64,000 nucleotides of DNA, taken from positions 186,001 through 250,000 of the forward strand of contig JAIOXZ010000001.1 of the NCBI GenBank assembly GCA_021741355.1, given 5' to 3'. Shown here one piece after another: positions 1-64,000 of this stretch. Position numbers and translations under genes: made by a program. The number at the start of each line of letters is the position of its first letter. Within the stretch, counting starts at the first letter, position 1. The notes under the pieces are model-generated. The model was not told the DNA's origin. It worked only from the letters and a program-made list of their open reading frames with translations, and searched no databases. The stretch comes from Caulobacter sp. (GTDB lineage Bacteria; Pseudomonadota; Alphaproteobacteria; Caulobacterales; Caulobacteraceae).

Positions 1-881
1 AGCAGATCGCCGAGATCGGCCTGATGCGCGAGGCCGGCTGCGTCTATGTCACCGACGTCGACCACGCCGTGGTCGACAGCCGCGTCCTGCGCCGGGTGAT
101 GGCCTATGCGAAGACCTTCGACATGGCCGTCGCCCATCGCCCGGTCGATCCCTGGCTGACAAAGGGCGCGGCGGCGACCGAAGGCGAGTTCGCCGGCCGC
201 CTCGGTCTGCCTTCAGGCCCGGTGATGGCCGAGCGGATCGGGCTGGAGCGCGATCTGGCGCTGGCCGAACTGACCGGCGCCCACCTGCTGGTCGACCAGA
301 TCACCAGCGCCGGCGCGCTGGAGGCGCTTGCCCGGGCCAGGGCGCGCGGCGTGAAGGTCACCGCCACCGCGTCGATCAACCACCTGAGCTTCAACGAACT
401 GGACATCGGCGACTACCGCACCTTCGCCAAGCTGGTCCCGCCCTTGCGCAGCGAGGACGACCGCCAGGCGCTGATCGAGGCGCTGGCGTCGGGACTGGTC
501 GATATCGTCGTCTCCGCGCACACGCCCGCCCCGGCGGAGGACAAGCACCTGCCGTTTGACGAGGCCGCGCCGGGCGGCGTCGGGCTGGAGACCCTGCTGC
601 CGGCCCTGCTGGCGCTTTATCATGACGGCCGCGCGCCGCTGCTGGACCTGATCCGCGCCGTGACCCTGGCCCCTGCCCGGTTCCTGGGCCTCAGCAGCGG
701 TCGTCTGACGCCCGGCGCGCCGGCCGACCTCGTGCTCTGCGACCTCGGCGCTCCCGTGATCATCGACGCCGACCGCCTGGCGTCGAAGTCCAAGAACTCG
801 CCCTTTGACGGCAGGCGGCTGCAGGGGCAGGTGCTGCGGACCGTGGTGGCGGGGAAGACGGTCTTTCGGGCGGCGGAGTAG
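1..881 (+). CDS. pyrC: Dihydroorotase-like protein (PyrC family), 5' end outside window
   Basis: This is the C-terminal 292 residues of a class I dihydroorotase-like protein; the frame is open to the left edge, so the N-terminal HxH metal motif is not visible. Family features seen are the 'PPLRSEDDRQALIEAL' stretch, 'GLETLLPALL' and the C-terminal 'SKSKNSPFDG' segment. However, the metal/catalytic Asp of the usual 'TDHAPH' motif is Ala here ('SAHTPA'), and the His of 'HVST' is Gln ('DQITS'). Active enzymes close dihydroorotate in pyrimidine synthesis; this copy looks non-catalytic, like the PyrC' proteins that partner aspartate transcarbamoylase. The partner pyrB would be expected just upstream, outside the window. 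plsY follows in the same direction after a repeat-filled gap. Family assignment is firm; activity is doubtful. Confidence 0.85.
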   Translation, partial: QIAEIGLMREAGCVYVTDVDHAVVDSRVLRRVMAYAKTFDMAVAHRPVDPWLTKGAAATEGEFAGRLGLPSGPVMAERIGLERDLALAELTGAHLLVDQITSAGALEALARARARGVKVTATASINHLSFNELDIGDYRTFAKLVPPLRSEDDRQALIEALASGLVDIVVSAHTPAPAEDKHLPFDEAAPGGVGLETLLPALLALYHDGRAPLLDLIRAVTLAPARFLGLSSGRLTPGAPADLVLCDLGAPVIIDADRLASKSKNSPFDGRRLQGQVLRTVVAGKTVFRAAE

Positions 882-892
882 TAGCTCGGCCG

Positions 893-1058
893 CTCCTCCC
901 CGCATCGCGGGGAGGGGGACCATGCGGAGCATGGTGGAGGGGTCAGCGCCAGCCTATCCGGAGAAGTCCGAATTCAGGACGGGGCCGCTCGCGTTCGCGC
1001 AGCCCCCTCCACCGCCGTCCCGGCGGTCCCCCTCCCCCTCGCTTCGCTCCGGGGAGGA
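893..1058. repeat. Paired inverted palindromic repeat between pyrC and plsY
   Basis: Two imperfect copies of one unit face each other. Each begins TCCTCCCCG, has a variable mini-hairpin, then GGGAGGGGGACC, another mini-hairpin and GGTGGAGGGG; the second copy is the reverse complement. This is the architecture of REP/BIME-type intergenic elements. The 882-1133 gap holds little else, apart from the plsY ribosome site. Confidence 0.75.
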
Positions 1059-1133
1059 TTGCGAGAAACCGGCGACGCGCGTTAGCGTCAAACCACAAGA
1101 CAACAACAACCATACCGTGTATTGGGGGCGACT

Positions 1134-1784
1134 ATGGAATCTTTGGCGAGCGCAGTCTGGCTGACCATCGGCCTGGTCGCGGCGGGGGGCTACCTCCTCG
1201 GCTCGATCCCGTTCGGCCTGATCGCCACCCGCCTCGGCGGCGCCGGCGACATTCGCAAGATCGGCTCGGGCAACATCGGCGCGACCAACGTCCTGCGGTC
1301 AGGCCGCAAGGATCTCGCGGCCATCACCCTGATCGGCGACGCCGGCAAGGGCGCGCTGGCGGTGCTGCTGGCCCATCTGCTGACCAACGGCAACCCGGCC
1401 ATGGTGGCGCTGGCAGGCGGCAGCGCCTTCGTCGGCCACCTGTTCCCGGTCTGGCTGAAGTTCAACGGCGGCAAAGGGGTCGCGACCTTCTACGGCGTCC
1501 TGCTGTCGGCCGCCTTTCCGGTCGGGGCGCTGGCGGGCCTGACCTGGATCGCCATGGCCTTCCTGTTCCGGATGTCGTCGCTGGCGGCCCTCACCGCAGC
1601 GGCGCTGGCGCCCCTGTTCGCCTTCGCGGTGGACGCGCCCCGGCCGATCGTCGTGCTGGCCGCCGTCATGGCGGTGCTCATCTTCATCCGCCACCACGAA
1701 AACATCCGCCGCCTGCTCAAGGGCGAGGAGCCGAAGATCGGCGCGAAGAAGGCGGAGGCCGCACCCCCGCTTCCTGACGCGTGA
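1134..1784 (+). CDS. plsY: Glycerol-3-phosphate acyltransferase PlsY
   Basis: PlsY is an integral inner-membrane enzyme that moves the acyl group from acyl-phosphate to glycerol-3-phosphate, the first step of phospholipid synthesis. The 216-residue protein has the family's three loops: 'GSIPFGLIATR' near residue 20, 'GSGNIGATNVLR' near 45 with the following 'GDAGKG', and 'GHLFPVWLKFNGGKGVAT' near 105, separated by hydrophobic helices. I chose the ATG at 1134, preceded by a G-rich ribosome site, over an in-frame TTG at 1122. The stop overlaps the GTG start of dprA by four bases (GTGA), so the two are translationally coupled. Confidence 0.95.
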   Translation: MESLASAVWLTIGLVAAGGYLLGSIPFGLIATRLGGAGDIRKIGSGNIGATNVLRSGRKDLAAITLIGDAGKGALAVLLAHLLTNGNPAMVALAGGSAFVGHLFPVWLKFNGGKGVATFYGVLLSAAFPVGALAGLTWIAMAFLFRMSSLAALTAAALAPLFAFAVDAPRPIVVLAAVMAVLIFIRHHENIRRLLKGEEPKIGAKKAEAAPPLPDA

Positions 1785-2866
1785 CGGCGGGGCCGCTGTC
1801 CGACGTCGAACGGGTCGCCTGGCTGCGTCTGGCCAGAACCCCGAACGTCGGACCGGTGGCCTTTGAACATCTGCTGCAGCGTTGCGGCTCGGCCTCGGCC
1901 GCCGTGGGCGCCCTGCCCGACCTGGCCCGGCGGTCCGTGGACATTCCCACCCGGGCCGAAGCCGAGCGCGAGCTTGAGGCCGGCGACCGGCTGGGCGCCC
2001 GCCTGATCTGCGGCGCCGACCCCGCCTTCCCGCCCCTGCTGGCCGCGCTCGATCCGCCGCCGCCGCTGATCTGGGTGCTCGGCGACGCCGAGATGCTGAC
2101 CCGGCAGGCGGTCGCCATCGTCGGCGCCCGCGTCGCCTCCGCCGGAGGCCAGCGGTTCGCGCGAACACTCGCCGCTGAACTCGGTCAGGCGGCGAAGATG
2201 ATCGTGTCCGGCCTGGCGCGCGGCATCGACGGCGCGGCGCATGAGGGCTCGCTGCCGACCGGCACGGTGGCCGTGCTGGGTGGCGGGGTCGGCGATATCT
2301 ACCCGCCGGAGCATGCCGACCTGCATGCCCGGATCGCCGCGGCCGGGGCGGTGATATCGGAGAGCCCGCCCGATCATCGTGCGCAGGCCCGCGACTTTCC
2401 CCGCCGCAACCGGCTGATCAGCGGTCTGTCGCTGGCCGTCGTGGTCGTGGAGGCCGAGCTGAAGTCCGGATCCCTGATCACCGCGCGGCTGGCCGCCGAG
2501 CAGGGGCGCGAGGTGCTGGCCGTGCCGGGCTCGCCGCTGGACCCGAGGGCCCGAGGGACCAACGACCTGCTGCGTCAGGGGGCCACCGTCTGCGAGGGCG
2601 CCGACGACGTGTTGCGGACGCTGGAGGGCCTGGGCGGCCTGCGGGAACGGGAGCGCAGGCGTTGGTCCGCTCCCGCCGCCCCGCCGCCGGACGGCCTTCG
2701 CGAGCGGGTCGAGGGGCTGCTGTCGCCCACCCCGGTCACGATCGACGAACTGGTGCGCGCCGCCGCCGCCCCGGCCCCCGCGGTGTTCGCCGCGCTGGTG
2801 GAGCTGTCGCTGGCCGGCCTGGCCGAGTTTGGACCGGGCGGAACGGTGGCCCGGGGCGAGCCCTAA
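1781..2866 (+). CDS. dprA: DNA processing protein DprA
   Basis: DprA (Smf) is a cytoplasmic protein that binds incoming single-stranded DNA and loads RecA during natural transformation. The 361-residue protein has an N-terminal helical region, then the Rossmann-like DprA core starting near residue 105 ('AIVGARVASAGG'), with 'SGLARGIDGAAHEGSL' and 'FPRRNRLISGLS', and a short C-terminal winged-helix-like tail after about residue 305. The start is GTG at 1781, inside the plsY stop. dprA followed by topA is a common alphaproteobacterial order. Competence itself cannot be inferred from this gene alone, because dprA is nearly universal. Confidence 0.95.
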   Translation: MTAGPLSDVERVAWLRLARTPNVGPVAFEHLLQRCGSASAAVGALPDLARRSVDIPTRAEAERELEAGDRLGARLICGADPAFPPLLAALDPPPPLIWVLGDAEMLTRQAVAIVGARVASAGGQRFARTLAAELGQAAKMIVSGLARGIDGAAHEGSLPTGTVAVLGGGVGDIYPPEHADLHARIAAAGAVISESPPDHRAQARDFPRRNRLISGLSLAVVVVEAELKSGSLITARLAAEQGREVLAVPGSPLDPRARGTNDLLRQGATVCEGADDVLRTLEGLGGLRERERRRWSAPAAPPPDGLRERVEGLLSPTPVTIDELVRAAAAPAPAVFAALVELSLAGLAEFGPGGTVARGEP

Positions 2867-3194
2867 CCCTCGCCCCGGCGCAGCAGGATCGGTGCGTCGG
2901 GCGAACGGGTTGGTCGGGTCAGTCTTGCGGGGTGGCTACATGCTGCTTTCCGCACGGCGAGATGATTCAGATCGAACCTGATTGCACGCTCAAGGGCCAG
3001 ACGCGAACGCCCGCGAGCGTCTCTGTTTGGCGTCTCAGTTGGCTTCTTCTATGGCCGGAGCGGCGCAAGAGGGCGACATCGTGGTGCGGAATCCTTTGAC
3101 TTCCACGCCCTGCGTTGACATTGCCCCTGCCCCGCGCCCACTTTCCGCGCTCGCTTCAAGGGCGAACCTCCCGCTCCTCCGTCATTGAGACCGC
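2867..3194. other. 328-bp dprA-topA intergenic region
   Basis: No convincing gene is present. There are two GANTC sites (2964-2968 and 3089-3093) and two TTGAC-type -35-like hexamers (about 3096 and 3116) ahead of topA, but no good -10 match. It probably holds the topA promoter; I see no terminator hairpin with a T-run after dprA. Confidence 0.5.
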
Positions 3195-5849
3195 ATGCAC
3201 GTCGTCGTCGTCGAGAGTCCGGCCAAGGCCAAGACCATCAACAAGTACCTCGGGCCGGACTACAAGGTTCTCGCCTCGTACGGCCACGTGCGCGACCTGC
3301 CGTCGAAGGACGGGTCGGTGAAGCCGGACGACGATTTCTCGATGAGCTGGGAAGTCGACGCCAAGTCGGCCAAGCGCCTGAGCGACATCGCCGACGCCCT
3401 GAAGGGCGCCGACACCCTGTTCCTGGCCACCGACCCCGACCGCGAGGGCGAGGCCATCAGCTGGCACCTGCTCGAGGTGCTCAGCAAGAAGAAGGCGCTC
3501 AAGGACGTCACCGTCCGCCGGGCCACCTTCAACGCCATCACCAAGACCGCCGTGCTGGAGGCCATCGCCAACCCGCGCGAGATCGACATGGAGCTGGTCG
3601 AGGCCTATCTGGCCCGCCGCGCCCTGGACTATCTGGTCGGCTTCACCCTCTCGCCCGTGCTCTGGCGCAAGCTGCCGGGCTCGCGCTCGGCCGGTCGGGT
3701 CCAGTCGGTCGCGCTGCGGCTGATCGTCGACCGCGAACTGGAGATCGAGCGCTTCCGGACCCAGGAATACTGGACCGTCGAGGCTGACGTCTCGGCCGGC
3801 GCCGAGCCCTTCCTGGCCCGGCTGGTCAAGCATGAGGGCAAGAAGCTCTCGAAGTTCGACCTCAATACCGAAGCCCTGGCCGGCGGAGCCCGCGCGGCGG
3901 TGCAGGCCTGCAGCTTCAAGGTCGCCTCGGTCGAGAAAAAGCCGGCCCGGCGCACGCCGCCGCCGCCCTTCACCACCTCGACCCTGCAGCAGGAAGCCTC
4001 GCGCAAGCTGGGCTTCTCGGCCCAGCGGACCATGCAGGCGGCGCAGAAGCTCTATGAAGGCGTCGACATCGGCGGCGAGACTACCGGCCTGATCACCTAC
4101 ATGCGGACCGACGGCGTCCAGTCGGCCCCCGAGGCGCTCGACGAAGCCCGCCGGGTCATCGGCGGCCTCTACGGCAAGGATTACGTTCCGGAGTCCCCGC
4201 GCCTCTACAAGACCAAGGCCAAGAACACCCAGGAAGCCCACGAGGCGATCCGGCCGACCTCGCTTGAGCGCAATCCGGGCAAGCTCAAGCTCGAAAGCGA
4301 CATGGGCCGGCTCTACGAGCTGATCTGGAAGCGGATGATCGCCTCGCAGATGGAAGCCGCGCGGATCGAGCGCACCGCCGTCGAGCTGGAAGGCAGCGAC
4401 GGCCAGACCGCCCTGCGCGCCACCGGCCAGGTGGTGCAGTTCCCCGGCTACCTCGCGGTCTACGAGGAAGGCCGCGACGATCCCGACCAGACCGCGCCGG
4501 CCGCGGGCGAGGACGCCGACTTCGCCGGCAAGCTGCCGGTGATCAACGAGGGCGCCGACGCCCGGGTGATCGCCGCGCGCGCCGACCAGCACTTCACCGA
4601 ACCGCCCCCGCGCTTCTCCGAAGCCAGCCTGGTCAAGCGGATGGAAGAGCTCGGCATCGGCCGGCCCTCGACCTACGCCTCGATCCTGACCGTGCTGCGC
4701 GACCGCGCCTACGTCCGGATGGACAAGAACCGCTTCATTCCCGAGGACAAGGGCCGGCTGGTCACGGCCTTCCTCGAGGAGTTCTTCAAGCGCTACGTGG
4801 AATACGATTTCACCGCTGCGCTGGAAGAGAAGCTCGACCTGGTCTCCGACGGCAAGCTGGACTGGAAGCAGTTCCTCCGCGACTTCTGGAAGGACTTCCA
4901 CGCGGCCGTCGGCGAGATCGCCGAGCTGCGGGTGACCAACGTGCTGGACGCCCTGAACGTGGCGCTCGGCCCGCACATCTTCCCGGCCAAGGAAGACGGT
5001 TCCGATCCGCGCCTCTGCCCGACCTGCAACGTCGGCCAGCTGAGCCTCAAGACCGGCAAGTTCGGCGCCTTCATCGGCTGCTCGAACTATCCCGAGTGCC
5101 GCTTCACCCGCCCGATCGCCCAGCCTGACGGCGACGGCGAGGCCGCCGAGGGCGATCGCGAACTGGGCATCAATCCGAAGACCAGCCAGGCTGTCTGGCT
5201 GAAGAACGGCCGCTTCGGCCACTACGTCGAGGAGACGCCGGCCGAGGGCGACAAGCCCAAGCGCTCGAGCCTGCCCAAGGGCTGGCCGCCGGCGTCCATG
5301 GACATCGACAAGGCCTTGCGCCTGCTCGACCTCCCGCGCGAGGTCGGCAAGCATCCCGAGGACGGGAAGGTGATCGTCGCCGGGATCGGCCGCTACGGCC
5401 CGTTCGTGCTGCACGAGGGGACCTACGCCAACCTGGAGAGCGCCGACGAGGTGTTCGACGTCGGCCTCAACCGCGCCGTCGCCGTGCTCGCCGAGAAGCG
5501 CGCGGGCGGCAAGGGCGGCCGCACCGCCGCCGCGGCGCTTAAGGAGCTGGGTGCCCACCCCGAGGACGGCCAGGCGATCAAGATCCTCAACGGCCGCTTC
5601 GGTCCCTACATCAAGCACGGCGCGACCAACGCCAACGTGCCCCGTGGCCGCGATCCGCTCGAAATCACCCTTGAGGAAGCCATCGGCCTGATCGCCGAGC
5701 GCGTCGCCAAGGGTGGCGGCAAAAAGCCGGTGAAGGCGAAGAAGGCCGCGGCGCCGAAGAAGGCCCCCACGCTAACGGCCAATACGGTGAAGGCGAAAAA
5801 GAAGGCGCCGGCCAAGAAGAAGCCGGCGGCGAAGGCGAAGGCCGAATAG
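3195..5849 (+). CDS. topA: DNA topoisomerase I
   Basis: Type IA topoisomerase that relaxes negative supercoils through a 5'-phosphotyrosine intermediate. The 884-residue protein starts with the Toprim domain ('VVVESPAKAKTINKYLG', acidic 'TDPDREGEA' near residue 80), contains the active-site region 'GLITYMRTDGVQS' near residue 300 and the 'GIGRPSTYASI' motif near 490. A four-Cys zinc ribbon (CPTC...CSNYPEC) follows near residue 615, then repeated topoisomerase C-terminal modules, each with 'GRFG' or 'GRYGP'. The tail is a Lys/Ala/Pro-rich basic extension typical of alphaproteobacterial TopA. Length and motif order are normal. Confidence 0.97.
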   Translation: MHVVVVESPAKAKTINKYLGPDYKVLASYGHVRDLPSKDGSVKPDDDFSMSWEVDAKSAKRLSDIADALKGADTLFLATDPDREGEAISWHLLEVLSKKKALKDVTVRRATFNAITKTAVLEAIANPREIDMELVEAYLARRALDYLVGFTLSPVLWRKLPGSRSAGRVQSVALRLIVDRELEIERFRTQEYWTVEADVSAGAEPFLARLVKHEGKKLSKFDLNTEALAGGARAAVQACSFKVASVEKKPARRTPPPPFTTSTLQQEASRKLGFSAQRTMQAAQKLYEGVDIGGETTGLITYMRTDGVQSAPEALDEARRVIGGLYGKDYVPESPRLYKTKAKNTQEAHEAIRPTSLERNPGKLKLESDMGRLYELIWKRMIASQMEAARIERTAVELEGSDGQTALRATGQVVQFPGYLAVYEEGRDDPDQTAPAAGEDADFAGKLPVINEGADARVIAARADQHFTEPPPRFSEASLVKRMEELGIGRPSTYASILTVLRDRAYVRMDKNRFIPEDKGRLVTAFLEEFFKRYVEYDFTAALEEKLDLVSDGKLDWKQFLRDFWKDFHAAVGEIAELRVTNVLDALNVALGPHIFPAKEDGSDPRLCPTCNVGQLSLKTGKFGAFIGCSNYPECRFTRPIAQPDGDGEAAEGDRELGINPKTSQAVWLKNGRFGHYVEETPAEGDKPKRSSLPKGWPPASMDIDKALRLLDLPREVGKHPEDGKVIVAGIGRYGPFVLHEGTYANLESADEVFDVGLNRAVAVLAEKRAGGKGGRTAAAALKELGAHPEDGQAIKILNGRFGPYIKHGATNANVPRGRDPLEITLEEAIGLIAERVAKGGGKKPVKAKKAAAPKKAPTLTANTVKAKKKAPAKKKPAAKAKAE

Positions 5850-5851
5850 TC

Positions 5852-6011
5852 CCCTTCTCCCCTTGCGGGAGAAGGTGGCCCGCGAAGCGGGTCGGATGAG
5901 GGGTTGATGACCGCGTCAGCCTCGAAAGCCGAAATCTCGGCCGGCGCAGTCCGGGAGCCCCCTCATCCGTCAGGCTTCGCCTGACACCTTCTCCCGCAAG
6001 GGGAGAAGGAT
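5852..6011. repeat. Inverted palindromic repeat between topA and rnr
   Basis: Two copies of a unit beginning CCTTCTCCCCTTGCGGGAG and continuing AAGGTG, a small variable hairpin and CGGATGAGGGG are arranged head to head. The stem sequence of the internal hairpin differs between copies but remains self-complementary, which suggests selection on structure. Related units occur at 40016-40153 and 59971-60105. Confidence 0.8.
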
Positions 6012-6051
6012 TGTTAGGTGCGCTCTCCGCTCCCGCGCGTTATCCCAGCAC

Positions 6052-8352
6052 ATGGCCAAGCCTCCTCCGCCCAAACCGCCGAAGACCCAGCGCCCGCCGC
6101 CGGGACTGCCGGACCGTGACACCCTGATCAAATACCTGCGTACCGCCGGAGAGCAGGACAAGGGCGACATCGCCCGGGCCTTCGGACTCAAGGGCGAGGG
6201 CCGCCGCGCCCTGCGCGACATGCTGCGCAAGCTGGAAGACGAGGGCGCGCTGGGCAAGCGCGGCCGCAAGGGCTTCGCCGAGGCCGGCGCCCTGCCCCCC
6301 GTGGGCGTCGCCGACGTGGTCGAGCGCGACCCCGACGGCGAGCTCTATGTCCGGCTGGTCAAGGCTGGCGAGGACGCGCCCCTGGCCCGATTGGCCCCCG
6401 CGCGCGGCGAGGCCGTCATCGGCGCGCCCGGCATGGGCGACCGGGTGCTGGTCCACTTCGACCGGCTCGAAACCGGTGAATACGAAGCCCGGTTGATCAA
6501 GAAGCTCGGCCAGAGCGCCCACCGCATCCTGGGCGTGATCCGCAAGTCCAACCGCGAGATCCGGGTCGAGCCTGTGGATCGCAAGTCCAAGGAAAGCCTC
6601 GTTCTGGCCTATGCCGACGGCGAGAAGGTCAAGGACGGCGATCTGGTGCTGGCCACCGTCGGCGCCCAGGCCCAACGCTACGGTCCCAAGCACGGCAAGC
6701 TGGTTGAGGTGGTGGGCCGCGAGGACGAACCGCGCGCCGCCTCGCTGATCGCGATCCACAGCCACGGCATTCCCACCGGCTTCAGCCCTGAGGCCGAAGC
6801 CGAGGCCGAGGCGGCCCAGCCGCCGACCCTGCAGGGCCGCGAGGACCTGCGCGACCTGCCGTTCATTACCATCGACCCGGCCGACGCCCGCGACCACGAC
6901 GACGCCGTCTTCGCCCATCCCGATCCCGAGGCGAAGAACGTCGGTGGCTGGATCGTCTGGGTGGCCATCGCCGACGTCGCCGCCTACGTGCGGCCCGGCA
7001 CGGCGCTGGACGTGGTCGCCCGCGACAAGTCCAACAGCGTCTACTTCCCCGACCGCGTCGAGGCGATGCTGCCGGAGGTGCTGAGCAACGGCCTGTGCAG
7101 CCTGCGCGAAGGCGAGAACCGCGCGACGATGGCCGTGCGGATGGTGTTCAACAAGGACGGTCGCAAGGTCAGCCACCGCTTCGTGCGCGGCCTGATGCGC
7201 TCGGCGGCCAAGCTCTCCTACGAGCAGGCCCAGATGGCCATCGATGGCAACCCCGACGACAAGACCGGGACCATCGTCGAGGGCATCCTGCGCCCGCTGT
7301 GGGCCGCCTATCACTGCATGCTCAAGGGCCGCCTCTCGCGCTCGCCGCTGGGCATCGAGAGCGACGAACGGCGGATCATCATCTCGCCCGAGGGCGAGGT
7401 CGCCTCGATCACCAAGCGCGCCTCTCTGGAAGCGCACCGGCTGATCGAGGAGATGATGGTCCAGGCCAACGTCTGCGCCGCCGAGACGCTGGAGCAAAAG
7501 AAGACGCCGCTGATCTACCGCATCCACGACACGCCATCGCCGGAGAAGATGATGGCGCTGACCGACTTCCTGGCGACGCTGGAGATCCCCTGGGCCAAGG
7601 GCGAGGCGCCGCGCACCGACCGGTTCAACAAGCTGCTGGCCGAGACCCGCGAGGGGCCGCACGCCGACATCGTCAACGAGGTGGTCCTGCGCACCCAGAT
7701 GCAGGCCCAGTACAACCCGGACAACATCGGACACTTCGGCCTGAACCATCAGCGCTACGCCCACTTCACCAGCCCGATCCGGCGCTATGCCGACCTGGTG
7801 GTGCACCGCGGGCTGATCCGGGCGCTGGGCCTGGGAACCGACGGCCTGACCGACCAGGACGTCAAGCAGATGAAGGACACCGCCGAGCGGATCACCTTCG
7901 CCGAGCGCCGCGCCATGGCCGCCGAACGGGACGCCACCGACCGCTATATCGCCGCCTTCCTGGCGGACCAGGTCGGCAGCGACTTCCACGGCCGGATCAC
8001 CGGCGTAACGCGGTTCGGCCTGTTCATCCGCCTGACCGACACCGGCGCGGACGGCCTGATCCCGGTCTCTTCGCTGGGCGACGAGTTCTTCGTCCACGAC
8101 GACCGAACCCATGCCCTCGTCGGCGAGCGCACCGGCGCCCGCTGGCCGCTGGGCATGCCGGTGGAGGTGCGCCTGCGCGAGGCGACGCCGGTGACCGGCG
8201 GGCTGCTGTTCTCGATGCTCAGCGAACCAATGCCGGCGGACCCGAACGCGCCCCGCCTGCGCCTCGGCATCCGCCGAAAGATGGACCCGGGCAGAGGCGG
8301 CCCCAAGCGCGGCGGGCCGCCCAAGGGCGTGCGGAAGGGGAAGCGGCGGTAA
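6052..8352 (+). CDS. rnr: Ribonuclease R
   Basis: RNase R is a processive 3'-5' exoribonuclease of the RNB (RNase II) family that degrades structured RNA. The 766-residue protein has an N-terminal helix-turn-helix-like region, cold-shock domains, the RNB catalytic core starting near residue 270 with 'ITIDPADARDHDDAV' carrying the metal-binding aspartates, the conserved 'YAHFTSPIRRYADLVVHR' near 565, an S1 domain near 650, and a basic Gly/Lys/Arg tail. It starts with ATG at 6052 right after the repeat element. The topA-rnr order matches other alphaproteobacteria. Confidence 0.96.
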   Translation: MAKPPPPKPPKTQRPPPGLPDRDTLIKYLRTAGEQDKGDIARAFGLKGEGRRALRDMLRKLEDEGALGKRGRKGFAEAGALPPVGVADVVERDPDGELYVRLVKAGEDAPLARLAPARGEAVIGAPGMGDRVLVHFDRLETGEYEARLIKKLGQSAHRILGVIRKSNREIRVEPVDRKSKESLVLAYADGEKVKDGDLVLATVGAQAQRYGPKHGKLVEVVGREDEPRAASLIAIHSHGIPTGFSPEAEAEAEAAQPPTLQGREDLRDLPFITIDPADARDHDDAVFAHPDPEAKNVGGWIVWVAIADVAAYVRPGTALDVVARDKSNSVYFPDRVEAMLPEVLSNGLCSLREGENRATMAVRMVFNKDGRKVSHRFVRGLMRSAAKLSYEQAQMAIDGNPDDKTGTIVEGILRPLWAAYHCMLKGRLSRSPLGIESDERRIIISPEGEVASITKRASLEAHRLIEEMMVQANVCAAETLEQKKTPLIYRIHDTPSPEKMMALTDFLATLEIPWAKGEAPRTDRFNKLLAETREGPHADIVNEVVLRTQMQAQYNPDNIGHFGLNHQRYAHFTSPIRRYADLVVHRGLIRALGLGTDGLTDQDVKQMKDTAERITFAERRAMAAERDATDRYIAAFLADQVGSDFHGRITGVTRFGLFIRLTDTGADGLIPVSSLGDEFFVHDDRTHALVGERTGARWPLGMPVEVRLREATPVTGGLLFSMLSEPMPADPNAPRLRLGIRRKMDPGRGGPKRGGPPKGVRKGKRR

Positions 8353-8424
8353 GCGATGCCACTTGCCGAAAAACTGTGGCCCGCCCAATCAATACCGGTT
8401 AGGTTGTGTTCGGGAGATTTCTCG

Positions 8425-8613
8425 ATGGCCAAGCACTTCACGGTGGATCGCGCGTCGCCAGGAGTTGCCGGCAGCAGCGTATTTCGAAACGTTCGGAGTG
8501 GCGCCTGGATGACGACAGTCATGTCAAAGAGCACCTACGACAAGGCGTCAGAGCGGGCGAACACGGCGCTTGAACGCGCGATCAGTCACCCGCCGACCAC
8601 TCCGGAACGATGA
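8425..8613 (+). CDS. Small hypothetical protein (62 aa)
   Basis: I do not recognise this protein. The ATG at 8425 has a GGGAGA ribosome site seven bases upstream, and the stop codon overlaps the next gene's start by four bases (ATGA), which is good evidence for real, coupled translation. The product is small, polar and Ser/Thr/Arg-rich, with no signal peptide or membrane segment; the C-terminal half ('STYDKASERANTALERAI') could form an amphipathic helix. It opens a three-gene cluster that looks less GC-rich than the flanking rnr. A later ATG at 8509 is possible but has no better ribosome site. Confidence 0.5.
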   Translation: MAKHFTVDRASPGVAGSSVFRNVRSGAWMTTVMSKSTYDKASERANTALERAISHPPTTPER

Positions 8614-9038
8614 CGTACAACACGATGTACGAGCGCCTTGTCGACCAGAGTGGCAACAAGGTGCAGGGCTTCATCGCGTACGGTCTCTACAAGACGGCCA
8701 AACGGGAATGGGTCCGCAAGTTCGAGGCGGATCACGGCCGCCCACCAAGAGCAACGGAAGTCACCGCTTACGTTTCAGCTTACACCCCGCAAACCGTCGA
8801 TGCCTTCGAAGCCCAGGCGAGAGGCGTATTGACCCAGTTCGCCGTCGGCATTGTCGCCGACGCCCGGCCCGAAATTGTGGAAGGAACCCTGAGGGGCGCC
8901 TTCTGGAAGAACGTCTTCCAGGCCATTGCGGCCAATGCGATCTACACGGTGGCTCTACTCGTGCTCGCCATCGTTCTCGCGGCTGCCGGCATCGATTTGC
9001 TTGGCGTCTTCGAGACCTTGCATAGTCCGGCGGGTTAG
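8610..9038 (+). CDS. Hypothetical protein with C-terminal membrane anchor
   Basis: A 142-residue protein of unknown function. The first 105 residues are soluble and mixed-charge, with an N-terminal segment 'GFIAYGLYKTAKREWV' and an Arg/Pro-containing stretch 'EADHGRPPRATEV'. The last 30 residues contain one strong hydrophobic helix ('ALLVLAIVLAAAGIDLLGVF'), so it is probably tail-anchored in the inner membrane. It overlaps the preceding 62-codon gene by four bases and lies five bases before the uracil-glycosylase-like gene, so the three probably form one operon. Confidence 0.65.
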   Translation: MTYNTMYERLVDQSGNKVQGFIAYGLYKTAKREWVRKFEADHGRPPRATEVTAYVSAYTPQTVDAFEAQARGVLTQFAVGIVADARPEIVEGTLRGAFWKNVFQAIAANAIYTVALLVLAIVLAAAGIDLLGVFETLHSPAG

Positions 9039-9043
9039 CGCGG

Positions 9044-9739
9044 ATGGGGGTCGCGGTGGGGATAAAGCAGTTTCTGAAACTGGTTTCGCCCGCGATCGCT
9101 GAGCGATCCGGATCCGTCCTTTACTCAGGCCGTAGCGCGTTCTCCGCTCCGTCGTCCGTCTATTTGCTGGGCCTCAATCCGGGAGGTGATCCGATCCGAC
9201 AGGCTCACGAGACCATCAGATGCAGCATCGCCACCGCTCTGGATCGGCAAGCGGATGACTGGTCGGCGTATGTGGACGAGAGCTGGAATGGAAGGCCGGC
9301 AGGCACATTCAGGATGCAGCCCCGGATCAGGCACATGCTCGGATCGCTGGGACTGGACCCTCGCCGCGTTCCCGCAAGTAACGTGGTGTTCGTCAGGAGC
9401 ACCCGCGAGAGAGACCTTGAGAACGAGAAGGCTTCCCTACTGAAGGCATGTTGGCCGGTCCACCAGGCCGTCATCGACAAGCTCGGCGTTCGCACTGTGC
9501 TTTGTCTGGGCGGCACGGCAGGACGATGGACCCGGGACGCGCTTGGCGCCAACCAGCGGGTCGATCAGTTCCAGGAAGACAACGCGCGCCAGTGGACAAG
9601 CCTGGCTCACAGGAACGCCACGGGCCAGTATGTCATCACGCTGACGCACCCGAGTATCGCCGCGTGGAACGTGAAGGCCGCTGATCCGACGCACTTGGTG
9701 GCGAGAGTTCTCGCGACCGCAATTCAGGCATCCCCATGA
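9044..9739 (+). CDS. Uracil-DNA glycosylase superfamily-like protein
   Basis: A 231-residue protein that looks like a distant member of the uracil-DNA glycosylase fold. A hydrophobic strand followed by 'LLGLNPGGDP' near residue 42 resembles motif 1 of the Mug/UDG families, and 'LTHPS' near residue 205 resembles the HPS motif 2; between them is a strand 'TVLCLGGTAG'. In known members these residues bind a flipped base in DNA. Substrate and role are not predictable: the catalytic residue of motif 1 is not obvious. It lies directly behind the small membrane-anchored protein and overlaps the VOC gene by four bases (ATGA). Third-position GC looks lower than in neighbours, hinting at transfer. Confidence 0.55.
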   Translation: MGVAVGIKQFLKLVSPAIAERSGSVLYSGRSAFSAPSSVYLLGLNPGGDPIRQAHETIRCSIATALDRQADDWSAYVDESWNGRPAGTFRMQPRIRHMLGSLGLDPRRVPASNVVFVRSTRERDLENEKASLLKACWPVHQAVIDKLGVRTVLCLGGTAGRWTRDALGANQRVDQFQEDNARQWTSLAHRNATGQYVITLTHPSIAAWNVKAADPTHLVARVLATAIQASP

Positions 9740-10128
9740 TCCGCGACCTCGACCACATCAACATCGCCACGCCGCTGCTGACGCAGACGCGCGACTTCTG
9801 GCGCGATGTCATGGGGCTGACCGAGCGCTGGCGGCCGGACTTTCCTTTTGACGGCCACTGGCTCTACGCCGGTGACAAGCCCGTGGTGCATCTGATGGGC
9901 CGACCGGCGCAGGGTGTCGGCTCGGACCAGGCGACGCTGAATCATGTGGCGTTCGCCATTCCCGATCTGGAGGCCGCGAAGGCGCGGCTGACGGAGCTCA
10001 GCGTGGACTTCCGCGAGATCGGCGTGCCGGACGCGCCGATCCGCCAGCTGTTCCTGCAGGACCCCAACGGGATCACCATCGAGCTGAACTACCTGGGCGC
10101 GGAAACGGCGAAGGCGCGGTCCGCCTAG
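9736..10128 (+). CDS. VOC family (glyoxalase/bleomycin-resistance-like) protein
   Basis: A 130-residue vicinal-oxygen-chelate protein with two beta-alpha-beta-beta-beta units. Typical features are 'LDHINIATPLL' with an early His, 'FWRDVMGL', 'VNHVAFAIPDL'-like second-module start (NHVAFAIPDL near residue 74) and the terminal 'FLQDPNGITIELNY' with a metal-binding Glu. Members include glyoxalases, dioxygenases and resistance proteins; the substrate cannot be inferred. It overlaps the upstream gene by four bases, and its stop codon overlaps the stop of the convergent transglutaminase-like gene. Confidence 0.9.
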   Translation: MIRDLDHINIATPLLTQTRDFWRDVMGLTERWRPDFPFDGHWLYAGDKPVVHLMGRPAQGVGSDQATLNHVAFAIPDLEAAKARLTELSVDFREIGVPDAPIRQLFLQDPNGITIELNYLGAETAKARSA

Positions 10129-10934
10129 CCCTCAGCCAGCTCCTTCGCCTTCACCGTAAACCCGACCAGCTCCGCCTGGCCGAAGGTGTTGGCGATGGCG
10201 ACGTCGGTGGCGTCGCGGCCGCGCGCGATCAGGATGCGGCCGATGCGGGGCTGATTGTTGCGGGCGTCGAAGGTGTACCAGCGGTCGCCCAGCCAGACTT
10301 CCATCCAGGCGGCGAAGTCCATCACCCCCACCGGCGGCACGCCGATGTCCGGCAGATATCCGGTGCAGTAGCGGGCCGGAATGTTCATGCAGCGACAGAA
10401 GGCGATCGCCAGGTGGGCGTAGTCGCGGCAAACGCCCCGCCCCTCCTCCCAGGCGTCCCAGGCGCCCTTGGTGACGCGGGCGTGCTCGTAGCCGAAGGTG
10501 ATGTGGTTGTGGACATGGTCGACGATCGCCTGCACCCGCGCCCAGCCGAGCGGCGTCGACCCGAACAGCTCCCAGGCGATGTCGCTCAGGCGGTCGGTCT
10601 CGCAGTACCGGCTGCCGAGAAGGTACATCAGCACGTCGTCCGGCAGGTTGTGCGCGGCGATCTGGACGGCGTCCGGCGCATGGTCGTCGACCAGGCCCGT
10701 GTCGCGGATAACGTAGTCCGCCGACAGGGTGAACCGGCCCGCCGGGGCCAGCACGCGGCTGCAGATGTTGCCGAAGCCGTCGATATACTGGCGGACATCG
10801 ACCATCGGATCGGTCCGCAGCCAGTCGGGGGTTTCCAGATCGTCGCGCCGCGAAGAATGCACGCTCAGCATCAGCATCATCGGGACGGGGTCGGGGCAGT
10901 CGTAGATGACCTCAAACCCGGCTTGGATGCGCAT
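10125..10934 (-). CDS. Transglutaminase-like protein lacking the catalytic His
   Basis: A 269-residue cytoplasmic protein with a transglutaminase-like cysteine protease fold in its C-terminal half. The nucleophile region is intact ('GRGVCRDYAHLAIAFCR' near residue 168), and an Asp follows in 'WYTFDARNN'. The usual 'HAW' histidine is replaced by Ala: 'DFAAWMEVW'. That leaves Cys and Asp but no His of the triad, so classical hydrolase or amidase activity is doubtful. It lies 18 bp downstream of a second transglutaminase-like gene with an intact triad on the same strand, so the pair probably forms an operon. Paired proteins of this kind are common in Proteobacteria, but their substrates are not known. 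Confidence 0.85.
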   Translation of the reverse strand: MRIQAGFEVIYDCPDPVPMMLMLSVHSSRRDDLETPDWLRTDPMVDVRQYIDGFGNICSRVLAPAGRFTLSADYVIRDTGLVDDHAPDAVQIAAHNLPDDVLMYLLGSRYCETDRLSDIAWELFGSTPLGWARVQAIVDHVHNHITFGYEHARVTKGAWDAWEEGRGVCRDYAHLAIAFCRCMNIPARYCTGYLPDIGVPPVGVMDFAAWMEVWLGDRWYTFDARNNQPRIGRILIARGRDATDVAIANTFGQAELVGFTVKAKELAEG

Positions 10935-10952
10935 GACGGCTGAATTCCCTGG

Positions 10953-11891
10953 TTAGCTGGCCATGCCAACGGTCCACGACGGTGAAAGTTGCGCAGTCGT
11001 ATCGAGCTCCGGACGGACCTCGACCTCGACATCCATCCCGAGATAGTCGCCGGGACGTCCGGCCCAGGTCCCATGCAGCGGCGTCGCCTGGCGCGGATCG
11101 CGGGCGATCGCCACCCGCACCAGATCCGCGTTGCCGACAATGCCGTTGGTCGGATCGAATTCGACCCAGCCACAGGCAGGCAGATAGACCCGAACCCAGG
11201 CGTGGGTGTGGCCGCCTCCGACGCGGCCAGACAGGGCCGGCCCCGTGTAGGGGCTGTAGATATAGCCCGAGACGAAGCGCGCCGCGAGGCCCAGACTGCG
11301 CACCGCCTCGATCATCAGCACGGCGAAGTCCCGGCAACTGCCTGTGCCCAGGGCCAGGGTCTCGACCGGCGACTGCGCGCCACCTTCGAGGCGGGTGTTG
11401 TAGCGGAAGTCGGCGTAGATCGCCTGGGTCATCTCGCTCAGCAGGGTCTGCAGCCTGGTCTTGCCGGACGGATGCACGAACCGTTGCGCCCAGGCGTCCA
11501 CCAGACCCTCCGGGTCAGGGTGCTGCCGCTCCATCGACGACAGCAGGTCGGGCAGATCCTCGGGGGCGTAGGCGAACGGCATCGCGCCCGTATAGACCTC
11601 GATCTCGCCGTCCATGTCGGCGAAGGCCGGCAGAGGCGTGTGCTCCAGGCGAACGAAGCTCTCGAACACCAGCTCCTTCGCCCGCCCCTTGAAGTCGACG
11701 ACGCCGACACAATTGCCGAACACGTCCTGCAGGAACCGTTGGCTGGACGGAACCGGGCTGATCGTCAGGTCACAGGCCAGCAGCCGCTGATCGTAACTCT
11801 CTCTGGGCCGAAACATCATGCGATGCTCGCCGAGTGCTACGGGATTGCGGTATCGGTACCGGGTCAGATGACGGATCGAGAGGATCGGCAT
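10953..11891 (-). CDS. Transglutaminase-like cysteine protease family protein
   Basis: A 312-residue protein with an N-terminal beta-rich domain ('HLTRYRYRNPVALGEHR') typical of bacterial transglutaminase N-terminal regions, then a transglutaminase core with a full triad: Cys in 'GTGSCRDFAVLMIEA', His in 'GHTHAWVRVYL' and Asp in 'WVEFDPTNG'. The family includes peptidases and amidases acting on isopeptide bonds; the exact substrate is unknown. I chose the ATG at 11891, because the family's N-terminal strand begins right after it; 27 upstream codons in the same frame look non-coding. It precedes the His-lacking paralogue and starts back-to-back with the amidohydrolase gene. Confidence 0.9.
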   Translation of the reverse strand: MPILSIRHLTRYRYRNPVALGEHRMMFRPRESYDQRLLACDLTISPVPSSQRFLQDVFGNCVGVVDFKGRAKELVFESFVRLEHTPLPAFADMDGEIEVYTGAMPFAYAPEDLPDLLSSMERQHPDPEGLVDAWAQRFVHPSGKTRLQTLLSEMTQAIYADFRYNTRLEGGAQSPVETLALGTGSCRDFAVLMIEAVRSLGLAARFVSGYIYSPYTGPALSGRVGGGHTHAWVRVYLPACGWVEFDPTNGIVGNADLVRVAIARDPRQATPLHGTWAGRPGDYLGMDVEVEVRPELDTTAQLSPSWTVGMAS

Positions 11892-12694
11892 TGTCCGAGG
11901 GTTGCGCCGATTCAACGCCCGCGTCGAACCCGTTATGGGGGCGCGACGATCCGTCCCCGGTCGAAGTGACAAATCGGGGCGGGCTTTCGCCCTTTGTGCT
12001 GCTGGGCGACCATGCCGGACGGGCGATCCCGGCCGCGCTCGGCGATCTGGGCGTGCCGCCGGCGGCCATGGACCTGCACATCGCCTGGGACATCGGCATC
12101 AGCGGCGTCGGGGCGCAGCTGGCGCCGTTGCTCGACGCCCCGTTCGTGCAGCAGCGCTATTCCCGGCTGGTGATCGACTGCAACCGCAAGCCGGACGCCC
12201 CGGACCTGGCTCCGGCGGCCAGCGACGGGATCGGGATCGCGGGCAACGTCGGCCTATCCGCCGCGGACCTCGCCCTGCGCAAGGCGGCGATCTACGACCC
12301 CTACCAGGCGGCGATCGCCGCGCTCCTTGATGAGCGAGCGGCCATGGGGCGCAAGACCCTGCTCATCTCGCTGCACAGCTTTACGCCGGTGATGCAGGGG
12401 GTCGTGCGGCCATGGCGCTTCGGCGTCCTGCACCGCGGCGACTCACCCCTGTCGGACCGCGTCCTTGCGCTGCTGCGGGCAGAGCTGGGCGATGCGGCGG
12501 GCGACAACGAACCGTACGCCATGGATGGACGGGACAACACGATCCCGCTGCACGCCGACGCGCGCGGCCTGGACTACCTTGAGCTGGAAATTCGCCAGGA
12601 CCTGATCGCGGACGCGGAGGGACAGGCGCGGGCGGCGGTGTTTGTCGCCGATCTCCTTGCGGAAGCGGTCCGCGCGACCCAGGCGGCCCGCTAG
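11891..12694 (+). CDS. N-formylglutamate amidohydrolase-like protein
   Basis: A protein of about 267 residues in the N-formylglutamate amidohydrolase (HutG/FGase) family, which hydrolyses N-formylglutamate to glutamate and formate or acts on related amides. Diagnostic segments are 'LLGDHAGRAIP', 'HIAWDIGISG', 'SRLVIDCNR' and 'LLISLHSFTPV', providing His/Asp/Glu zinc ligands. The start is uncertain. TTG at 11891 abuts the divergent transglutaminase ATG, leaving no intergenic space; GTG at 11966 is an alternative that retains the conserved core. No other histidine-degradation gene is near, so a role in that pathway is not supported by context. Confidence 0.82.
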   Translation: MSEGCADSTPASNPLWGRDDPSPVEVTNRGGLSPFVLLGDHAGRAIPAALGDLGVPPAAMDLHIAWDIGISGVGAQLAPLLDAPFVQQRYSRLVIDCNRKPDAPDLAPAASDGIGIAGNVGLSAADLALRKAAIYDPYQAAIAALLDERAAMGRKTLLISLHSFTPVMQGVVRPWRFGVLHRGDSPLSDRVLALLRAELGDAAGDNEPYAMDGRDNTIPLHADARGLDYLELEIRQDLIADAEGQARAAVFVADLLAEAVRATQAAR

Positions 12695-13560
12695 CTGTCC
12701 CACTCGGCGAGGACCACGCCGGCGGCGTCCTCAAAGGCCACCCGGTCAAACTCGACAGCCAGGAGACAGACCGGTCGCAGGTCGGCCGACGGGCTCCAGC
12801 ACCGTGTCGCCTGACCATCCGCGAACCCGACGATGCGGCCTTCAAGAACCAGGCTGTAGGCACGCGGCGCGGCCAGATCGGCCGAGTCGGGAAGCTTGCG
12901 GACCAGCTCATAGGGACGGCCATTGCGGCGAACCACGCGCGACTCGCCCTTGCTGAAGATCCTTGCGAGCCCGAGGGTCTCCCGGGCCGGACTGGCGGCG
13001 GCGGTGGGCGTGGCCGGCTGTTCACCGCCGGGAGCGCAGGTCTCGGACCGCGACCACGGCCGCGTGATCCAGAAGCCTTCAACCGCCTCGATGTCGCCGC
13101 TACCCTCCAGGCCCTGGACGAGTGGCAGACTGGTCCAGACCGCCGGCCGCGCCGTCAGGCGAACGGTCCGCCTGGCCGCGTCGATCTGGTACCAGGCCTG
13201 GGCGGCACCGGGCTCCAGGCGCGGCCCGCCGCATCCGAACGGCAGCCGGATCCGGAAGGTGCGCTTCACCAGCGGGTCCTTGCCGGGCGGGGGCGCGTTC
13301 GCCCGACTGTAGGCGTCCGCGGCGACGCTGGCCCGATCGATGATATCGCCGCGGGTAGCCGGAGGCGGCGGCGCCGGCGGCGCTTCGACCAACGGCGGCG
13401 GAGGGATCACGACTTCAGGCGGGGGCGTTGGCGCCGGCGCCGGCGGTCGGGTTTTGGTCAGAGTGGCGAAGACGAGGATGAGCACGACGCCGAGGGCGAT
13501 GACCAGCGGTGCGATCAGCTGGCGCTTGCGGCGCTGTGGCTCCTGACTATTGTCGGTCAT
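12691..13560 (-). CDS. Membrane-anchored hypothetical protein with Pro-rich linker
   Basis: An unrecognised 289-residue protein. A short basic cytoplasmic segment is followed by one membrane helix (about residues 14-34), a proline-rich linker (about 38-70) and a globular C-terminal domain with several Cys and many Arg/Trp residues, which would face the periplasm. A low-complexity 'PATPTAAASPA' segment divides the domain near residue 185. The topology resembles TonB- or SPOR-type envelope proteins, but I see neither domain. Its stop codon overlaps the convergent amidohydrolase stop. Confidence 0.7.
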   Translation of the reverse strand: MTDNSQEPQRRKRQLIAPLVIALGVVLILVFATLTKTRPPAPAPTPPPEVVIPPPPLVEAPPAPPPPATRGDIIDRASVAADAYSRANAPPPGKDPLVKRTFRIRLPFGCGGPRLEPGAAQAWYQIDAARRTVRLTARPAVWTSLPLVQGLEGSGDIEAVEGFWITRPWSRSETCAPGGEQPATPTAAASPARETLGLARIFSKGESRVVRRNGRPYELVRKLPDSADLAAPRAYSLVLEGRIVGFADGQATRCWSPSADLRPVCLLAVEFDRVAFEDAAGVVLAEWDS

Positions 13561-13675
13561 GGCCCTACCCTAGCAGAACATTCTGGCCTTTGGGACGGAA
13601 CGCCCCGCTCCGAGACGCACTTCCCGACATGCCCCTGCCCGAGCCCGGACTCCGGCGCTGGACCGTCCCTGACGT

Positions 13676-14971
13676 ATGACTTTCACGCAAATCATCGTTC
13701 TGGTCGTCCTGGTGGCGGTCGTGGCCGGCCTGATCTGGGGCAAGGTCCGGTCCGACGTGGTCGCCCTGTCCGGAGCGGCCGTATTGCTGGCCACCGGCGC
13801 GATCCGCCCGGTCGAGGTGCAGGGCGCCTTCGCCAGTCCCGCGATCATCGCGCTGGCCTCCCTGTTCGTCATTGCCTACGCGATGGAGCTGTCGGGGCTG
13901 CTCGGCCTGATGATCCGCAAGGCCACGGACCTTTGCGCCAGGCTGGGCGCCGCGGGCCTCTGGCTGGTGATCGGCTTCGCCGGCGCGGCCTCCGCCCTGC
14001 TCAACAACACCCCGATCGTGGTGCTGGCCGCCCCGGTCGTCCGCGATGTGGCCAACTCGATGGGGCTGTCGCCGAAGCGGTTCCTCATCCCCCTGTCCTA
14101 CGTGACGATCATGGGCGGGAGCTGCACGCTGATCGGCACCTCGACAAACCTGCTGGTCAACGACATGGCCCGCAATGCCGGTCAGCCGGCGTTCGGACTG
14201 TTCGAGATCACCCCCGTCGGCCTGATCATCGCCGCCTGTGGCGGGCTGTACCTGTTTCTGTTCAGCGGCCGGCTCCTGCAGCGGGGCGAGTCAACGGAAG
14301 CCGAGGCTCCGCTGCCGGCGCGCGCCTCGGAGGCGGCGGGCGACGATCCGGCCCTGTTTCCGATCGACCGACCGTTCAGGCCCGTCCAGGCGTTCACGGC
14401 GCTGGCGGTGTTCGCCGGTGTCGTGTTCGCTTCCGCCATCGGCCTCGCGCCGATCGCCGCCTGCGCCTTCTTCGGCGCCGTCCTGCTGGTGCTGCTGAGG
14501 GCGATCAGCGTCGACGAGGCCTATCGTGGCCTGCGTCCGGAGATCCTGCTGCTGATCGCCGGGATGGTGGTCCTGGGCCTTTCACTGGAGGTCACGGGCC
14601 TGGCCTCGGTGGCGACCACTGCCCTTCTGCCGCTGATGAAGGCCGTGGGACCGCTGTTCGCCCTGGCGCTGCTCTACGGCGCCACGCTCTTCCTCACGGA
14701 AATTCTCTCCAACGCGGCCGTCGCCGTGCTGCTGACGCCGGTCGCGGTGGCGCTCGCGGAAAGCCTCGGCGTCAGCCCGCGGCCCTTCCTGATCTGCATC
14801 ATGATGGCCGCCAGCGCGGCGTTCGCCACGCCATTCGGCTACCAGACCAACGTTCTGGTCTTTCAGCTCGGGCGCTACAGCTACATGGACTTCGTCCGCA
14901 TCGGCGTGCCGCTCAACCTGCTGACCTGGATCGTCGGGGTGATCGTCATTCCCCTCTTCTTCCCGTTCTGA
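13676..14971 (+). CDS. SLC13/DASS-type permease
   Basis: A 431-residue polytopic inner-membrane protein with about eleven hydrophobic segments. It carries the duplicated signature of divalent anion:Na+ symporters and relatives: 'LLNNTPIVVLAAPVV' with 'GTSTNLLVNDMA' in the first half and 'LSNAAVAVLLTPVAVALA' with 'TPFGYQTNVLV' in the second. The substrate could be dicarboxylate, sulfate or another anion; it cannot be told from sequence. There are no central TrkA-C (RCK) domains, which many bacterial SLC13 permeases of about 600 residues carry, so this is the short form. The ATG at 13676 is the natural start. Confidence 0.85.
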   Translation: MTFTQIIVLVVLVAVVAGLIWGKVRSDVVALSGAAVLLATGAIRPVEVQGAFASPAIIALASLFVIAYAMELSGLLGLMIRKATDLCARLGAAGLWLVIGFAGAASALLNNTPIVVLAAPVVRDVANSMGLSPKRFLIPLSYVTIMGGSCTLIGTSTNLLVNDMARNAGQPAFGLFEITPVGLIIAACGGLYLFLFSGRLLQRGESTEAEAPLPARASEAAGDDPALFPIDRPFRPVQAFTALAVFAGVVFASAIGLAPIAACAFFGAVLLVLLRAISVDEAYRGLRPEILLLIAGMVVLGLSLEVTGLASVATTALLPLMKAVGPLFALALLYGATLFLTEILSNAAVAVLLTPVAVALAESLGVSPRPFLICIMMAASAAFATPFGYQTNVLVFQLGRYSYMDFVRIGVPLNLLTWIVGVIVIPLFFPF

Positions 14972-15032
14972 CCCGGGACTTGGGCCGCTGCGGGGTGATC
15001 GTGCTAGGTTCGCGCGTGGGGAGCCTGACGCC

Positions 15033-16049
15033 ATGAAGAAGACCGTTCTCGCCTGTGCCCTGGCCGCGCTGCTGGCCCTGCCGGTGCTGGCCAACGACTC
15101 AACGGCGGAACTGGCCGCCGGCGGGCTGGTGCTGACGAAGACCGACGCCATCGAGATGCGGTCAGAGGACCTGTTGATCTCCGCAGAGGCCGTCCAGGTC
15201 CGCTATGTGTTCGTCAACACCTCCGGCGCGCCGGTGACCACGCGCGTGGCCTTCCCGATGCCGGACATCGGCGGTGAGTACTTCTTCGAGTCCGACACGG
15301 CGATCCCCGATCGCGAGGACCCGGCCAACATCCTGGACTTCCGCACGACGGTCGACGGCAAGCCGGTCGCCATGGCGGTCGAACAGCGGGCGATCGCGGG
15401 CGGCGTGGACCGGTCCGCCTGGCTCCAGGCCCACGGCATTCCGCTGGCGCTGCATCTGGACGGGGTCGGCGCGCGGCTCGACGCCCTGCCCCGCGCCGCG
15501 CAGGAAGAGGCCATGCGGCTTGGCCTCGTCACGCCGGAAGAGTTCGACCAGGGCAAGGGCTGGGAGAAGCACCTGACCCCGGCCTGGATCCTGAAGACGA
15601 CCTTCCACTGGGAGCAGACCTTCCCCGCCGGGACCGAGGTGGTGGTCGAGCACCACTACAGGCCGGCGGTCGGCGGCAGCGTCGGCACCATGGTCGGCGC
15701 GAAAGAGGTTACCTATGGCGACTTCATGACCATGATGAACCGCTACTGTGTGGACTCGGCTCTCCTCGCGGCCATCGAGAAGGCCAGCAAGGGCGCCGAC
15801 TACCCGCCCTTCACCGAGACCCGCATCGCCTATGTACTCAAGACCGGCGGCAACTGGGCCAAGCCTATCGGCGACTTCCGCCTCGTCATCGACAAGGGCT
15901 CGACCGCCAATCTGGTCAGCTTCTGCGCCAGCGGGGTGAAGAAGATTGCGCCCACCCGCTTCGAAGTGCGCAAGACCAACTGGCGGCCGGAGAAGGACCT
16001 CGACATCCTGATCCTGAAGCCCCTGCCTCCGATGGACGACGCCGAGTGA
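15033..16049 (+). CDS. Exported DUF4424 family protein
   Basis: A 338-residue protein with a clear Sec signal peptide (about residues 1-21, 'LAALLALPVLA'). The mature part matches the DUF4424 pattern: 'VRYVFVNTSGAPVTTRVAFPMPDI' near residue 56 (read as shorter blocks), 'WILKTTFHWEQTFPAGTEV' near 187, and a C-terminal Cys-containing beta-rich part. Its function is unknown; it should be periplasmic. A GGGGAG ribosome site precedes the ATG. The gene stands alone and ends two bases before a near-perfect palindrome. Confidence 0.85.
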   Translation: MKKTVLACALAALLALPVLANDSTAELAAGGLVLTKTDAIEMRSEDLLISAEAVQVRYVFVNTSGAPVTTRVAFPMPDIGGEYFFESDTAIPDREDPANILDFRTTVDGKPVAMAVEQRAIAGGVDRSAWLQAHGIPLALHLDGVGARLDALPRAAQEEAMRLGLVTPEEFDQGKGWEKHLTPAWILKTTFHWEQTFPAGTEVVVEHHYRPAVGGSVGTMVGAKEVTYGDFMTMMNRYCVDSALLAAIEKASKGADYPPFTETRIAYVLKTGGNWAKPIGDFRLVIDKGSTANLVSFCASGVKKIAPTRFEVRKTNWRPEKDLDILILKPLPPMDDAE

Positions 16050-16050
16050 A

Positions 16051-16096
16051 ATGGGGACTCACACCCATTTTCCAGAAAATGAGTGTGAGTCCCCAT
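16051..16096. repeat. GGGGACTCACAC palindrome, possible terminator
   Basis: Two 22-nt arms (16051-16072 and 16075-16096) starting ATGGGGACTCACAC are reverse complements with a single mismatch and a two-base loop. It lies immediately after the DUF4424 stop. It belongs to the same GGGGACA-ended family as the elements at 35884, 38257, 50893 and 54346. Confidence 0.85.
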
Positions 16097-16170
16097 TAAT
16101 CCGCGAAGCCGTCAATGACGTGACGCAGGGTCACGCTTTCGCTTCGCGCGGAGCGTCCTATCCTGACGCC

Positions 16171-16899
16171 ATGACCGGACCTGTTCTCGACCCCAACTAT
16201 GACCCCCGCAGCGACGGCGCCATGCGCGACGCCGGCCAGAAGTCGGTGAAGCCGCGCCATGCCGCGACCCTGATCATCGTTCGCCGCGACGCGAAGAAGC
16301 CGCGCCTGCTGATGGGCCGGCGCAATCGCGGCCACGCCTTCATGCCCGACAAGTGGGTGTTCCCGGGCGGCCGGATCGACCGCGGCGACTTCACCGCCCC
16401 TTCGGCCACGGAGCTGTCGCCCGACGTCGAGACGAAGCTGGCCCTGACGGCTCGCCACGCCAGCCCGCAGCTGCCCCGCGCCCTGGCGCTGGCGGCCATC
16501 CGCGAAACATTTGAGGAAGCCGGGCTGCTTCTGGCGAAGGCCGCGCCGCCCCGCCCCGGGGCCGGCGGCTGGCGGGAGTTCCTCGAGGCCGGCGCCCTGC
16601 CCGACCTGGCGGCGCTGGACTACGTCGCCCGCGCCATCACCCCGCCCTATCGGCCGCGCCGGTTCGACGCGCGCTTCTTCATGGCCGAGGCGGATGCCCT
16701 GCTGAGCCTGGAGCGTCGTCCGGACTGCGGCGAGCTGGACGAGATCGAATGGGTCGATCTGGACGAGGCGCTGGCGCTCGACCTGCCCAACATCACCCGG
16801 TTCGTCGTCGCCGAAATCGCCGAGCGGCTGGCGACCGGCGCCCGGCCGATCCCGTTCATGCGGTTCCTCAACGGCGCGCGCCGCCTGGAGCACCTGTGA
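16171..16899 (+). CDS. NUDIX hydrolase (NUDT19-like, split NUDIX box)
   Basis: A 242-residue NUDIX protein. The NUDIX box is interrupted: 'WVFPGGRIDRGDF' near residue 62 is separated by roughly 35 residues from 'AAIRETFEEAGLLL', as in NUDT7/NUDT19-type CoA diphosphatases. The REx2EE metal-binding helix is intact. Such enzymes cleave nucleoside-diphosphate-linked compounds; CoA species are a plausible but unproven substrate. I chose the ATG at 16171 over 16051, because the earlier one lies inside the palindromic repeat. Its stop overlaps the GTG of a second NUDIX gene by four bases. Confidence 0.88.
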   Translation: MTGPVLDPNYDPRSDGAMRDAGQKSVKPRHAATLIIVRRDAKKPRLLMGRRNRGHAFMPDKWVFPGGRIDRGDFTAPSATELSPDVETKLALTARHASPQLPRALALAAIRETFEEAGLLLAKAAPPRPGAGGWREFLEAGALPDLAALDYVARAITPPYRPRRFDARFFMAEADALLSLERRPDCGELDEIEWVDLDEALALDLPNITRFVVAEIAERLATGARPIPFMRFLNGARRLEHL

Positions 16900-17480
16900 C
16901 GCCCTCCGCACCTCCGAGGCCAGTACGGCCCCGCCATGCCGCCAGCCTGATCCTCCTGCGCCGGAGCGCGGGCGGCCTGACCGTTCTGATGGGCCAGCGA
17001 CCGGCGAAGTCACGCTTCGCCCCGGACGTGTTCGTCTTTCCGGGCGGACGGGTGGACGCCGCCGACTACGACCGGCCGGTCGCCAACGCCCTTTCCGACG
17101 ACTGCGTGCGCCGCACCGGCGCTGACGCACGCCTCGCCGCCGCCCTGGCCAGCGCCGCCCTGCGCGAGACCGAGGAAGAGACCGGGCTGATCCTGCCGCA
17201 TGATCACGGCCCCCTGACCCTGGCCGCCCGGGCGATCACCCCGACCAACAGCCCGGTGCGCTTCCACGCCCGGTTCTTCGCGGTAGACGCCGACCTGGCC
17301 GGCGGCGAGGCGGCGGACAGCCACGAACTGGCCAATCTGGCCTGGCGTTCGCTCGACGAGTCCCTGCGATTGCCGCTCTTCGACATCACCGAAGCCGTCT
17401 TGCGCACCCTGCAGGTCGAGGGCGCGCCGTTCCTGATGACCTACCGCGCCGGAACCACGCGGGTGCGCGCCCTGGACTAG
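16896..17480 (+). CDS. Second NUDIX hydrolase in tandem
   Basis: A 194-residue protein similar in design to its upstream neighbour: it starts with 'RPRHAASLILLRR', has 'VFVFPGGRVDAADY' near residue 48 and, after an insertion, 'AALRETEEETGLIL' near 90. The metal-binding glutamates are present. Both share the central 'AARAITP' segment followed by 'RFHARFF' or 'RFDARFF', so the pair probably arose by duplication. The start is GTG at 16896 overlapping the upstream stop (GTGA). The gene ends tail to tail with a lipoprotein gene, the stop codons overlapping. Confidence 0.87.
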   Translation: MTPSAPPRPVRPRHAASLILLRRSAGGLTVLMGQRPAKSRFAPDVFVFPGGRVDAADYDRPVANALSDDCVRRTGADARLAAALASAALRETEEETGLILPHDHGPLTLAARAITPTNSPVRFHARFFAVDADLAGGEAADSHELANLAWRSLDESLRLPLFDITEAVLRTLQVEGAPFLMTYRAGTTRVRALD

Positions 17481-18031
17481 GGCAGCGGCCGGGTCAGGTC
17501 GAACTCGACGCGGAAATGCCGGTTCGGCCGCCGCAGTTCGTAGGCGAACATCCGGCCGGGCTGAACCTCGACGGCCCAGACATTGGTCACCGACGCCGGA
17601 TTGCCCTTGCCCAGGAACAGGGTGCGGCTGAAGGCGTCGGCCGGAAACTCCTGCCTGACGGCCGTGCCGGGCGAGTCGGTGTCGCCGCCGTACTGCGACA
17701 GGGTGTCCTCGGTTCCGTCGCTGTGGCGGTGATCGTGCTTGAGGCGCAGCCCCGCATCGGTCCGGGTGATCACCCAGGTGCGGGAGCGGTCTTCGCCCAC
17801 GCTAAAGGGAATGCGCACCTCGTCGGCGGTGCAGGTCTGGACCCGCATCACCAGCGGCTTGCCGGCAAAATCCGCGTCGAGTGGATCGGTGGTCGTGACG
17901 CGGCCGGCGAAGCTCTGGCCGCAGAGCGCCTGGAGCCGCGCGAAAAAGGCGTCCGGCGGCGACTGCGCGGGCATTGAAGCGCAGGCCGAAAGGAACAGGG
18001 TGGCCACAATGGCGAGAGGTCTGAGGGTCAT
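17477..18031 (-). CDS. Putative lipoprotein
   Basis: A 184-residue exported protein with a signal sequence ending in a lipobox ('FLSAC', Cys near residue 17), so it should be lipid-anchored in the envelope. The mature domain is beta-rich, with conserved-looking 'CGQSFAGRV', 'LVMRVQTC' and a His-rich 'LRLKHDHRHSDG' segment, ending in 'RHFRVEFDLTRPL'. The family resembles widespread secreted hypothetical proteins of Caulobacterales and Sphingomonadales, but I cannot name a function. Its start is divergent from rpmG. Confidence 0.8.
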   Translation of the reverse strand: MTLRPLAIVATLFLSACASMPAQSPPDAFFARLQALCGQSFAGRVTTTDPLDADFAGKPLVMRVQTCTADEVRIPFSVGEDRSRTWVITRTDAGLRLKHDHRHSDGTEDTLSQYGGDTDSPGTAVRQEFPADAFSRTLFLGKGNPASVTNVWAVEVQPGRMFAYELRRPNRHFRVEFDLTRPLP

Positions 18032-18057
18032 AACCCTCAGGCTAGACGGTGGAGGCG

Positions 18058-18085
18058 TTGACTTCCAGTCGCACCTGAGTATGTT
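18058..18085 (+). promoter_or_regulatory. Candidate sigma-70 promoter for rpmG
   Basis: TTGACT (18058-18063) and TATGTT (18080-18085) are separated by 16 bp and lie about 50 bp upstream of the rpmG ATG. It is the best -35/-10 pair in the short gap. Not tested. Confidence 0.45.
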
Positions 18086-18132
18086 CCGCGCCTCTCAGTT
18101 TCGGCCCTCGCGGCTACCCAAGGATTCCCACG

Positions 18133-18300
18133 ATGGCCAAACCGGCTTCAATCAAGATCCGCCTGAACTCCTCGGCGGACACCGGCTTCTTCTACGTCGC
18201 CAAGAAGAACGCCCGCACCATGACCGAAAAGCTCGTGCTGAAGAAGTACGACCCGGTCATCCGCAAGCATGTTGAATTCAAGGAAGGCAAGATCAAATAG
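18133..18300 (+). CDS. rpmG: 50S ribosomal protein L33
   Basis: A 55-residue basic protein with the L33 pattern: '[20 protein letters not shown]' near the N-terminus and '[19 protein letters not shown]' at the C-terminus. It is a structural protein of the large ribosomal subunit near the E site. There are no CxxC zinc motifs, so this is the zinc-independent (C-) form usual in Proteobacteria. It is monocistronic, between a divergent lipoprotein gene and the convergent pleD gene, and followed by a good terminator. Confidence 0.96.
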
Positions 18301-18325
18301 ATCTTCCAATCCTCTGTATGCATTG

Positions 18326-18363
18326 AAGAAAGCCCGGCCCTAGCGCCGGGCTTTCGGCTTTTC
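18326..18363 (+). terminator. Rho-independent terminator after rpmG
   Basis: The hairpin AAAGCCCGGC-CCTAGC-GCCGGGCTTT is followed by CGGCTTTT. The A-rich left flank makes it potentially bidirectional, so it may also end pleD transcription from the other side. Confidence 0.85.
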
Positions 18364-18402
18364 GGGCCGGGCGCCGAGCCTTGGCGACCGCTTTTGTGGA
18401 TG

Positions 18403-19767
18403 TCAGGCCGCCCGGGAGATGACGCGGTTCCGTCCGGCGGCCTTGGCTTCATAGACGGCCTCGTCGGCACGCTTGAGCAGAAGGTCCGGCGTGTCCGTCT
18501 CGCCCAGTGTGGTCGCGACCCCTACCGAGATGGTCACGGTCAGCAATTCGCGCCCGCCGGCCACCCGGAACGGCGATCCTGCGACATGCAGACGAATTCT
18601 CTCCGCCACGCGCTGCGCGTCATCGAGACGCGCGCCGGGCATGATGACGGTGAACTCCTCCCCGCCATAGCGGCAGGGAAGGTCAATCGCCCGGACGTTG
18701 GACGCCAGGCGCACCGCGAATTCGCGCAGGACTTCGTCGCCGATGTCGTGGCCGAAGTTGTCATTGATCTTCTTGAAGTGGTCGATGTCGATCATCAGGG
18801 CCGACACCGGGTCGCCCCCATGCGTCGCCCGCTTCACGAGCGCGCCGAGCTGGCCTTCCATATACCGGCGGTTGTGCAAACCGGTGAGCTGGTCAGTGAC
18901 GGCCAGCTCCAGCGAATGATCGAGATTGTCGCGCAGAAAATCGGTGTAGCGCTTGCGGCGGATCTGGGTGCGCGCCCGCGCGGCCATCTCCTGGGGGTCC
19001 AGCGGCTTGGTCAGCAGGTCATTGATGCCGATCTCCAGCGCCTTGACCAGCCGGTGACGCTCGTCCGGGTCGACGATGGCGAGGATCGGCAGGTGCCGGG
19101 TCGCCTCATCCGACCGGATCGTCGCGGCGAAGCGCAGACCGTCGAAGGCGCGCGCCGTTGCGTTGACGATGATCAGATCGACCGGCCCGCGCGCGGTCAG
19201 GTGAGCCTTCTCCGGATCGGTCTCCATCACCGGGCGATGCTCGATGGCCAGTTCGGTCATCAGGCGCTGGGCCTGGCGTTCGTTGTCGTCGACGACCAGC
19301 ACCCGGCCGCCGGTTCCGCCCAGGCGGGCGGCGGCCCCGGCGATCACGCCGATGCGACGGCCGGAGGCCTCGCGGGCCCGCAGCTCGTCCATCACCTGCT
19401 TCAGACGCGTCAGGCTGCGCACGCGGGCAAACAGCATCACGTCATCGATCGGCTTGGTCAGGAACTCGTCGGCGCCGGCCTCAAGCCCCTCGATGCGGTC
19501 CGATCGGCCATCAAGGGCCGTGACCAGAACGACGGGAATGTGGCGTGTCGCGGGATCGTCCTTCAGCCGCCGGCAGACGGCGAAGCCGTCCATGCCGGGC
19601 ATCATCACGTCCAGCAGGATGATGTCGGGGCTTTCCGCGGCGGCGACGGCCAGCGCCGTCGGCCCGTCATGGGCGGTCAGCACGTCGTAGTACTCGGCCG
19701 CCAGCTTGGCCTCGAGCAGCTTTACGTTGGCCTCGATATCGTCGACGACCAGGATCCGCGCGCTCAT
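18403..19767 (-). CDS. pleD: Diguanylate cyclase response regulator PleD
   Basis: PleD makes cyclic di-GMP and controls the swarmer-to-stalked cell transition. The 454-residue protein has receiver domain 1 (residues 1-120; phospho-acceptor Asp in 'IILLDVMMPGMDG', Lys in 'FLTKPI'), a receiver-like domain 2 (about 155-275; the acceptor is Asn in 'LIIVNATA', so it is an adaptor), and a GGDEF domain with 'RYGGEEF'. The product-inhibition I-site RxxD is present five residues upstream ('RAIDLPC'). This matches the Caulobacter protein in architecture. It is transcribed just behind divK, with an 11-bp gap. Confidence 0.97.
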   Translation of the reverse strand: MSARILVVDDIEANVKLLEAKLAAEYYDVLTAHDGPTALAVAAAESPDIILLDVMMPGMDGFAVCRRLKDDPATRHIPVVLVTALDGRSDRIEGLEAGADEFLTKPIDDVMLFARVRSLTRLKQVMDELRAREASGRRIGVIAGAAARLGGTGGRVLVVDDNERQAQRLMTELAIEHRPVMETDPEKAHLTARGPVDLIIVNATARAFDGLRFAATIRSDEATRHLPILAIVDPDERHRLVKALEIGINDLLTKPLDPQEMAARARTQIRRKRYTDFLRDNLDHSLELAVTDQLTGLHNRRYMEGQLGALVKRATHGGDPVSALMIDIDHFKKINDNFGHDIGDEVLREFAVRLASNVRAIDLPCRYGGEEFTVIMPGARLDDAQRVAERIRLHVAGSPFRVAGGRELLTVTISVGVATTLGETDTPDLLLKRADEAVYEAKAAGRNRVISRAA

Positions 19768-19778
19768 CGTACCGCCTC

Positions 19779-20144
19779 CTAGCCCAGGAACCGCCGGATG
19801 GTGTCGAGGAAGTGCGACACCGAGATCGGCTTGGAAATATAGGCCTCGCAGCCTCCTTCACGGATGCGCTCCTCATCCCCCTTCATGGCGAAGGCGGTGA
19901 CGGCGACAACCGGGATGTGGCTCAGTTCATCGTCTTCCTTCAGCCATTTGGTGACCTCCAGCCCCGAGATTTCGGGCAGCTGGATGTCCATCAGGATAAG
20001 GTCCGGACGGTGCAGCCGCGCGAGGCCGAGCGCCTGCAAACCCTCGCGGGTCTGCAACGTCTCATAGCCCTGAGAATCGAGCAGGTCGTGGAAGAGCTTC
20101 ATGTTGAGCTCGTTATCCTCGACGATGAGGACCTTCTTGGTCAT
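19779..20144 (-). CDS. divK: Single-domain response regulator DivK
   Basis: DivK is a 121-residue receiver domain with no output domain. In Caulobacter it is phosphorylated by DivJ, dephosphorylated by PleC, and acts through DivL to control CtrA. The acceptor Asp lies in '[14 protein letters not shown]' near residue 53, the acidic pair in '[10 protein letters not shown]', and the conserved Lys in 'AYISKPIS'. I chose the ATG at 20144; the longer upstream reading frame has no receiver sequence. It heads the divK-pleD operon. The upstream region has a GANTC site and a CtrA-like motif. Confidence 0.97.
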
Positions 20145-20190
20145 TCCGGACCCGTAATCCCAAGCGTTTCGACATATCGGACGAACATGT

Positions 20191-20248
20191 GACTCGCCGC
20201 TGTCGTGTTCCACCCAGTAATCGGGGAATATCCTTAAACCCGAGCTAA
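20191..20248 (-). promoter_or_regulatory. divK upstream region: GANTC site and CtrA-like motif
   Basis: GACTC at 20191-20195 is a CcrM methylation target. TTAA-N7-CTAA at 20234-20248 resembles the CtrA box TTAA-N7-TTAA with one mismatch. They lie 47-105 bp upstream of divK, where a cell-cycle promoter would be expected, but could equally serve the divergent HAD gene. Confidence 0.35.
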
Positions 20249-20274
20249 CCCCCCGCACTAACCACGAGATCGCC

Positions 20275-20913
20275 TTGCAGCCTGTCGCCCTTGAAGATCT
20301 GGACATCCGGCCAGCCGCGCCGCTGCTCATCGTCGATGTCGACGAGGTGCTGGCCCACTTCATGGCGGGGTTCGAGCGCTACGCGGCGCGGCACGGGGTG
20401 GAGATGCGGATCGACCGTTTCGCCTTGTTCCAGAACATGTACAGGCCCGGCGAAGCCGAGCCGATCGACTTCGAAACGGGCAAGCGGCTGTTCGACGACT
20501 TCTTCCGTCACGGGGCCGACGATCTCGACCCGGTGGACGGCGCCGCCGACGCCCTGGCCACATTGTCGCAGCGCGCCGGCGTGGTGATTTTGACCAACGC
20601 CCCGGCCCATGCGCTCGAATCACGCACCGGCTGGCTGGGCAAACACGGATTCGACTACCCGATGATTCTCCATTCAGGGCTCAAGGGCCCGACGATCGCG
20701 GCCATGGCCGCCCGCACCAGCGGCCCGGCGGCCTTCATCGACGACCTGCTGCCGAACCTGGAGTCGTCGTACGAGTCCGCCCCGGCCGTAGCCCGCTTCC
20801 AGATCATCGCCGACCACCGGCTGCGGCCGCTGGCCCCGACGATCCCGGACAGGCACGACCTCCACGAAGAGTGGACCACCCTGGGCCCGGCCCTGGCGGC
20901 AGTGATCCGATGA
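20275..20913 (+). CDS. HAD superfamily hydrolase-like protein
   Basis: A 212-residue cytoplasmic protein with the four HAD motifs: '[13 protein letters not shown]' (nucleophile and acid/base Asp), '[11 protein letters not shown]' (motif II Thr), Lys in 'GLKGPT' (motif III) and '[11 protein letters not shown]' (motif IV). It is probably a phosphatase of unknown substrate. The call starts at TTG 20275, the only plausible start upstream of motif I, although conserved sequence begins slightly later. It overlaps the ROK kinase by four bases (ATGA), suggesting a linked role in sugar phosphate metabolism (inference). Confidence 0.8.
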
Positions 20914-21812
20914 TCCGTATCGGCGTCGACATCGGCGGCACAAAGATCGAGGCGGCGGCGCTGGACAGCGCGGGCGACTTCGTGGCGCGGGTGCGCAAGC
21001 CGAATCCGGGCGACTATGACGCCTTCATCGGGCTGGTCGCCGACCTGGTCGCCGAGGCCGAGGCGCAGGCCGGGGTCAGCGGCGCGAGCGTCGGCATCGG
21101 CATGCCCGGCTCCATCTCGACGAAGACCGGCCTGATGCGCAACGCCAACTCGGTCTGGATGAATGACCGGCCGATGCGCGAGGACCTCACCCGGGCGCTG
21201 GGACGGCCGGTCCGGATGGAGAACGACGCCAACTGCTTCGCCCTGTCCGAGGCCACCGACGGCGCGGGCGCCGGCGCGGGCGTCGTGTTCGGCGCGATCC
21301 TCGGCACCGGCTGCGGCGGCGGGGTGGTGGTCAACGGCCGCACGATCAATGGCCGCAACGGCGTGGGCGGCGAATGGGGCCACAGCCCCCTGCCCTGGCC
21401 GTCGCCCGAAGAGTTCCAGGCCCACCGGTGCTGGTGCGGCCGCGTGGACTGCCTGGAGACCTGGACCTCAGGCTCGGCATTCGTCGAGGATTACCAGCGG
21501 GCCACCGGCCTGATCCGCGACGGCGCGACGATCGTGGCCGCGGCGCGTGAGGGCGAGGCGGCGGCCGAGGGCGCGCTCGACCGCTACGTCGCCAGGCTCG
21601 GCCGGGCGCTGGCGGCGATGTGCAACCTGCTGGACCCCGACGTCATCGTGCTGGGCGGCGGGATGTCCAACGTCGACGAGCTCTACGAGCGGGTCCCGCA
21701 GGTCGTGGCCCACTACATCTTCTCGGACAGCTTCGAGACGCCGATCCGCAGGGCCGTGCACGGGGATTCGTCCGGCGTCAGGGGCGCTGCGTGGCTTTGG
21801 CCGCTCGATTAG
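20910..21812 (+). CDS. ROK family sugar kinase (fructokinase-like)
   Basis: A 300-residue ROK protein. It begins with the ATP-binding 'RIGVDIGGTKIEAAALD', has 'GIGMPGSIS' near 65, the catalytic Asp region 'ENDANCFALSEA' near 105, 'GTGCGGGVVVNG' near 132, and the ROK zinc motif with Cys residues in 'HRCWCGRVDCLETW' near 172. Closest by pattern are bacterial fructokinase/N-acetylglucosamine kinase types; the sugar cannot be fixed. The ATG at 20910 overlaps the stop of the upstream HAD gene. A palindromic repeat follows. Confidence 0.9.
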   Translation: MIRIGVDIGGTKIEAAALDSAGDFVARVRKPNPGDYDAFIGLVADLVAEAEAQAGVSGASVGIGMPGSISTKTGLMRNANSVWMNDRPMREDLTRALGRPVRMENDANCFALSEATDGAGAGAGVVFGAILGTGCGGGVVVNGRTINGRNGVGGEWGHSPLPWPSPEEFQAHRCWCGRVDCLETWTSGSAFVEDYQRATGLIRDGATIVAAAREGEAAAEGALDRYVARLGRALAAMCNLLDPDVIVLGGGMSNVDELYERVPQVVAHYIFSDSFETPIRRAVHGDSSGVRGAAWLWPLD

Positions 21813-21820
21813 CCAACACC

Positions 21821-21933
21821 TGTCATCCCGGACGGCCCGCAGGGCCGATCCGGGACCCAGATCAAATCCCGACCAATCCGTCTGAAGCCGAATCTGGGTC
21901 CCGGCTCTCCGCTTCGCTGCGGCCGGGATGACA
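21821..21933. repeat. Inverted repeat with GTCATCCCGG / CCGGGATGAC ends
   Basis: Outer TGTCATCCCGG (21821) and CCGGGATGACA (ending 21933), and inner CCGGGACCCAGAT and ATCTGGGTCCCGG, are complementary. A related element with the same CCCAGAT/ATCTGGG core lies at 46898-47002. It fills the gap between two convergent genes and may also act as a terminator. Confidence 0.8.
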
Positions 21934-21955
21934 TTGGTGAGATTGCGCGAGCCCC

Positions 21956-23128
21956 CTAGCCGGTCCGCCCCCACCCCGGCGGCGGCGCCACCGGTTCCCG
22001 GCTTTGCGGGATCAAATCCCGCATCCGCCTGGTGAAGCTCTTCAGCGCCACCTCGTTCACGCTCAGCGGGCCCATGCTGTAGCTCGACGACGCCATGCCC
22101 GCCTGGACGCGCTCGATCAGGGCCTTGTCCTCGATGTTGACCTGGCGGTTCACGCGCCAGTTCAGGTAGCGGGTCGCACGCATCTCGCGGCGGTCATCGG
22201 GCAGGACATAGGCGATTTCGCGCAGCATCGTGCGAGTCGGCGACACCGGCAGGAACTGCATGAAGTCGATCTGGTCGGGATAGATGTCGAACGCGCAGTT
22301 GGGCCAGAGCTTGAAATAGGTCCACAGCCGTCGCCGCTCGGGCGGCAGGTGCTCGACCACCGGCAGCAAGGCCTGGTAGCGCCGCTCCGACCAGTTGTCC
22401 GACGGCGTATCGCGCAGCGCGCCCCACATCTTGTCGCACCATTCAGACGCCTCAAGGCCGTAGCCGGCGCCAAACAGACGGGTCAGGCCCGGATGGGCGA
22501 CGGTGATGTGCAGGCTGTCGGAGTAGTTGTCCGAGACGTTCTTCCAGTTGACCTCGCGCTCGCGCAGGGTGACCCGGCCCAGCGGCTGGAGCTCCTCCAT
22601 CCGGTAGGGCTCCATCTCGGCATAGTAGCCGCCGAGCATCTCTCGAACCGACGGAAGGCCGCCCTCGAGCCGGATGAAGACGAAGCCGAGGCAGACCTCG
22701 ATATCGACCGGAACGAGGTTGTGTGACGCCTGGTCGAAGCCCTCGAAGGCCTTCACATGCGGCACCCCCGCCAGCCGACCCTTCAGGTCGTAGCTCCAGG
22801 CGTGATAGGGGCAGGTCATCCGCATCCCGCAGTTTCCCGCGGGGCCGTCGACCACGCGCGACGCCCGGTGACGGCAGACGTTGTGGAAGGCGCGCACCTT
22901 CTGGTCGTCGCCACGGACGACCACGATGCTCTCGCCGAGGAACTCCAGGGTGTGGAAATCACCGGACTGCGGGATGTCCGACAGGTGACAGACGATCTGC
23001 CAGCTCTGGCGGAAGACCGCCCGCTTCTCGGCCTCGAAGAAGTCCGGGTCGTGATAGATCCATCCCGGAAGGCCGACGCTGTCGTCCACCGTCTCTGGCC
23101 TGATCTGCGATGACCGGATCGCGTTCAT
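21956..23128 (-). CDS. Rieske non-heme iron oxygenase, large (alpha) subunit type
   Basis: A 390-residue oxygenase component. The Rieske [2Fe-2S] motif is seen near residue 86 ('NVCRHRASRV', C-x-H) and near 106 ('CPYHAWSYDLKG', C-x2-H). The mononuclear iron site follows in 'NYSDSLHITVAHPG' near residue 200, with two His. Members hydroxylate aromatic or quaternary-amine substrates (benzoate, carnitine and choline types). No reductase or ferredoxin gene is adjacent, so electrons must come from elsewhere and the substrate stays open. It is monocistronic and divergent from dinB. Confidence 0.88.
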   Translation of the reverse strand: MNAIRSSQIRPETVDDSVGLPGWIYHDPDFFEAEKRAVFRQSWQIVCHLSDIPQSGDFHTLEFLGESIVVVRGDDQKVRAFHNVCRHRASRVVDGPAGNCGMRMTCPYHAWSYDLKGRLAGVPHVKAFEGFDQASHNLVPVDIEVCLGFVFIRLEGGLPSVREMLGGYYAEMEPYRMEELQPLGRVTLREREVNWKNVSDNYSDSLHITVAHPGLTRLFGAGYGLEASEWCDKMWGALRDTPSDNWSERRYQALLPVVEHLPPERRRLWTYFKLWPNCAFDIYPDQIDFMQFLPVSPTRTMLREIAYVLPDDRREMRATRYLNWRVNRQVNIEDKALIERVQAGMASSSYSMGPLSVNEVALKSFTRRMRDLIPQSREPVAPPPGWGRTG

Positions 23129-23227
23129 GATGTTCCTCGTCCCCGACCGACCCTAGTCACCCCGCCGGCCCGGGAAGGTCAAGACATCCTGACGCAGGAC
23201 GGCCCCGGCCGGTGTATGCTGCCCGCC

Positions 23228-24493
23228 ATGACGTCTCTCTGCCGCGACTGCTTCTGGACCGGGAACGACGCACCGCGCCGTTGCCCGTCCTGCGGCTCGC
23301 CGCGGATGCTGTCGCACCCGGATCTGGCGACCCTGTCCATGGCGCACATGGACTGCGACGCCTTCTATGCGTCGGTGGAAAAGCGCGACCGGCCGGAGTT
23401 GCGCGACGTGCCGCTGATCGTCGGCGGCGGGGTGCGCGGCGTCGTCACCACCTGCTGCTACATCGCCCGCATGAGCGGGGTGCGCTCGGCCATGCCGATG
23501 TTCAAGGCGCGCGCGCTCTGCCCTCAGGCGGTGATCCTGCCGCCGGAGTTCGCCAAGTACCGCGCCGAGAGCAAACGCATCTTCGCCAAGGTGCGGGATC
23601 TGACGCCGCTGGTGCAGCCGCTGTCGCTGGACGAAGCCTGGATCGACCTGTCAGGCACCGAGCGGCTGCACGGCGCGCCGCCGGCGATGATGCTGGCCCG
23701 GCTGCAGGCGGAGATCGAGGCCGAGATCGGCCTGACCGTCTCCATCGGCCTGGCGGCCAACAAGTTCATGGCCAAGATCGCGTCGGAGATCGACAAGCCG
23801 CGCGGATTCTCGGTCATTGGCGGTGCCGAATCCCAAGCCTTCCTGGCCCCGCGTCCGGTGCGGATCCTGCCGGGCGTAGGGCCCGTGCTGGCCGCCTCGC
23901 TGGAGAAGGCCGGCTATCGGACCGTCGGCGACATCGCCGCCGCCGACCTGCGCGATCTCGCCGACCGGTTCGGACAGCACGGCTTGCATCTGCACAAGCT
24001 CGCGCACGGCCAGGACAGCCGGGCGGTCAATCCCGAGCAGTCGCGCAAGACGATCAGCGCCGAGACGACCTTCAACAACGATCTGAACCAGATCTCCGAT
24101 CTCGAGGACCGCCTCTGGCCGCTGTGCGAGAAGGTCGCCCGCCAGCTGCGCGCCGAAGGGATCGCCGGCCGCGTCGCGGGCCTGAAGCTGCGCACGCCGG
24201 ACTTCAGGATCATCACCCGGCGGCGCACCCTGCCCGTCCCGACCCAGACGGCCCGGACCCTGTTCAATGTGGTGCGCGAGCTGCTGGCGGCCGAGCCGCC
24301 GGGACGGTCGTACCGGCTGATCGGCGCGGGACTGTCGGACTTCATCGAGGCCGGCGCGGCGGAGGGCGACTTCTTCGCCGACGCCGAAAAGCGCAGCCTG
24401 AAGAGCGAGACGGCCGTCGACGCCCTGCGCGCCCGCTTCGGCAAGGGCGCCGTGGTGAGCGGAAGATCGCTGGGTCGCCAGGAGCGCGACTGA
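23228..24493 (+). CDS. dinB: DNA polymerase IV (Y family) with N-terminal Cys motif
   Basis: Error-prone translesion polymerase. The 421-residue protein starts with a zinc-finger-like segment (CRDC ... CPSC, about residues 5-24), then the catalytic core: 'MAHMDCDAFYASVE' with acidic ligands, 'SLDEAWIDLS' near 140, 'SIGLAANKFMAKIAS' near 178, and a little-finger domain. The N-terminal Cys region is typical of one alphaproteobacterial DinB group. I chose ATG 23228 over 23216, because the conserved Cys motif follows it closely. No obvious SOS box was found in the 99-bp upstream gap. Confidence 0.94.
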   Translation: MTSLCRDCFWTGNDAPRRCPSCGSPRMLSHPDLATLSMAHMDCDAFYASVEKRDRPELRDVPLIVGGGVRGVVTTCCYIARMSGVRSAMPMFKARALCPQAVILPPEFAKYRAESKRIFAKVRDLTPLVQPLSLDEAWIDLSGTERLHGAPPAMMLARLQAEIEAEIGLTVSIGLAANKFMAKIASEIDKPRGFSVIGGAESQAFLAPRPVRILPGVGPVLAASLEKAGYRTVGDIAAADLRDLADRFGQHGLHLHKLAHGQDSRAVNPEQSRKTISAETTFNNDLNQISDLEDRLWPLCEKVARQLRAEGIAGRVAGLKLRTPDFRIITRRRTLPVPTQTARTLFNVVRELLAAEPPGRSYRLIGAGLSDFIEAGAAEGDFFADAEKRSLKSETAVDALRARFGKGAVVSGRSLGRQERD

Positions 24494-24515
24494 CTCGCCG
24501 CCGAGTCGCCGACTC
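24492..24515. promoter_or_regulatory. Cluster of three GANTC sites after dinB
   Basis: GACTC (24492-24496), GAGTC (24503-24507) and GACTC (24511-24515) occur within 24 bp, just past the dinB stop and about 220 bp upstream of clpS. They are CcrM methylation targets. The rest of the 240-bp gap holds no gene and no clear promoter other than an AT-rich patch near 24680. Confidence 0.4.
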
Positions 24516-24733
24516 ACCCCCGATCGCGCCGCCATGCCGCCACCCCGAACAGCCGCGCAGCACCGCCGAAACCGGATGATCGGGCCATTTTCCTTCGCGC
24601 CGCAGGGGAAACCTGATCACGTCCGCGCCAAACCGACGCGCATCGCCTCGCCAGCCCTTCCAAAGCGCGGTTCTTTCCATATCTAATCGGGCGGAGGCGA
24701 GCCGGTCCCCGGCTCTCCCTGGATGGACGACGA

Positions 24734-25063
24734 ATGGCGGAGAAGAAATCAGGCGCTGGATCGAACGGAACGGGATCGGCCGTCGTCACACAGACGAAGC
24801 CGAAAACCGCCAAGCCGTCGCTCTATCGCGTGCTTATTCTCAACGACGATTACACTCCGATGGAGTTCGTCGTTTACGTGCTTGAGCGCTTTTTCAACAA
24901 ATCGCGCGAAGATGCGACCCGCATCATGCTTCACGTGCACCAGAACGGCGTCGGCGTCTGTGGCGTCTATACATACGAAGTGGCCGAAACCAAGGTCGCC
25001 CAGGTGATCGACTCCGCCCGCCGGCATCAGCATCCGCTGCAGTGCACCATGGAAAAGGATTGA
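24734..25063 (+). CDS. clpS: ClpS adaptor for N-end-rule proteolysis
   Basis: ClpS is a small cytoplasmic adaptor that binds N-degron substrates and the N-domain of ClpA. The 109-residue protein has a flexible polar N-terminal tail (about 27 residues), then the core '[18 protein letters not shown]' with the Asn-Asp-Asp pocket residues and '[11 protein letters not shown]' plus the C-terminal '[10 protein letters not shown]'. It lies 11 bp upstream of clpA, the usual operon. Confidence 0.97.
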
Positions 25064-25074
25064 GGAGCCACAGC

Positions 25075-27396
25075 TTGCCCTCGTTTTCGCGCAACCTCGA
25101 AGAGACCCTCCACCGCGCCGTGGCTTACGCCAATCAGCGAAAGCACGAGTACGCGACCCTGGAGCATCTGCTCCTGTCCCTCACCGACGACGAGGACGCC
25201 GCCGGGGTGATGGGCGCGTGTGACGTTGATCTCGCGGCGCTCAAGAAGACCTTGACCGGTTATCTCGACACCGAGCTGCGCAGCCTGATCGTCGAGGACG
25301 GCGAGGACGCCAAGCCGACCGCCGGCTTCCAGCGCGTGATCCAGCGCGCCGTGATCCACGTGCAGTCCTCGGGCCGCGACGAAGTCACCGGCGCCAATGT
25401 GCTGGTCGCCGTCTTCTCCGAGCGCGAAAGCCACGCCGCCTACTTCCTGCAGGAGCAGGACATGACGCGGTATGACGCGGTCAACTTCATCGCCCACGGC
25501 ATCGCCAAGAAGGCTGGCGCCTCCGAGCCGAAGCAGGCCAAGGGCGCCACGACCAGCGAAGTGGACGAGGAAAAGGCCTCGGTGAAGACCGGCGGGGAAG
25601 CCCTCGAAGCCTACTGCGTCGACCTCAACGAGAAGGCGCGTCAGGGCAAGGTCGATCCGCTGATCGGCCGCATGAACGAGGTCGAGCGCTGCATCCAGAT
25701 CCTCTGCCGCCGCACCAAGAACAACCCGCTGCTGGTCGGTGATCCGGGCGTCGGCAAGACCGCCATCGCCGAAGGTCTGGCCCGCAAGATCGTCACCCAC
25801 CAGGTGCCCGAGGTGCTGGAAGGCGCGACCATCTTCTCGCTCGACATGGGCGCGCTGCTCGCCGGCACCCGCTATCGCGGTGACTTCGAGGAGCGGATCA
25901 AGCAGGTCATCAAGGAACTCGAGACCCACCCCAACGCCATTCTGTTCATCGACGAGATCCACACGGTGATCGGCGCCGGCGCGACCAGCGGCGGAGCGAT
26001 GGACGCTTCGAACCTGCTCAAGCCGGCCCTGGCTTCGGGCACCCTGCGCTGCATGGGGTCCACCACCTACAAGGAATTCCGCCAGCACTTCGAGAAGGAC
26101 CGCGCCCTGGTCCGCCGGTTCCAGAAGATCGACGTCAACGAGCCGACGATCGAGGACACCCTGAAAATCCTCAAGGGCCTCAAGGTCTACTACGAGGAAT
26201 TTCACAAGCTGAAATACACCAACGAGGCCCTCAAGGTCGCGGTGGACCTGTCGGCCAAGTACATCAACGACCGCAAGCTGCCCGACAAGGCGATCGACGT
26301 GATCGACGAGGCGGGCGCCGGCCAGATGCTGCTGCCCGAAGGCAAGCGAAAGAAGGTCATCGGCGTGAAGGAGATCGAGGCCGTCGTCGCCAAGATCGCC
26401 CGCATCCCGCCCAAATCGGTCAGCAAGACCGACACCGAGGCGCTCAAGGAACTCGAGAACGACCTGCAACGCTCGGTGTTCGGCCAGCCTGAAGCCATCG
26501 TGCAGCTGTCCAGCGCCATGAAGATGGCCCGCGCCGGCCTGCGGGATCCGCAGAAGCCGATCGGCTGCTACCTGTTCAGCGGCCCGACCGGCGTCGGCAA
26601 GACCGAGGCGGCGCGCCAGCTGGCCTCAACGCTCGGCATCGAGCTCCTGCGGTTCGACATGAGCGAATACATGGAGCGGCATACGGTCAGCCGCCTGATC
26701 GGCGCGCCTCCGGGCTACGTCGGCTACGACCAGGGCGGCCAGCTGACCGACGCCGTCGACCAGCATCCGCACGCGGTGGTCCTGCTCGACGAGATCGAGA
26801 AGGCGCACGCCGACGTCTACAACATCCTGCTGCAGGTCATGGACCACGGTCAGCTGACCGACTCCAACGGCAAGAAGGTCGACTTCCGCAACGTGGTCCT
26901 GATCATGACCACCAACGCCGGCGCCGCCGACGCGCAGCGGCAGACGATCGGCTTTGGCCGCGGCAAGGCGGATGGTGAATCCGAAGAGGCGATCAAGCGC
27001 ATCTTCACGCCGGAGTTCCGCAACCGCCTGGACGCCGTCGTAGCCTTCAAGCCGCTGACCCAGGAGATCATCCGCCAGGTCGTGCAGAAGTTCGTGCTGC
27101 AGCTGGAAGCCCAGCTGGCGGACCGCAACGTCACCATCGAAACCAGCGACGAGGCCGCCGACTGGCTGGCCAAGAACGGCTTCGACGAGCTCTACGGCGC
27201 CCGCCCCCTTGGACGGGTGATCCAGGAGCACATCAAGAAACCGCTGGCCGACGACATCCTGTTCGGCAAGCTGGCCAAGGGCGGTCACGTGAAGGTCGTG
27301 CTCAAGGACGGCAAGATCGCCTTCGAGTTCGCCGTCGACGAAAAGCCCCGTCAGCCCGGCGCGCCGGAGATCGAGGAACCCGCGCTCGCGGAGTAG
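25075..27396 (+). CDS. clpA: ATP-dependent Clp protease ATP-binding subunit ClpA
   Basis: ClpA is a double-ring AAA+ unfoldase that feeds substrates into ClpP. The 773-residue protein has the N-domain ('[13 protein letters not shown]' near residue 22), AAA-1 with Walker A '[13 protein letters not shown]' near 221 and Walker B '[10 protein letters not shown]', and AAA-2 with '[12 protein letters not shown]' near 503 and '[11 protein letters not shown]'. The ClpP-binding loop is 'TIGFGRGK' near residue 624. I chose TTG at 25075, because a GAGGAG ribosome site lies seven bases upstream and it gives the standard N-terminus '[14 protein letters not shown]'. Confidence 0.96.
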
Positions 27397-27428
27397 ACAA
27401 CGCCACTCCTGATCGTTAAGGTTGTTTT

Positions 27429-27923
27429 ATGACACCTTACACGTTCGATACGCTCAGCGCGTCCAAGCAGCTCCGCGAAGCGGGGATGGCGGAAGGCGTG
27501 GCTGAAGCGGTAGTGGCTGTGTTCCAGCACGCAACCTCGGGCGTCGATCTCAGTGAACTGGCGACCAAGGCGGACCTTGACGGGCTGCGCTTGACGATGG
27601 CGACCAAGGCGGACCTCGACGGGCTGCGTTTGACGATGGCGACCAAGGCAGACCTTGACGCGCTGCACCTGGCGACCAAAGCCGACATGGAAGCGTTGCG
27701 CATGGCGACAAAAGCCGACATGGAAGCGTTGCGCTTGGCGACAAAAGCCGACCTTGAGCAGTGCGCGACGAAGGCCGACCTGGAACGGTTCGTGACAAAG
27801 ACCGACCTGCACGGCCTGCGGGCCGACTTCAGCGAGAAGTTGCGGCAGCACACCCTGGCCATGCTGGGCGGGATGGGCGTTCTGCTCGGAATTTTCACCG
27901 TGCTCGGCAAGCTGATCGCCTGA
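27429..27923 (+). CDS. DUF1640-like coiled-coil repeat protein with C-terminal membrane helix
   Basis: A 164-residue protein. After about 44 residues ('FDTLSASKQLREAGM' and 'AVVAVFQHAT', the usual N-terminus of this family) come eight consecutive 'ATKADL'-type repeats (residues 45-130), which should form a long coiled coil. The C-terminus has one membrane helix ('MLGGMGVLLGIFTVLGKLIA'). Repeat units are 13, 13, 11, 11, 11, 9, 9 and 9 residues. Function is unknown; the family is common in alphaproteobacteria and related to the DUF1640 coiled-coil proteins. It lies 32 bp behind clpA and may be cotranscribed. Confidence 0.8.
   Translation: MTPYTFDTLSASKQLREAGMAEGVAEAVVAVFQHATSGVDLSELATKADLDGLRLTMATKADLDGLRLTMATKADLDALHLATKADMEALRMATKADMEALRLATKADLEQCATKADLERFVTKTDLHGLRADFSEKLRQHTLAMLGGMGVLLGIFTVLGKLIA
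27561..27818 (+). repeat. Tandem coding repeats (39/33/27-nt units)
   Basis: Eight in-frame units each start with a variant of GCGACCAAGGCGGACCTTGA; lengths are 39, 39, 33, 33, 33, 27, 27 and 27 nt. The first two units are almost identical, and so are units 4 and 5, indicating recent duplication within the gene. Confidence 0.9.
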
Positions 27924-28029
27924 TCCCGCTTGCGTCGGGCGCCCTCCCCCGCCGATGGTCAGTGCCGAACTGCAGCCGCCTGTGCAGGCGGCGACCAGTA
28001 AATTTACGCGCTGATCCCGGGAGGATCCC

Positions 28030-28965
28030 ATGAAGTACCGCAAGCTGGGTGCCAGCGATCTGATGGTCTCCGAGATCTCGCTGGGCTCGTGGCTGACCTA
28101 CGGCGTCGGCGTCGAGCGCGACAATGCGATCGCCTGCGTGAACCGCGCCTTTGACCTCGGCATCACCTTCATCGACACGGCCAACGTCTACGGGCGCGGC
28201 GCGGCGGAGGAGGTGCTGGGCGAGGCGCTCGCGGGTCGTCCGCGCGACAGCTACATCCTGGCCACCAAGCTGATGGGGCCGATGAGCGACACCGACAAGG
28301 GCCTGTCCCGCGCCCAGGTGTTCAAGCAGATCGACGCGTCGCTGGCCCGGCTGCGGACCGACTATGTCGATCTCTACCAGTGCCATCGCTACGACCCCGA
28401 CACCCCGCTGGAAGAGACGATGCAGGCGCTGACCGAGATCGTTCAGGCCGGCAAGGTCCGCTACATCGGCTTCTCCGAATGGTCTCCGGACCAGATCGAG
28501 GCGGCCTTCGCCATTCCCGGCGTCGAGCGGTTCGTTTCCAGCCAGCCGCAGTATTCGCTGCTCTGGCGCCGGCCCGAGGCGAAGGTCATCCCGGTCTGCA
28601 AGGCGCACGATGTCTCGCAGATCGTCTGGTCTCCCTTGGCCCAGGGCGTACTGACCGGCAAGTACTTGCCCGGACAGCCCCTACCGGACGACTCCCGCGC
28701 CGCCAGCGACAGCATGAGCAGCGCGATCCAGCGGTGGATGGAGCCGGGAACGCTGGAGCGGGTGCAGAAGCTCAAGCCGATCGTCGCCGAAGCCGGCTGC
28801 AGCATGGCGCAGTTCGCCCTCGCCTGGGTGCTGCGGGAGCCGAACGTCGCCTCGGCCATTGTCGGCGCCAGCCGGCCGGGCCAGCTCGACGACAACGCCG
28901 CCGCCGTGGACCTGACAATCGACCCGGCGCTGTTCGCCAGGGCTGAGGCGGTTCTGGCGGGTTAG
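28030..28965 (+). CDS. Aldo/keto reductase
   Basis: A 311-residue NADPH-dependent oxidoreductase with a TIM-barrel fold, in the branch resembling voltage-gated K+ channel beta subunits. It shows 'FIDTANVYGRGAAE' (catalytic Asp and Tyr) near residue 50, 'ILATKLMG' (Lys) near 78 and 'YQCHRYDPDTP' (His) near 119, plus the C-terminal 'SAIVGASRPGQL' cofactor motif. The substrate is unknown. A ribosome site (GGGAGG) lies just upstream of the ATG. Its stop codon overlaps the stop of the convergent periplasmic protein gene by four bases. Confidence 0.92.
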   Translation: MKYRKLGASDLMVSEISLGSWLTYGVGVERDNAIACVNRAFDLGITFIDTANVYGRGAAEEVLGEALAGRPRDSYILATKLMGPMSDTDKGLSRAQVFKQIDASLARLRTDYVDLYQCHRYDPDTPLEETMQALTEIVQAGKVRYIGFSEWSPDQIEAAFAIPGVERFVSSQPQYSLLWRRPEAKVIPVCKAHDVSQIVWSPLAQGVLTGKYLPGQPLPDDSRAASDSMSSAIQRWMEPGTLERVQKLKPIVAEAGCSMAQFALAWVLREPNVASAIVGASRPGQLDDNAAAVDLTIDPALFARAEAVLAG

Positions 28966-29603
28966 GCGGGATCGGGAGCCGGGGCAGGGGCCGCCTCGGG
29001 CTCCGGCTCCGCCTCCGACGCTGGCGCCGGCGACACGGCTTCCGGAGCGGGTTCAGCAGGCGGCTCAGACTCGGGCACAGGCTCGGTCGCCGGCTGCGGT
29101 GTCGGCTCGGGAACAGGCGCCGGCTCCGGGACAACGGCCTCCGGCGGGGCGGTCGCGGCGCGGCGGGCGAGGTAGCCTTCGACGACCGTCTTCACCTCCG
29201 GTGCGTCGGCCTTCGGCAGGGGCTCGGCCTTGCAGGCATAGCCGGCCGCCTTGGCGAACGGAGAGCCGGCCACGACGTCGCGCCAGCCATAGCGGGGGTC
29301 GCCGCGCTCGATCGGCGCCATGGTGGCGGTGAAAGTGCTGGAGCCCCCCACCTTGTAGCGTCCCTGACAGTCGAACAGGATCGTCGAGCTGACCACCTGG
29401 GTGCTGCCCGGACCGTTCACCGGCTGAGAAAAAGCGATGAAGAAGACCGTTTCGCGGTGGCCGTCCGAGTCGGTCTTGACCGCCGCCTCGATCAGGCTGA
29501 TCGCCCGCTCGTCCTCGTTCATCACCCGGTAGTCGACGGCCAAGGCCGCGGCCGGCGTCAGCAGCGCGAAGGCGACGCCGAGGAATGCAATTCGAAAGGG
29601 CAT
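28962..29603 (-). CDS. Exported protein with Pro/Ala/Glu-rich tail
   Basis: A 213-residue protein of unknown function. I chose the ATG at 29603, which gives a clean signal peptide ('FLGVAFALLTPAAALA'). The mature domain (about residues 23-145) starts 'VDYRVMNEDERAISLIEA' and has two cysteines (in 'LFDCQGRY' and 'GYACKAE') that could form a disulfide. The last 65 residues are almost only Pro, Ala, Glu and Val, probably a wall-spanning or unfolded linker. The globular part is paralogous to the protein encoded at 29733-30191. Confidence 0.75.
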   Translation of the reverse strand: MPFRIAFLGVAFALLTPAAALAVDYRVMNEDERAISLIEAAVKTDSDGHRETVFFIAFSQPVNGPGSTQVVSSTILFDCQGRYKVGGSSTFTATMAPIERGDPRYGWRDVVAGSPFAKAAGYACKAEPLPKADAPEVKTVVEGYLARRAATAPPEAVVPEPAPVPEPTPQPATEPVPESEPPAEPAPEAVSPAPASEAEPEPEAAPAPAPDPA

Positions 29604-29632
29604 CAAGCGAACTCCTGAGCCGACGTGCGGCC

Positions 29633-29736
29633 AGAGCATTTTCCGGCGAAGTGGAGACCGGTTCGCCGCCAGAAAATGCGTCAAAACAAAAAACTAGAGC
29701 ATTTCACCGATCCATCTGGATCGGAAAATGCTCTAG
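29633..29736. repeat. AGAGCATTTTCC...GGAAAATGCTCTAG dispersed element
   Basis: About 104 bp framed by AGAGCATTTTCCGGCGAA and GGATCGGAAAATGCTCTAG, with internal hairpins (GGCGAAGTGGA...TTCGCCGCC and GATCCATCTGGATC). This closely resembles intergenic mosaic elements (RIME-like) widespread in Rhizobiales and other alphaproteobacteria. It lies between two paralogous genes, and the stop codon of the upstream one lies inside it. Confidence 0.8.
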
Positions 29737-30191
29737 ATCGGCGTGCCGAGGGAAGGCCCGGCCAGATAGGCGTCGACCAGCGTCTTCAGGTCCTGCGTCG
29801 CCGGGCGCTGCAGTTCAACGCCGCGACAGGCAAAATCGGCCGAAGGCGTGAACGGCGAATTGCGATTGGCTGAAGACCATCCCTCTCCGCCTTTTTCGTG
29901 GCCGATCTTCTTGAGCGACAGATCAAAGACGTCGAGTTCCTCGATCCGGTAGCGCGACGCGGAACAGTCCAGCATGACCCAGGCGACCATGACGACCGCC
30001 TCGTCGCCCGCGTCCGGCGGCAGGACAGCGGTGATTCTGACGCGCCGATTCTCGCCCACCGCGCTGACGGAGTCCGCGTCGATCAGGCCGAGGCCCTTCT
30101 CGTTCTCTGCCGCGACCCGGTAGTCCAGCGCCAGCGCCGGCGAGCTCACAAGAGCAAGGGACAGGGCGATGGCCGATACCAGGACGCGCAC
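29733..30191 (-). CDS. Exported paralogue of the 28962-29603 protein
   Basis: A 152-residue exported protein with a Sec signal peptide ('LSLALVSSPALA') and mature start 'LDYRVAAENEKGLGLIDA', matching 'VDYRVMNEDERAISLIEA' of its downstream neighbour. It shares the two cysteines ('VMLDCSASRY', 'DFACRGVEL') and the terminal 'DLKTLVDAYLAG' versus 'EVKTVVEGYLAR', but lacks the Pro/Ala/Glu tail. Both are therefore tandem duplicates of one unknown periplasmic family. Its stop codon is provided by the repeat at 29633-29736. Confidence 0.75.
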   Translation of the reverse strand: MRVLVSAIALSLALVSSPALALDYRVAAENEKGLGLIDADSVSAVGENRRVRITAVLPPDAGDEAVVMVAWVMLDCSASRYRIEELDVFDLSLKKIGHEKGGEGWSSANRNSPFTPSADFACRGVELQRPATQDLKTLVDAYLAGPSLGTPI

Positions 30192-30192
30192 G

Positions 30193-30633
30193 TCAGCTCT
30201 CCAGCTTCGCGGCGATCTGGTCGGCGAGGATCTTCAGTTCGGCGGGGTCCGCCATCCCCCCCTCCCCGTGCCGACCGAGCGGCGCGCCATCCCAGCGCGG
30301 AATGATGTGGAAGTGAAGATGGAAGATGGTCTGGCCGGCCGGCGCGCCATTGAACTGGGTCACCACGATCCCGTCCGGAGTCAGCGCGGCGCGGACTGCG
30401 CGGGAGGTCTTCTGCACCGCCCCGATCAGCCGGCCGATGGTCTTGGGCTCGGCGTCCAGCAGATTGCGGGCCTTCGAGGTCTTCGAGATCACCAGAACAT
30501 GCCCGCGCGACTGCGGAAACACGTCCATGAAGGCCAGGACCTGATCGTCCTCCCAGACCTTCACGCAGGGCATCTCCCCGCGAATGATCTTCGCGAAGAT
30601 GTTGCTGTCGTCGTATGCGCCGTCGAGGCTCAT
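30193..30633 (-). CDS. HIT family protein
   Basis: A 146-residue histidine-triad hydrolase. It has 'SNIFAKIIRGEMPC' near the N-terminus, 'VLAFMDVFPQSRGHVLVI' and the triad 'HLHFHIIPRW' near residue 108, where the middle His is the nucleophile. HIT proteins hydrolyse nucleoside phosphoramidates and related adenylates; the physiological substrate is unclear. The ATG at 30633 gives the standard N-terminus. It ends one base before the exported-protein gene and is divergent from the DUF4287 gene. Confidence 0.92.
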   Translation of the reverse strand: MSLDGAYDDSNIFAKIIRGEMPCVKVWEDDQVLAFMDVFPQSRGHVLVISKTSKARNLLDAEPKTIGRLIGAVQKTSRAVRAALTPDGIVVTQFNGAPAGQTIFHLHFHIIPRWDGAPLGRHGEGGMADPAELKILADQIAAKLES

Positions 30634-30689
30634 TGATGGGCTCCCTGCAAGGCGTAATGTCCTATCAAACATGGCGGGGAGCGCAAACG

Positions 30690-31274
30690 ATGGGCGCGGG
30701 CGGCGATGGTCGGCATCTGACCGAGCGACAGCGGAAGTGGTTCGCCTCGATAGAGGCCAGCCTCGAGCGCGACACCGGCAAGCCTCTGGCCGAGTGGGTC
30801 GCCATCGCCAGAACCTGTCCCGAGACTACGCCCGGCAAGCGCACACAGTGGCTGCGCGAGAACCACGGCCTGGGGGTCAACCGCATCGCCCACATCCTGT
30901 CGGTGGCCTTCCCGTCCGAGGGCGGCTGGGACGACGCGGACGCCCTGCGCGCGGCCTTGTGGAATGACCCGGCGTCGACGGCGATCTTCGAGGCGGTCGA
31001 GGCGGCTGTGGCGGATTTCCCCGGGCTGGTCACCGGCCAGCGCAAGGGTTTCTCGGCCTGGTCGCGCAACTTCCAGTTCGCCGCGGTTCGGCCGCTGAAG
31101 GGCGGCAAGGCGCGGCTGGGCCTCTGCGTGACGCCGGATGCCGATCCGCGGCTGGTGACGCCGAAGAACGAAGGCTGGTCCGAGCGGCTGAAGGCCGCGG
31201 TGACCCTGGAGCGGCCGGCGGACGTGGATGACGCCCTGAAGGCCTTGCTGGAAAGCGCCTTCAACAAGTCCTGA
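30690..31274 (+). CDS. DUF4287/DUF5655-like protein
   Basis: A 194-residue cytoplasmic protein. The N-terminal half has the DUF4287 pattern 'GKPLAEWVAIARTC', 'KRTQWLRENHGLGVNRIAHI'; the C-terminal half resembles DUF5655, with 'GFSAWSRNFQFAAVRPLKGG' and 'RLGLCVTPDAD'. The function of both domains is unknown, though DUF5655 often occurs next to DNA-related genes. I chose ATG 30690, because a GGGGAG ribosome site lies about eight bases upstream; ATGs at 30636 and 30657 are in frame but less well placed. Confidence 0.78.
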   Translation: MGAGGDGRHLTERQRKWFASIEASLERDTGKPLAEWVAIARTCPETTPGKRTQWLRENHGLGVNRIAHILSVAFPSEGGWDDADALRAALWNDPASTAIFEAVEAAVADFPGLVTGQRKGFSAWSRNFQFAAVRPLKGGKARLGLCVTPDADPRLVTPKNEGWSERLKAAVTLERPADVDDALKALLESAFNKS

Positions 31275-31281
31275 CCCGCGC

Positions 31282-31310
31282 GGGGACATGCAACTCAGTG
31301 CCTGTACCCT
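31282..31310. repeat. Degenerate half copy of the GGGGACATGCAC element
   Basis: GGGGACATGCAACTCAGTGC followed by CTGTACCCT matches the left half of the element at 50893 with a few mismatches; the partner half is missing. It lies between two convergent genes and is probably a decayed remnant. Confidence 0.5.
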
Positions 31311-32460
31311 ACCCCGCCTTGAACGGCGAGTACTCCTCCGCCAGCCAGTCCATCTCCTGCTGCACGGCGGCGCGTTCCTGGTCGAGGTAGCGGCGCACCG
31401 GTTCGCGCAGGGCCGGGTCTGCGATCCAGTGGGCGCTGTAGACGGGTGCGGGCAGATAGCCGCGGGCGATCTTGTGCTGCCCCTGCGCGCCGGCCTCGAC
31501 GCGGGACAGGCCCAGCCGGATCGCATGCTCGATGGCCTGATAGTAGCAGAGCTCGAAATGCAGGAACGGGATGTCCTGGGTGCAGCCCCAGTTGCGACCG
31601 ATGAGGCAGTCGCCGCCGATCAGGTTCAGGGCTCCCGCCACCCATTGGTCGCCCCGGCGGGCCATGATCAGCATAACCTTGTCGGCCATTCGCTCGCCCA
31701 GCAGCGAGAAGAACTGGCGGTTCAGGTAGGGCCGGCCCCATTTGCGGCCGCCGGTGTCCATGTAGAAGCCGTAGAAGGCGTCCCAGTGCGCCTCGGTCAG
31801 ATCGGCGCCGGTCAGCGCGACGATCTCGTCGACCGCCGACTGGGCCAGCCGCCGTTCACGCTTCACCGTTTTGCGGCGGCCGGACGACAGGTCCGCCAGG
31901 AAGGCATCAAAGTCGCCGTAGCCCTTGTTGAACCAGTGGTACTGCTGGTCCTGCCGCTGCAGCAGGCCGGCGGCGCCGAGGAAGGCCCAGTCCTCCTCGT
32001 CCGGGAAGGTCACGTGCAGGCTGGACGCGCCGAGCCGCTCGCACAGGGTCAGGGCGCCGCCCAGCAGCATCCGCCGGCCCTCGTCCGGGTCGACGTCCGG
32101 ACGCACCAACATCCGCGGACCGGTGACCGGCGAAAACGGCGAGGCGCACTGCAGCTTGGGATAGTACCGACCGCCGGCCTTTTCATAGGCGTCGGCCCAG
32201 GACCAGTCGAAGACGTATTCGCCCTGGCTGTGGGTCTTCAGATAGAGCGGCATGACCGCCCCCACCCGGCCCTCGTCGTCGGCCACCGTCAGATGGTGCG
32301 GGCCCCAGCCGGTACGGTCAGAGACGGACCCCGACTCCTCCAGCGCATCGAGGAAGTCAAAGGCGACGAACGGGTTCTGGTCGCCGGCGCAGGCGTCCCA
32401 GTCGGTGCGGCCGATCTCGCTGATGCGCCGGTGGATGGCGACCGCCGGCTTCAGACTCAC
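31309..32460 (-). CDS. GNAT/FemAB-like acyltransferase (COG3146 type)
   Basis: A 383-residue cytoplasmic protein of the peptidogalycan-synthesis/FemAB-like GNAT family, recognised by 'NPFVAFDFLDALEESGS', 'YYPKLQCASPFSPVTGPRM', 'GYGDFDAFLADLSSGRR' and the C-terminal 'FELCYYQAIEHAI', 'GAQGQHKIARGYLP'. It probably transfers an acyl or aminoacyl group; the substrate is unknown. The start is GTG 32460, overlapping the upstream GDPD stop (GTGA), so the three genes RidA, GDPD and GNAT form one coupled operon. Confidence 0.85.
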   Translation of the reverse strand: MSLKPAVAIHRRISEIGRTDWDACAGDQNPFVAFDFLDALEESGSVSDRTGWGPHHLTVADDEGRVGAVMPLYLKTHSQGEYVFDWSWADAYEKAGGRYYPKLQCASPFSPVTGPRMLVRPDVDPDEGRRMLLGGALTLCERLGASSLHVTFPDEEDWAFLGAAGLLQRQDQQYHWFNKGYGDFDAFLADLSSGRRKTVKRERRLAQSAVDEIVALTGADLTEAHWDAFYGFYMDTGGRKWGRPYLNRQFFSLLGERMADKVMLIMARRGDQWVAGALNLIGGDCLIGRNWGCTQDIPFLHFELCYYQAIEHAIRLGLSRVEAGAQGQHKIARGYLPAPVYSAHWIADPALREPVRRYLDQERAAVQQEMDWLAEEYSPFKAG

Positions 32461-33230
32461 GCGGCGAAGCCCTCGAAGATCAGGTTGTCGCAATGGTCCT
32501 TCAGCCGATCCCATTCCTCGGCCGAGCGCACGGTCCAGGCGATGACCGGCATACCCCTCGCGCGGAACAGGTCAGCGCGCGGCGACGGCAGCATCTTCGC
32601 GTCCAGCGCCAGGAAGTCCGGCCGGGCGATCTCGACATGCTCGAGATTGGCGAACGACTTGCGGATCTCCGGCGTCAGATGCGTCGCCGCGCCGTCCTTC
32701 CAGTCATAGCTGTCCAGTCCGCGCAGGATCTGAGGATGATGATCGGCGAACCAGGCGTGGCTGTAGGGGTTGAAGCCGATCACGCAGGTCGGGCCGTTGT
32801 GATCGAGCAGCACCTCGCTGACGCGCTTTTCCAGCGGGCCGACATCGCCGAACTTCGTCTTCAGCTCGATATGGACCATCGCCCGGTGGCCGACCTCGAC
32901 CAGCACCTCGGCCAGCGTCGGGATGGTCTCGTCCGTTCCCGACAGGCGCAGGGTCTGCAGGTCGGCCAGCGACCGGTCCGACAGCTTGCCCTCGGCGCCG
33001 GTCATGCGGGCCAGGCTGTAGTCGTGGAACACGACAGCCTCGCCGTCGGCCGTGATCTGCACGTCCAGCTCGATGCCGTAGCCGGCGGCGCAGGCGGCCT
33101 GGAAGGCGGCCAGCGAGTTCTCCGGGGCGCCGTCCGGCGTCCAGAGGCCGCGGTGGGCGACGGGCGGATCGAACAGGCGCTCCCAGGCTTCACCGAAGGC
33201 GCCGGGCTCGGGACGGGGCTTGCTCTTCAT
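32457..33230 (-). CDS. Glycerophosphodiester phosphodiesterase
   Basis: A 257-residue GDPD family enzyme that hydrolyses glycerophosphodiesters to glycerol-3-phosphate and an alcohol. The catalytic and metal residues are seen in 'PVAHRGLW', 'APENSLAAF', 'GIELDVQITADGEAVVFHD' (Glu, Asp and His) and 'HIELKTK'. There is no signal peptide, so it is a cytoplasmic, UgpQ-like form. The ATG at 33230 overlaps the stop of the RidA gene (ATGA). Confidence 0.92.
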   Translation of the reverse strand: MKSKPRPEPGAFGEAWERLFDPPVAHRGLWTPDGAPENSLAAFQAACAAGYGIELDVQITADGEAVVFHDYSLARMTGAEGKLSDRSLADLQTLRLSGTDETIPTLAEVLVEVGHRAMVHIELKTKFGDVGPLEKRVSEVLLDHNGPTCVIGFNPYSHAWFADHHPQILRGLDSYDWKDGAATHLTPEIRKSFANLEHVEIARPDFLALDAKMLPSPRADLFRARGMPVIAWTVRSAEEWDRLKDHCDNLIFEGFAA

Positions 33231-33691
33231 CGGGCCAGCTCCACGATCGCGTCGACCTCGACGGAGAAGTTGCGCGGCAGGCGATAGACGCCGACCGCCG
33301 AGCGGGCGTGGCGTCCGGCCTCGCCGAACGCCTCGACCATCACGTCGGAGCAGCCGTTGATCACGGCGGGAATGTCGAAGAAGTCCGGCCCCGCCTGGAC
33401 GAACCCGCCCAGCTTCACCACGCGGGCGATCCGGTTCAGGTCGCCGTCGCAGGCGGCGCGCATCTGGGCCAGCAGGTTGATGCCGCACAGGCGCGCGGCG
33501 CGGACCGCGGTCTCCTTGTCGACATCGACGCCGACGACGCCGGTGATCCCGCCCGAAGCGTCGAGCGACACCTGGCCGGAAATGTGGACGAGGTCGCCGC
33601 TGCGCACGAACGGCACATAGTTGGCGATCGGGGCGACCGGGTCAGGCAGGGTGATCCCTGCGGCGGCGAGACGGTGTTCGACAATGGACAT
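33227..33691 (-). CDS. RidA family protein
   Basis: A 154-residue RidA/YjgF protein of the longer subgroup. Canonical RidA deaminates reactive enamine/imine intermediates from PLP enzymes. Features are 'NYVPFVRSGDLVHISGQVS', 'GDLNRIARVVKLGGFV' and the terminal 'HARSAVGVYRLPRNFSVEVDAIVE' (read as 'ARSAVGV' with the catalytic Arg, and 'VEVDAIVE'). It is the first gene of a coupled trio with GDPD and GNAT. Confidence 0.9.
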   Translation of the reverse strand: MSIVEHRLAAAGITLPDPVAPIANYVPFVRSGDLVHISGQVSLDASGGITGVVGVDVDKETAVRAARLCGINLLAQMRAACDGDLNRIARVVKLGGFVQAGPDFFDIPAVINGCSDVMVEAFGEAGRHARSAVGVYRLPRNFSVEVDAIVELAR

Positions 33692-33733
33692 GGCGCGAAA
33701 CTAGCCCGCCCCGCCGCCGGGCGGAAGGCAACG

Positions 33734-33764
33734 AAAAAGACCCGGGTCGTTTCCGACCCGGGCC
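33734..33764 (-). terminator. Rho-independent terminator after the phasin gene
   Basis: On the minus strand, GCCCGGGTCG-GAAA-CGACCCGGGT is followed by CTTTTTCG. It lies about 65 bp beyond the phasin stop and before the RidA start. Confidence 0.85.
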
Positions 33765-33827
33765 TTCACGCGAACTTGAACCCGGCGGGCTTTCCGGGGG
33801 GAGGGTCGCCCGCCCCGGGTCCAGTCC

Positions 33828-34265
33828 TTACTTCGCGGCTTGCAGCTTCTCGACGGTCGCGGTGACGCGCTCGTTCAGCGGCTTCACCGAGTCCTTGACG
33901 GACGAAGCGACGGTTTCGCCCCACTTGGCGAATTCGGCCATGTAGCCTTCCAGCGAGGTCTTCATCCAGGCGGTCTGGAGCTCAACGGCTTCCTGAACGC
34001 TCTTGGCGCCGGCCAGGGCCTTGGCGGCCGAAACCTGGTCTTCGATGTTCTTCTTGGAGAAGGCCATCGCCTGGGCGCCCAGGACTTCCGCGGCCTTGGT
34101 GGCGGCGGTGACCGAAGCCACGACGGCTTCGAGGTTCTTCTTGGAGTAGGCGTTCACTTCGTTCAGCGTCGAGAGGGACTTTTCGACGTTGTCTTTGAAG
34201 GCCTGATTACCGGCGGTCGTGAACTGCTCGACCGTGGTCTTGAGGGATTCGGCGCCAGTGGCCAT
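33828..34265 (-). CDS. Phasin family protein
   Basis: A 145-residue helical protein of the phasin_2 type, which coats polyhydroxyalkanoate granules in the cytoplasm. It shows 'KTTVEQFTTAGNQAFKDNVE', 'NLEAVVASVTAATKAAEVLG', 'SVQEAVELQTAWMKTSLEGY', and is Ala/Lys/Glu-rich without Cys. The ATG at 34265 follows a GGAGAC ribosome site. The gene has its own terminator, and a TGCAG-rich inverted repeat lies about 80 bp upstream. Confidence 0.92.
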   Translation of the reverse strand: MATGAESLKTTVEQFTTAGNQAFKDNVEKSLSTLNEVNAYSKKNLEAVVASVTAATKAAEVLGAQAMAFSKKNIEDQVSAAKALAGAKSVQEAVELQTAWMKTSLEGYMAEFAKWGETVASSVKDSVKPLNERVTATVEKLQAAK

Positions 34266-34347
34266 CGGAAGTCTCCTGTGTGGTCGGGGAGGACCTGAAT
34301 ACGGGGTTCGGCGGCGACCGAGTCGCTGCTGACGCTCTCCATGTCTC

Positions 34348-34391
34348 ATGTTGCAGTGCAGCAGTCAAACATTTTTGTGCAGTGCAACATG
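34348..34391 (-). promoter_or_regulatory. TGCAGTGCA inverted repeat, PhaR-like operator
   Basis: CATGTTGCAGTGCAGCAG (34348-34365) and TTGTGCAGTGCAACATG (34375-34391) face each other, sharing CATGTTGCA and TGCA cores. PhaR, the repressor of polyhydroxyalkanoate genes, binds TGC/GCA-rich sites upstream of phasin genes, so this is a candidate operator. The rest of the 284-bp gap to the carboxypeptidase gene is AT-richer and probably holds both divergent promoters. Confidence 0.5.
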
Positions 34392-34549
34392 AATTGTTTG
34401 CGACGCACCATCGTCGGGCGGCGGGCTGCGGCGGATTCGCTCAACAGGTGTTTACTTTGGCGAAAGACGAAACAATGCATGCTAGTTAGACGCCGCAGCG
34501 CTGCTTTGGGGCCGCCCTGTACACTGTGACTCTTTTCGTCGGACGCCGC

Positions 34550-35878
34550 ATGATCGAGCTCGCCCGCCGCCTGTCTTTCGCACTCGCGATGGTCGCCCTG
34601 GTCGCGACCGGCCTCGGTGCGCCATCGGTCGCGGCCGCTCAGGTTCCGTACCTCTCCCTGCCCTCAACCGAGCCGAAGTACGCGGCGATCGTCGTCGACG
34701 CCAATACCGGTGAAGTGCTCTACGCCAAGCGCGCCGACAGTCCGCGCTATCCGGCGTCGATCACCAAGGTGATGACCCTCTACCTCGCCTTCGAAGCCAT
34801 CTCCGAAGGCCGGCTGAACCCGACCGACATGATCACGGTTTCGGCCAAGGCCGCCTCCCAGCCGCCGACCAAGCTGGGCCTCGCCGCCGGTCAGCAGATC
34901 AGCGTCGACGACGCCATGCGCGCGATCGCGGTGAAGTCCGCCAACGACATGGCGGTCGCCCTCGCCGAGCACCTGGCCGGCACGGAGCAACGCTTCGGCG
35001 CCCTGATGACCCTGCGGGGCCAGGAGCTGGGCATGAGCAACACGCGTTTCGTGAACGCCTCCGGCCTGCCGGACAGCCGCCAGATCTCCACGGCCCGCGA
35101 CATCGCCATCCTGTCGCGCGCCGTGATGCGCGACTATCCGCAGTACTACAGCTACTTCAGCCTGCGCTCCTTCACCTTCCGGGGCGTGACCATGAACAAC
35201 CACAATCGCCTGCTGGGGCAGATGTGGGGCGTGGACGGGCTGAAGACGGGCTACACCAACGCCTCGGGCTTCAACCTCGCCGCCTCCGCCGTCCGCGACG
35301 GCCGGCGACTGATCACGGTGGTGCTGGGCGGCCGTTCGACCGTCACCCGCGACGATCATGTCGAGGACCTGCTGCTGACCGGGTTCGACGTGCTCAAGCG
35401 CCGCTCGCTCGGCGAGACCATCACCGTGGCCCAGTCGATGTTCGAACCGGTCATTGACGGGCCGATGGTCCGCGCCTCCACCGAACAGGGCGACGGCGGG
35501 CAGGACGGCCTGCGCGTGGTGCTGACCGACGGCCCGGCGCCGGGTCCGATCACCGTCCAGCGCAGCATGGCGCCCATTCCCGACCCCGTCGCGCCGCGTA
35601 TCGTTCCGGCCAAGCGCGTCGTCGCGCCCGCCCGCAAGCCGCGCGGCAAGTGGGCGATCCAGGCCGGCGCGTTCAAGTCCAAGTCCCAGGCTCGCCAGCA
35701 ACTGGCCCTGATCCAGCGCCGCTTCGCCTCGGCGGTCGATGATGCCGAGGCCGACATCGGCGGCGCCGTCGGCGGCTACTTCCGGGTTCGCTTCGAAGGC
35801 ATGAGCGCCGACGCTGCCCGCGCCGCCTGCAAGGCCCTCAAGGCCAAGAAGCAGGCCTGTATGGTGATCGCGCCCTGA
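34550..35878 (+). CDS. D-alanyl-D-alanine carboxypeptidase with SPOR domain
   Basis: A periplasmic low-molecular-mass penicillin-binding protein (442 residues) that trims the terminal D-Ala of peptidoglycan stem peptides. It has a signal peptide ('ALVATGLGAPSVAAA'), the active-site triad SxxK ('YPASITKVMTLYLAF'), SxN ('KSANDMAVAL') and KTG ('GLKTGYTNASG'), then a Pro-rich linker and a C-terminal SPOR domain ('KWAIQAGAFKSKSQARQQ') that should bind denuded glycan at the division site. I chose ATG 34550; GTG 34526 is possible and adds eight residues before the signal sequence. Confidence 0.93.
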   Translation: MIELARRLSFALAMVALVATGLGAPSVAAAQVPYLSLPSTEPKYAAIVVDANTGEVLYAKRADSPRYPASITKVMTLYLAFEAISEGRLNPTDMITVSAKAASQPPTKLGLAAGQQISVDDAMRAIAVKSANDMAVALAEHLAGTEQRFGALMTLRGQELGMSNTRFVNASGLPDSRQISTARDIAILSRAVMRDYPQYYSYFSLRSFTFRGVTMNNHNRLLGQMWGVDGLKTGYTNASGFNLAASAVRDGRRLITVVLGGRSTVTRDDHVEDLLLTGFDVLKRRSLGETITVAQSMFEPVIDGPMVRASTEQGDGGQDGLRVVLTDGPAPGPITVQRSMAPIPDPVAPRIVPAKRVVAPARKPRGKWAIQAGAFKSKSQARQQLALIQRRFASAVDDAEADIGGAVGGYFRVRFEGMSADAARAACKALKAKKQACMVIAP

Positions 35879-35883
35879 TAGGC

Positions 35884-35964
35884 GGGGGACATGTACCGCA
35901 GGTACGTGTCCCCTAAATCCGTAGCCGCTCGATTGGGGGACACGTACCTACGGTACATGTCCCC
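35884..35964. repeat. GGGGACATGTACC / GGTACGTGTCCCC paired hairpins
   Basis: Two hairpins, each with GGGGACAYGTACC and GGTACRTGTCCCC arms around a three-base loop, are themselves arranged as an inverted pair about 25 bp apart. It belongs to the family at 50893 and 54346 and lies between two convergent genes. Confidence 0.88.
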
Positions 35965-35966
35965 GC

Positions 35967-36386
35967 TCACTTCTTCAGCAACCGGTCCCGCGCCGCGTTG
36001 ATCCGCGCCGCCAGGCCGGTCGTGCCGCCGGCGTCGGGATGCACCGCGCGGATCAGCCGGGCGTAGGCGGCCTGGATCTCTTCACGGGTGGCGTTGGCGG
36101 CGACGCCGAGGATCTCCCGCGCCTCGGCCAGTTCGATCTTGTCGAGGGACGGCACGGGCGCAGCGCCGCGGCGAGCGGTCACCGCCAGCACAATCCCGAG
36201 GCCCGCGAGCACCACGCCCGGCAGGACGCGTCCGGTCACGCCCAGTAGTCCGCCGACGACCACGGCCAGGGCCGCCATGCTGCCGGTGGCGATCCGCCAC
36301 TCCGGCCGGGCGAGCATCGGACGCGCGCGCCGGCCCGCCCAGACCAGCAGGGCGAAGGCGGCGACGCCGGCGAGAAGATAGATCAT
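35967..36386 (-). CDS. Membrane-anchored J-domain protein
   Basis: A 139-residue protein with two or three hydrophobic segments in the first 70 residues and a C-terminal J-like domain (about 80-139), including 'AREILGVAANATREEIQAAY' and the key 'AVHPDAGG' HPD motif. It resembles TIM14/Pam18-type DnaJ proteins and should recruit DnaK at the membrane; its client is unknown. I chose ATG 36386 over the preceding TTG. It lies 18 bp downstream of mipZ on the same strand, as in other Caulobacter-like genomes. Confidence 0.87.
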   Translation of the reverse strand: MIYLLAGVAAFALLVWAGRRARPMLARPEWRIATGSMAALAVVVGGLLGVTGRVLPGVVLAGLGIVLAVTARRGAAPVPSLDKIELAEAREILGVAANATREEIQAAYARLIRAVHPDAGGTTGLAARINAARDRLLKK

Positions 36387-36404
36387 CAACGCGTACTCCC
36401 CGCC

Positions 36405-37244
36405 CTATTCGGCGGCGAGCAACTCTTCGCCCGAGAACTGCGAAAGTCCAACCGAATGCAGCAGGCCGCGCAGCTCCTGACGGGCCGAAACGTGCACCAG
36501 CGACACCGGGACGGGCCTGACCTTCGCTGACAGGTCAGCGACGGTCAGGCCGAACGGGAACAGCTCGCGGTAGATGACCCGGTCACGCAGGCCCGCGCCG
36601 ATGCGGAAGCCGACCCGCTTGGCCAGCGCCGTCAGCCGGTCGTCGACCCGCTTGCGGTTGCGCGCCTCGACGCTGGCGAGACGGTTGCGCAGCACGATCC
36701 AGTCCAGCGCCTGCCGTTGTCCCGTCAGGGCGCGCGCCTTGCGGGCCTCCCAGACGGTCTCGGAATAGATGCTCGGCTTCAGCAGCTCCAGGGTCACCGG
36801 GTCGACGTGACCCAGCACATCGAAGTCGACGAAGCTGTCGTTCATCGGGGTGACGATCAGGTCGGCGCGGGCGTGGGCCACGCGCGACAGCGCGGAATCG
36901 CCGCCCGGGGTGTCGATGATCACGAAGTCGGCGTCCTGGTGGGCGCGGGCGAAGGCCTCCTCGAACCGCGTCAGCTGCTCGGACTCGCCGGCCTTCGCCA
37001 GCGCCACGCCGTCGTCGGACGCATGGCGCAGCAGCGGCTCGGGCAGGATCTGGTCCTGCGAGGCCAGCCAGGCGCGGCGATTGGTGAAGAAGCGGGCCAT
37101 CGAGGACTGGCGCAGGTCGAGGTCCATGACCGCCACGCTGGCCCCGCCGTGCAGCAGGGCGGTGGTCAGGTGGACGGCGATGGTCGACTTGCCCGCCCCG
37201 CCCTTTTCATTGCCCACCACGATGACATGCGGCTGCGTCGCCAT
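36405..37244 (-). CDS. mipZ: Division-plane positioning ATPase MipZ
   Basis: MipZ is a ParA/MinD-type ATPase that forms a bipolar gradient from ParB at the origins and blocks FtsZ assembly away from mid-cell. The 279-residue protein begins with the deviant Walker A 'VGNEKGGAGKSTIAVHL', has 'AVMDLDLRQSSMARFF' near residue 38, 'IDTPGGDSALSRVAHARADL' near 110, 'PMNDSFVDFD' near 132, and the MipZ-typical 'AKRVGFRIGAGLRDRVIYRE' near 214 followed by 'LFPFGLTVADLS'. The gene is divergent from panC, and a GANTC site lies 68 bp upstream. Confidence 0.97.
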   Translation of the reverse strand: MATQPHVIVVGNEKGGAGKSTIAVHLTTALLHGGASVAVMDLDLRQSSMARFFTNRRAWLASQDQILPEPLLRHASDDGVALAKAGESEQLTRFEEAFARAHQDADFVIIDTPGGDSALSRVAHARADLIVTPMNDSFVDFDVLGHVDPVTLELLKPSIYSETVWEARKARALTGQRQALDWIVLRNRLASVEARNRKRVDDRLTALAKRVGFRIGAGLRDRVIYRELFPFGLTVADLSAKVRPVPVSLVHVSARQELRGLLHSVGLSQFSGEELLAAE

Positions 37245-37311
37245 AGGTCGCCCCAGTTCCGTCGGACCGCCACGCTCGGCGGGTTCTCATCCGACGAGAC
37301 ACCCGCGGGGT

Positions 37312-37316
37312 GAGTC
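37312..37316 (-). promoter_or_regulatory. GANTC (CcrM) site in the mipZ promoter region
   Basis: GAGTC lies 68 bp upstream of the mipZ start and 83 bp upstream of panC. In Caulobacter crescentus, CcrM methylation is known to activate mipZ transcription, so a conserved site here fits. I could not identify -35/-10 elements with confidence. Confidence 0.45.
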
Positions 37317-37398
37317 GGGGCAATCGCGACGGCGGAGTTGTCCACAGCTGTAAGGTCGCGGCTGGACCCTCGCGGCCCCTCGCGATATGCCGCGCGGC

Positions 37399-38259
37399 AT
37401 GAGTGAAACGCCCCTCCCCGTCGTCCGCACCGTGGCCGACCTGCGCGCCGTCGTCGCCGGCTGGAAGGCCGCGGGCGAGCGCGTGGCGATGATCCCGACC
37501 ATGGGCGCGCTGCACAGCGGTCACCTGTCGCTGATCGCCCAGGGGCGGACGCTGGCGGACCGGACGGTGGCCTCGATCTTCGTCAACCCGGCCCAGTTCG
37601 CCCCGCACGAAGACTTCGACGCCTATCCACGCGGCGAGGCGGAGGATGCGGGAAAGCTGGCCCAGGCCGGCTGCGATCTGCTGTACGCCCCCAACGCCCG
37701 GGAGATGTACCCGGACGGTTTCGCCACGACGGTCAATGTGGCGAAGGGCGTTTCCGAACCGCTGGAGGGCGTCTCACGGCCGCACTTCTTCGGCGGGGTG
37801 GCGACGGTGGTGGCCAAGCTGCTGGTCCAGTGCGGACCGGACGTCGCGATCTTCGGCGAGAAGGACTACCAGCAGCTGCTGGTGATCAAGCGGATGGCGC
37901 GGGACCTGGACCTGCACGTGGAGATCGTCGGCGGGCCGACGGCGCGGGAGGCTGACGGCCTGGCCCTCTCCTCGCGCAACGCCTACCTGACGCCGGAGGA
38001 ACGCACCGCCGCCCGGGCCCTGCCCGCCGCCATGCGCTACGCCGTCGAGGCCCTGCGCGACGCCACGCCGGTGATCGATGTCGAGGGCGCGGTACAGGCC
38101 ACCCTGACCGGCGCGGGCTTCGCGAAGATCGACTACGTCGAGGTCCGCGACGGCGCGACGCTGGAGCGGATGGGACCCGGCCCGGCCGGCTCCGGCGCCC
38201 GTGTGTTCGTGGCCGCCTGGATGGGCAAGACGCGGCTGATCGACAACTGGGCGGTGTAA
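37399..38259 (+). CDS. panC: Pantothenate synthetase
   Basis: PanC condenses pantoate and beta-alanine, using ATP, to make pantothenate for coenzyme A. The 286-residue protein carries 'MIPTMGALHSGHLSLI' near residue 32 (HxGH-type nucleotide motif), 'SIFVNPAQFAPHEDF', 'FFGGVATVVAKLLVQ' near 130, 'IFGEKDYQQLLVIKRM' near 150 and 'ALSSRNAYLTPEER' near 190, all diagnostic. ATG 37399 is preferred; ATG 37387 adds four residues. Its stop codon is the first three bases of a perfect 27-nt palindrome. Confidence 0.96.
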   Translation: MSETPLPVVRTVADLRAVVAGWKAAGERVAMIPTMGALHSGHLSLIAQGRTLADRTVASIFVNPAQFAPHEDFDAYPRGEAEDAGKLAQAGCDLLYAPNAREMYPDGFATTVNVAKGVSEPLEGVSRPHFFGGVATVVAKLLVQCGPDVAIFGEKDYQQLLVIKRMARDLDLHVEIVGGPTAREADGLALSSRNAYLTPEERTAARALPAAMRYAVEALRDATPVIDVEGAVQATLTGAGFAKIDYVEVRDGATLERMGPGPAGSGARVFVAAWMGKTRLIDNWAV

Positions 38260-38312
38260 TTGGGGACACACACTAATTCTGGCGAGCCAGAATTAGTGTG
38301 TGTCCCCAATTA
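38257..38312. repeat. Perfect 27-nt-arm palindrome after panC
   Basis: Arms 38257-38283 and 38286-38312 are exact reverse complements with a two-base loop; each begins TAATTGGGGACACACACTAA. Perfect identity of the arms suggests a recent or selected structure. It is a member of the GGGGACA family and could terminate both converging genes. Confidence 0.9.
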
Positions 38313-38314
38313 CG

Positions 38315-38722
38315 TCACCACGCCCCCAGCTCCCTCAGCTGCCGCGCCAGTTCCGGCTCGATCGCCTCGCCGGCGGCGGTGGGCAGGTCGGGCGGGGCGT
38401 CGGCGGGGGTCAGGTAGCGCCAGCCCTGGAAGGCGCGGCGCGGCTGGGGCGCGGTCTCGATCAGCTCGGGCTTGAGATAGATACGGCAGGGCTGCGGCCC
38501 GCTGTCGCCGGTGACGATCTCCTCGATCGCCTGACGCACCAGCACCTGGCCCTTGATCACCCAGTAGAGCGAGCCGCCGTCGAGCAGCTCTTCGGCCCGC
38601 TTCGGCGTCTGGCGCGTCGGGCAGACCGAGCGATGCCCCTGGGCCGCGCGCTGCGCCCGCCAGGCGCGCAGCTCCTCGACGCTGTCGATGCCGACACAGA
38701 GCTTGATCAGGTGGAGTGGCAC
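38315..38722 (-). CDS. DUF1489 family protein
   Basis: A 135-residue cytoplasmic protein. 'LHLIKLCVGIDSVEELRAW' at the N-terminus and 'RAEELLDGGSLYWVIKGQVL' in the middle are the conserved blocks of DUF1489, an alphaproteobacterial family of unknown function. The start is a GTG at 38722, needed to reach the conserved N-terminus. It follows the exported 129-residue protein by 13 bp and may be the last gene of the mcc operon. Confidence 0.85.
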   Translation of the reverse strand: MPLHLIKLCVGIDSVEELRAWRAQRAAQGHRSVCPTRQTPKRAEELLDGGSLYWVIKGQVLVRQAIEEIVTGDSGPQPCRIYLKPELIETAPQPRRAFQGWRYLTPADAPPDLPTAAGEAIEPELARQLRELGAW

Positions 38723-38735
38723 GGAGTCGCCGCGA

Positions 38736-39125
38736 TCACTTGCCCGCGGAAGATGCGGCGCGTTGCAGTTCCTCGCCACGCTCGGTCCATCGCTTGCCCA
38801 TGGCCTGCATGTCCTGCCCGCACTGCGGCATCGCGGCCTGGATGTCCGCGGTCGAGGTCGGGCGACCGAATACGGCGACCACGAGGTCGAGCGGATCCTT
38901 GCCGGGGTTCTTCCCCTCGACGCGGCCGGCGTAATAGAGCGAACCCATCAGCCCGGCGTTGCGGGTGGTCTCATCGCCGTTGCCGGCCATGGCCAGAAAG
39001 CCCGCGAGACAGAGGGTCTCGTACTGCGGCGGCGCGGCGGCAGGCGACGCGGCCAGCGCCGGAAGAGCGAACGCCAGGGCGGCGGCGGAGGCGGCGAGCG
39101 CCGGTTTGATCGCATTCAGGGTCAT
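38736..39125 (-). CDS. Exported hypothetical protein
   Basis: A 129-residue protein with a signal peptide ('ALAASAAALAFALPALA') and a small helical mature domain with two cysteines (in 'YETLCLAGFLAM' and 'AMPQCGQDM'), likely periplasmic with one disulfide. Function is unknown. Its ATG overlaps the mccA stop by four bases (ATGA), so it is translated as part of the leucine-degradation operon even though its role there is not evident. Confidence 0.75.
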   Translation of the reverse strand: MTLNAIKPALAASAAALAFALPALAASPAAAPPQYETLCLAGFLAMAGNGDETTRNAGLMGSLYYAGRVEGKNPGKDPLDLVVAVFGRPTSTADIQAAMPQCGQDMQAMGKRWTERGEELQRAASSAGK

Positions 39126-41257
39126 TCGCCCGCCTCCAGTTTCACCAGCACAACGCCTTCACTGACCTGTCCGCCGGCGACGGCCGACAGCTCCGCGACC
39201 ACGCCGTCGAACGGCGCGGCCAGCGCATGTTCCATCTTCATCGCTTCCAGCACCAGCAGGGTTTGGCCCTTCTTCACGGTGTCGCCGGCGTTGACCGATA
39301 CGGAGACGACCTTGCCCGGCATGGGGGAGAGGACAGAGCCGTCGGATTCACCCAACGCCCCGATTGAACGCGGGAGACGATGAAATTCGAAGGCCGCTCC
39401 GTGCTCGAAGAGCACGCGCGTCGATGGATCGGGCTGCACCACCTCAACACCGTCGTCCTCGCCTATGAAGGCCACGTAGTTGGCCATCCCGTAGGCCGTC
39501 GACATGGTTTCACCGTACCGGATGCGAAAACCCGAATGGCGCGGGATCGACGCGTCCAAAGGCAGACCGGTCAGAAAGACATCTCGCCGTTCGCCCTGCT
39601 CGTAGACGGTCAGTCCGAAACTCGGCGGTCCATTCAGGCGGAAGCCGAACAATCCGTCCGAGAAGGGGCCTTCCGGCTGGTGGCGCCATATTTCCTCATC
39701 GGCACCCATGGCGAACGAGGCCGCAGCGGCGAGAATCGAGCGGGGTCCGGCCGGCGTGTTGACGACGAGCTGATCCAGCCCCCTCTCTATAAAACCCGTG
39801 TCGACCTCTCCCGCGACGAAGTCGGGATGGCTTGCGCAGCGCGCCAGGAAGCCCGCGTTGGTCTTCACCGGCCAGACCTCGACGCTCGCACAGGCCTCGG
39901 CCAGCGCCTCGGCGGCGGCGTCGCGCGTCCCGGCGTGGACGATCAGCTTGGCGATCATCGGGTCGTAGAAGGGCGTGACCTCGCCGCCCTCCTCCACCGC
40001 GCTGTCCACTCTGACCCCTTCTCCCATGGGGAGAAGGAGGGGCCCGCGTCCGGAGGGCGTGGGAGGTTGAGGGGGTAAGGTGTCGGCGCCGTAACCCCTC
40101 ACCCTCCCGTCGGCTGCGCCGCCGGGCCCCTCCCTCTCCCGTTGGGAGAGGGTTTCGGCAGGCAACCGGAAATGCGTCAGCGGGCCTGTGCTCGGCAGAA
40201 ACCCTGTAGCCGGGTTCTCGGCGTACAGACGGGCCTCCATGGCCCAGCCGTTAATCGTGATCTCGTCCTGCTTCAGCGGCAGCCTTTCACCGGACGCCAC
40301 GCGGAGCTGCCATTCGACCAGGTCCTGACCGGTGATCATCTCGGTGACCGGGTGCTCGACCTGCAGCCGGGTGTTCATTTCCATGAACCAGATGCGGTCG
40401 GCGCGCAGGCCGTCGCTGGCGTCGGCGATGAACTCGATGGTGCCGGCGCCTTCGTAGTTCACGGCCTTCGCGGCCTTCACCGCGGCGTCGCACACGGCGG
40501 CGCGGGTGGTCGCGTCCATGCCGGGGGCCGGCGCCTCCTCGATGACCTTCTGGTGGCGGCGCTGCAGGGAGCAGTCGCGCTCGAACAGGTGGACCACATT
40601 GCCGTGGCTGTCGCCGAACACCTGCACCTCGATGTGGCGCGGGCGGGTGACGTACTTCTCGATCAGCACCCGGTCGTCGCCGAAGCTGGCGGCGGCCTCG
40701 CGACGGCAGCTGGCCAGGGCGGCCTGGAAGTCAGCGGCCGCGTCGACCTTGCGCATGCCCTTGCCGCCGCCGCCGGCCACGGCCTTGATCAGCACCGGAT
40801 AGCCGATGGCCGCGGCCTCGGTCTCGAGGCGCGCCTCGGACTGGTCGTCGCCGAGATAGCCGGGCGTCGTCGGCACGCCGGCGGCGATCATCAGGCTCTT
40901 GGCCGCGTCCTTCAGGCCCATGGCGTTGATCGCCGCGGGCGGCGGACCGACCCAGATCAGACCCGCGTCCTTCACCGCCTGGGCGAAGGCAGCGTTCTCC
41001 GACAGGAAGCCATAGCCGGGGTGAATCGCCTCTGCGCCCGTCTGCTTCGCCGCAGCGAGGATCTTCTCGGCCACCAGATAGCTCTCGCGGGCCGGGGCCG
41101 GGCCGATCAGCACCGCCTCGTCGGCCTCGGCCACGTGCGGCGCGCCGGCGTCCGCTTCCGAGTACACGGCTACGGTCCGCACCCCCATCCGCCGGGCGGT
41201 GCGGATGATCCGGCGGGCGATCTCGCCCCGGTTGGCGATCAGCAGGCTGGTGATCAT
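39122..41257 (-). CDS. mccA: Methylcrotonoyl-CoA carboxylase, biotin-containing alpha subunit, with repeat-derived insert
   Basis: The 711-residue subunit carries out ATP-dependent carboxylation of biotin for 3-methylcrotonoyl-CoA carboxylase (leucine degradation). It has the biotin carboxylase domain (1-about 480; 'GGGGKGMRKVD', 'FMEMNTRLQVEHPVTE'), a linker domain, and a C-terminal biotinyl domain with 'LEAMKMEH'. The assignment as MccA rather than another acyl-CoA carboxylase rests on the neighbours mccB and liuC. Residues about 369-414 ('SQREREGPGGAADGRVR' onward) do not belong to the family: they are encoded by a palindromic repeat inserted in frame just before 'VRVDSAVEEG'. If translated, the insert is in a loop of the carboxylase C-terminal subdomain. 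Confidence 0.93.
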   Translation of the reverse strand: MITSLLIANRGEIARRIIRTARRMGVRTVAVYSEADAGAPHVAEADEAVLIGPAPARESYLVAEKILAAAKQTGAEAIHPGYGFLSENAAFAQAVKDAGLIWVGPPPAAINAMGLKDAAKSLMIAAGVPTTPGYLGDDQSEARLETEAAAIGYPVLIKAVAGGGGKGMRKVDAAADFQAALASCRREAAASFGDDRVLIEKYVTRPRHIEVQVFGDSHGNVVHLFERDCSLQRRHQKVIEEAPAPGMDATTRAAVCDAAVKAAKAVNYEGAGTIEFIADASDGLRADRIWFMEMNTRLQVEHPVTEMITGQDLVEWQLRVASGERLPLKQDEITINGWAMEARLYAENPATGFLPSTGPLTHFRLPAETLSQREREGPGGAADGRVRGYGADTLPPQPPTPSGRGPLLLPMGEGVRVDSAVEEGGEVTPFYDPMIAKLIVHAGTRDAAAEALAEACASVEVWPVKTNAGFLARCASHPDFVAGEVDTGFIERGLDQLVVNTPAGPRSILAAAASFAMGADEEIWRHQPEGPFSDGLFGFRLNGPPSFGLTVYEQGERRDVFLTGLPLDASIPRHSGFRIRYGETMSTAYGMANYVAFIGEDDGVEVVQPDPSTRVLFEHGAAFEFHRLPRSIGALGESDGSVLSPMPGKVVSVSVNAGDTVKKGQTLLVLEAMKMEHALAAPFDGVVAELSAVAGGQVSEGVVLVKLEAGE
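40016..40153. repeat. Palindromic repeat inside the mccA coding region
   Basis: CCCCTTCTCCCATGGGGAGA begins one arm and CCCTCCCTCTCCCGTTGGGA lies in the other; the segment GTAACCCCTCACCCTCCCGT is shared exactly with the element at 60044-60063 after lipB. The reading frame of mccA is open across all of it. Confidence 0.88.
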
Positions 41258-41261
41258 GCGA

Positions 41262-42101
41262 TCAGAGCGCCCAGCCGGGCTTGCGCTTTTCGAGGAAGGC
41301 GGTGACGCCCTCCCGGCCCTCGTCGCTGAGACGCTGGTCCGCGATCAGTCGGGCCGTCATATCCAGCAGTTCTTCGTCCATCGGCAGGCCGGTGACGTCG
41401 TCAACCAGGGTCTTGGATCTGGCCACCGCGCCGGGGGCGCAGGCCATGATCTCCTCGGCCAGTCGCTCCATGGCGTCGTCCAGGTCGGCGGCAGCGGCGA
41501 CGACCTCGTCGACCAGGCCGATCTTTTCGGCGAAGGCGGCGTCGAACATCCGGCCGGTGGCGAACAGGCTCTTGGCCCGGCGCGGACCGATGGCGGCGAC
41601 CACATGCGGGCTGATGGTCGCAGCGACCAGGCCCAGCTTGACCTCGGAGAAGGCGAACTTCGCGTCGGCCGCGGCCACGGCGTAGTCACAGGCGGCGACC
41701 AGGCCCGCGCCGCCGCCGAAGGCCGGGCCCTCGACCAGGGCGACGGTGAACTGCGGCAGCTCACGCAGGGCCAGTAGCATGTCGGCCAGCGCCATGGCGT
41801 CTTCGCGGTTCTCGTCCTTCGTGAAGGTCGCGGCGGACTTCATCCACTCCAGGTCGGCGCCGGCGCTGAACGCCCCGCCCGCCCCGCGCAGGAAGACGAT
41901 CCGCACGCCGTCGGCGTCGCGCAGGGTCTCGAAGTGCTGCGCCAGCGCGGCGATCACCTCGGCGTTGAAGGCGTTCTTCCGGTCCGGCCGGTTGATCGTG
42001 ACGACGGCCACGCCCGAGGGGCTGGCGTCGAGGACCACGAGGTCGCTGAGCACATCGGTGTCGGCGACTTCGACGAGGGGGTCGGCGATGGGATTGGTCA
42101 T
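41262..42101 (-). CDS. liuC: Methylglutaconyl-CoA hydratase (enoyl-CoA hydratase family)
   Basis: A 279-residue crotonase-fold enzyme that would hydrate 3-methylglutaconyl-CoA to HMG-CoA in leucine breakdown. Family motifs are 'INRPDRKNAFNAEVIAAL', 'GAFSAGADLEWMKS' (oxyanion hole) and 'ALVEGPAFGGGAGLVAACD', then 'FAFSEVKLGLVAATISPHV', with the active-site Glu of hydratases in 'SEVKLG'. Specific function is inferred from position between mccA and mccB; sequence alone supports the enoyl-CoA hydratase family. It lies four bases before mccA. Confidence 0.9.
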   Translation of the reverse strand: MTNPIADPLVEVADTDVLSDLVVLDASPSGVAVVTINRPDRKNAFNAEVIAALAQHFETLRDADGVRIVFLRGAGGAFSAGADLEWMKSAATFTKDENREDAMALADMLLALRELPQFTVALVEGPAFGGGAGLVAACDYAVAAADAKFAFSEVKLGLVAATISPHVVAAIGPRRAKSLFATGRMFDAAFAEKIGLVDEVVAAAADLDDAMERLAEEIMACAPGAVARSKTLVDDVTGLPMDEELLDMTARLIADQRLSDEGREGVTAFLEKRKPGWAL

Positions 42102-42118
42102 TATGTTTCCTGCTCCGG

Positions 42119-43726
42119 TTACATCCGGAAAACACCAAAGGTGGTGTCGGGGATTGGTGCGTTGAGGCTGGCCGAGATAGCCAGACCAAGCACATCGCGG
42201 GTCTGCGCTGGATCAATTACCCCGTCGTCCCAGAGGCGCGACGTGGCGTGGTAGGGGTTGCCCTCGTCCTCGTACTTCTGGCGCACGGGGGCCTTGAAGG
42301 CTTCTTCCTCTTCCTTGGTCCACTTGTCGGCGTCGCGGTGGACGGTGGCCAGCACGCTGGCGGCCTGCTCGCCGCCCATGACGCTGATGCGGCTGTTGGG
42401 CCAAGTGAACAGGAAGCGGGGGGAATAGGCGCGGCCGCACATGCCGTAGTTGCCGGCCCCGAAGCTGCCGCCGATCAGGACGGTGAACTTGGGCACATTG
42501 GCGCTGGCGACGGCGGTGACCATCTTGGCCCCGTCCTTGGCGATGCCGCCGGCCTCGTACTTTCCGCCGACCATGAAGCCGGAGATGTTCTGCAGGAAGA
42601 CCAGCGGGATCTTGCGCTTGCAGGCCAGCTCGATGAAGTGCGCGGCCTTCAGCGCCGCCTCGCTGAACAGCACGCCGTTGTTGGCGAGGATCGCCACCGG
42701 ATAGCCCCAGATGCGGGCGAAGCCGGTCACCAGCGTCGTGCCGTAGAGCGGCTTGAACTCGTCGAACTCGCTGCCGTCGACGATCCGGGCGATGACCTCG
42801 TGCACGTCGTAGGGCGCGCGGACGTCGGCCGGGACCACCCCGTAGAGCTCGGCGGCGTCGAACAGCGGGGCCTTCGGCTCGCGCACGTCCATGTCGACGC
42901 GCTTGACGGTGTTCAGGTTGCCGATGATCGAGCGGACGATCTCCAGCGCGTGTTCGTCATTGGCGGCGACGTGGTCGACCACGCCGCTGCGGCGACCGTG
43001 GACGTCGGCGCCGCCGAGATCCGTCGCGCTGATGACCTCGCCCGTGGCGGCCTTCACCAGCGGCGGGCCGGCGAGGAAGATGGTGCCCTGGCTCTCCTCG
43101 CCCGCGCCGCGGACGATGACCGTCTCGTCGCTCATGGCGGGCACATAAGCGCCGCCGGCGGTGCAGCTGCCCATCACGCAGGCGATCTGGGCGATGCCCT
43201 CGGCGCTCATCCGGGCCTGGTTGTAGAAGATGCGGCCGAAGTGATCGCGGTCGGGGAAGACCTCGGACTGGTGCGGCAGGTTGGCCCCGCCGCTGTCGAC
43301 CAGATAGACGCAGGGCAGCCGGTTCTGCAGCGCGATCTCCTGCGCCCGCAGGTGCTTCTTGACCGTCATCGGGTAGTAGGTGCCACCCTTCACCGTGGCG
43401 TCGTTGGCCACGATCATCACCTCGCGGCCGGAGACACGGCCGATGCCGGTGATGATGCCCGCCGCCGGGATCTCGCCGTCGTACAGGTCGAAGGCCGCCA
43501 GCTGGCCGATCTCGAGGAACGGCGAGCCGGGATCGAGCAGCCGTTCCACCCGCTCGCGCGGCAGCAGCTTGCCGCGGCTGGAATGGCGCTTGCGCGAGGC
43601 CTCGTTGCCGCCCAGCGCAGCCGTTGCGGCCCGCTCGCGCAGCTCGGCCGCGAGGGCCGCGTTGACCGCAACATTGTTGCGGAAGGCTTCGGAATGGGGA
43701 TCGAGATCCGAGGTCAACCTGGGCAT
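42119..43726 (-). CDS. mccB: Methylcrotonoyl-CoA carboxylase, carboxyltransferase beta subunit
   Basis: The 535-residue subunit transfers the carboxyl group from biotin to 3-methylcrotonoyl-CoA. Signature segments are '[18 protein letters not shown]' near residue 55, '[20 protein letters not shown]' near 140, '[16 protein letters not shown]' near 187, and '[19 protein letters not shown]' near 375. 'SGGANLP' and '[14 protein letters not shown]' are typical of MCC rather than propionyl-CoA carboxylase beta chains. It is the first gene of the run mccB-liuC-mccA; no HMG-CoA lyase gene is in the window. Confidence 0.94.
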
Positions 43727-43826
43727 GGCCGAGGCATAGCCGGAAGCTGACGGCGCGTCACCACCGCTGGTGAGGCGCCGTCGTCCGCTACGGGGCGCGA
43801 GACGCTGTCCGATGGGCTGCGGCGCC

Positions 43827-44606
43827 CTACATTCCCGCCATCGCGTGCGCCGGCGCGGAGGCCTGGCCCGCGAGCATCCAGATCGCCATGGCGACCATCA
43901 TCAGGTTCTCGGTCAATGAGATGAAGCCGAGCGGCACATTGCTGTCGCCGCCGACGCAGGCGCATTTCAGGTCGCGCCGCTCGAGGTAGACGGCCTTGAA
44001 GACGGACACTGCGCCGATGCCGCCGATCACCAGGGCCAGGGGCGCCGACAGCCAGGTGAGGAGTCCCGCGGTCATCAGAACGCCGGCCAGCAATTCCGCG
44101 AACGGATAGAGGTAGGCGTAGGGCACCCACCGTTTGGCGAGCAGGTCGTAGCCGAGAAAGGCGCCGGAAAAACTCTCCAGGTTCTGCAGCTTGAGAATCG
44201 CCAGAACCACCATGCTGAAGCTGATGAACCACTCGATGGCCCGCAGCGGGGCGAAGCCGCCGGTCGCGGCCCAGGTCGCGGCGGCGGCCAGCAAGGCGGT
44301 GGAGGCGAACACGGCGACCACCGGGGCGTGGGACTTGGCCTTCGGATCCCGGACGGGCTTGCCCAGGAAGCGTCGAAGATCGTCATGGCCGCCGATCCGC
44401 CGGCCGTCGATGAACACCTGGGGCGTCGTTTCGACCCCGTGCTCGACCTTGAAGGCGTCGGTCTCCTCGCGGGTCGTCAGCCAGTGGTCACTGACGTCGT
44501 AACCGCTGCTTCTCAGCAGGTGGCGGGCCTTGAGGCCCCAGGGACAGGTGTGGGTCGGCATGACCATGCGGTAGAGGTCTGCGCGGCGCGGATGAGGGGT
44601 GGCCAT
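43827..44606 (-). CDS. Glutaredoxin-MauE fusion membrane protein
   Basis: A 259-residue protein with an N-terminal glutaredoxin-like domain (about 1-90: '[18 protein letters not shown]', single-Cys CPWG site; '[14 protein letters not shown]' with cis-Pro) fused to four membrane helices of the MauE/DoxX type (about 100-250). A Cys pair 'LKCACVGG' lies near residue 222 on a membrane loop. MauE-like proteins carry electrons or assist disulfide chemistry across the membrane. A MerR regulator gene lies divergently, and the intervening promoter has the MerR hallmark 19-bp spacer, so expression is probably MerR-controlled. Confidence 0.85.
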
Positions 44607-44643
44607 GGGTCGTCTCCAGCTTGTCCACGAACGAACTCGCCCC

Positions 44644-44674
44644 ATGTAGGTTGCGTACCATGGTACAGGGTCAA
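44644..44674 (-). promoter_or_regulatory. MerR-type operator/promoter with 19-bp spacer
   Basis: On the minus strand, TTGACC (-35, 44674-44669) and CTACAT (-10, 44649-44644) are 19 bp apart, and the spacer holds the perfect palindrome GTACCATGGTAC (44655-44666). The mer operator has the same GTAC-N4-GTAC layout. The promoter points to the glutaredoxin-MauE gene. Confidence 0.75.
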
Positions 44675-44677
44675 GCC

Positions 44678-45088
44678 ATGAGCAGCACAACAATCGCAGG
44701 TCTCGCCCGCGAAGGCGGCGTCGGCGTCGAGACCATTCGTTACTACCAGCGCCGCGGCCTGCTGCAGACGCCCGAGCGCCCGGCCACCGGCAGCCGTGGC
44801 GGCGGCATTCGCCGTTATGGTCCGGAGGATATTCGCCGGCTGCGCTTCATCCGGTCGGCCCAGACGGCGGGCTTCACCCTGGAGGAGATCGCAGAACTCC
44901 TCGCGCTGGACGCGGGGGAGGACCGGCAGCGGGCGCGCACCCTGGCCACGGGACGCCTCGCCGCCCTCGACGCGCGGATCGCCGAACTGACCGCCGCCCG
45001 CACGGCGCTTCAGAGGCTCGCCCGGGCCTGTGGCGCGGACGCTGAAGGCCCTTGCCCGATCCTGACGGCCTTCGACCCCAGCCCCTGA
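44678..45088 (+). CDS. MerR family regulator, mercury-type without the first metal Cys
   Basis: A 136-residue MerR protein. The winged helix ('GVGVETIRYYQRRGLLQTPE') and 'GFTLEEIAELLAL' closely resemble MerR proper, and the last two of MerR's three Hg-binding cysteines are present ('LARACGADAEGPCPIL'). The first one (Cys82 of MerR, normally after 'DGTH') is missing: the segment reads 'DAGEDRQRAR'. It may sense another metal or a thiol-reactive compound. Start ATG 44678 lies four bases from the -35 box of the divergent promoter. Confidence 0.88.
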   Translation: MSSTTIAGLAREGGVGVETIRYYQRRGLLQTPERPATGSRGGGIRRYGPEDIRRLRFIRSAQTAGFTLEEIAELLALDAGEDRQRARTLATGRLAALDARIAELTAARTALQRLARACGADAEGPCPILTAFDPSP

Positions 45089-45143
45089 CTCCCCCCGCCG
45101 ATAGCACGCGCCACGACTCACATCCCTTGTTACCCTTCGGTTC

Positions 45144-46889
45144 GTGGGCAGCCTGATCGACCTTTTGCACGAGACGGCGCTGGAGCGGCTTTTCGATGAG
45201 GCGCGCCAGACCGGCGACGCGCGCTGGTTCTCCCTGCCGGCCGGCGAGACGCTCTACGACCCCGGCCAGCCGTCGCAGGAACTCTACCTTCTGCGCGCCG
45301 GCCGGCTGGGCGCCTTCCGCCGCGAGGAAGGCCAGGAGCGGCAATTCCTGGGTGTGATCCGGCCGGGTGAACCGGCCGGTGAAATGGCCCTGATCGCCGG
45401 CACGCCCCACTCGGCCCAGGTCGTGGCGCTGCGCGATTCCGAGGTGCTGGCGCTCTCTCGCGAAGACTTTTTTGCTGCTGCCGACCGGGATCCGGCGGTG
45501 ATGACCGAGCTGGCGCGGCTGATGATCCTGCGCACCCGTCAGGCGGCGACCCAGGCCTCGATCGGCGAGCCCACGGTGTTCGGCTTCGTCGCCGTCGATG
45601 CCGGCCGCAAGATCCGGCCGCTGGTCGACAAGATCGCGCTGGAGATCGCGCGGATGGGCCATTCGGTCACCGTGGCCGGCGTCGAGGCGACGCATGCGCC
45701 GACCGAGTGGTTCTCCAATGTCGAAGCCGACCACGACTACGTCCTCTATGCCGCCGAGCATGTGGAGACCGCCTGGAAGTCGATCGTCGGACGGCAGGTC
45801 GACCGCCTGTTCCGCGTCGGACGGGGCGACAAGGCGCCGCCGGCCCATGTCGCGTCCTACGCGTCCGAGACCCTTCAGCAGCAGCAGCTCGTCGATCTGA
45901 TCCTGATCCAGAAGGCCGATGCGAGATATCCGGCCGGGGCGGAGGCCTGGCTGGACGCCACACACGCCGCGCGGCTGTTCCATGTACGCGAGGGGGCTGT
46001 GGCGGACGCGGGCCGCCTGGCGCGGGTGCTGACGGGACGCTCGGTCGGGCTGGTGCTGTCGGGCGGCGGCGCGCGGGCCTACGCCCATATCGGCGCGATC
46101 AAGGCGCTGCGGGAGCGCGGCGTGCCGATCGACTTCGTCGGCGGGGCCTCGATGGGCGCGATCGTCGCCGCGGGGGTCGCGATGGGCTGGGACGAGCAGG
46201 AGATGGATGCGCGCATCCGCGACGCCTTCGTCGACTCCTCGCCGCTCGACGACATCGCCTTTCCACTGATCGCCATGACCCATGGCGAAAAGGTCCGCGA
46301 GCGGCTGCGCGTGCATTTCGACGAGGTGCAGATCGCCGACCTGTGGCTGCCGTTCTTCTGCGTGTCGTCGAACCTGACCACCGGCGCCTATCACCTGCAT
46401 CGGCGCGGTACGCTGCGGCATGCGCTGCGGGCCTCGATCGCCCTGCCCGGGGTCATGCCGCCGGCGATCGACAACAACAACGTGCTGGTCGACGGCGCGG
46501 TGATGAAGAACTTCCCGTCGGACGTGATGCGCTCGATGCAGCTGGGGCCGATCGTCGGCGTCGACGTCACCCGCGGCCGCAGCATCACCGCCGACGATGT
46601 GGCGCGGCCATCGTCGGTCTGGCGCTGGATCCTGTCCGGCGACTGGCGCAAGGGCCCGCCGATCATGGCGCTGCTGATGCGAGCGGCGACGGTCTCCACC
46701 GGACGGGACCTGGTCGCGGCGCGCGAGGCGACGGACCTCTTGATCATGCCCAACACCGACGGCATCGACATCCGCGACTGGAAGGCGTTCGAACCGGGCG
46801 TCGACGCCGGCTACCGGGCCGCCGTCGCCGCCCTGGACCGGCTGGACCGGCCGGTGACCGAGATGCGCAAGGTGCGGGCGAAGGGGTGA
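45144..46889 (+). CDS. Patatin-like phospholipase with cyclic-nucleotide-binding domain (NTE family)
   Basis: A 581-residue protein joining a cyclic-nucleotide-binding domain (about 20-130: 'YLLRAGRLGAFR', 'GEPAGEMALIAGTPHSAQVV') with a C-terminal patatin lipase. The lipase has the oxyanion 'LSGGGARAYAHIG' near 305, the nucleophile Ser in 'GGASMGAIVAAG' near 332, and the Asp in 'VDGAVMKNFP' near 450, matching bacterial NTE-type proteins that hydrolyse lysophospholipids. The start is GTG 45144. No transmembrane segment is obvious. Cyclic-nucleotide control is inferred from the domain. Confidence 0.9.
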   Translation: MGSLIDLLHETALERLFDEARQTGDARWFSLPAGETLYDPGQPSQELYLLRAGRLGAFRREEGQERQFLGVIRPGEPAGEMALIAGTPHSAQVVALRDSEVLALSREDFFAAADRDPAVMTELARLMILRTRQAATQASIGEPTVFGFVAVDAGRKIRPLVDKIALEIARMGHSVTVAGVEATHAPTEWFSNVEADHDYVLYAAEHVETAWKSIVGRQVDRLFRVGRGDKAPPAHVASYASETLQQQQLVDLILIQKADARYPAGAEAWLDATHAARLFHVREGAVADAGRLARVLTGRSVGLVLSGGGARAYAHIGAIKALRERGVPIDFVGGASMGAIVAAGVAMGWDEQEMDARIRDAFVDSSPLDDIAFPLIAMTHGEKVRERLRVHFDEVQIADLWLPFFCVSSNLTTGAYHLHRRGTLRHALRASIALPGVMPPAIDNNNVLVDGAVMKNFPSDVMRSMQLGPIVGVDVTRGRSITADDVARPSSVWRWILSGDWRKGPPIMALLMRAATVSTGRDLVAAREATDLLIMPNTDGIDIRDWKAFEPGVDAGYRAAVAALDRLDRPVTEMRKVRAKG

Positions 46890-46897
46890 TTTTTGAA

Positions 46898-47002
46898 CCG
46901 CTCACCCCGGCGAATGCCGGGGCCCAGATCAAGGGGCGCGGCGACAAACCATCATGACCTGATGCCTGTCATCTGGGTCCCGGCATTCGCCGGGATGAGC
47001 GG
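46898..47002. repeat. Inverted repeat with CCCAGAT / ATCTGGG cores
   Basis: CCGCTCACCCCGGCGAATGC and its mirror GCATTCGCCGGGATGAGCGG bound the element; inner CCGGGGCCCAGAT and ATCTGGGTCCCGG pair. It is related to the repeat at 21821-21933 and again lies between convergent genes. Confidence 0.8.
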
Positions 47003-47007
47003 ATATC

Positions 47008-47781
47008 TTAGCGCACCGCCACCATGAACATCCGCGGGAACGGGAACAGGGTCACGCCGTCCGCGCGCGGCGGGAAGGCCGCGGCGATGCGGGCGCGGAA
47101 GGCGTCAAGGAACGTCTCGAGCAGCGTCTCGTCGTCGGCCAGAACGTCGAGATAGGGCCGCAGCGCCGTCCCGCGCATCCAGTCGACGACAGGGTCATCG
47201 CCCTCCAGCGCGTGGAGATAGGTGGTGGTCCAGAGATCGACCTCGCCGCAGACGCCCGACAGCCAGCCGTAGTAGTCGTCCAGCGCCGGAGTCGGGCTGA
47301 TCCGCCGCGCCTCGCGGGTCAGGGACGCCCAGGGCCCCGCCTCCGCCGTCTCGCGCAGGATGGCGTGGTGCTGCGTCTCGAAGGCCATCGGCATCTGGCA
47401 GGCGAACACCCCGCCCCGCTCCAGCAGACCGGCGAGGCGCGGAAACAGGGTCTCGTGATCGGGCAGCCACTGCAGCGCCGCGTTGGTGAAGATCAGGTCC
47501 GGCTGCGTGGTCGGGGCGAAGTCCTCGACGCCGCCGAGCACCCAGTCGACGTCGCTCTGGCGGTTTTTCGCCTGGCGCAGCATGTCAGGGCTGGAATCCA
47601 GGCCGTGCACCCGGGCTGTCGAATGGCGCAGCGCCAGCAGCGCGGCATGCTCACCGGTTCCGCAACCCAGGTCCCAGATCTCGCGGAAGCGGCGGTCGGG
47701 AATCTGGACCATCAGGTCCAGCGCCGGCCGGTCGCGGTAGGCCTTGTAGCGCTCGTAGAGGTCGGGGTCCCAGCTCGGCAT
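47008..47781 (-). CDS. tam: Trans-aconitate 2-methyltransferase-like protein
   Basis: A 257-residue SAM-dependent methyltransferase. The N-terminus 'PSWDPDLYERYKAYRDRPA' and motif I 'IWDLGCGTGEHAALLA' near 36, 'VHGLDSSPDMLRQAK', 'FTNAALQWLPDHETLFPRL' near 98 and 'MPMAFETQHHAILRE' are the pattern of Tam, which methylates trans-aconitate, a toxic by-product of the citric acid cycle. The ATG at 47781 or 47787 may be used. No other methyltransferase gene is nearby. Confidence 0.88.
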   Translation of the reverse strand: MPSWDPDLYERYKAYRDRPALDLMVQIPDRRFREIWDLGCGTGEHAALLALRHSTARVHGLDSSPDMLRQAKNRQSDVDWVLGGVEDFAPTTQPDLIFTNAALQWLPDHETLFPRLAGLLERGGVFACQMPMAFETQHHAILRETAEAGPWASLTREARRISPTPALDDYYGWLSGVCGEVDLWTTTYLHALEGDDPVVDWMRGTALRPYLDVLADDETLLETFLDAFRARIAAAFPPRADGVTLFPFPRMFMVAVR

Positions 47782-47875
47782 GATCATGCCCTACACCGGT
47801 TGCAAGCCGTGGTCATCGACCGTTCATTTGCGATAGGTCAGAAAGTCGCCACGCTCTGTGATGAGACTTGGGAAC

Positions 47876-48337
47876 ATGAAGACGATCCGCACCCTGGCCG
47901 CCATCGGCCTCCTCGCCCTCGCCGCCGCCGCGCCGGCCGCCATGGCGCGCCAGCCGGTCAAGACGATCGAGCCGGGCTGGTGGGAGATGACCAACACGCT
48001 CAACCTCGTGATCAGCAAGACCGAGGTCGAGCGCCGCTGCATCACACCCGCCGACGTGGACAAGATCCTCTCGGGCCGGATCAACCGCCACTACACCTGC
48101 ACCTATCCGGAAAAGCGGGTCGCCGACGGCAAGATGTTCTTCAAGGGCACCTGCGTCGACAAGCGCAGCCGGATGGTCAATGTGACGGCCACCGGGGTCT
48201 ACTCGGCCAACGCCTACAGCATGCAGGCCAATCTCTCGGGCAAGATCGCCGGCGTGCCGCTCAAGGCCAGCGCCAACACGGTCTCCAGACGGCTGGGCGA
48301 CACCTGCCTGGGCAAGCCGGTGAAGATCAAAAGCTAG
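47876..48337 (+). CDS. Exported DUF3617 family protein
   Basis: A 153-residue periplasmic protein with a signal peptide ('LAAIGLLALAAAAPAAMA') and the DUF3617 hallmark 'IEPGWWEMTNTLNL' near residue 30, followed by four Cys (in 'RRCITPADVD', 'YTCTYPEK', 'GTCVDKRS', 'DTCLGKPV') that probably form two disulfides. Function is unknown. I chose ATG 47876 because the signal peptide begins there; ATG 47861 and GTG 47858 are in frame. Confidence 0.8.
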   Translation: MKTIRTLAAIGLLALAAAAPAAMARQPVKTIEPGWWEMTNTLNLVISKTEVERRCITPADVDKILSGRINRHYTCTYPEKRVADGKMFFKGTCVDKRSRMVNVTATGVYSANAYSMQANLSGKIAGVPLKASANTVSRRLGDTCLGKPVKIKS

Positions 48338-48366
48338 GCATTTTGTCGCGCGGTGCGTGAGCAGGG

Positions 48367-48403
48367 TTGGCGACTCGTTAATCCGCTGCCCATAGTGTGA
48401 GTC
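48367..48403 (+). promoter_or_regulatory. Promoter with two GANTC sites ahead of the 23-codon ORF
   Basis: TTGGCG (48367-48372) and CATAGT (48391-48396) are 18 bp apart. GACTC (48372-48376) overlaps the -35 edge and GAGTC (48399-48403) lies near the expected start of transcription. This layout fits CcrM/GcrA-regulated promoters, in which a methylated GANTC lies in or near the promoter. Confidence 0.5.
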
Positions 48404-48417
48404 CTGTTTCAACAGCT

Positions 48418-48432
48418 GAAAGGAGGTGATCC
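48418..48432 (+). promoter_or_regulatory. 15-nt perfect Shine-Dalgarno (full anti-16S match)
   Basis: GAAAGGAGGTGATCC is the exact complement of the universally conserved 16S rRNA 3' end. The AGGAGG core lies seven bases before the GTG at 48434, so it is correctly placed for translation. Ordinary genes in the window match only four to six bases. Confidence 0.8.
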
Positions 48433-48433
48433 G

Positions 48434-48505
48434 GTGTCTCATCGTATGAACCCGCGGTCGCAGTGCGTGACCCTGAATTCCGTTTCGGCGGAGGTCAGCG
48501 CCTGA
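48434..48505 (+). CDS. Candidate 23-residue small protein
   Basis: The frame GTG...TGA at 48434-48505 encodes 23 residues starting MSHRMNPRSQCVT and ending SAEVSA. Evidence that it is translated is context only: a promoter-like sequence 67 bp upstream, a 15-nt perfect Shine-Dalgarno, correct spacing and a hairpin 41 bp after the stop. The peptide is polar, has one Cys and no membrane segment. It could be a leader peptide, a regulatory small protein, or the RNA itself could be the functional product. I do not recognise it. Confidence 0.5.
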   Translation: MSHRMNPRSQCVTLNSVSAEVSA

Positions 48506-48545
48506 TCAGCGCCTAGCGTTGAGCCGCAACCGCGGCAGACGATGG

Positions 48546-48575
48546 AAGGGCCGCCGGGGCAACCCGGCGGCCCTT
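48546..48575 (+). terminator. Hairpin AAGGGCCGCCGGG-GCAA-CCCGGCGGCCCTT
   Basis: A perfect 13-bp stem with a four-base GCAA loop, ending in TT then CGCATTT. It closes the small unit that begins at 48367. The weak T-run makes strict intrinsic termination less certain. Confidence 0.7.
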
Positions 48576-48629
48576 CGCATTTGGGGGGCGGCGTGGTGGA
48601 CTGGCGTTCAGGACTTTGGGGGATCGTCG

Positions 48630-49070
48630 GTGCGCAGGTTGCTGACAGTCGTGGCGATGGTGGGGGTTGGCATGACCGGAGCCTGTGAACGCGACACCTT
48701 TCGCCTACGCGAGGAAACCCAGACGCAGTTCGATGCGAGTCGCCCGGAGTTCGAGGCCTTGGCCGACAAGGTCCTGCGTTGCCAGGGCCTGACCTCAATC
48801 AGGCTCAAGGATCGAAAGCCGCGCCCGTGTCTCGGCGGTGCCGTCACTCGCGCCGAAATTATCAAAGACCTCAAGCGGCTGAACTTGAAGGGCGTCCACT
48901 GGGCCCAGGACCGGACCTTCGTCCTGCTGGTCAATGGCGAGGAATACGGATTTGGCGACACGCCCTGGGCCGAAAGCGGAATGATCCGCTTCGCCGCGCC
49001 TGAGGAGAACGGACAAGAGTACGCGCTCACCCCGCCACCGCACTATTGGTTCTACACACAGGACCACTAA
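48630..49070 (+). CDS. Putative lipoprotein, unknown function
   Basis: A 146-residue protein starting at GTG 48630 (GGGGGA ribosome site seven bases upstream) with a signal sequence and lipobox-like 'GMTGAC' (Cys near 18). The mature part has two more Cys ('LRCQGLTS', 'PRPCLGGA'), a segment 'EIIKDLKRLNLKGVHWAQDR', and ends in 'HYWFYTQDH'. It appears less GC-rich than its neighbours. No recognisable family. Confidence 0.65.
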   Translation: MRRLLTVVAMVGVGMTGACERDTFRLREETQTQFDASRPEFEALADKVLRCQGLTSIRLKDRKPRPCLGGAVTRAEIIKDLKRLNLKGVHWAQDRTFVLLVNGEEYGFGDTPWAESGMIRFAAPEENGQEYALTPPPHYWFYTQDH

Positions 49071-49137
49071 CCGCGCTGGCCGAGGCGGACTACGCCCTGA
49101 TGTCTTGACGGCCAGTGTTGCTCCGGCGACGGCCCTG

Positions 49138-49192
49138 CTCAAGGACCGCTTCGCGGCCGCGCAGCGGCGGGTCCGACGGACCCGTCCTTGAC
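49138..49192. repeat. Hairpin element CTCAAGGAC...GTCCTTGAC
   Basis: Outer CTCAAGGAC and GTCCTTGAC and inner CGGGTCCGACGGACCCG pair in the 221-bp gap between two convergent small genes. It may terminate transcription, although there is no T-run. Nothing else is visible in the gap. Confidence 0.5.
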
Positions 49193-49291
49193 CAGGGACG
49201 ACGTCCGGAGCGCATCATTCCATCAAGGCCAAGGGGCGACTCTCATCCTGATGGCAAGACCGGGCCATGACGGTGAACCGGGGAGAAACGC

Positions 49292-49705
49292 CTAGAACCC
49301 CACGCAGGCCCGCCGCTTGATCAGCAGCACCGCATCCTGCCGGAACCGCGCCTTGTAGGCCGCGCGGATGGCCTCGATCTTTTCCGCCTCGCCCGGCGCG
49401 CCGCTGAGGACCAGCAGCAGCACCTTGGAGGGCTCGGCGACGAGCGCCCCGCTTGGGCCGCGCCATTGTCCGGCGGCGTCGTACACCGTCAAACCGTCGG
49501 GGAAGCGCGGCGAGACTTCCGCGTCGACGAAGGCCTTCCAGTCCGCGTCGCTAACGCCCACGACGTCACCGATGTTGCGGCCGAAGACCATCTCGGCGGT
49601 GGTCACGGACTTCAGGCCGACGTCACAGGTCAGGGACGCGTCGACATCAACGCTGACGCAGCCCGCCAGCGCCGCGGCGGCGAGGATGGCCGCGAGCGCC
49701 CTCAC
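49292..49705 (-). CDS. DUF3574-like lipoprotein
   Basis: A 137-residue exported protein with signal sequence and lipobox ('LAAAALAGC', Cys near 15). The mature domain follows the DUF3574 pattern: '[19 protein letters not shown]', '[16 protein letters not shown]', '[12 protein letters not shown]' and a C-terminal '[16 protein letters not shown]'. Function is unknown. Its GTG start overlaps the ivd stop by four bases (GTGA), so the two are translated together. Confidence 0.82.
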
Positions 49706-50865
49706 CCCCCGACCAGTTCCCGCCCGATGAGGAACCGGCGGATCTCGTTGGTGCCGGCGCCGATGTCGTAGAGTTTGGCGTCGCGGACGTAGCGTTCCAC
49801 CGGCCATTCGCGGGTGTAGCCTGCGCCGCCGAGGGCCTGGACGGCCTCGTTGGCGACCTTCACGGCGTTCTCACTGGCCATCAGGATCGCGCCGGCGGCG
49901 TCGAAGCGGGTGGTCTTGCCCGCGTCGCAGGCCTTGGCCACCTGGTAGACGTAGGCCCGCGCGGAGTTCAGCGCGACGTACATGTCGGCGACCTTGCCCT
50001 GCATCAGCTGGAAGCTGCCGATGGCCTTGCCGAACTGTTTGCGGTCGCGGACGTAGGGCAGGACCACGTCGAGGCAGGCCTGCATGATGCCGAGGGGACC
50101 CGCCGCCAGCACGGCGCGCTCATAGTCGAGGCCGCTCATCAGCACCCCGACCCCGCCGTTGAACGGGCCCATGATGTTCTCTTCCGGGACCTCGCAGTCC
50201 TCGAACACCAGCTCGGCGGTGTCGGACCCGCGCATGCCCATCTTGTCGAGCTTCTTTGAGACGCTGAAGCCCTTCATGCCCTTCTCGATCAGGAAGGCGG
50301 TGATGCCCCGGCTGCCCTCCTCCGGCGCCGACTTGGCGTAGACCACCAGGGTGTCGGCGTGCGGCGCGTTGGTGATCCAGAACTTCGTGCCGTTGAGCAC
50401 GAACCGGTCGCCGTTGCGGTCGGCGCGCAGCTTCATCGAGACCACGTCCGAGCCGGATCCCGCCTCGCTCATCGCCAGGGCGCCGACATGCTCGCCGCTG
50501 ATCAGTTTGGGCAGGTAGCGCAGCTTCTGTTCGGGCGTCGCCCAGCGGCGGATCTGGTTGACGCAGAGGTTGGAGTGGGCGCCGTAGCTGAGGCCGACCG
50601 AGGCGCTGGCGCGGCTGATCTCCTCCATCGCCACCACATGCTCGAGGTAGCCGAGGCCCAGGCCGCCGAATTCCTCCTCGACGGTGATGCCGTGCAGTCC
50701 CAGATCGCCCATCTGCGGCCACAGGTCGCGGGGAAAGGCGTTGTCGCGGTCGATGTCGGCGGCGCGCGGCGCGATGCGATCGGCGGCGAAGCGGGCGGTG
50801 GTTTCGCGGATGGCGTCGGCGGTTTCGCCGAGGCCGAAATCCATGGCGGGTCCGGATTGGGTCAT
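49702..50865 (-). CDS. ivd: Isovaleryl-CoA dehydrogenase
   Basis: A 387-residue acyl-CoA dehydrogenase with FAD, which oxidises isovaleryl-CoA to 3-methylcrotonoyl-CoA, the step just before MccA/MccB. Motifs: '[20 protein letters not shown]', '[16 protein letters not shown]' near 138, '[18 protein letters not shown]' near 165, and '[18 protein letters not shown]' near 250. The Glu in '[11 protein letters not shown]' sits where the catalytic base of isovaleryl-CoA dehydrogenases lies, unlike other family members. The C-terminus '[19 protein letters not shown]' is typical. It lies 6 kb from mccB on the same strand. Confidence 0.92.
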
Positions 50866-50892
50866 GGCGCCGAAATAGCACGCTCTTTGAGC

Positions 50893-51020
50893 GGGGACAT
50901 GCACTTCAGTGCGTGTCCCCTGCCCGCGATGAACGAACCAAACGAACGGAATCTCGGCCGGGCCGAATGGCGCAAGGCGCTGTTCGGCAGGAGGGGACAC
51001 GTACTGAAGTACATGTCCCC
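50893..51020. repeat. Inverted pair of GGGGACATGCAC / GGGGACACGTAC hairpins
   Basis: GGGGACATGCACTTCAGTGC...GTCCCC (50893-50920) and GGGGACACGTACTGAAGTAC...GTCCCC (50993-51020) are each hairpins and together an inverted pair separated by 72 bp. The rest of the 249-bp gap holds no gene. Confidence 0.88.
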
Positions 51021-51114
51021 GTGCACCCCCCAAACGCACGACGCCCTGCGAGCGGACTCGCAGGGCGCCAACGCTTTCCCCAGACTGTACGCGGGGTCCC
51101 TTACGCTACGCGGG

Positions 51115-52560
51115 TTACGACCGGGGCTCCGACTCCGCCTCGGCTACTTCCTCGTCCTCGTCGTCCAGCGGGGCGCCGAGGAATTTGTTCAGGCCGGTCC
51201 AGACCGAGAAGCCGGTCATACCGATGCCGACGAAAGACAGCAGCCAGCCGAGATTGCTGACGCTGAGCGGGCCGTCGCCGGCGCCGGCGGTGAAGCCGAC
51301 GGCCATGCCGCCGGCCATCAGGGCGATGCCGCCCACGCCGGTCAGGATCAGCGGAAGGCCTTCGATGCGAACGGGCTCGGTCGGGGCGTCGTCGAACGCC
51401 GGGTCAAAGCCGCCGAGCGCCATTTCGTCCTGCTGCACCAGGCGACGGACATAGTCCTCGCTGACCAGCGGTCGGGCCGGCGCGCCTTCGAGCACCATGC
51501 CGGACGGCGCGACGTCGAACAGGCCGGGGCCGGACTCGTTGGCCGGCTCCGGCAGGTCCACGCGCAGGGCGTCCTCCGGCGAGCGCTCGATGGAGACTTC
51601 CGGCGCCGGCGTCAGGGTGAAGGCGGCGTCGGGGTTGGTCGCATAGGCCAGGCTGGAACCGAGCACGATCGGCGCGGGTTGCGGATAGGTGTCCTGTGGC
51701 TGGGGCGTCCAGGCGTCCTGCGGCGCAACCTCGGCGGCTGTTTCGACGACCGGGTCGTAGACGGGTTCGGGCGCGGGCTGCGGATAGGGTTCAGGCGCGG
51801 GCTCGGCCTGGACGGCCTCAACCACGGGCTCCGGCTCGGGCGCCACAGGAGCGACCGCCTCCGGCGTCGTCTCGGGCAGCAGCTGTTCCAGGCGCGCGCC
51901 GACGCCGGCGGCGGCGATCTCGCTGGCCAGTGGGGCCTCCGGCCGGGGCTCGGGTTGCGGCTGCGGGGTCTGGTCGCGCTCGACGCTGGTGCGCTCGCCG
52001 GTCAGCGAAGCCTTGACCGCCGTCGGGGCCTGGCGCGGCACGGCATTGACCGCATCATAGTCGACCTTGGGCGCCAGCACCGGCGACGGGGCGGGAATCC
52101 AGCCGTTGGCCGGGGTCAGGAACAGGGTCTTCTCGGCGGCGCGGCGACGGACCAGGGCGTCGATGACGATCCGCTCGCCCTCGAAGTCGGCCTTGCGCCA
52201 CATCTCCATGGCGCAGGCGGCCTGCAGCATCTGGCCTTCATTGACCCGGCGCAGCACCGACGAGCGGCGGAAGTTGTCGACGCCGATGTTGAAGGCGAAG
52301 CAGCAGAGCGAGTCGAACTGGTTCTGCGTCAGCGGCGTGTAGCTGTGCTCGTTGACCGCATGCGCCACGGCGATGAGGTCGTACATCAGCAGGGCTTCTG
52401 CATCAGCCGGAGACACCTCGGCGCCCTGACGGGCGGTCAGGGTGTGGCCGTAGCCGATCGTCCAGCGTCCGTCAGGGAGCTGGGCGGCCCGTTGGCGATA
52501 GCCCTCGAACGTCTTGATCAGTTCGATGGCTGCGCGGGAGACCTGGTGGCGGGGTTTCAT
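51115..52560 (-). CDS. spmX: Stalked-pole localisation factor SpmX (degenerate muramidase, two TM)
   Basis: In Caulobacter, SpmX recruits and activates the kinase DivJ at the stalked pole. The 481-residue protein has an N-terminal GH24 (phage lysozyme) domain (about 1-150; catalytic Glu in 'LIKTFEGYR', 'WTIGYGHT'), a long Pro/Glu/Ala-rich acidic middle (about 160-400), and two membrane helices near the C-terminus ('LPLILTGVGGIALMAGGMA', 'LSFVGIGMTGFSVWTGL') followed by an acidic tail. No signal peptide is present, so the muramidase domain is cytoplasmic. The position of the catalytic Asp (six before the Thr) holds Leu ('AQLPDGRWT'), consistent with the known detoxified SpmX domain. ATG 52560 is the natural start. 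Confidence 0.9.
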   Translation of the reverse strand: MKPRHQVSRAAIELIKTFEGYRQRAAQLPDGRWTIGYGHTLTARQGAEVSPADAEALLMYDLIAVAHAVNEHSYTPLTQNQFDSLCCFAFNIGVDNFRRSSVLRRVNEGQMLQAACAMEMWRKADFEGERIVIDALVRRRAAEKTLFLTPANGWIPAPSPVLAPKVDYDAVNAVPRQAPTAVKASLTGERTSVERDQTPQPQPEPRPEAPLASEIAAAGVGARLEQLLPETTPEAVAPVAPEPEPVVEAVQAEPAPEPYPQPAPEPVYDPVVETAAEVAPQDAWTPQPQDTYPQPAPIVLGSSLAYATNPDAAFTLTPAPEVSIERSPEDALRVDLPEPANESGPGLFDVAPSGMVLEGAPARPLVSEDYVRRLVQQDEMALGGFDPAFDDAPTEPVRIEGLPLILTGVGGIALMAGGMAVGFTAGAGDGPLSVSNLGWLLSFVGIGMTGFSVWTGLNKFLGAPLDDEDEEVAEAESEPRS

Positions 52561-52690
52561 CGGCCTTCTTGATCCGAAATGAGACAGACGGGGCTGCGTT
52601 CCATCCCACTCCCGCAAGAGGGATGCCGAACGCCGCCTGAACTCCCGCTGAACGGGAATGCCTGACGATTGTCCGGGCCGGCGGCCCCGA

Positions 52691-54139
52691 TCAGAGGAGG
52701 ATGAGCGCCGCCAGACCCAGGAAGGACAGGAAGCCGGTGAAATCGGTCACAAACGTGACGAACACCGAAGAGGACACCGCCGGGTCGCGTTCCAGCCTGT
52801 CCAGCGCCAGCGGCACCAGAATCCCGGCGAGGGACGCGACGAACAGATTGATCACCAGCGCCAGGGCGATGGTCAGGCACAGCATCGGGTCGCGGAAGAA
52901 GACAAAGGTCGCCGCGGCCATGATGGCGGCCAGCACCCCGCCGTTGACCAGGCCCACGGTCATTTCCCGCAGGATGATGCGCACCGTGTTGGAGGCGTTC
53001 AGTTCGCGGCTGGCCAGGGCGCGCACGGCCACGGCCAGGGTCTGGGTGCCGGCGTTGCCGCCGAGCGAGGCGACCACCGGCATCAGGATGGCCAGGGTCA
53101 GGACCTTGGCGATCTCGGCCTGGAAGGCGCCGATGACGCTGGCCGCCAGCGCCGCCGTCAGGGTGTTGACCACCAGCCAGGGCAGGCGCGACTTCGCCAC
53201 GTCCCAGACGCCGGCGTCGCGGCCGGCGTCGCTCACCCCGGCGAGGGCCAGGATGTCCTCCTCGGACTCCTCCTGGATGACCCCGACGATGTCGTCGACG
53301 GTGATCTGGCCGACCAGCCGGCCGCCGGCGTCGACCACCGGGGCGCTGATCAGGTGGTACTTGTCGAAGATGTAGGCGACCTCCTCCTGGTCCATGTCGA
53401 CGGTGATGTCGGTCACCGGCTCCATGATCTCGGCCAGGGTCGTCTCGCGCCGGGCGCGCAACAGCTGGCTGATCGGCGCCGCGCCGATCGGCCGGTAGGC
53501 CGGGTCGACGATGTAGATGTCGAAGAACAGCTCGGGCAGCTCGTCGCCGGCCTGCCGGACGTGGTCGATCGTCTGGCCGACGGTCCAGAACTGCGGCGCG
53601 GCCAGCACTTCGCGCTGCATCAGGCGGCCGGCGGTCTCGTCCTCGTAGGCCAGGCTGCTCTCGATCGCCGCCCGGTCCTCCGCGCCCATCGCGGCCAGCA
53701 CCTGGGCGCGCTTCTCGCCCGCCAGGTCATCGACGACGTCAGCGGCGTCGTCCGAATCGAGTTCCTCGAGCGCCCGGGCCAGCGCGGTCGGATGGACCGT
53801 CTCCAGGACCTCCTCGCGCAGGTTGTCGTCGAGCTCGGACAGCACCTCGGCGAGGGTTTCGGAATCGAGGCAGGGAATGATCTCCTCGCGGTAGTCCGCG
53901 TTGAGAAAGCCCATCAGGTCGGCCACGTCCTCGGACCGGAGCGCCCCGACCAGCTCGCGCAGGCGCTCGGCGTCGCCGCGGTCGGCGGCGTCGATGACCA
54001 TGTCCACGTAGGCGGGATTGAGGGCGTAGTCGTCGCCGAGCGCGAGATCCTCGAGATCCTCGGGCGGGGCGGCGGTTTCAGGGGCTGCAGGGATCGAGAG
54101 GTTATTCTCCTCGAACAGGTCGGCTTTATCCCGGGTCAT
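52691..54139 (-). CDS. mgtE: Magnesium transporter MgtE
   Basis: A 482-residue Mg2+ channel of the inner membrane. The order is the MgtE N-domain (about 55-165, Asp/Glu-rich superhelix), two CBS domains (about 170-300, 'AGRLMQREVLAAP', 'LISAPVVDAGGRLVGQITVDD') that sense Mg2+, and five membrane helices with the pore-forming 'MPVVASLGGNAGTQTLAVAVR' region near 372. Length and architecture are normal. It is transcribed on the same strand as, and 130 bp before, spmX. Confidence 0.96.
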   Translation of the reverse strand: MTRDKADLFEENNLSIPAAPETAAPPEDLEDLALGDDYALNPAYVDMVIDAADRGDAERLRELVGALRSEDVADLMGFLNADYREEIIPCLDSETLAEVLSELDDNLREEVLETVHPTALARALEELDSDDAADVVDDLAGEKRAQVLAAMGAEDRAAIESSLAYEDETAGRLMQREVLAAPQFWTVGQTIDHVRQAGDELPELFFDIYIVDPAYRPIGAAPISQLLRARRETTLAEIMEPVTDITVDMDQEEVAYIFDKYHLISAPVVDAGGRLVGQITVDDIVGVIQEESEEDILALAGVSDAGRDAGVWDVAKSRLPWLVVNTLTAALAASVIGAFQAEIAKVLTLAILMPVVASLGGNAGTQTLAVAVRALASRELNASNTVRIILREMTVGLVNGGVLAAIMAAATFVFFRDPMLCLTIALALVINLFVASLAGILVPLALDRLERDPAVSSSVFVTFVTDFTGFLSFLGLAALILL

Positions 54140-54196
54140 GTCGGGGCCTCCTGAATGAAGAGATCAATCCTGCAGTGTTTCTTGCCTCTGATTCAC

Positions 54197-54283
54197 TGGT
54201 GCGGTCGAGAAGACTCGAACTTCCACTCCGGTTAGGGAACAGCGACCTCAACGCTGCGCGTCTACCAATTCCGCCACGACCGC
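54197..54283 (-). tRNA. tRNA-Leu (anticodon GAG)
   Basis: An 87-nt tRNA on the minus strand, with acceptor stem GCGGTCG pairing CGACCGC, discriminator A and encoded CCA. The D-loop GGCGGAATTGGTAGACGCG is typical of leucine tRNAs, the anticodon loop is TTGAGGT (anticodon GAG) in a CAGCG/CGCTG stem, there is an extended variable arm, and the T-loop is GTTCGAGTC. It decodes CUC and CUU. Confidence 0.95.
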
Positions 54284-54345
54284 CCGTGGTGAGGCGCGGC
54301 AGGTAGCAAAAGCCGCGAAGAATGGGAAGGGGCGATGTTTCCGAA

Positions 54346-54423
54346 GGGGACATGTACCGCGGGTACGTGTCCCCGATGTCCACCGGTGCAGGTCGGGGAC
54401 ACGTACCCGCGGTACATGTCCCC
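54346..54423. repeat. GGGGACATGTACC paired hairpins before msrB 3' end
   Basis: Two hairpins GGGGACATGTACC...GTCCCC (54346-54374) and GGGGACACGTACC...GTCCCC (54395-54423) are an inverted pair like the element at 35884, with a 20-bp spacer that is itself partly palindromic (CCACCGGTG). It lies seven bases beyond the msrB stop. Confidence 0.88.
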
Positions 54424-54429
54424 TATTGG

Positions 54430-54903
54430 CTAGAACGCGTCCCCTCGCCCGAGTGGATCCGGCAGCGCTTCGCCGTCGCCGACGAAGGTCAGGGAAATCG
54501 AGTTGATGCAGTAGCGCAGGCGGGTCGGCGGGGGGCCGTCGGGGAAGACGTGGCCCTGGTGGCTGCCGCAGCGGGCGCAGAGGGTCTCGATCCGCAGCAT
54601 GCCGTAGCTGGTGTCGCGCACCTCGCCGACGTGGGCCGGGTCGTAGGGCGCATAGAAGCTCGGCCAGCCCGTGCCGCTCTCGAACTTGGTCTCGAACCGG
54701 AACAGCGGCAGGCCGCAGAGGCGGCAGCAATAGGCGCCGGGGCGCTTCTCGCCGAGCAGGCCGCCGCAGAACGGCGCCTCCGTGCCGTGATGCAGCAGGA
54801 CCTCGGCCTCCTCGCGGGTCAGATCGGCCTCCAGCGTCGCGCGCTCGGCCTCCGTGGGCGGGGTGAGGTCAAAGCCGGCGGCGGATATGGCGGTCTGGGT
54901 CAT
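54430..54903 (-). CDS. msrB: Peptide-methionine (R)-S-oxide reductase
   Basis: MsrB repairs oxidised methionine (R-sulfoxide) in proteins. The 157-residue protein has two zinc CxxC motifs ('CCRLCG', '[13 protein letters not shown]'), '[13 protein letters not shown]' near 78, and the catalytic Cys in '[13 protein letters not shown]' near 137. There is no signal peptide, so it is cytoplasmic. The ATG at 54903 is used; a longer open frame upstream is non-coding and antisense to other genes. Confidence 0.95.
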
Positions 54904-54954
54904 GCGTGCCAATGTAAGGGCGGACCGACCACGCCGAAAGAGAGAGGACTCCCC

Positions 54955-55275
54955 ATGCTGACCGCCACGACCCCGTCCATCGCCGAACGCCCGACCCGCC
55001 AGACCCTGGGCGTGGTGTCCGGCGAGGTGATCCTCGGCGCCAACATCTTCCGCGACCTGTTCGCCGGCATCCGCGACATCGTCGGCGGACGGGCGGCGAG
55101 CTATGAGTCGGTGCTGCGCCAGGCCCGCGAGGGCGCGATGAAGGAAATGATCGACGAAGCGACGAAGCAGGGCGCCGACGCCGTGGTCGGCATCGACATC
55201 GACTACGAGACCCTGGGCGCCAACAACGGCATGCTGATGGTCACGGCCACCGGCACGGCGGTGAAGCTGGGCTGA
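54955..55275 (+). CDS. YbjQ/UPF0145 family protein
   Basis: A 106-residue cytoplasmic protein of the YbjQ (UPF0145) family, which forms pentameric rings of unknown function. Motifs: '[20 protein letters not shown]', '[19 protein letters not shown]', '[19 protein letters not shown]' and '[11 protein letters not shown]'. It is divergent from msrB and is followed after 27 bp by an SDR gene. Confidence 0.92.
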
Positions 55276-55302
55276 CGCCGTCGCCGCCCTAGATGGCGGC
55301 GG

Positions 55303-56031
55303 ATGACAGACGCCCCTCCCCCTGAAGGCTGCGCCGTGGTGATCGGCGCGACGGGCGGCATCGGCCGGGCGCTGACGCAGCAGATCGTCGCGAGCGGGCG
55401 GTTCCGCGCGGTCCATGCGTTGAGCCGGTCGGGAGACGGCGCGCCGGACGGGTCGACCGGCGGCCGGATCGATCTTGAGGACGAGGCGTCGATCGCAGAG
55501 GCCGCCGCGCGCCTGTACGCTCCACCCAGGCTGGTCATCGTCGCCAGCGGGCGACTGCACGGCGCCGGTCTGGCGCCGGAAAAGGCGCTGCGGATGCTGG
55601 ACCCGGCGGCGATGCATCAGGCGTTCGCGATCAACACGGTCGGCCCGGCGCTCGTGGCCAAGCACTTCACACCGCTGTTTCCGCGCGAGGGCCTGTCGGT
55701 GTTCGCGGCGCTGTCGGCGCGCGTGGGCAGCATCAGCGACAACCGGCTGGGCGGCTGGCACAGCTATCGGGCGTCCAAGGCGGCGCTGAACATGCTGATC
55801 GCCACCATCGCCATCGAACTGGCGCGGACACGGCCTGCGGCGCTGTGCGTCGGTCTGCACCCCGGGACCGTCGACACGGGCCTGAGCAAGCCCTTTCAGA
55901 GCGGCGTTCCGGACGAGCGGCTGTTCACCGCCGATCACAGCGCCGACCGGCTGCTGCAGGTGATCGACGGCCTGACGCCCGCCGACAGCGGCGGCGTGTT
56001 CGCCTGGGACGGCGCCAGAATTCCCGCCTGA
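55303..56031 (+). CDS. Short-chain dehydrogenase/reductase (C-factor-like)
   Basis: A 242-residue Rossmann oxidoreductase. It has the nucleotide motif 'VVIGATGGIGRAL' near residue 12, 'LVIVASGRLHGAG', the catalytic Ser region 'ALSARVGSISDN' and the Y-x3-K pair in 'SYRASKAALNMLI' near 155. It resembles C-factor (CsgA)-type short-chain dehydrogenases. The substrate is unknown. It lies in a run with ybjQ and pccA on the same strand. Confidence 0.9.
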   Translation: MTDAPPPEGCAVVIGATGGIGRALTQQIVASGRFRAVHALSRSGDGAPDGSTGGRIDLEDEASIAEAAARLYAPPRLVIVASGRLHGAGLAPEKALRMLDPAAMHQAFAINTVGPALVAKHFTPLFPREGLSVFAALSARVGSISDNRLGGWHSYRASKAALNMLIATIAIELARTRPAALCVGLHPGTVDTGLSKPFQSGVPDERLFTADHSADRLLQVIDGLTPADSGGVFAWDGARIPA

Positions 56032-56135
56032 GCCGCGGAACCCGCTCCGGGCGACGTTGCGGCGCCGTTGCCAACGCGACCCACGCGGGCTAACCCGGCC
56101 CGGCAAAATCGTGCGTGAGGGGCGTGACCAGGCCG

Positions 56136-58126
<1,991 letters not shown>

Positions 58127-58127
<1 letters not shown>

Positions 58128-58642
58128 TGACGCCGGTCCAGACCCTGTTCGGGTTCAAGGGGCGCATCCGTCGCAAAGACTGGTGGCTGTGGGTGATCGG
58201 GCTGGCGGTTGCCCATGTCGCCGTCGCCGCGCTGATCAGCCTTGGGCTGGGTCTGGATGTCTTTGCCGCCGAAAGTCCACTGAGCACGCTGTTTGGGGCG
58301 GCGCGGCGGCTGCCTCTGTGGGCGGCTGTGCCGTTCGAGCTGCTCTTCCTGTGGCCGACGACGGCGCTGGGCGTGAAGCGGCTGCAGGATCGCAACGTCC
58401 CCGGCTGGCCCGTCGCGGTCTTCTACGCCGTGGCGCTGGTGATGGGCTTCTTCGCCCGCCAGGACGGCGGCGCCGCAGCCGGCAAGTTCGGCGGTGCGGG
58501 CGGGCTGCTGCTGCTGTCGTTCAACCTCGTCTACCTGGCCGTGGCGATCGGGTTTCTGGTGACGCTGGGCTTCCTCGCCGGGACGCCCGGCGACAACCGG
58601 TTCGGGCCCTCGCCGAAGGCCGAGCCGGCGTCCGCCGAATAA
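58127..58642 (+). CDS. DUF805 membrane protein (first of three)
   Basis: A 171-residue inner-membrane protein with about four hydrophobic helices and the DUF805 landmarks: 'FGFKGRIRRKDWWLW' at the N-terminus, 'ALGVKRLQDRNVPGW' in the middle and 'GTPGDNRFGPSP' at the C-terminus. Function is unknown. Its ATG shares a base with the pccA stop (TGATG), so it is coupled to pccA; this is unusual, because DUF805 has no known link with carboxylases. Confidence 0.88.
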
Positions 58643-58709
58643 TTCACCCCCTCAAGCGAACCGAACGCCGGTCTGCCGCGTTGATCCTGCGATGGCGGGA
58701 GGCATTCGC

Positions 58710-59135
58710 ATGGCGCTTTGGGACCTCTATCGTTTTGACGGCCGGATCGGACGGCTGTCGTTCGCCCTCACGCAGATCGGGGTGTTCACCGCCAGCTATG
58801 TGCTGACCTTCCTGATGATCATCTTCAGCGGCGCCGGTGACGAAACCGCCGCCGGCATCACCTGGGCCGACCAGGCGGGCGTGGGCCTGGCCATCGCCTT
58901 CCTGCTGCTGAACGGAGCCTGGATCAGCCTGGCGGCGTCGATCAAGCGCTGCCACGATCGCGATCTGAGCGGCTGGATGCTGCTGTTCGTCTTCCCGCCC
59001 CTGCTCGGCCAGCTGTGGCTGGTGCTCAGCCTGGTCACCGGCGAGGGCACAAGCGGCCGCAATCGCTTCGGCGCGCGCGAGCCGATGCTCGTCGACTGGA
59101 GCGGCGACCTTTCGCAGCGCCGCGCTCTCGCCTAG
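58710..59135 (+). CDS. DUF805 membrane protein (second of three)
   Basis: A 141-residue paralogue with the same landmarks: 'YRFDGRIGRLSFALTQ', 'SIKRCHDRDLSGWML' and 'GRNRFGAREP'. There are about three hydrophobic helices. ATG 58710 is preferred over 58692, because the family N-terminus begins there. It lies 67 bp after the first copy. Confidence 0.88.
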   Translation: MALWDLYRFDGRIGRLSFALTQIGVFTASYVLTFLMIIFSGAGDETAAGITWADQAGVGLAIAFLLLNGAWISLAASIKRCHDRDLSGWMLLFVFPPLLGQLWLVLSLVTGEGTSGRNRFGAREPMLVDWSGDLSQRRALA

Positions 59136-59184
59136 ATAGGGTCTACAAGACCCTGCCTTTCGAGAGTCGGAGCGAGCAAACCCC

Positions 59185-59589
59185 ATGAGCGGCCAGATCG
59201 ACTGGGCGGAGCTGTTCTTCTCCTCGACGGGCCGCGTGGCGCGGACGCCGTTCCTGATCGCCGCCGCCGTGCTGATCGCCATCGCAATGGTCTATGAGGC
59301 CTCGATGCCGCCCGGCGTTCACTGGCTGACCGGCTGGTTCGTCTATCCGGGCCTGCTGTTCTCCGGCGCCTGCGTGCTGTCCAAGCGTCTGCATGACCGG
59401 GGGCGGTCCGGCTGGATCGCGGCGATCATCATCCTCGCCCTGATCGTGGCCTGGCCGATTCCGGCCGGATTCCTCGACTTCGCCTTCTCGCTGGTCATCC
59501 TGTGGGCCGCCGTCGAGCTGGGCGTGCTGTCCGGCGAGCAGGGCGCCAACCGCTACGGACCCAATCCCGTCAAAGCCGTCACCGTTTAG
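59185..59589 (+). CDS. DUF805 membrane protein (third of three)
   Basis: A 134-residue paralogue: 'FFSSTGRVARTPFLI', 'LSKRLHDRGRSGWIA' and 'GANRYGPNP'. Like its neighbours it has three to four membrane helices and no known function. The three copies are divergent in sequence, so the triplication is old. A small exported protein gene follows after 14 bp. Confidence 0.87.
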   Translation: MSGQIDWAELFFSSTGRVARTPFLIAAAVLIAIAMVYEASMPPGVHWLTGWFVYPGLLFSGACVLSKRLHDRGRSGWIAAIIILALIVAWPIPAGFLDFAFSLVILWAAVELGVLSGEQGANRYGPNPVKAVTV

Positions 59590-59603
59590 GAGCGTTTTTC
59601 CGC

Positions 59604-59963
59604 ATGCGCGCTGTCTTCGCCTTCGCCGCCATTCTGGCGCTGTCGACCCCGGCCCTCGCCGCCGAGGCCATTCCGCCCGAAGCCCAGCCCGGCATCGATG
59701 CGGTCAAGGGCATGCTCAAGAGCACCAAGTCGGTCAGCTTCCGCAAGATCAAGGTCAACGCCGCCGGCGACGTCTGCGCGCTGGTGACGCCCACTGCGTC
59801 GAGCGACGACATCGCCTTCGTCTGGACCAAGGCCACGGGCAACGTCTGGATCAACGAGTCGCCGGACTACGGCTATTCCGAGTTCGTCTGGGGCAACCCG
59901 CGCCTGCAGCGCTCGACCGAGCGGCCACTGTATCAGGCCTGGAAGGCCTGCCAGAAGGGGTAG
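59604..59963 (+). CDS. Exported hypothetical protein
   Basis: A 119-residue protein with a signal peptide ('VFAFAAILALSTPALA') and a small mature domain with 'SVSFRKIKVNAAGDVCALV', 'DIAFVWTKATGNVWINES' and 'YQAWKACQKG'; two Cys could form a disulfide. It is probably periplasmic; function is unknown. Its ATG lies 14 bp after the third DUF805 gene, suggesting cotranscription, and a palindromic repeat follows. Confidence 0.75.
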   Translation: MRAVFAFAAILALSTPALAAEAIPPEAQPGIDAVKGMLKSTKSVSFRKIKVNAAGDVCALVTPTASSDDIAFVWTKATGNVWINESPDYGYSEFVWGNPRLQRSTERPLYQAWKACQKG

Positions 59964-59970
59964 GCTGATA

Positions 59971-60105
59971 TCCTTCTCCCGGAGGGAGAAGGTGTCGGGT
60001 GGAACCCGACGGATGAGGGTTTACGGGGCGACCGCGAAGGCGCCGTAACCCCTCACCCTCCCGTCGCGATGCGCCGGGCCCCTCCCTCTCCCTGCGGGAG
60101 AGGGT
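59971..60105. repeat. Palindromic repeat overlapping the lipB 3' end
   Basis: CCTTCTCCCGGAGGGAGAAGG opens the element (a self-complementary hairpin, read here as two short arms), and CCCTCCCTCTCCCTGCGGGA lies in the other half. The segment GTAACCCCTCACCCTCCCGT is identical to the copy inside mccA. The lipB stop codon (60053-60055) and its last 17 codons lie in it. Confidence 0.85.
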
Positions 60106-60823
60106 CGTCCACCACCGCCCCGAACACGCCCTCGAACGCGGCCCGCAGCGCGGCGTCGGCTTCGTCCATGGTCACCGGCAAGCCCTGATCGACGAGACTG
60201 GTGACGCCGTGGTCGGTGACCCCGCAGGGGACGATGCCGCCGAAGTGGTCCAGGTCCGGCTCGACGTTCAGGCTGATCCCGTGAAAGCTGACCCAGCGGC
60301 GCAGCTTGACGCCGATGGCGGCGATCTTGTCCTCGCGCGACCAGCCGGGCCCTTTGCGCTCGACCCAGACACCGACGCGGCCGTCGCGGACCTGGCCCTC
60401 GAGATTGAACGACGCCAGCGCCTCGATCACCCAGGCCTCCAGCGCCGCGACAAAGGCGCGCACGTCCTTCGTGCGCTTGCCCAGATCGAGCATCACATAG
60501 GCCACCCGCTGGCCGGGGCCGTGGTAGGTGTACTGCCCCCCTCGCCCGCTCTCGAACACCGGGAAGCGGTCAGGATCGATCAGGTCCGCGGATTTGGCCG
60601 AGACACCGGCGGTGTAGAGCGGCGGGTGTTCCAGCAGCCAGACCAGCTCGCCCGCCTCGCCCTTCGCGATGGCTTCGGCGCGAGCCTCCATCGCCGCCAC
60701 GGCGTCGGGATAGGCCACCGGCGTGCGTGACACCGCCCAGCCGGCCGGCAATCCGTCGGCCCGGCCGAAAAGAGGCGTCGCGGGGGGCGGCAAGGCCCCG
60801 GGATTTAACGGCTGATCAAGCAT
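60053..60823 (-). CDS. lipB: Octanoyltransferase LipB with repeat-derived C-terminus
   Basis: LipB moves the octanoyl group from acyl carrier protein to lipoyl domains, the first step of lipoate synthesis. The 256-residue protein has '[16 protein letters not shown]', '[20 protein letters not shown]' near 93, the Lys in '[18 protein letters not shown]' near 170, and the Cys in '[13 protein letters not shown]' near 195. Both members of the Lys/Cys dyad are present. The last 17 residues (from about 240, '[16 protein letters not shown]') come from the palindromic repeat and are probably a dispensable extension. ATG 60823 is the preferred start. Confidence 0.93.
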
Positions 60824-60875
60824 GAGGCCCCAATGTGGCGTGTCGGCGCTCATTGCGCGAGGGGCCAAGCAGTTC

Positions 60876-61130
60876 GTGAGTCAGGTTCAGTCGGTCAACG
60901 TCGAGATTTCCGTGGTCCTGGGGCGCTCGACGCTCCCCATGTCACAGCTGCTGCGCATGGGTCGCGGAGCGGTGATCCCGCTCGACGCCAAGGCCAGCGA
61001 CGAGGTCTGGATCCTGGCCAACAACCACCCGGTGGCCCGCGGCGAAATCCAGATCAACGACGACAAGATCAGCATCGCCGTCACCCGCGCCGCCGACGTC
61101 TACGACTTCATGGCCGGCGGGACGACGTAG
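60876..61130 (+). CDS. Lone FliN/SpoA-domain protein
   Basis: An 84-residue protein consisting only of a SpoA (FliN C-terminal) domain: '[20 protein letters not shown]', '[14 protein letters not shown]', '[20 protein letters not shown]'. FliN builds the flagellar switch C-ring; this protein may be a FliN or an accessory SpoA protein. No other flagellar gene is in the window. The start is uncertain: GTG 60876 has a GAGGGG ribosome site, but GTG 60840 and ATG 60822 are in frame and the latter overlaps the divergent lipB start. Confidence 0.75.
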
Positions 61131-61294
61131 CGGGCTTTCCGGGCCGCTTTCAGCCAGGCCAGCGCCTGGTTGGCCAGAGCCAGACGCTCCACCACCCGCA
61201 GTTCCAGCAACGTCATCTGCAGTTCGGTGTTCTCGGCGGTCGCCTGATCGATCAGGGCCGCGAAGGCGTTTCGGCTGAGGCGGGGCTTGGTCAT
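61100..61294 (-). CDS. Small hypothetical protein, convergent overlap with SpoA gene
   Basis: A 64-residue basic, Ala/Leu-rich helical protein ('ENTELQMTLLELRVVERLAL' suggests a coiled coil). The ATG at 61294 has an AGGAG ribosome site about six bases upstream, which argues for reality. Its 3' end overlaps the SpoA-protein gene by 31 bases on the opposite strand. No family is recognised. Confidence 0.5.
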   Translation of the reverse strand: MTKPRLSRNAFAALIDQATAENTELQMTLLELRVVERLALANQALAWLKAARKARYVVPPAMKS

Positions 61295-61310
61295 TGAGGG
61301 CTCCTGGCTT

Positions 61311-61452
61311 CTCCCTCCCCTTCATGGGGAGGGACGTCGGCGAAGCCGACAGGGTGGGGAAGCCGGAGGCCGTGCCGGATGGGTCAGGGTGGCGTCTGAA
61401 TTCCCCACCCGTCCGGGCTTCGCCCGTCCACCCTCCCCATGAAGGGGAGGGA
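61311..61452. repeat. Inverted repeat CTCCCTCCCCTTCATGGGGA
   Basis: The left arm CTCCCTCCCCTTCATGGGGA continues with GGGACGTCGGCGAAGCCGAC and GGGTGGGGA; the right arm TCCCCACCC..., GGGCTTCGCCCG, CACCCTCCCC and ATGAAGGGGAGGGAG is its mirror. It is a large BIME-like structure in the first part of a 923-bp gap. Confidence 0.8.
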
Positions 61453-61901
61453 GAATGCGCGCGGCTTCGCAGCCTCGGCTGTCATCCAGCGAGTTGGGGA
61501 GGTGGTGCGGCGCGCTCCGGTCTCACCCGGATGTCTGGTAGGGCAGGCTTTGTGAGAATGGCTGGACCGTCACGCGCCGCGAAGTCCGTCTGGGCGGGAG
61601 CGACCGGTAGGCAGCGCTGTTTGCGCTTAGCCGGTTCAGCCCCTGGCGGGCGGGTGGCTTGCTACGCCATCCCCGGACCGGACGAGTAACCCCCTCGTCC
61701 CTGTCCCCGCTCGGACCCCGTCCCCGCCGCCGCTTGGGTCGCATGGCCATGCGCCCTCCCCCGTGCGGTGGGGATGACGTGAGTATGGGCGGGGTTTCGG
61801 GCAGTGAGGGCAATTGCGTTCTGCACGGCGGGAAAGCTGGGGAAGACGTCTGCGATTTCAAAAGGTTGCGCACGGACGCAAATGCAATCCACCGTGGAAA
61901 G

Positions 61902-62052
61902 CCCTCCTCCTCGATGGAGGAGGGTTGGGTGGTGGTGTGGCCGCGATGTCTGGCGAAGAGCGCTGATTGGCGCCGAAGCCCCATGGCGCTCTCCCCGAAC
62001 TACCTCAGCCACACCTCCATCCCCGACCCTTCCTCCATCGAGGAGGAAGGGG
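61902..62052. repeat. Inverted repeat CCCTCCTCCTCGATGGAGGA
   Basis: CCCTCCTCCTCGATGGAGGA followed by GGGTTGGGTGGTGGTGTGG is mirrored by CCACACCTCCATCCCCGACC and CTTCCTCCATCGAGGAGGAA. The two halves are about 75 bp apart. Confidence 0.78.
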
Positions 62053-62082
62053 GATGTGGCTTTGTCTCATGCAGGCCAGCGT

Positions 62083-62171
62083 GCCGGACGGATCAGGTTG
62101 GTCAAGGGTGAGCCCTGCGGGCTCATCGCTCCGCGACGCGCAGCGCCCTTGAGCAACCTGATGCGTCCGGC
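62083..62171. repeat. Long hairpin GCCGGACGGATCAGGTTG
   Basis: GCCGGACGGATCAGGTTGGT and its mirror GAGCAACCTGATGCGTCCGG form a 26-bp stem with two mismatches, including TCAAGGG/CCCTTGA at the inner end. The loop contains a second hairpin (GAGCCCTGCGGGCTC). Confidence 0.82.
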
Positions 62172-62217
62172 GATTATCTCGCCATGAGATGAAGGGCGGG
62201 GTGTGAATGCTGCTCGC

Positions 62218-62670
62218 CTATCCGCAGACAGCGAAAAATCGCGTGATCGCTTTGCGCTCAGCCGGGTAAGTGGCGTTCAGAGCGCCACGCCCCTCCAGAG
62301 TCAGCCGTCCGGTGGCCGCAAACGCGACCAGCACCAAGTCATGTGCGGAAACCTCGGCCACGGCCCAGCCATCCATGTCCTCTCCACCTCCTTGAAATTT
62401 CGCCGGCCAAGTTGCCCTCGCTGTGTCTGAACTCAGCGTCAGGCTCTTACCCGACCAGTCGGCGGCAACGGGCTGTTCGACGGTCACCTGACCGCTGCCT
62501 TCCTTGCACCGAAGGCCAAACGTGCTGACGTCCGATGCCTCCGGACCATACTGAAGAATGCGGACATCGCGTCTGTCCCAATCGGACCATTCCGACCAGT
62601 AGAGATCGTCCGCCGCAACTTGACCGCAGGCGCAGACCAGAACCGCGATCGAGATTGGCAAGGCGCGCAT
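62218..62670 (-). CDS. Exported hypothetical protein
   Basis: A 150-residue protein with a hydrophobic signal ('ALPISIAVLVCACGQVAA'), possibly a lipoprotein ('LVCAC') or cleaved after 'VAA'. The mature domain starts 'DDLYWSEWSDWDRRDVRI', has two Cys (in 'GLRCKEGSG' and at the very C-terminus 'FFAVCG') and ends in 'ATYPAERKAITRFF'. Function is unknown. It lies 11 bp after pccB, with a G-rich ribosome site, so it is probably the last gene of the pccB transcript. Confidence 0.7.
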   Translation of the reverse strand: MRALPISIAVLVCACGQVAADDLYWSEWSDWDRRDVRILQYGPEASDVSTFGLRCKEGSGQVTVEQPVAADWSGKSLTLSSDTARATWPAKFQGGGEDMDGWAVAEVSAHDLVLVAFAATGRLTLEGRGALNATYPAERKAITRFFAVCG

Positions 62671-62681
62671 GCGCCCCTCCC

Positions 62682-64000
<1,319 letters not shown>

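Follow-up and report, generated by a model that had tools for sequence, protein, structure and literature searches.

The catalogued Caulobacter small RNA family RF01867 as a putative Alphaproteobacteria-wide translated RNA with a conserved ribosome site and a variable peptide

Dual-function small RNAs such as SgrS/SgrT and Spot 42 carry a short frame, and their peptides are reported to act. Translational regulators such as the SAM-II riboswitches and the mRNAs of ribosomal proteins use a pseudoknot over the Shine-Dalgarno (SD) sequence or start codon that gates access of the ribosome. Type I toxin mRNAs have a masked SD, end-to-end pairing and a tiny frame. The rnTrpL RNA is a further small RNA with a short frame, whose peptide, peTrpL, is reported to be active in the available part of the source (PMC10117765). 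In Staphylococcus aureus the SD helix extends past its core toward the start codon, and bS21 is argued to hinder this extension in E. coli, according to the accessible portion of that work (PMC13009471). For the RNA family RF01867, or CC2171 ‘caulobacter sRNA’, no description of a function was found in the largely open-access literature searched, where RF01867 appeared in two papers, in each as a row of a table in the text available; Rfam 15 gives the family one added covarying pair, without comment in the accessible text (PMC11701678).

We analysed a window of 64,000 nt from Caulobacter sp. (contig JAIOXZ010000001.1, positions 186,001 to 250,000 of the forward strand), in which a sequence-only reading had described a miniature transcription unit. 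In a scan of the whole window with Rfam 15, the element scored above the gathering score of RF01867 (Table 1), and the window copy aligned over the full model, including the closing helix P1 and the terminator hairpin. The element is thus a member of this catalogued RNA family. The features that had been claimed for it were all present on direct reading: a -35/-10 pair with an 18-nt spacer, two GANTC sites, a 15-nt reverse complement of the 16S rRNA 3′ tail, a 23-codon GTG frame and a 13-bp perfect hairpin. The hairpin arms, 48546-48558 with 48563-48575, form the 13 bp, to which the next G-C pair adds a fourteenth. A consensus scanner called neither a sigma-70 promoter nor a terminator at the element. 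The predicted fold of the likely transcript had a z-score of -4.70 versus shuffles.

Table 1. Features of the RF01867 element, in positions of the whole 64,000-nt window
Feature	Position	Strand	Basis or remark
-35-like hexamer TTGGCG	48367..48372	+	direct reading; weak T-rich peak at the equivalent place in relatives
GANTC site GACTC	48372..48376	.	direct reading
-10-like hexamer CATAGT	48391..48396	+	direct reading; Caulobacteraceae relatives often have CCCATATT here
GANTC site GAGTC	48399..48403	.	direct reading
Likely transcript	48404..48580	+	inferred: start from the -10 position, end from the hairpin
RF01867 (CC2171) match	48410..48574	+	90.3 bits, gathering score 75
Shine-Dalgarno GAAAGGAGGTGATCC, 15 nt, complementary to the 16S rRNA 3′ tail	48418..48432	+	direct reading
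P2 5′ arm: SD tail GAUCCG plus start-codon base 1	48428..48434	+	family covariation
GTG frame, 23 codons and TGA, predicted peptide MSHRMNPRSQCVTLNSVSAEVSA	48434..48505	+	direct reading, comparison
P1 5′ arm UCAUCGU, within the frame start	48439..48445	+	A1 columns 35-41, covarying helix
P2 3′ arm position: CCUGAAU, degraded from the 16S-tail mimic CUGGAUC of relatives	48472..48478	+	alignment
GAUCA at the stop codon, pairing with SD bases UGAUC in the predicted fold	48504..48508	+	prediction only
P1 3′ arm ACGAUGG, abutting the terminator stem	48539..48545	+	covarying helix
Terminator hairpin, 14-bp, GCAA-capped, broken T run	48545..48576	+	direct reading, RF01867 alignment

Matches to RF01867 at E<=0.001 were present in 100 of 200 Caulobacterales genomes (31 above the cut-off) and in 85 of 385 alphaproteobacterial genomes (14 above the cut-off); 8 of the 17 loci without a Caulobacterales label passed the cut-off. 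The SD and short frame, for which the sequence-only reading had proposed a search of Caulobacterales, were examined in 40 further loci of the order. The SD core was present together with a 14-36-codon frame in 38 of them, a count consisting of 37 from a recount and of L175, which the position filter of the recount missed. L183 and L186 matched RF01867 without the SD and were not counted as holding SD and frame. Among 87 further alphaproteobacterial loci (L218-L304), 75 had the SD and such a frame, two (L248, L298) had a gene of 55-56 codons behind the leader and 10 had neither. Pattern scanning of named genomes yielded at least 120 stretches, which came, among those listed, from alphaproteobacterial groups, seven unclassified proteobacteria and one contig of a ‘Ramlibacter’ MAG (L127). 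The latter contig carries a betaproteobacterial name; its sequence is of Caulobacteraceae type, and it may be mis-binned. In a sample of the phylum, the leader pattern was found in 25 of the 67 genomes that were alphaproteobacterial; ten of these hits were inspected, and all proved to be the element. It was also found in 2 of 182 other Pseudomonadota genomes, where both matches were long unrelated genes and were rejected. Seventeen plasmid records, 11 of them Azospirillum, contained short partial matches, and phages gave one match only, at chance level. This distribution indicates that the family is Alphaproteobacteria-wide, beyond Caulobacter.

The sequence of the 16S tail, CTGGATCACCTCCTTTC, was taken from antisense 16S genes of related genomes. 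A 13-mer search did not find the 16S 3′ end in the draft genome of the window, and an SSU rRNA search of the draft found none, the same search being positive in only 9 of 14 control genomes. The 13-mer SD core AAAGGAGGTGATC occurs once in this 3.8-Mb Caulobacter draft, in which AAGGAGGTGA occurs five times. In the source genome and 20 relatives the 13-mer was present in 16 of the 21 genomes, at 25 places; 20 of these were examined, and 11 proved to be antisense 16S genes and 9 the RF01867-type element. The 15-nt complementarity at the element is more than chance, its core being unique in the draft genome. Given the sequence of the tail, members with ATCCAG match 17 nt, and the window copy, with ATCCGG, matches 15. 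The form AAAGGAGGTG-ATCC is kept in 92 of 120 pattern-selected loci among the matches listed. The extreme ribosome site is conserved in the family. Conservation of a complement to the whole 16S tail, and an SD that is unpaired or outside P1, would suit an RNA acting as a passive sink that holds 30S subunits on a dummy frame, a possibility to which we return with the internal helices.

The frame was 14-33 codons long, with a median of 23, in all 114 loci with enough sequence among the matches listed. The standard deviation of its length in these loci was 2.7, compared with 28.6 and 33.1 for the other two frames, each of which was open in 13 of the 114. Among 189 nonredundant members, the start codon was GTG in 157 and ATG in 32, counted with a search expression that admitted these two and excluded TTG; TTG starts also occur in the family, as do one-base changes in the spacing from SD to start. 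Alanine was the last residue in 96 of 194 peptides versus 13.6% alanine inside the frame; as controls, it preceded 25 of 271 out-of-frame stops and ended 38 of 211 neighbouring genes. The terminal alanine codons were GCC 57, GCG 24, GCT 12 and GCA 3, with internal counts, in the same order, of 174, 135, 64 and 36. Interchangeable starts, frame closure and C-terminal alanine support, by comparison of members, translation of the frame. Ala-ended degrons exist, and an alanine end would suit a peptide made for degradation.

If the short peptide were the functional product, the conservation of frame, SD and start codon would be explained, as would the enriched terminal alanine and the common N-terminal MSH, though the MSH codons also lie within P1. 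Against this, 53 independent pairs of similar members, compared without their first four codons, gave a dN/dS of 0.87 (bootstrap 0.67-1.11). The other two frames of the same pairs gave 0.79 and 1.03, and changes were spread evenly over the codon positions (109/102/94), without a codon-position bias. RNA structure could restrain synonymous changes as well, so dN/dS alone is no proof. In addition, residue 4 changes along with its RNA partner (pair 39-203, below), peptides of different lineages have little in common past the first three residues, and the window peptide has no Pfam match. We therefore consider a functional peptide improbable. The test for synonymous-substitution bias proposed at the outset thus gave no purifying signal on the peptide; as for the highly translated small protein suggested then, translation is supported by comparison and a functional peptide is not, and relatives keep the SD but not the peptide. 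A type I toxin-like mRNA, with a short frame, a masked SD and a closing helix, would be alike in anatomy. However, a hydrophobic stretch of 15 residues is present in just 8 of 194 peptides, and the peptide is not conserved. The candidate was rejected for the want of a hydrophobic membrane peptide, and we regard it as highly improbable. These results are most simply explained if translation is kept while its product is not, which suggests that engagement of the RNA by ribosomes outweighs the peptide that is made.

The internal structure of the RNA was compared in an alignment, A1, of 86 sequences. After the start-codon count, L191, a 58-residue gene, was removed from the 189 members, as were 2 of the remaining 188 without a found terminator; of the 186 left, only members of 135 to 205 nt were considered, and these yielded 112 representatives. 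Twenty-six of the 112 were left out of A1 by hand for leader type, frame length or odd length, before helix P2 was noticed. The swap, complement-position and C-terminal alanine tests used 194 of 198 representatives, kept by their SD letters, and the table of base partners covers the 79 of these 194 with ATCC and the motif NGG[AGT]TC.

In helix P1, the beginning of the frame is joined to the bases that precede the terminator. In A1, 94.9% of its cells are paired compared with 91.8% after shuffling, and 19 cells have double changes compared with 4.0 (0 of 500 shuffles as high); double changes here and below were counted without a tree, and kinship among the sequences inflates all shuffle and swap tests. 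When the P1 arm was slid along the alignment, pairing reached 60.8% at most, and the swap test by leader type gave z -9.3 and -7.0. Pair 39-203 is U-A in 70 sequences, C-G in 6, U-G in 5, A-U in 3, G-C in 1 and other in 1; since this pair covaries, residue 4 of the peptide follows the RNA.

In helix P2, the SD tail, GAUCCAG, base-pairs with an in-frame mimic of the 16S tail, CUGGAUC, located at about +40 of the frame; this helix is missing from the RF01867 structure line in the window alignment. Paired cells in A1 amount to 86.0% versus 82.6% shuffled, double-change cells to 19 versus 5.8 (0/500) and covariation to 0.198 versus 0.144 (0/500); the number of pairs with double changes was not above shuffles (196/500). 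A slid P2 arm paired to 53.6% at most. Pair 29-72, whose base on the SD side stands past the ATCC core, is A-U in 61 sequences, G-C in 6, C-G in 3, U-A in 1 and other in 14; non-pairing thus concerns 14 of 85 sequences at 29-72, and it concerns 39 of 86 at 25-76. The double changes at 29-72 lie in separate groups: G-C in Acetobacteraceae/Rhodospirillales, C-G in Azospirillum and L140, and U-A in L169 (Caulobacterales). Where the base after ATCC is A (n=53), T stands before GG[AGT]TC in 23 sequences, 8 are mixed including T and 22 are without T; G has the partner C in 11 of 15 with one further mixed, T has A in 4 of 9 with one further mixed, and C has G in 2 of 2.

Exchange of SDs between members was consistent with P2. 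The duplex of a member's SD with its own interior scored -16.57 compared with -15.52 when exchanged (z -9.6, 0/300); the z was -2.8 (2/300) for minority SDs only (n=88), and -7.8 and -3.9 by leader type. When representatives were ranked with dinucleotide shuffles, they fell in the best 5 of 100 in 45% of cases for the MSH type (n=148) and in 48% for the others (n=50). The strongest complement to a member's own SD lay inside the frame in 157 of 194 members versus 105 of 194 after shuffling, and the correlation of mimic position with frame length was 0.36 for a null of 0.28 +/- 0.12, a result that carries no information. In nested ensembles of the 86 A1 members, by a method that cannot form the crossing helices together, the probability of P1 exceeded 0.5 in 62 and that of P2 in 9. 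P1 and P2 were shown, as far as aligned members reveal, to covary across the family. Since the two helices cross, their joint formation would yield a pseudoknot covering the start site, and we infer that this pseudoknot forms and masks the site in the cell.

A covarying internal anti-SD would oppose a pure sink, and a frame of at least 14 codons is kept; having its own covarying anti-SD, the family seems closer to a switch than to a passive sink. We find the sink unlikely. Of the earlier suggestion of an RNA that sequesters 30S subunits, the conserved complement to the full 16S tail stands, and the internal competitor speaks against it. An ordinary base-pairing small RNA with a frame for a second purpose would fit the small, predicted intergenic transcript with its terminator-like hairpin, and C. 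crescentus small RNAs with anti-SD motifs are known from the available part of one report (PMC12559287). However, the most conserved part of the RNA is the SD and the frame start, with one obvious partner, 16S rRNA; its middle is poorly conserved in A1, and by dN/dS (0.87, 0.67-1.11) the peptide shows no sign of selection. A dual-function small RNA of this kind seems to us improbable as well.

Several variants were recorded in the family. A second leader type, MSS (AUG-UCG/UCU-AGU-GA), is found in L171, L173-L181, L187, L244, L249, L253, L265, L277 and others, and its members have, toward the end of the frame, a conserved GGAGCARCCUYC similar to a bulged version of the 16S tail. L037, L062, L118, L132 and L256 have a frame of 14-17 codons (e.g. 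MSHSKRCHLAGAAR) with a likely anti-SD, UCACCUC, earlier in the frame. The same leader precedes a divergent Caulobacter type, MSHLSI... (L100, L172, L184, L185, L188, L196), which is the sole RF01867 match found in three of its genomes. One genome (G211) has two copies of the element, L235 and L278, with different frames. In L191, L248 and L298, secreted-protein-like genes of 55-58 codons stand behind the same extended SD, one of them in Azospirillum thermophilum. The RF01867 match of L008 is 263 nt long, with an inverted-repeat insertion between the frame and the P1 3′ arm; its frame is intact.

Upstream of the element, 260 distinct family sequences show a T-rich triplet at -52..-50 and C-rich bases near -30, both weak at about 0.2-0.3 bits. 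Of 232 nonredundant members, 77 have a GANTC in the interval 10-70 nt upstream of the SD, whereas five control bins give 15-34 of 232; the sites peak at -50..-30. Two thirds of members are without a site, and control motifs rise in the same interval too (AGNCT 52 vs 22-35, CTNAG 36 vs 10-25). GANTC as a fixed feature of the family was consequently rejected, and its enrichment points only faintly to the cell-cycle timing that the sequence-only reading had suggested.

The window RNA is flanked by a DUF3617 gene and by a frame with no Pfam match, and acyl-CoA dehydrogenase, methyltransferase and patatin genes are near it. The co-oriented frame downstream in the window, 48630-49070, begins like a lipoprotein and has no Pfam match. 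A leader peptide or attenuator acting on the gene that follows would likewise have a short frame ahead of a hairpin. By a crude GC-position gene predictor, however, the first gene downstream runs on the opposite strand at 86 of 131 loci and is co-oriented at 45, and 262 neighbour genes fall into 148 clusters, the largest of 17. Control of a neighbour gene was rejected on the orientation and clustering of the neighbours, and we give a leader or attenuator very little credence.

We believe, with a probability of about one half, that the element is a self-masking switch for ribosome engagement, the local member of the stand-alone transcript family RF01867 that appears to span the Alphaproteobacteria. 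Its SD, covering the entire 16S 3′ tail, would capture 30S subunits, and the captured ribosome would translate the frame into a short, disposable peptide. The SD would alternate between the 16S tail and the in-frame copy of the tail (P2), and the frame start could pair with the stretch immediately ahead of the terminator (P1), so that a ribosome initiating and reading through the frame would have to open both helices. The selected output would then be ribosome engagement itself, with the RNA open when initiating ribosomes are plentiful and otherwise closed. Against the switch, the window copy of P2 is weak, with 5 of 7 pairs and rank 30 of 100 versus shuffles, which is not better than chance sequences; its nested ensemble gives P1 and P2 zero weight and prefers other pairs, and its predicted fold masks the SD with stop-codon bases instead of P2. 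In the available part of Schrader 2014 (PMC4117421), moreover, two C. crescentus RNAs once predicted to be non-coding undergo translation, and most ncRNA regions do not.

Two extensions of the switch are more tentative. The open or closed state may set the stability or availability of the RNA and hence report or buffer initiation capacity, a suggestion that we hold with considerable reserve. Somewhat more doubtful still is the idea that, throughout the class, this RNA senses the condition of the small subunit as its 15-17-nt SD reads the whole mature 16S tail in competition with the internal copy. The extended SD helix and the argument for hindrance by bS21, as given in the accessible portion of PMC13009471, suggest such a sensor. 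Its pseudoknot would be opened only by subunits with a complete, exposed tail (e.g. without obstructing bS21, or fully matured), and the read-out would be translation of a meaningless frame.

A catalogued ‘Caulobacter sRNA’ thus looks like an Alphaproteobacteria-wide translated RNA that keeps its frame and not its peptide, and whose covarying in-frame mimic of the 16S tail would be a competitor of the ribosome. If true, an RNA would have ribosome engagement itself as a regulated output, and C. crescentus, the species in which the family received its name, would be a model for it. It also cautions that a translated small frame need not imply a functional peptide.

The RF01867 CC2171 entry and the window RNA share the leader, the P1 helix and the terminator. 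The entry is named as a Caulobacter non-coding sRNA, a name that implies its detection in C. crescentus, whereas the family as seen here appears Alphaproteobacteria-wide, with a conserved frame and an extra putative helix, P2. The predicted pseudoknot over the SD and start site resembles that of translational pseudoknot regulators; unlike them, the RF01867 RNA is without a conserved downstream gene or a conserved product, and to our knowledge it has no ligand. CrfA and SisA-D (alphaR8) of C. crescentus are likewise small RNAs in which an SD-like or anti-SD sequence matters, and they act via Hfq-linked RNA pairing, according to the available part of the source (PMC12559287); the RF01867 RNA has instead a 16S-complementary SD and a frame that is probably translated. 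It differs from rnTrpL/peTrpL, SgrS/SgrT and Spot 42 in that its peptide sequence is free to change. Finally, the extended SD of Staphylococcus aureus is, in the portion of that work available, a general feature of mRNAs, whereas RF01867 is usually one RNA per genome with its own internal competitor.
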